A stretch of DNA of 8,406 bases from Myxococcales bacterium (GTDB lineage: Bacteria > Myxococcota > Myxococcia > Myxococcales > Anaeromyxobacteraceae), in NCBI GenBank assembly GCA_021784995.1, contig JAJYHA010000091.1:1-8406 (forward strand), read 5' to 3'. Within the stretch, counting starts at the first letter, position 1. Every line of letters starts with the position of its first letter. Of this stretch, positions 1 through 8,406 are shown in pieces. The notes beneath the pieces are model-generated. The model saw only the letters and a list, made by a program, of their open reading frames with translations, ran no database searches and was not told the DNA's origin. The position numbers were made by a program, and so were the translations under genes.

Positions 1-89
1 TGACCAGGCTGCTCGCCTCGGCGACGAAGCAGAACGGTCAGACGAAGTCGGAGTACAGCGTGATCCGGAGCGGCATCCCCGGGTGCTAA
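1..89 (+). CDS. C-terminal fragment of an unrecognised protein
   Basis: The frame beginning at base 3 is open from the window edge to the TAA at 87-89 and encodes 28 residues ending in SGIPGC. Nearly every codon ends in G or C, as in the clear genes here, which supports real coding sequence. The fragment is polar, with no membrane segment and no heme motif; a cysteine is the last residue. I do not recognise the family, and 28 residues are too few to assign a function. It is convergent with the sulfur operon, whose last gene ends 98 bp away, so it is probably a separate transcription unit. Confidence 0.6.
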   Translation, partial: TRLLASATKQNGQTKSEYSVIRSGIPGC

Positions 90-130
90 CCGGACCGCGT
101 CGCCGCCGCCAGCGCCGGAGCGGTGCTTGG

Positions 131-166
131 GGGGGGGCCGCCCGCCCCTCCCCGGGCGGGCGCCCC
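131..166. terminator. GC-rich hairpin between convergent genes
   Basis: CCGCCCG at 138-144 pairs perfectly with CGGGCGG at 153-159 around an 8-nt loop, and outer G and C runs (131-135, 163-166) could extend the structure. It lies between the end of the plus-strand fragment (89) and the end of the minus-strand operon (187), where a bidirectional terminator would be expected. No T tract follows on either strand, so it is not a textbook intrinsic terminator. Confidence 0.3.
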
Positions 167-186
167 GACCGTCGCGGAGAGCGCGG

Positions 187-1518
187 CTACCCGCACCCGC
201 CCTTCACCGCCACCTTGGCCTTGAGCTTCACCTTCTTCTGGAAGGCGTAGGTCGGCCAGACGATCCCCTCGTGCTCCCCGCCCTCCGGCTCCCCCTCGGT
301 CGCCACCAGCTGCCCGCACGGTGAGCGGAAGTCGGGCGAGCTGGGGAGCTCCGGCCAGGCGGCCGGCAGGCTGGAGCCGGTCGCGTAGGCGAAGCGCCAC
401 GCGAGGGCGTCCGGATCGGCGGGGGCCGGGACGGCCCGCTCGGCGATGCAGGCGGGGACGGGGTAGAGCTCGAGCCAGCGGTCGATCCCGCCGTCCAGGA
501 CGTAGAGGTTGTTGGCGCCGAGCGCCTTGAGCTCCTTCCACGCGGCCAGCTCGGCCGGCTCGCCGTTCCCCACCAGGAAGGTCACGGTGCTCGCCGGGGC
601 GTCGAGGAACCCCTTCAGCACCGCGGGTCGGGCGAGGTCCCCGGGGGCCACCCGGCGCGCCCCGCCCAGGTGGAACAGGTTGAAGTCGTGCTCGTCGCGC
701 AGGTCGACGACGTTCACCTGCAGGTTCAGGTCCTTGCGCAGGGCGACCACCTCCGCGGGGTGGACGAAGATGCTCCGGTCCTCGACCGGCTGCGCCGCCG
801 CCGGCCCCAGGAGGGCGAACTTCTCGGCGGGGGTGGGCTGGCCGCGGGCCATCACCACCACGGTGGCCAGGACGATCGCGGCCGCCGCGGCGAAGCCGGT
901 CCGGCCGGGGCGGAGCGAGATCTCGGCCCAGGGCTTCCCCTGCCCGAAGCGGGCCACGGCGAGATCGCCGAGCCAGAAGAGGAGCAGGGCCATGGCGACC
1001 AGGAGCAGCAGGGTCGCCCCCACCGGGAGCCCGAGCCAGTCGGCCAGGGTGAACCGACCCATCGCCGAGGAGAAGAAGAACCCCTGGAAGCCGGAGACCG
1101 TCTCCCCGAAGGCCCAGATCCCGGTCAGCACCCCGACGAGGAAGACCATCCCGTCGACCTTCAGCGTCGAGGCGGCGACGATCGAGGTGCCGGGGCAGAA
1201 GCCGCCGAGCACGAAGCCGACGCCCATGATGAGGCCGCCGACGATCCCCGGCCAGAGGTAGGTCGGGTTGATCCAGACCCGGCTCATGTCGAGGAGGCCG
1301 AAGGCGGTCGCGCCGGCGATGAGGACCGCGGCCACGATCATCCCGGTGAACATCACCTTCAGGACGGTCATGTCCTTCAGGTAGAACTGGGCGGCGAGCT
1401 TGCGGGTGTCCCCGAAGCCGCCCATCTCCAGGGCGGCGCCGAAGCCGGCGCCGATCGCCCCGAAGAGGAGCGCGGTGCCGACGGGGCCGAGGGTGGCTGC
1501 GAGATCGATGGGGAGCAT
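187..1518 (-). CDS. YeeE/YedE sulfur transporter fused to a degenerate rhodanese domain
   Basis: 443 residues. Residues 1-230 form a YeeE/YedE-type membrane domain with about six hydrophobic segments (near 13-35, 53-75, 90-107, 121-137, 163-184, 207-224) and the family motif GFCPGTS at 106-112 with Cys108. YeeE/YedE proteins such as TsuA import thiosulfate or related sulfur species using conserved cysteines. Residues 248-350 have a rhodanese fold signature (VVDLRDEHDF at 270-279, LDGGIDRWLE at 341-350), but the active-site loop reads FLVGNGEPAE and lacks the catalytic cysteine. A tail follows (355-443) with Cys357, Cys401 and Cys442, ending in a lysine-rich stretch and GGCG. Lys195, Arg203 and Arg206 precede the last membrane segment, so the positive-inside rule puts the rhodanese part in the periplasm (inference). 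AGGAG at 1526-1530 sits 7 nt before the ATG. It is the last gene of the operon, 19 bp after its partner. Confidence 0.88.
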   Translation of the reverse strand: MLPIDLAATLGPVGTALLFGAIGAGFGAALEMGGFGDTRKLAAQFYLKDMTVLKVMFTGMIVAAVLIAGATAFGLLDMSRVWINPTYLWPGIVGGLIMGVGFVLGGFCPGTSIVAASTLKVDGMVFLVGVLTGIWAFGETVSGFQGFFFSSAMGRFTLADWLGLPVGATLLLLVAMALLLFWLGDLAVARFGQGKPWAEISLRPGRTGFAAAAAIVLATVVVMARGQPTPAEKFALLGPAAAQPVEDRSIFVHPAEVVALRKDLNLQVNVVDLRDEHDFNLFHLGGARRVAPGDLARPAVLKGFLDAPASTVTFLVGNGEPAELAAWKELKALGANNLYVLDGGIDRWLELYPVPACIAERAVPAPADPDALAWRFAYATGSSLPAAWPELPSSPDFRSPCGQLVATEGEPEGGEHEGIVWPTYAFQKKVKLKAKVAVKGGCG

Positions 1519-1537
1519 GTGGTCTCTCCTGGGACGG

Positions 1538-2062
1538 TCAGGTCCAGAGCCGGCGGACGAACCAGGCGAGCGCGTACCCGCTGGCGAAGATGGCGAAGGC
1601 GAAGGCCAGGCTCCCGGCCGAGAGGGTCGCGACCCCGGAGAGCGCCTGCCCCGAGGTGCAGCCCCGGGCCATGCGCGCCCCGTAGCCCATGATCGCGCCG
1701 CCGGTCAGGGCGAAGAAGACCCGGGCCGGGGTGGAGATCCGGGGGCCCTTCCGGAACTCGAGCTTGAAGCGCCGGTTGACGAGGCCGGAGACCAGCCCCC
1801 CGACCGCCGTCCCGACCAGCATGTAGACCTCGGAGGAGGCCCAGGGGTTCTTCCGCCCGCCGGCGATGTCGGCGAAGTAGGCGTTCCGGTCCACGTGCCC
1901 GGGCGCGAACCAGCTCAGGACGCCGGTCTGCACGTGGGTCAGCGCCCCCGAGGCGCCGAGCCCTCCGCCGGTGATGAAGAAGGCGAGGAAGAGCACCACG
2001 CCGAGCAGCGTCCCGGCGAGGTACGGGTTCACGTAGGGACGCGCTTCCTTGGTGGTGGCCAT
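1538..2062 (-). CDS. half-size YeeE/YedE family membrane protein
   Basis: 174 residues from an ATG preceded by GGAG (2069-2072) at 6-nt spacing. The frame stays open far upstream, but that part is a shadow of the cytochrome gene; MATTKEARPY starts 2 bp after the preceding TGA. Hydrophobic segments lie near 13-31, 80-95, 114-128 and 148-169. The hallmark is GGAIMGYGARMARGCTSG (121-138) with Cys135, the conserved sulfur-contacting cysteine motif of YeeE/YedE (TsuA-like) transporters. Full-length members contain two such halves, so this protein and the next gene's membrane domain (Cys108) probably form one transporter as a heterodimer (inference). The likely cargo is thiosulfate or another sulfane-sulfur species, but the sequence does not fix the substrate. 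The loop at 50-78 is unusually long and polar. Confidence 0.88.
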   Translation of the reverse strand: MATTKEARPYVNPYLAGTLLGVVLFLAFFITGGGLGASGALTHVQTGVLSWFAPGHVDRNAYFADIAGGRKNPWASSEVYMLVGTAVGGLVSGLVNRRFKLEFRKGPRISTPARVFFALTGGAIMGYGARMARGCTSGQALSGVATLSAGSLAFAFAIFASGYALAWFVRRLWT

Positions 2063-2064
2063 GT

Positions 2065-4323
2065 TCAGCTCCGCTCCGGCGCGGCCTCGCCCGGGTCGAC
2101 CGCCTGGTAGCCGGTGATCATCGACTCCAGGTGCTCGGTGGGCGTGCGGCCGGTGGTGACGAGGTAGACGTGCAGGACGAAGAAGGAGAGGAAGAGCCAG
2201 GACCCTGCGTTGTGGAGCGGCGCCACGTAGTGGAGGCCGCCGAGCGCGGTGGCCACGTCCGGCCAGTGGCCGACCGCCCAGATGAGCAGCCCGGTCACGA
2301 TCTGGAGCGGGAAGAGGACGTTGAGGAGGGCCAGGTAGGTGACCTGCTGCAGCGGGTTGAGCTTGTGGCCCGGCGCGTTGGTGGGGTGGGGCCCGCCGAA
2401 GAAGATGCCGCGCGACTGGTAGGCCATGTGCTCGAGCGCCCGCGCCAGGAACCCGTGGGGCTCGGGGATGAAGTTCCGGATCGCCCGCGTGGTCAGGTGA
2501 TAGAAGAGCGCCAGGAAGGCGTTCAGCATCAGGAGCACGGCGAACACGTTGTGGAGCGACACCGCCCGCGGGAGGTCGATGAGCCAGCGGGGCGTGGCGG
2601 AGTGGATCTCCAGGCCGCTCACGATGAGGAGCACCCCGGAGAGCGCCATGGTCCAGTGCCAGAGCCGCTCGTACCGGCCGAAGACGTAGGCCCGCCCGCC
2701 GTCCGCGTGCGCGTGCCGGGTCCGCGCCTTGCGCAGCACGAACCGGACCAGGCCGTGGGCCGCCACCCCGAGGAAGACCGCCACGAAGAGGGCGAAGCCG
2801 AGGGTGTTGGTGAGCCCCTCCCGCGAGTGGCCGAGCACGTGGAGCTTGCCGGGGGCGGCCTCGCGGTCGCGCTCCAGGACGAGCGAGCCGTCCTCGCCCG
2901 GCGTCAGCACGCCGGCGAGCTCGACCCGCGACCCCTCGCGAGGCCGGGGCGGCGTCCCGCCGGGGAGGTACCCGGCCACGACGAAGCGCGCGGACATCCG
3001 CGAGTCGCCGGAGTGGCACTCGGAGCAGTCGCGCAGCGCCCGGTCGCGCGACGGCACGCCATGGCCGAGCGGGTAGGTGTCGAGCGTCCCCTCGATCACC
3101 GGGTCGACGACCCCGAGGACCGCGAGCCGACCGGCCACCAGGTCGGCCTTGCGCCGGGAGTCGAGCCGGAGCTCGCTCTCCTCCAGGCGGCCGTCGTGGT
3201 TCGCGTCGAACCGCTCCAGCACCGCCGGCGCGTAGGCGTTGCCCTCGAGGTAGGCGCGGGCCACCAGCTCGGGCGGGACCTCGGCGCGGGTCGCGCCCGA
3301 GATCCAGCGGAACCGGCTCACGGTGTTGACCGGCGCCAGGCGGGTGACGCCGTCCTGCTCCTGGCGCTCGACGAGGAGGGGCCGGAACGGCCGGATGGTG
3401 GCGGCGTTCAGCGACTCGCCGGGCCGCGGCGAGGCGTTCCGGTAGCGGACCACCGGCTTGCCGGCGGTGGTGACGACGGTGGCGTCCACCATCTCCAGGG
3501 CGAGCCCCATCGGCGCCGCGACGTGGCACGCCTGGCAGGCGAGCACGGTCATGTGGCGGCTGCGATAGGGGAGGAACTCGTGCGCCTGGAGGGCGTCGTG
3601 GCAGGAGCGGCAGCCCTGCTCGACGAACCGGTGGTCGGGGCGCACCAGGAACTCGGCGGTCGTCGCGCGCCGCGGGTCGTCGGTGAGGTAGCGCAGCGCG
3701 GTGTGCCGCTCGGCCACCCGCCCCGGGTTGTTGCTCGCGTAGTGGCAGGCGACGCAGTCGACGAGCTTCGCCGCGTGGACGTCCCAGGGCGACTCGAGCT
3801 TCGCCTTCCCCTGGAGGTCGAGGAAGGAGTCGGCCATCCGCTGCGGCGCCACGATCGCCCCCTCCCCCTGGGTGAGGGAGAGGGTCCGGCCCGGCGCGCC
3901 GCCCGGGGAGGAGTAGTCGGGCGGGATGGCCACCGGCGCCGCCCCGTCCGAGATCAGGCCGTGGCAGCGGCCGCAGCTGGCGGCCCGCGGCGCCCCGATC
4001 CGGATGGCGGCGCGGACCAGCCGCCCCTCGGCGTCGAGGGTCTCCGCGCGGACGTCGAGCGCCCCTCCGTCGACGTGGCACTGGACGCAGGTCGCCGTGA
4101 CGGCCGGCCCGGCGTGCCGGCTGTGGGCCGCGATGTACGCGGCGTCGTGGCAGGCGCCGCAGGTCCGCTCGACCGAGATCGCCCCCGCGGCGCGGGTCGG
4201 GTGGCCGGCGGCGTCGAGCGGCGCGAAGACCGGGTGGATGGGGTTGACGGCCTGCTGGCCGAGCGCCGGCGCGGCGAGCGAGACGGCGAGCGCGACGAGG
4301 GTCGGGCGGATCCGGCGGTTCAC
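2065..4323 (-). CDS. heptaheme cytochrome c fused to cytochrome b561-like quinol oxidoreductase domain
   Basis: 752 residues starting at GTG. Residues 1-22 look like a Sec signal peptide with likely cleavage after ALG. Seven CXXCH c-heme sites begin at Cys55, 79, 117, 190, 238, 263 and 433. An EF-hand-like loop (373-384, DANHDGRLEESE) lies between hemes six and seven. From about 506 there are five hydrophobic helices (506-530, 555-573, 588-611, 664-685, 704-724) with histidines 556, 591, 609, 704 and 718 placed as b-heme ligands, as in the b-type subunits of the NiFe-hydrogenase/thiosulfate reductase group. The likely role is oxidising menaquinol in the membrane and passing electrons through the periplasmic c hemes to the octaheme enzyme encoded just upstream, with which it overlaps by 4 bp. 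Its own redox partner or catalytic site is not evident. Domain assignment is strong; the electron direction is inferred. Confidence 0.88.
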   Translation of the reverse strand: MNRRIRPTLVALAVSLAAPALGQQAVNPIHPVFAPLDAAGHPTRAAGAISVERTCGACHDAAYIAAHSRHAGPAVTATCVQCHVDGGALDVRAETLDAEGRLVRAAIRIGAPRAASCGRCHGLISDGAAPVAIPPDYSSPGGAPGRTLSLTQGEGAIVAPQRMADSFLDLQGKAKLESPWDVHAAKLVDCVACHYASNNPGRVAERHTALRYLTDDPRRATTAEFLVRPDHRFVEQGCRSCHDALQAHEFLPYRSRHMTVLACQACHVAAPMGLALEMVDATVVTTAGKPVVRYRNASPRPGESLNAATIRPFRPLLVERQEQDGVTRLAPVNTVSRFRWISGATRAEVPPELVARAYLEGNAYAPAVLERFDANHDGRLEESELRLDSRRKADLVAGRLAVLGVVDPVIEGTLDTYPLGHGVPSRDRALRDCSECHSGDSRMSARFVVAGYLPGGTPPRPREGSRVELAGVLTPGEDGSLVLERDREAAPGKLHVLGHSREGLTNTLGFALFVAVFLGVAAHGLVRFVLRKARTRHAHADGGRAYVFGRYERLWHWTMALSGVLLIVSGLEIHSATPRWLIDLPRAVSLHNVFAVLLMLNAFLALFYHLTTRAIRNFIPEPHGFLARALEHMAYQSRGIFFGGPHPTNAPGHKLNPLQQVTYLALLNVLFPLQIVTGLLIWAVGHWPDVATALGGLHYVAPLHNAGSWLFLSFFVLHVYLVTTGRTPTEHLESMITGYQAVDPGEAAPERS

Positions 4324-5738
4324 TGGCGACCTCCGATCTTGATCGGGTCACCGGCGTAGCCCAGGGCCTTCCAGTCGAGGCGGGAGTGGTCCCCGTGGCA
4401 GTCGGTGCAGGTGAGCGCCCGCTCCTTGGGCGCGACCATGTGGGAGAGCGGCCAGTCCATCTCCGTCGGCGCGAAGCCGAACTTGCCGCTGAAGGGAAGG
4501 TTCGAGAGCTTGGCGCCGAGCGTGAGCGCGCTCGGCCAGTCGAAGGTGGTCCAGTAGCCGCCCGGGCCGCCGGTGAGGGGGGGGAGCAGGTAGTCGTTCA
4601 CCGCGTCGTAGGGCTGCTTGGCCAGGTGGATCTTGTAGGGCCAGATGCGGGCGGTCGGATCCCGGATCGAGCCGCGGGGCGGGTTCAGGACCGTGGTGCG
4701 GGTCGGGTCGAGCTTGTCGCCGAGGAGGTACCGGTCGACGGTGCCGTTGAACCACCGGTACTCCGGGAGCGCGCCCTGCTCGTAGGTGAACTCGCCCTTG
4801 ATCTTGAGGTAGTGGTGCACGTCGTCCTTGCGGCTCGCGTCCCCCGCCTTGCTCCAGTCCCAGGTCGCCTTGGTCGGCACCTTCCCGGCGAAGGACGGGA
4901 TGTGGCAGGTCTGGCAGGCGACGGCCGAGAGGTGGGCGTTGATCCGCTCGTCCCGGTGGGCCGGCTTCACGTGGCAGCCGGTGCACGAGACGCCGTGCGA
5001 GTCCTCGACGCTCACCGAGAAGGCGCGGCCCGGGATCTGGTGGTCCGGCGACCGGTGGCAGTCGACGCAGAGGAACTGCAGCCGGCCCATGTGGACTGCC
5101 GCGCTCTCCAGCGGGTGGTTGAGCGAGGAGTCGAGGTCGCCGTGCTTCACCCCCTGGCCGCCGCCGCCGTAGGCGTGGCAGGTGAGGCAGTTCTCGCGCC
5201 GGGGGGTCCCGACCGAGCGCGCCACCGCCGCGAGGTCGGTGCCGGCGACGGGCGTGCCGAAGTCCCCCTTCACGTAGGAGTTGCTCCCCTCGTGGCAGAC
5301 CAGGCAGTCGACGTTCGCCGGATCCTTGAAGTCGAAGGAGTCGTCCTTCCAGCCGTTGCCGATGTGGCACTTCATGCAGGACTTGTTGTTGCCGCGGGTG
5401 GTGATGCAGAAGTTGTTGATCAGGTTCTTCTTGCCGATGCGGACCTCACCGGCGTGGCCCGGCACCGCCACCGGGTCTCCGACCCAGCTCCAGTGCGAGG
5501 TCTTCATGATCGAGGCCGCGTCCGGGTGGCACTTGAGGCAGGCGCGGCTCACGTCCTCCGCCCGCTCGAACTTCCCGGTGATGACCGCCGCGTGGTCGAA
5601 GTGCGGCCGGACCGGCCTGACGAACTGCGCCTCCCTGCCTTCGCGGGGAGCGGCCGCTGGCCGGAGCGCGATGGCGACGCCGATGCCGCCGCCGATGATC
5701 AGCGCCACCAGGGCAGCCAGGATCCATGGACTCTTCAT
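4320..5738 (-). CDS. otr: octaheme cytochrome c, tetrathionate reductase (OTR) family
   Basis: 472 residues with exactly eight CXXCH sites, beginning at Cys67, 121, 145, 184, 224, 252, 275 and 444. This count, the conserved segment NNFCITTRGNNKSCMKCH (108-125), and the long heme-free stretch between hemes seven and eight (280-443) match the octaheme tetrathionate reductase family typified by Shewanella OTR. That enzyme reduces tetrathionate in vitro and also nitrite and hydroxylamine; its physiological substrate is less certain. Residues 4-25 are hydrophobic after a single lysine, with no clear cleavage site, so the protein is probably anchored in the inner membrane and faces the periplasm. 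In OTR the active-site heme has a lysine ligand; which lysine serves here cannot be settled by eye. GGAAGG lies about 8 nt before the ATG. It is the first gene of the operon, directly downstream of the divergent regulator's intergenic region. Confidence 0.9.
   Translation of the reverse strand: MKSPWILAALVALIIGGGIGVAIALRPAAAPREGREAQFVRPVRPHFDHAAVITGKFERAEDVSRACLKCHPDAASIMKTSHWSWVGDPVAVPGHAGEVRIGKKNLINNFCITTRGNNKSCMKCHIGNGWKDDSFDFKDPANVDCLVCHEGSNSYVKGDFGTPVAGTDLAAVARSVGTPRRENCLTCHAYGGGGQGVKHGDLDSSLNHPLESAAVHMGRLQFLCVDCHRSPDHQIPGRAFSVSVEDSHGVSCTGCHVKPAHRDERINAHLSAVACQTCHIPSFAGKVPTKATWDWSKAGDASRKDDVHHYLKIKGEFTYEQGALPEYRWFNGTVDRYLLGDKLDPTRTTVLNPPRGSIRDPTARIWPYKIHLAKQPYDAVNDYLLPPLTGGPGGYWTTFDWPSALTLGAKLSNLPFSGKFGFAPTEMDWPLSHMVAPKERALTCTDCHGDHSRLDWKALGYAGDPIKIGGRQ
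4329..4334 (-). promoter_or_regulatory. strong Shine-Dalgarno fixing a GTG start
   Basis: On the minus strand GGAGGT lies 5 nt upstream of GTG at 4323-4321. The GTG overlaps the octaheme gene's stop as GTGA, typical of translational coupling. It also puts the start directly before a good signal peptide, which settles the non-ATG start. Confidence 0.8.
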
Positions 5739-5789
5739 CGCGGTTGCCTTCCATTCGTCGTGCGAGCGCCTGGGCCGCCCGGCGGCGCT

Positions 5790-5804
5790 GCGACGCAGCG
5801 TCGC
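5790..5804. repeat. 15-bp palindrome, possible operator
   Basis: GCGACGC-A-GCGTCGC is a perfect palindrome with 7-bp arms around one base. It lies about 52 bp upstream of the octaheme cytochrome ATG, in the divergent intergenic region. The GCGAC half-site recurs at 5954 and 5971, and its complement GTCGC at 5811. It could bind a dimeric regulator or form a hairpin in the operon's 5' leader. Confidence 0.45.
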
Positions 5805-5806
5805 GA

Positions 5807-5818
5807 GCGTGTCGCGCG
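5807..5818 (-). repeat. left arm of 12-bp intergenic inverted repeat
   Basis: GCGTGTCGCGCG here is the exact reverse complement of bases 5968-5979, about 150 bp away across the same intergenic region. It sits 2 bp beyond the 15-bp palindrome. Its position near the operon end of the region, mirrored by a copy at the regulator end, suggests a shared protein-binding site. Confidence 0.45.
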
Positions 5819-5819
5819 T

Positions 5820-5834
5820 TCAACCACATGGCCA
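5820..5834 (-). promoter_or_regulatory. weak candidate sigma-54 (-24/-12) promoter for the operon
   Basis: Read on the minus strand, TGGC (5834-5831) is followed at correct sigma-54 spacing by TTGA (5823-5820), against a consensus of TGGCAC-N5-TTGC. The -24 core matches but the normally conserved C at -12 is A, and CACG is not kept. It would start transcription about 70 nt before the octaheme cytochrome ATG. It is plausible mainly because a sigma-54 activator is encoded next door. Confidence 0.22.
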
Positions 5835-5919
5835 CACAATGTATTTTCGTGTACGACGGCGCCGGCTCTGCCCGGCGTGTTTCTCGCTTGTCACGCTTTG
5901 CGCGCCGCGTGCCGTGGCC

Positions 5920-5948
5920 TGGATGCTGGAACGGCGGGCGGTTATGAT
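5920..5948 (+). promoter_or_regulatory. candidate sigma-70-type promoter for the regulator
   Basis: TATGAT at 5943-5948 matches the -10 consensus at 5 of 6 positions. Seventeen bases upstream, TGGATG (5920-5925) matches TTGACA at only 3 of 6. Transcription would start near 5955, giving a leader of about 52 nt. The GCGACACG copies at 5954-5978 would lie on the start site, which could allow autoregulation. Confidence 0.3.
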
Positions 5949-5953
5949 CCGGT

Positions 5954-5979
5954 GCGACACGTCGTTTCGCGCGACACGC
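5954..5979 (+). repeat. tandem GCGACACG copies, including right arm of the inverted repeat
   Basis: GCGACACG occurs at 5954-5961 and again at 5971-5978, 17 bp start to start. The second lies inside CGCGCGACACGC (5968-5979), the exact reverse complement of 5807-5818. All three copies are in the 268-bp region between divergent genes. The 17-bp periodicity is not an integral number of helical turns. Confidence 0.45.
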
Positions 5980-6006
5980 AACATGGCGTTTCAGAACGGG
6001 TGAAAC

Positions 6007-7458
6007 ATGAAGAGCCAGTCGAACGTGTCGACGCCCCCCGCGGAGACCGGCGCGGCCTGCGTCCAGGACCACGAGATGGCCTTCGCGGCGGTCAACGCCG
6101 CCTTCGGGTCCCTCGGCCGGGTCTGCATGGCCCTCGACGGCGACTTCCGGATCCGCCACGCCTCCGAGCTCCTCGCGTCCCTCATCGGCCAGGCCGCCGC
6201 CGCGAGGGCCCGCGGCCGCCCCGCCGAGGAGATCCTGGGCGCGGAGCTCTTCGGCGAGTCGGGGCCGCTGCGCCAGGCGCTCGTCTCCGGCGAGAAGCGC
6301 GAGGGCTGGCGCGCCTTCCTCCAGGCGGAGGGCGGCCCGGCCCGGCTCATGTCGGTCTCGGCCGCCCCGCTCCAGCCCGACCGCTACGGCGTCTGCGATC
6401 CCGACGCGCGCTACCTCGTGGTGATGCGCCCCGCGGACGAGGCGACCGTCGAGGCGAGCGGCCCGATCGCCGGGTTCGGCCTCATCGCCCGCTCGAAGGC
6501 GATGGCCCGGGTCTTCCGGCTGATCGACACCCTCCAGTACGGCGAGGCGACGGTCCTCATCACCGGCGACAGCGGCACCGGCAAGGAGGTCATGGCGCGG
6601 ATCATCCACGCCAACTCCCCGCGCCGGAGCGGCCCGTTCGTCGCGGTGAACGCCGCGGCGCTCCCCGGCGAGCTCCTCGAGAGCGAGCTCTTCGGCCACG
6701 TCCGCGGCGCCTTCACCGGCGCCGTCCGGGACCGGGTCGGGCGCTTCGAGTCGGCGAGCGGCGGCACGCTCTTCCTCGACGAGGTCGGCGACGTGCCCAT
6801 GAACCTCCAGGTGAAGCTGCTCCGGGTCCTGCAGGAGCACGCCTTCGAGCGCGTCGGCGACGGCCAGACCCGGCCGACCAACGCTCGGATCATCGCCGCC
6901 ACGAACCGCAACCTGCGCAAGGCGGTCGCCGACGGCCAGTTCCGCGAGGATCTCTACTACCGCCTCCGCGTCTTCCCGATCGAGCTCCCGCGCCTGCGCG
7001 ATCGCCGCGAGGACATCGAGCCCATCGCCGCGCTCCTCCTCTCGCGGGCCGGCGCCCGCACCGGCCGCGCCCTGCGGCTCTCCCCCGAGGCGATCCGCGT
7101 CATCCACTCGCACCCGTGGCCCGGGAACGTCCGCGAGCTGGAGAACGCCCTGGAGTTCGCGGCCACCGTCTGCCGGGGCCAGACCATCCAGCCGGAGGAC
7201 CTCCCGCACGAGATCCTCGAGGGCGCGGGCTTCGGGGACCCCCGGGCCGATCCCTCCCCGGCGGACGATCCCCCGCTGGCCCCGCCCCCTCCCCACGCGC
7301 CGCACGCCCCCGCCCGGGCCGCGCCCGAGCCGGGCGAGCGCGCGGCCATCGTGCGCGAGCTCGAGGGGCACCGCTGGAACCGGATGGAGACCGCCCGGGC
7401 GCTCGGCGTGAGCCGCAGCACGCTCTGGCGCCGGATGCGGGCGCTCGGCCTCGAGTGA
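6007..7458 (+). CDS. sigma-54-dependent transcriptional activator (PAS-like, AAA+, Fis HTH)
   Basis: 483 residues. Residues 30-125 resemble a PAS sensor (LDGDFRIRHASELL at 43-56), with no phosphoacceptor receiver domain. The AAA+ domain spans about 155-400: Walker A GDSGTGKE (187-194), the sigma-54-contacting GAFTGA loop (234-239), Walker B TLFLDE (254-259) and arginine-finger region REDLYYRL (313-320). A proline-rich linker (411-441) leads to a Fis-type helix-turn-helix (447-481, ARALGVSRSTLWRRMRAL). These proteins hydrolyse ATP to open promoters bound by sigma-54 RNA polymerase. An in-frame TGA at 6001-6003 makes the ATG at 6007 the earliest possible start; the ribosome site is weak (GGGTGA). 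Divergent placement suggests it activates the octaheme cytochrome/YeeE operon. The PAS-like region would sense the signal directly, but no cofactor-binding residue can be named; Cys40 and Cys130 lie in or beside it. Confidence 0.9.
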   Translation: MKSQSNVSTPPAETGAACVQDHEMAFAAVNAAFGSLGRVCMALDGDFRIRHASELLASLIGQAAAARARGRPAEEILGAELFGESGPLRQALVSGEKREGWRAFLQAEGGPARLMSVSAAPLQPDRYGVCDPDARYLVVMRPADEATVEASGPIAGFGLIARSKAMARVFRLIDTLQYGEATVLITGDSGTGKEVMARIIHANSPRRSGPFVAVNAAALPGELLESELFGHVRGAFTGAVRDRVGRFESASGGTLFLDEVGDVPMNLQVKLLRVLQEHAFERVGDGQTRPTNARIIAATNRNLRKAVADGQFREDLYYRLRVFPIELPRLRDRREDIEPIAALLLSRAGARTGRALRLSPEAIRVIHSHPWPGNVRELENALEFAATVCRGQTIQPEDLPHEILEGAGFGDPRADPSPADDPPLAPPPPHAPHAPARAAPEPGERAAIVRELEGHRWNRMETARALGVSRSTLWRRMRALGLE

Positions 7459-7465
7459 GCGCGCC

Positions 7466-8113
7466 CTAGGTCGCCGCGAAGAGCATGCCGCTGCGGAGGA
7501 TGACGGCGCCGAAGGCCACGAGCAGGAGCCCGGAGGCCCACCGGACCGCGACCGGGTGGGCGGCGATGGCCCGCACCCGCGTCCGGAGCGCCCGGGAGCC
7601 GTACCCGACGGCGAGCATCGGCAGCGCGAAGCCGGCGGAGTAGACGAGGAGGAGGATCACCCCCACCGCGAGCGAGCCGCGCGTCGCGACCATCGCCAGG
7701 ACGCTCGACAGCAGCGGCCCGACGCAGGGGATCCAGACCAGCCCCAGGCTCGCGCCGAGGAGGAGGCCGGACCAGCGGCCGCCCCCCACCGGTCCGACGC
7801 GCTGGAGCCAGGTGAGCCGCTTGAAGAGGTTCACGTCGGCGAGGAGCAGCAGGCCGGTGGCGAGGACGAGCGCGCCGGCGATCTTCTCCAGCGCCGGCAG
7901 CGCCGGCCCGATGGCGCCGCCGAAGAGGCTGCTCGCGATCCCCATCGCCACGAAGCTCGCGGCGATGCCGGCCACGACCAGCGCCGGCCGGGAGCGGTGC
8001 TCCTCGGCGGTGCCGGCGACGATGATCGGTACCACCGGCAGGACGCAGGGGCTGGCGACGCTCGCCAGGCCGGCGCCGAAGGAGAGCGCGAGGGTCGAGA
8101 GGCCGATCGCCAT
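7466..8113 (-). CDS. ccdA: CcdA-type cytochrome c biogenesis/thiol-disulfide membrane protein
   Basis: 215 residues, nearly all hydrophobic, with about six membrane segments. The two diagnostic motifs are SPCVLPVVP (21-29, Cys23) and IPCVGP (128-133, Cys130), the redox-active cysteine pair of the CcdA/DsbD transmembrane family. These proteins carry reducing equivalents from cytoplasmic thioredoxin across the membrane, for example to reduce apocytochrome c heme sites. The frame stays open upstream but there overlaps the thioredoxin-like gene, so MAIGLSTLAL, 8 bp after that gene's stop, is the best start. The Shine-Dalgarno is poor (GAGC about 6 nt upstream), so translation may depend on coupling. 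The length is normal for CcdA. The gene is convergent with the regulator and is not in the cytochrome operon. Many c-type heme sites nearby make a maturation role attractive but unproven. Confidence 0.88.
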   Translation of the reverse strand: MAIGLSTLALSFGAGLASVASPCVLPVVPIIVAGTAEEHRSRPALVVAGIAASFVAMGIASSLFGGAIGPALPALEKIAGALVLATGLLLLADVNLFKRLTWLQRVGPVGGGRWSGLLLGASLGLVWIPCVGPLLSSVLAMVATRGSLAVGVILLLVYSAGFALPMLAVGYGSRALRTRVRAIAAHPVAVRWASGLLLVAFGAVILRSGMLFAAT

Positions 8114-8121
8114 CGCCGGGC

Positions 8122-8406
8122 TCAGCGGCCGACGAGCTCCAGGACCTCCGCCGGGGACTGGATGCCCGGCGGGGCCCGGCGCAGCTCGCGGCCGGCAGCG
8201 TCGGTCAGGAGCAGCTCCGGGAGCGCGCGGATCCCGTACTGCTCGAAGCGGACGATCTCGGCCGGCTCGGTCGTCCGGTAGCGGACGACCACCGCGCGCC
8301 CCTGCAGCTGGCCGGACATCTCCTCCAGGATCCGCTCCTGCATCTGGCACGGCCGGCCGTTCGGGTTCATGAAGAAGACGAGGCGGGGGAGCTCGGCGGC
8401 GACCGG
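8122..8406 (-). CDS. thioredoxin-fold protein with a single active-site cysteine (partial)
   Basis: The 94 C-terminal residues are visible; the N-terminus lies beyond the right edge. The fragment opens with LPRLVFFMNPNGRPCQMQ, matching a thioredoxin strand-loop-helix in which the usual WCGPC reads NGRPC. The first, nucleophilic cysteine is glycine and the second is kept (codon 8347-8349). The later RALPELLLTDAAGREL carries the expected cis-proline region and hairpin. It lies 8 bp upstream of the CcdA gene and shares its strand, so the two probably form an operon and may be redox partners. With one cysteine it cannot do classical dithiol exchange; a monothiol, persulfide-carrying or binding role is possible (inference). 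Part of the frame can be read from an internal ATG at 8370, but the open frame and homology continue to the edge, so I treat it as truncated. Confidence 0.8.
   Translation of the reverse strand, partial: PVAAELPRLVFFMNPNGRPCQMQERILEEMSGQLQGRAVVVRYRTTEPAEIVRFEQYGIRALPELLLTDAAGRELRRAPPGIQSPAEVLELVGR

Follow-up and report, generated by a model that had tools for sequence, protein, structure and literature searches.

A four-gene operon suggests coupling of an octaheme cytochrome to a split sulfur importer through a cysteine-tailed protein

Octaheme cytochromes of the OTR family act on sulfur as well as nitrogen compounds in vitro, and a locus in an Anaeromyxobacter-related draft genome bears on which of the two they serve in the cell by placing an OTR gene in line with genes for a sulfur importer. 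Within the window (the whole stretch of 8,406 nucleotides that was analysed), four minus-strand genes occupy positions 187-5738 with gaps of -4 (an overlap), 2 and 19 bp: an OTR-family octaheme cytochrome c (4320..5738, 472 aa), a fusion of heptaheme cytochrome c and cytochrome b561 (2065..4323, 752 aa), a PmpA/YedE1-type C-terminal YeeE/YedE half with a PF04143 match (1538..2062, 174 aa), and a PmpB/YedE2-type N-terminal half extended by an anchor, a rhodanese-like domain and a cysteine tail (187..1518, 443 aa, PF04143 and PF00581). Genes, families and gaps are as given in the original prediction of a four-gene operon, which had overlooked that the rhodanese-like domain has no catalytic cysteine and that the protein ends in KGGCG. 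The window showed neither a sigma-70-like promoter nor an intrinsic terminator, no gene in it looked like a TusA-like acceptor, and profile matches recognised no nitrogen gene in it; in the open-licence literature we found no description of this exact gene set.

Evaluating the octaheme protein, we found that it belongs to the OTR family, matching TIGR04315 at 517.1 bits over positions 2-440 of 440 (curated cut-off 375) and the Shewanella octaheme 1SP3 at E 4e-130, and that it keeps C111 (NNFC) and K198 (VKHGD), both aligned with 1SP3 and the latter presumably the lysine heme ligand. It thereby resembles the octaheme tetrathionate reductase of Shewanella oneidensis (OTR, 1SP3) in full-length homology, eight CXXCH motifs and the Lys and Cys motifs; here its gene is joined by those of a dedicated heptaheme/cytochrome b feed and of a sulfur importer. 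The fusion protein joins seven CXXCH motifs to a PF01292 cytochrome b561 domain (81 bits) and would pass electrons from quinol to OTR; its low-confidence model (pLDDT 63.9) matches 1kqf_C, and 1sp3 only weakly (E 4e-3), so that the heptaheme domain is at most a tentative copy of OTR. Published work on related enzymes includes the OTR homolog BOGUAY_2386, reported to reduce tetrathionate faster than nitrite, and in vitro action of OTR enzymes on nitrite and hydroxylamine as well (PMC6449678), an Acidobacteriota otr reported as 36-fold up under tetrathionate at 8 days (1.8-fold at day 1, not significant; PMC8528874), and lucinid symbionts in which otr is said to adjoin soxY-S3 (PMC11237559). In Dethiobacter alkaliphilus, a SirA/Otr-like octaheme (DealDRAFT_1917; identity to Otr and SirA ~20-23%) is clustered with rhodanese-domain proteins and up with thiosulfate, and the available text of that report mentions neither a YeeE/YedE pair nor a cysteine tail (PMC10376724).

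The original prediction had named the importer as TsuA-type, and this part did not hold. The TsuA model (NF052577, cut-off 400) describes one full-length protein, whereas the transporter here is split, its C half reaching 42.8 bits and its N half giving no TsuA match. TsuA is absent from the structural matches shown for the PmpB-rhodanese model, which says little given the middling confidence of its membrane half. Along the 310 positions of PF04143, the PmpB half covers 4-194 and the PmpA half 174-308, and each carries one conserved cysteine: C135 (in RGCTSG), the single cysteine of PmpA, is invariant in 14/14 aligned relatives, and Cys108 of PmpB (GFCPGT; codon 1195..1197, minus strand) is cysteine in all 240 listed homologs, drawn as the best 120 of 3444 and the best 120 of 3001 matches, queries included. 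By these sequence features the importer is a predicted split PmpA/PmpB (YedE1E2) pair, and half-size YedE1E2 pairs are reported to import zero-valent sulfur and to require one cysteine per half (PMC10812762). The published YedE1 and YedE2 are ~14 kD each (PMC10812762), whereas PmpB here adds an anchor, a Cys-less rhodanese domain and a GGCG tail. The TsuA-TsuB (YeeE-YeeD) thiosulfate importer shares the PF04143 superfamily but is described as one protein of 9 helices that has three cysteines and is partnered by a cytoplasmic TusA-like protein (PMC11582611, PMC11073785), features that this locus does not share. PmpB and TsuA cysteines are described as equivalent (PMC11582611), and we take Cys108 as the counterpart of TsuA Cys91. 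A point against the reading favoured below is that pmpAB of Hyphomicrobium denitrificans is reported not to be regulated by thiosulfate, and that in this organism the authors found nothing to indicate a part in oxidative sulfur metabolism (PMC11582611).

A hydrophobic anchor joins the PmpB half to a domain (residues 255-350; 469..756, minus strand) that has the rhodanese fold and lacks the catalytic cysteine, with Val316 (codon 571-573) at the cysteine position and, in 240/240 of the same best-match homologs, no cysteine within 6 columns of the Val316 column. The AF2 model of the protein has a mean pLDDT of 81.6 (below 50 at residues 438-443), Foldseek and VIA-align 2 both listed rhodaneses for it, and 1qxn, which we take to be Sud, matches the domain weakly (E 0.005). 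Rhodaneses such as Sud work through an active-site cysteine. That residue is missing here, and a cysteine is present instead in a basic C-terminal tail (190..243, minus strand) ending KGGCG, in which Cys442 is encoded at 193-195. All 120 listed close homologs end in KGGCG and all 120 listed clade-II homologs in GGC, each list being the best 120 of its matches. Charge patterns judged by eye place the tail, as a prediction, on the periplasmic side of the membrane; free-standing rhodaneses at four other loci (L052, L054, L057, L189) begin with basic residues followed by one hydrophobic stretch. A role as a sorting signal is not favoured, there being by eye no hydrophobic helix before the tail.

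Two known systems offer likenesses. The swinging arm of SoxY carries a C-terminal GGC motif (VTIGGC; PMC11237559) on a flexible arm, and by analogy the tail here, ending KGGCG, may work in the same way; the two are not homologous, however: Pfam matches, taken up to E 0.01, included no SoxY family, and the tail is borne by a dead rhodanese or by various proteins unrelated to it. In Sud/PsrABC polysulfide respiration, a periplasmic rhodanese-fold protein serves a sulfur reductase, as the domain here would, and sister loci of ours hold PsrABC-type enzymes, but the active-site cysteine is missing here and the tail cysteine is present.

The original prediction staked its reading on a neighbourhood conserved in relatives, and such a neighbourhood exists: in 195 genomes of the phylum, the PmpA/PmpB pair lies beside 17/17 OTR loci scoring >500 bits, and the linkage was found also in named Acidobacteria and Aminicenantes records (two phyla were sampled, with 195 and 396 genomes, and some phylum assignments are inferred from named loci). 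Anaeromyxobacter oryzae Red232 (L033), a culturable strain, carries the set as well. Because the arrangement is seen again in distant genomes, it is not due to chance. In an OTR tree of 111 rows, confined to OTR matches >200 bits and >330 residues, 31 rows are linked to the pair and the linkage label needs at least four changes. The pair was missing from four of the 21 OTR loci above the cut-off, which scored 392-433 bits, and from 17 OTR-plus-cytochrome-b rows, three of them (L097, L128, L135) on contigs ending within 1 kb. Genomes G196 and G197 each yielded a single PF04143 pair, the linked one. Separately, a cytochrome with a PMTCG end occurs near other OTR clades.

Assessing the transporter pairs themselves revealed a second kind of partner. 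Of 51 half-transporter pairs in the 195 genomes, counted with 10 matches of <=96 bits left out, 22 adjoin OTR-type and 27 adjoin Psr-type enzymes (together 49/51), 'Psr-type' being a family label that implies no substrate, given that two PsrA-like proteins have PhsA as their top NCBIfam hit (424 and 435 bits), short of its cut-off of 694. The PsrA of L184 matches 2VPW along its length (E 5e-218). Cysteine tails were found in 47/48 assessable pair loci, on four kinds of protein, with the contig-truncated loci L035, L038 and L231 left out of the count; at L077 the pair and OTR are present and the tail was not found. In clades I and II the rhodanese scaffold is mostly fused to PmpB; elsewhere the tail sits on PsrA itself (L239) or on a metallo-beta-lactamase/rhodanese protein (L242, L243), and in 14/16 loci a tailed small secreted protein, its N-terminus signal-peptide-like by eye, adjoins distant OTRs. 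The protein end at L133 reads LYCTAH. No tail was found at L181 (G036:C1:3908105, one of the low matches left out) or seen at five low-scoring PF04143 loci (L186, L187, L188, L191, L192), where not every protein end was inspected. Run on 1094 called genes, each with a stop, a tail pattern chosen after tails had been seen picked out 55, and 47 of the 55 are carriers in these loci; a smaller control gave 12 tails among 337 called genes, all OTR-linked. The tail as an OTR-only feature was ruled out, since supposedly unlinked control pairs turned out to be Psr-linked and tailed. The tail accompanies the half-transporter no less than it does OTR, and for that reason contact between tail and OTR is something that we infer.

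Upstream of the operon, 161 bp from the OTR start codon, lies a sigma-54-like -24/-12 element, CGGCACGCGGCGCGCA (5899..5914, minus strand), and a sigma-54-dependent activator gene (6007..7458, plus strand; PF00158 232 bits; a weak PAS match, AAA+ and Fis-type HTH) diverges from it. GGCACG-N5-CGCA recurs upstream of OTR in all nine scanned loci having the divergent regulator; in the tenth, L039, the element is absent and the contig holds no regulator. Two cysteines are invariant in 11/11 members of the activator's own subfamily and in 0/8 other sigma-54 activators, the groups being split at 580 bits, a value chosen after seeing the data. This activator is likely the regulator of the operon.

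Because the half-transporter and tail are found also in polysulfide-reductase-type operons, a sulfur role is favoured for the OTR octahemes; to that extent the proposed unit for polythionate reduction and sulfur uptake is supported, apart from its TsuA-type importer. We consider it fairly probable that the locus encodes a respiratory S-S reductase linked to an importer of sulfane sulfur by a carrier with a cysteine tail, with substrate, order of steps, direction of flow and electron donor as we infer them here. The four genes would form a 'reduce and import' respiratory unit for sulfane sulfur, in which the cytochrome b561 domain probably oxidises quinol and electrons would run through the heptaheme domain to OTR, which would cleave periplasmic S-S bonds (of tetrathionate, another polythionate or a polysulfane). 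The tail cysteine may pick up sulfane sulfur or a thiosulfonate group in the fashion of the SoxY arm, and the arm, based on the catalytically dead rhodanese scaffold anchored to PmpB, would shuttle between OTR, the site at which the adduct would form or be freed by reduction, and the entrance of the PmpA-PmpB pore, from which sulfur would move via PmpB Cys108 and PmpA Cys135 into the cytoplasm. The two-cysteine activator probably turns the operon on in response to sulfur. This arrangement points to a protein arm as the means by which sulfur passes between reductase and importer, and it would explain a single periplasmic intermediate common to respiratory reduction and sulfur uptake.

Other readings divide the same genes differently. 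Were OTR to act on nitrite or hydroxylamine in nitrogen respiration or detoxification, with the transporter genes as bystanders, the in vitro reduction of both by OTR-family enzymes and a published warning against predicting substrate by phylogeny alone (PMC6449678) would fit; yet conservation with OTR extends to both pair and tail, which are found again with Psr-type enzymes, and the window lacks a recognised nitrogen gene, which leaves nitrogen chemistry disfavoured and, to us, very unlikely. Alternatively, the tail may gather polysulfide sulfur for respiration as a Sud-like carrier to the reductase only, PmpAB being a separate sulfur-supply branch. Sud is reported to present polysulfide to PsrABC in Wolinella (PMC2628731), the rhodanese-like domain has its weak 1qxn match (E 0.005), and at nine III-sister loci and at L073 a tailed small protein adjoins OTR with no PmpAB in the stretch examined. 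The predominant fusion to PmpB in clades I and II and the near-constant presence of the tail in assessable PmpAB loci of the subfamily (47/48) count against such a division of labour, and we hold it to be unlikely.

It is also conceivable, though very unlikely, that PmpAB and tail import a little sulfur to inform the regulator, as SoxT1B is reported to work in signal transduction (PMC11582611), with OTR as the respiratory output. The two cysteines of the sigma-54 regulator would suit such sensing, as would the ArsR regulators at sister loci, whose BigR matches (55 and 58 bits) fall short of the 155-bit cut-off, but carrier and importer belong with the reductase operon, not with the regulator gene, which is on the opposite strand.

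Extending the preferred reduce-and-import reading beyond this locus, we give about even weight to the tail marking a class of periplasmic sulfur carriers not described before, whose members would share no fold and have in common a C-terminal tail, in most cases basic, with [G/A/S/E]GC at or near its end. Attached to a dead rhodanese, to a small secreted protein, to a subunit of a molybdoenzyme or to a metallo-beta-lactamase/rhodanese protein, the tail would pass sulfur between the PmpAB importer of zero-valent sulfur and respiratory S-S reductases of two unrelated classes, octaheme OTR and the molybdenum PsrABC type, and the real substrate of many OTR enzymes would then be protein-bound sulfur. 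The tail cysteine offers one residue to mutate and weigh, and a C-terminal GGC beside PF04143 halves offers a sequence mark for locating such systems. By source name, homologs listed for the PmpB-rhodanese protein, known from proteins alone, come from Anaeromyxobacter, Myxococcota, Acidobacteriota, Ignavibacteria, Bacteroidota, Thermodesulfovibrionales and Armatimonadota.

The four genes lie in a row on the minus strand, the first two overlapping by 4 bp and the others following after gaps of 2 bp and 19 bp, and their order, spacing and domain matches bear out the four-gene set of the original prediction. Gene 1 (4320–5738) encodes an octaheme cytochrome of the octaheme tetrathionate reductase (OTR) family (scoring 517 bits, with the cut-off at 375) whose match to 1SP3 spans almost its entire length, and gene 2 (2065–4323) encodes seven CXXCH motifs and a cytochrome b561 domain. 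Gene 3 (PmpA, 1538–2062) covers positions 174–308 of the 310 in the PF04143 profile and gene 4 (PmpB, 187–1518) positions 4–194, followed by a rhodanese-like domain, and by this coverage the two are complementary transporter halves. Just past the gene 4 stop, a GC-rich inverted repeat (135–166; 13 nt, 92% complementary, 6 nt between arms) has no T run and is therefore only a possible terminator. The host is a draft genome of 2.58 Mb, 79% complete, and the named close relatives of the window's genes are Anaeromyxobacter and Myxococcales records.

A profile search of 195 genomes from the window's phylum revealed OTR (TIGR04315 above cut-off) in 20 of them, at 21 loci, and the PmpA/PmpB pair adjoins OTR in all 17 loci above 500 bits, so that the expected conserved neighbourhood of OTR and transporter genes is present in relatives. 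In the seventeenth of these, genome G008, OTR is split across two contigs, the second carrying its remainder with the heptaheme, cytochrome b, PmpA/PmpB pair and rhodanese. The pair was not found at the four OTR loci of 392–433 bits (L058–L061). A second sample, 396 genomes from the phylum of the Aminicenantes genome G197 (locus L044), held OTR above cut-off in 36 genomes, and 6 of the 60 loci read there possess the pair (L124, L125, L127, L130, L132, L133); the others showed no pair in the stretch fetched, many being OTR-plus-cytochrome-b loci. On an OTR-family tree of 111 rows, the 31 linked to PmpA/PmpB fall into three groups, namely clade I, which contains the window (18/18 linked, heptaheme in 17), clade II (8/8 linked, without the heptaheme) and the distant clade III (5/7 linked), and this label requires at least four changes. 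For genomes G196 and G197, the OTR-linked pair is the sole PF04143 pair found. At L061, L089, L165–L173 and L175, OTR-like domains sit within frames of 13–14 CXXCH, and neither importer nor cysteine tail was found.

This tail is the basic C-terminal stretch of gene 4, which ends in KGGCG with its cysteine at position 442. The same ending occurs in all 120 close homologs listed (best 120 of 3444 matches), and a GGC end in all 120 clade-II homologs listed (best 120 of 3001). At the rhodanese catalytic-cysteine site gene 4 reads FLVGNGE, and none of the 240 listed homologs has a cysteine within six columns; the only cysteines invariant across them are PmpB Cys108 and that of the tail, whereas others are conserved within a single clade, C357 and C401 among proteins of the window's kind and C113 among those of clade II. 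Rhodaneses encoded as separate genes (L052, L054, L057, L189) still end in GSCG or GGCG, and their N-termini combine basic residues with a single hydrophobic stretch, so a periplasmic domain is predicted by eye. Residues 438–443 of the gene 4 model have pLDDT below 50, which fits the expectation for a flexible arm. One clade I locus, L133, is an exception and ends in LYCTAH. At L124, one OTR–cytochrome b unit is flanked by two PmpA/PmpB pairs, one with a GGC tail and the other beside a rhodanese ending in KKKKEGC.

Other PF04143 loci of the same genomes were fetched as an intended negative control, and the high-scoring pairs among them were ruled out as negatives because all seven (L179, two in L180, L182–L185) proved Psr-linked and tailed. 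Each adjoins a PsrA-like molybdoenzyme and an FeS subunit, with NrfD/PsrC at five and a FadL-like porin at three within the fetched stretch; Psr-type here names a family, not a proven substrate. The L184 PsrA matches 2VPW (E 5e-218), named thiosulfate reductase in the PDB and which we take to be the Thermus polysulfide reductase, and two PsrA-like proteins have PhsA as best NCBI model, scoring below its cut-off. Across the 195 genomes, a census by PmpA profile counted 51 pairs scoring more than 180 bits: 22 have OTR-type neighbours (17 from clades I and II, 5 from clade III), 27 Psr-type neighbours (L237, at a contig edge, assigned by NrfD alone) and 2 a metallo-beta-lactamase/rhodanese protein. 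With three contig-cut loci left out, the unit includes a cysteine tail at 47 of 48 pair loci, L077 being the sole one where none was found. At L179–L185 and L223–L241, PmpA, PmpB and a protein with the tail are encoded in PsrABC-type operons, some of which also have a FadL-like outer-membrane protein (PF03349) and an ArsR regulator whose BigR match is below cut-off.

Further proteins carry the tail, including PsrA itself (L239), the metallo-beta-lactamase/rhodanese protein (L242, L243) and a small secreted protein encoded upstream of OTR on the same strand at 14/16 loci of clade III and the group sister to it (L077 showed none, and the L080 locus is truncated by its contig end). This small protein has no Pfam family above cut-off and ends in GGC or AGC; among the 120 listed of its 295 homologs, 115 have a final Cys and 5 a final Cys-Ser. 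The tail pattern (G|GS|GA)C.{0,3}$, chosen after tails had been seen, matched 55 of the 1094 genes that were called with a stop codon across the fetched loci, comprising 47 carriers of these units (a count distinct from the 47 tailed loci) and 8 others, three of them OTR-type C-termini ending in GCP. A second kind of C-terminal cysteine was seen beside other-clade OTRs, in ORFs ending in PMTCG(G/K) or PETCGG (L128, L134, L135, L136, L160, L140, L142, L143, L146–L149, L153, L174, L176, L177), and the nine read have one CXXCH each and, by eye, a signal-peptide-like start.

Taken together, the pair census and published parts, the latter as given in excerpts of their sources, favour reductase and importer as one unit, in which the two would share sulfane sulfur that is bound to protein at the tail cysteine. 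Half-size YedE1E2 (PmpA/PmpB) pairs speed up the uptake of zero-valent sulfur, not its export, and require one cysteine per half (PMC10812762), PmpB resembling the TsuA N half with the second cysteine and PmpA the C half with the third (PMC11582611); we replace the thiosulfate import originally predicted with sulfane-sulfur import. In SoxY a swinging arm that includes a GGC motif bears the sulfur, and lucinid symbionts have otr adjoining soxY-S3 (PMC11237559). Sud delivers polysulfide to PsrABC (PMC2628731). For one OTR homolog, tetrathionate reduction is faster than that of nitrite (PMC6449678), and an Acidobacteriota otr rose 36-fold with tetrathionate after 8 days (1.8-fold, not significant, at day 1; PMC8528874). 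We infer which step is reductive, contact between tail and OTR, and the imported species. Against a shared-sulfur unit, OTRs also accept nitrite and hydroxylamine as substrates for reduction in vitro (PMC6449678, excerpt), several OTR clades have neither importer nor tail, the tail pattern is broken at L077 and L133, and the tail is tied to the importer no less than to OTR. Moreover, Hyphomicrobium pmpAB genes are described as not thiosulfate-regulated (PMC11582611, excerpt), the window showed no TusA-like acceptor, and the tail's periplasmic placement is a prediction by eye.

Searches of an open-licence PMC library, a scope that leaves most subscription papers outside, turned up no description of this gene set or of a cysteine-less rhodanese bearing such a tail. 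Among the nearest systems in print, as excerpted, are a Thermosulfurimonas OTR with a cytochrome b neighbour (PMC4911364), Dethiobacter rhodanese proteins clustered with SirA/Otr-like octahemes (PMC10376724) and a rhodanese within a Desulfurivibrio Psr operon (PMC12142623).

Divergent from the OTR operon is a sigma-54 activator (6007–7458) of a subfamily with two invariant cysteines, present in 11/11 members versus 0/8 other sigma-54 activators when the groups are split at a 580-bit cut of our own setting. This subfamily, a candidate persulfide or disulfide sensor, includes the regulator of the Psr-type locus L179 and one near L071, an OTR locus sister to clade III; in these two and the window, the cysteines sit in the N-terminal part. 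The element GGCACG-N5-CGCA (window 5914–5899) lies upstream of OTR in 9/9 scanned loci with a divergent regulator and was not found in the tenth, L039, on whose contig no regulator was seen; no sigma-70-like site was found in the window. Convergent with the regulator, on the minus strand, are a CcdA/DsbD-like membrane protein (7466–8125) and a thioredoxin-like protein (8122–8406), which may have a part in reducing cytochrome or the tail thiol. CcdA homologs are also present inside two of the fetched loci, L034 and L036.
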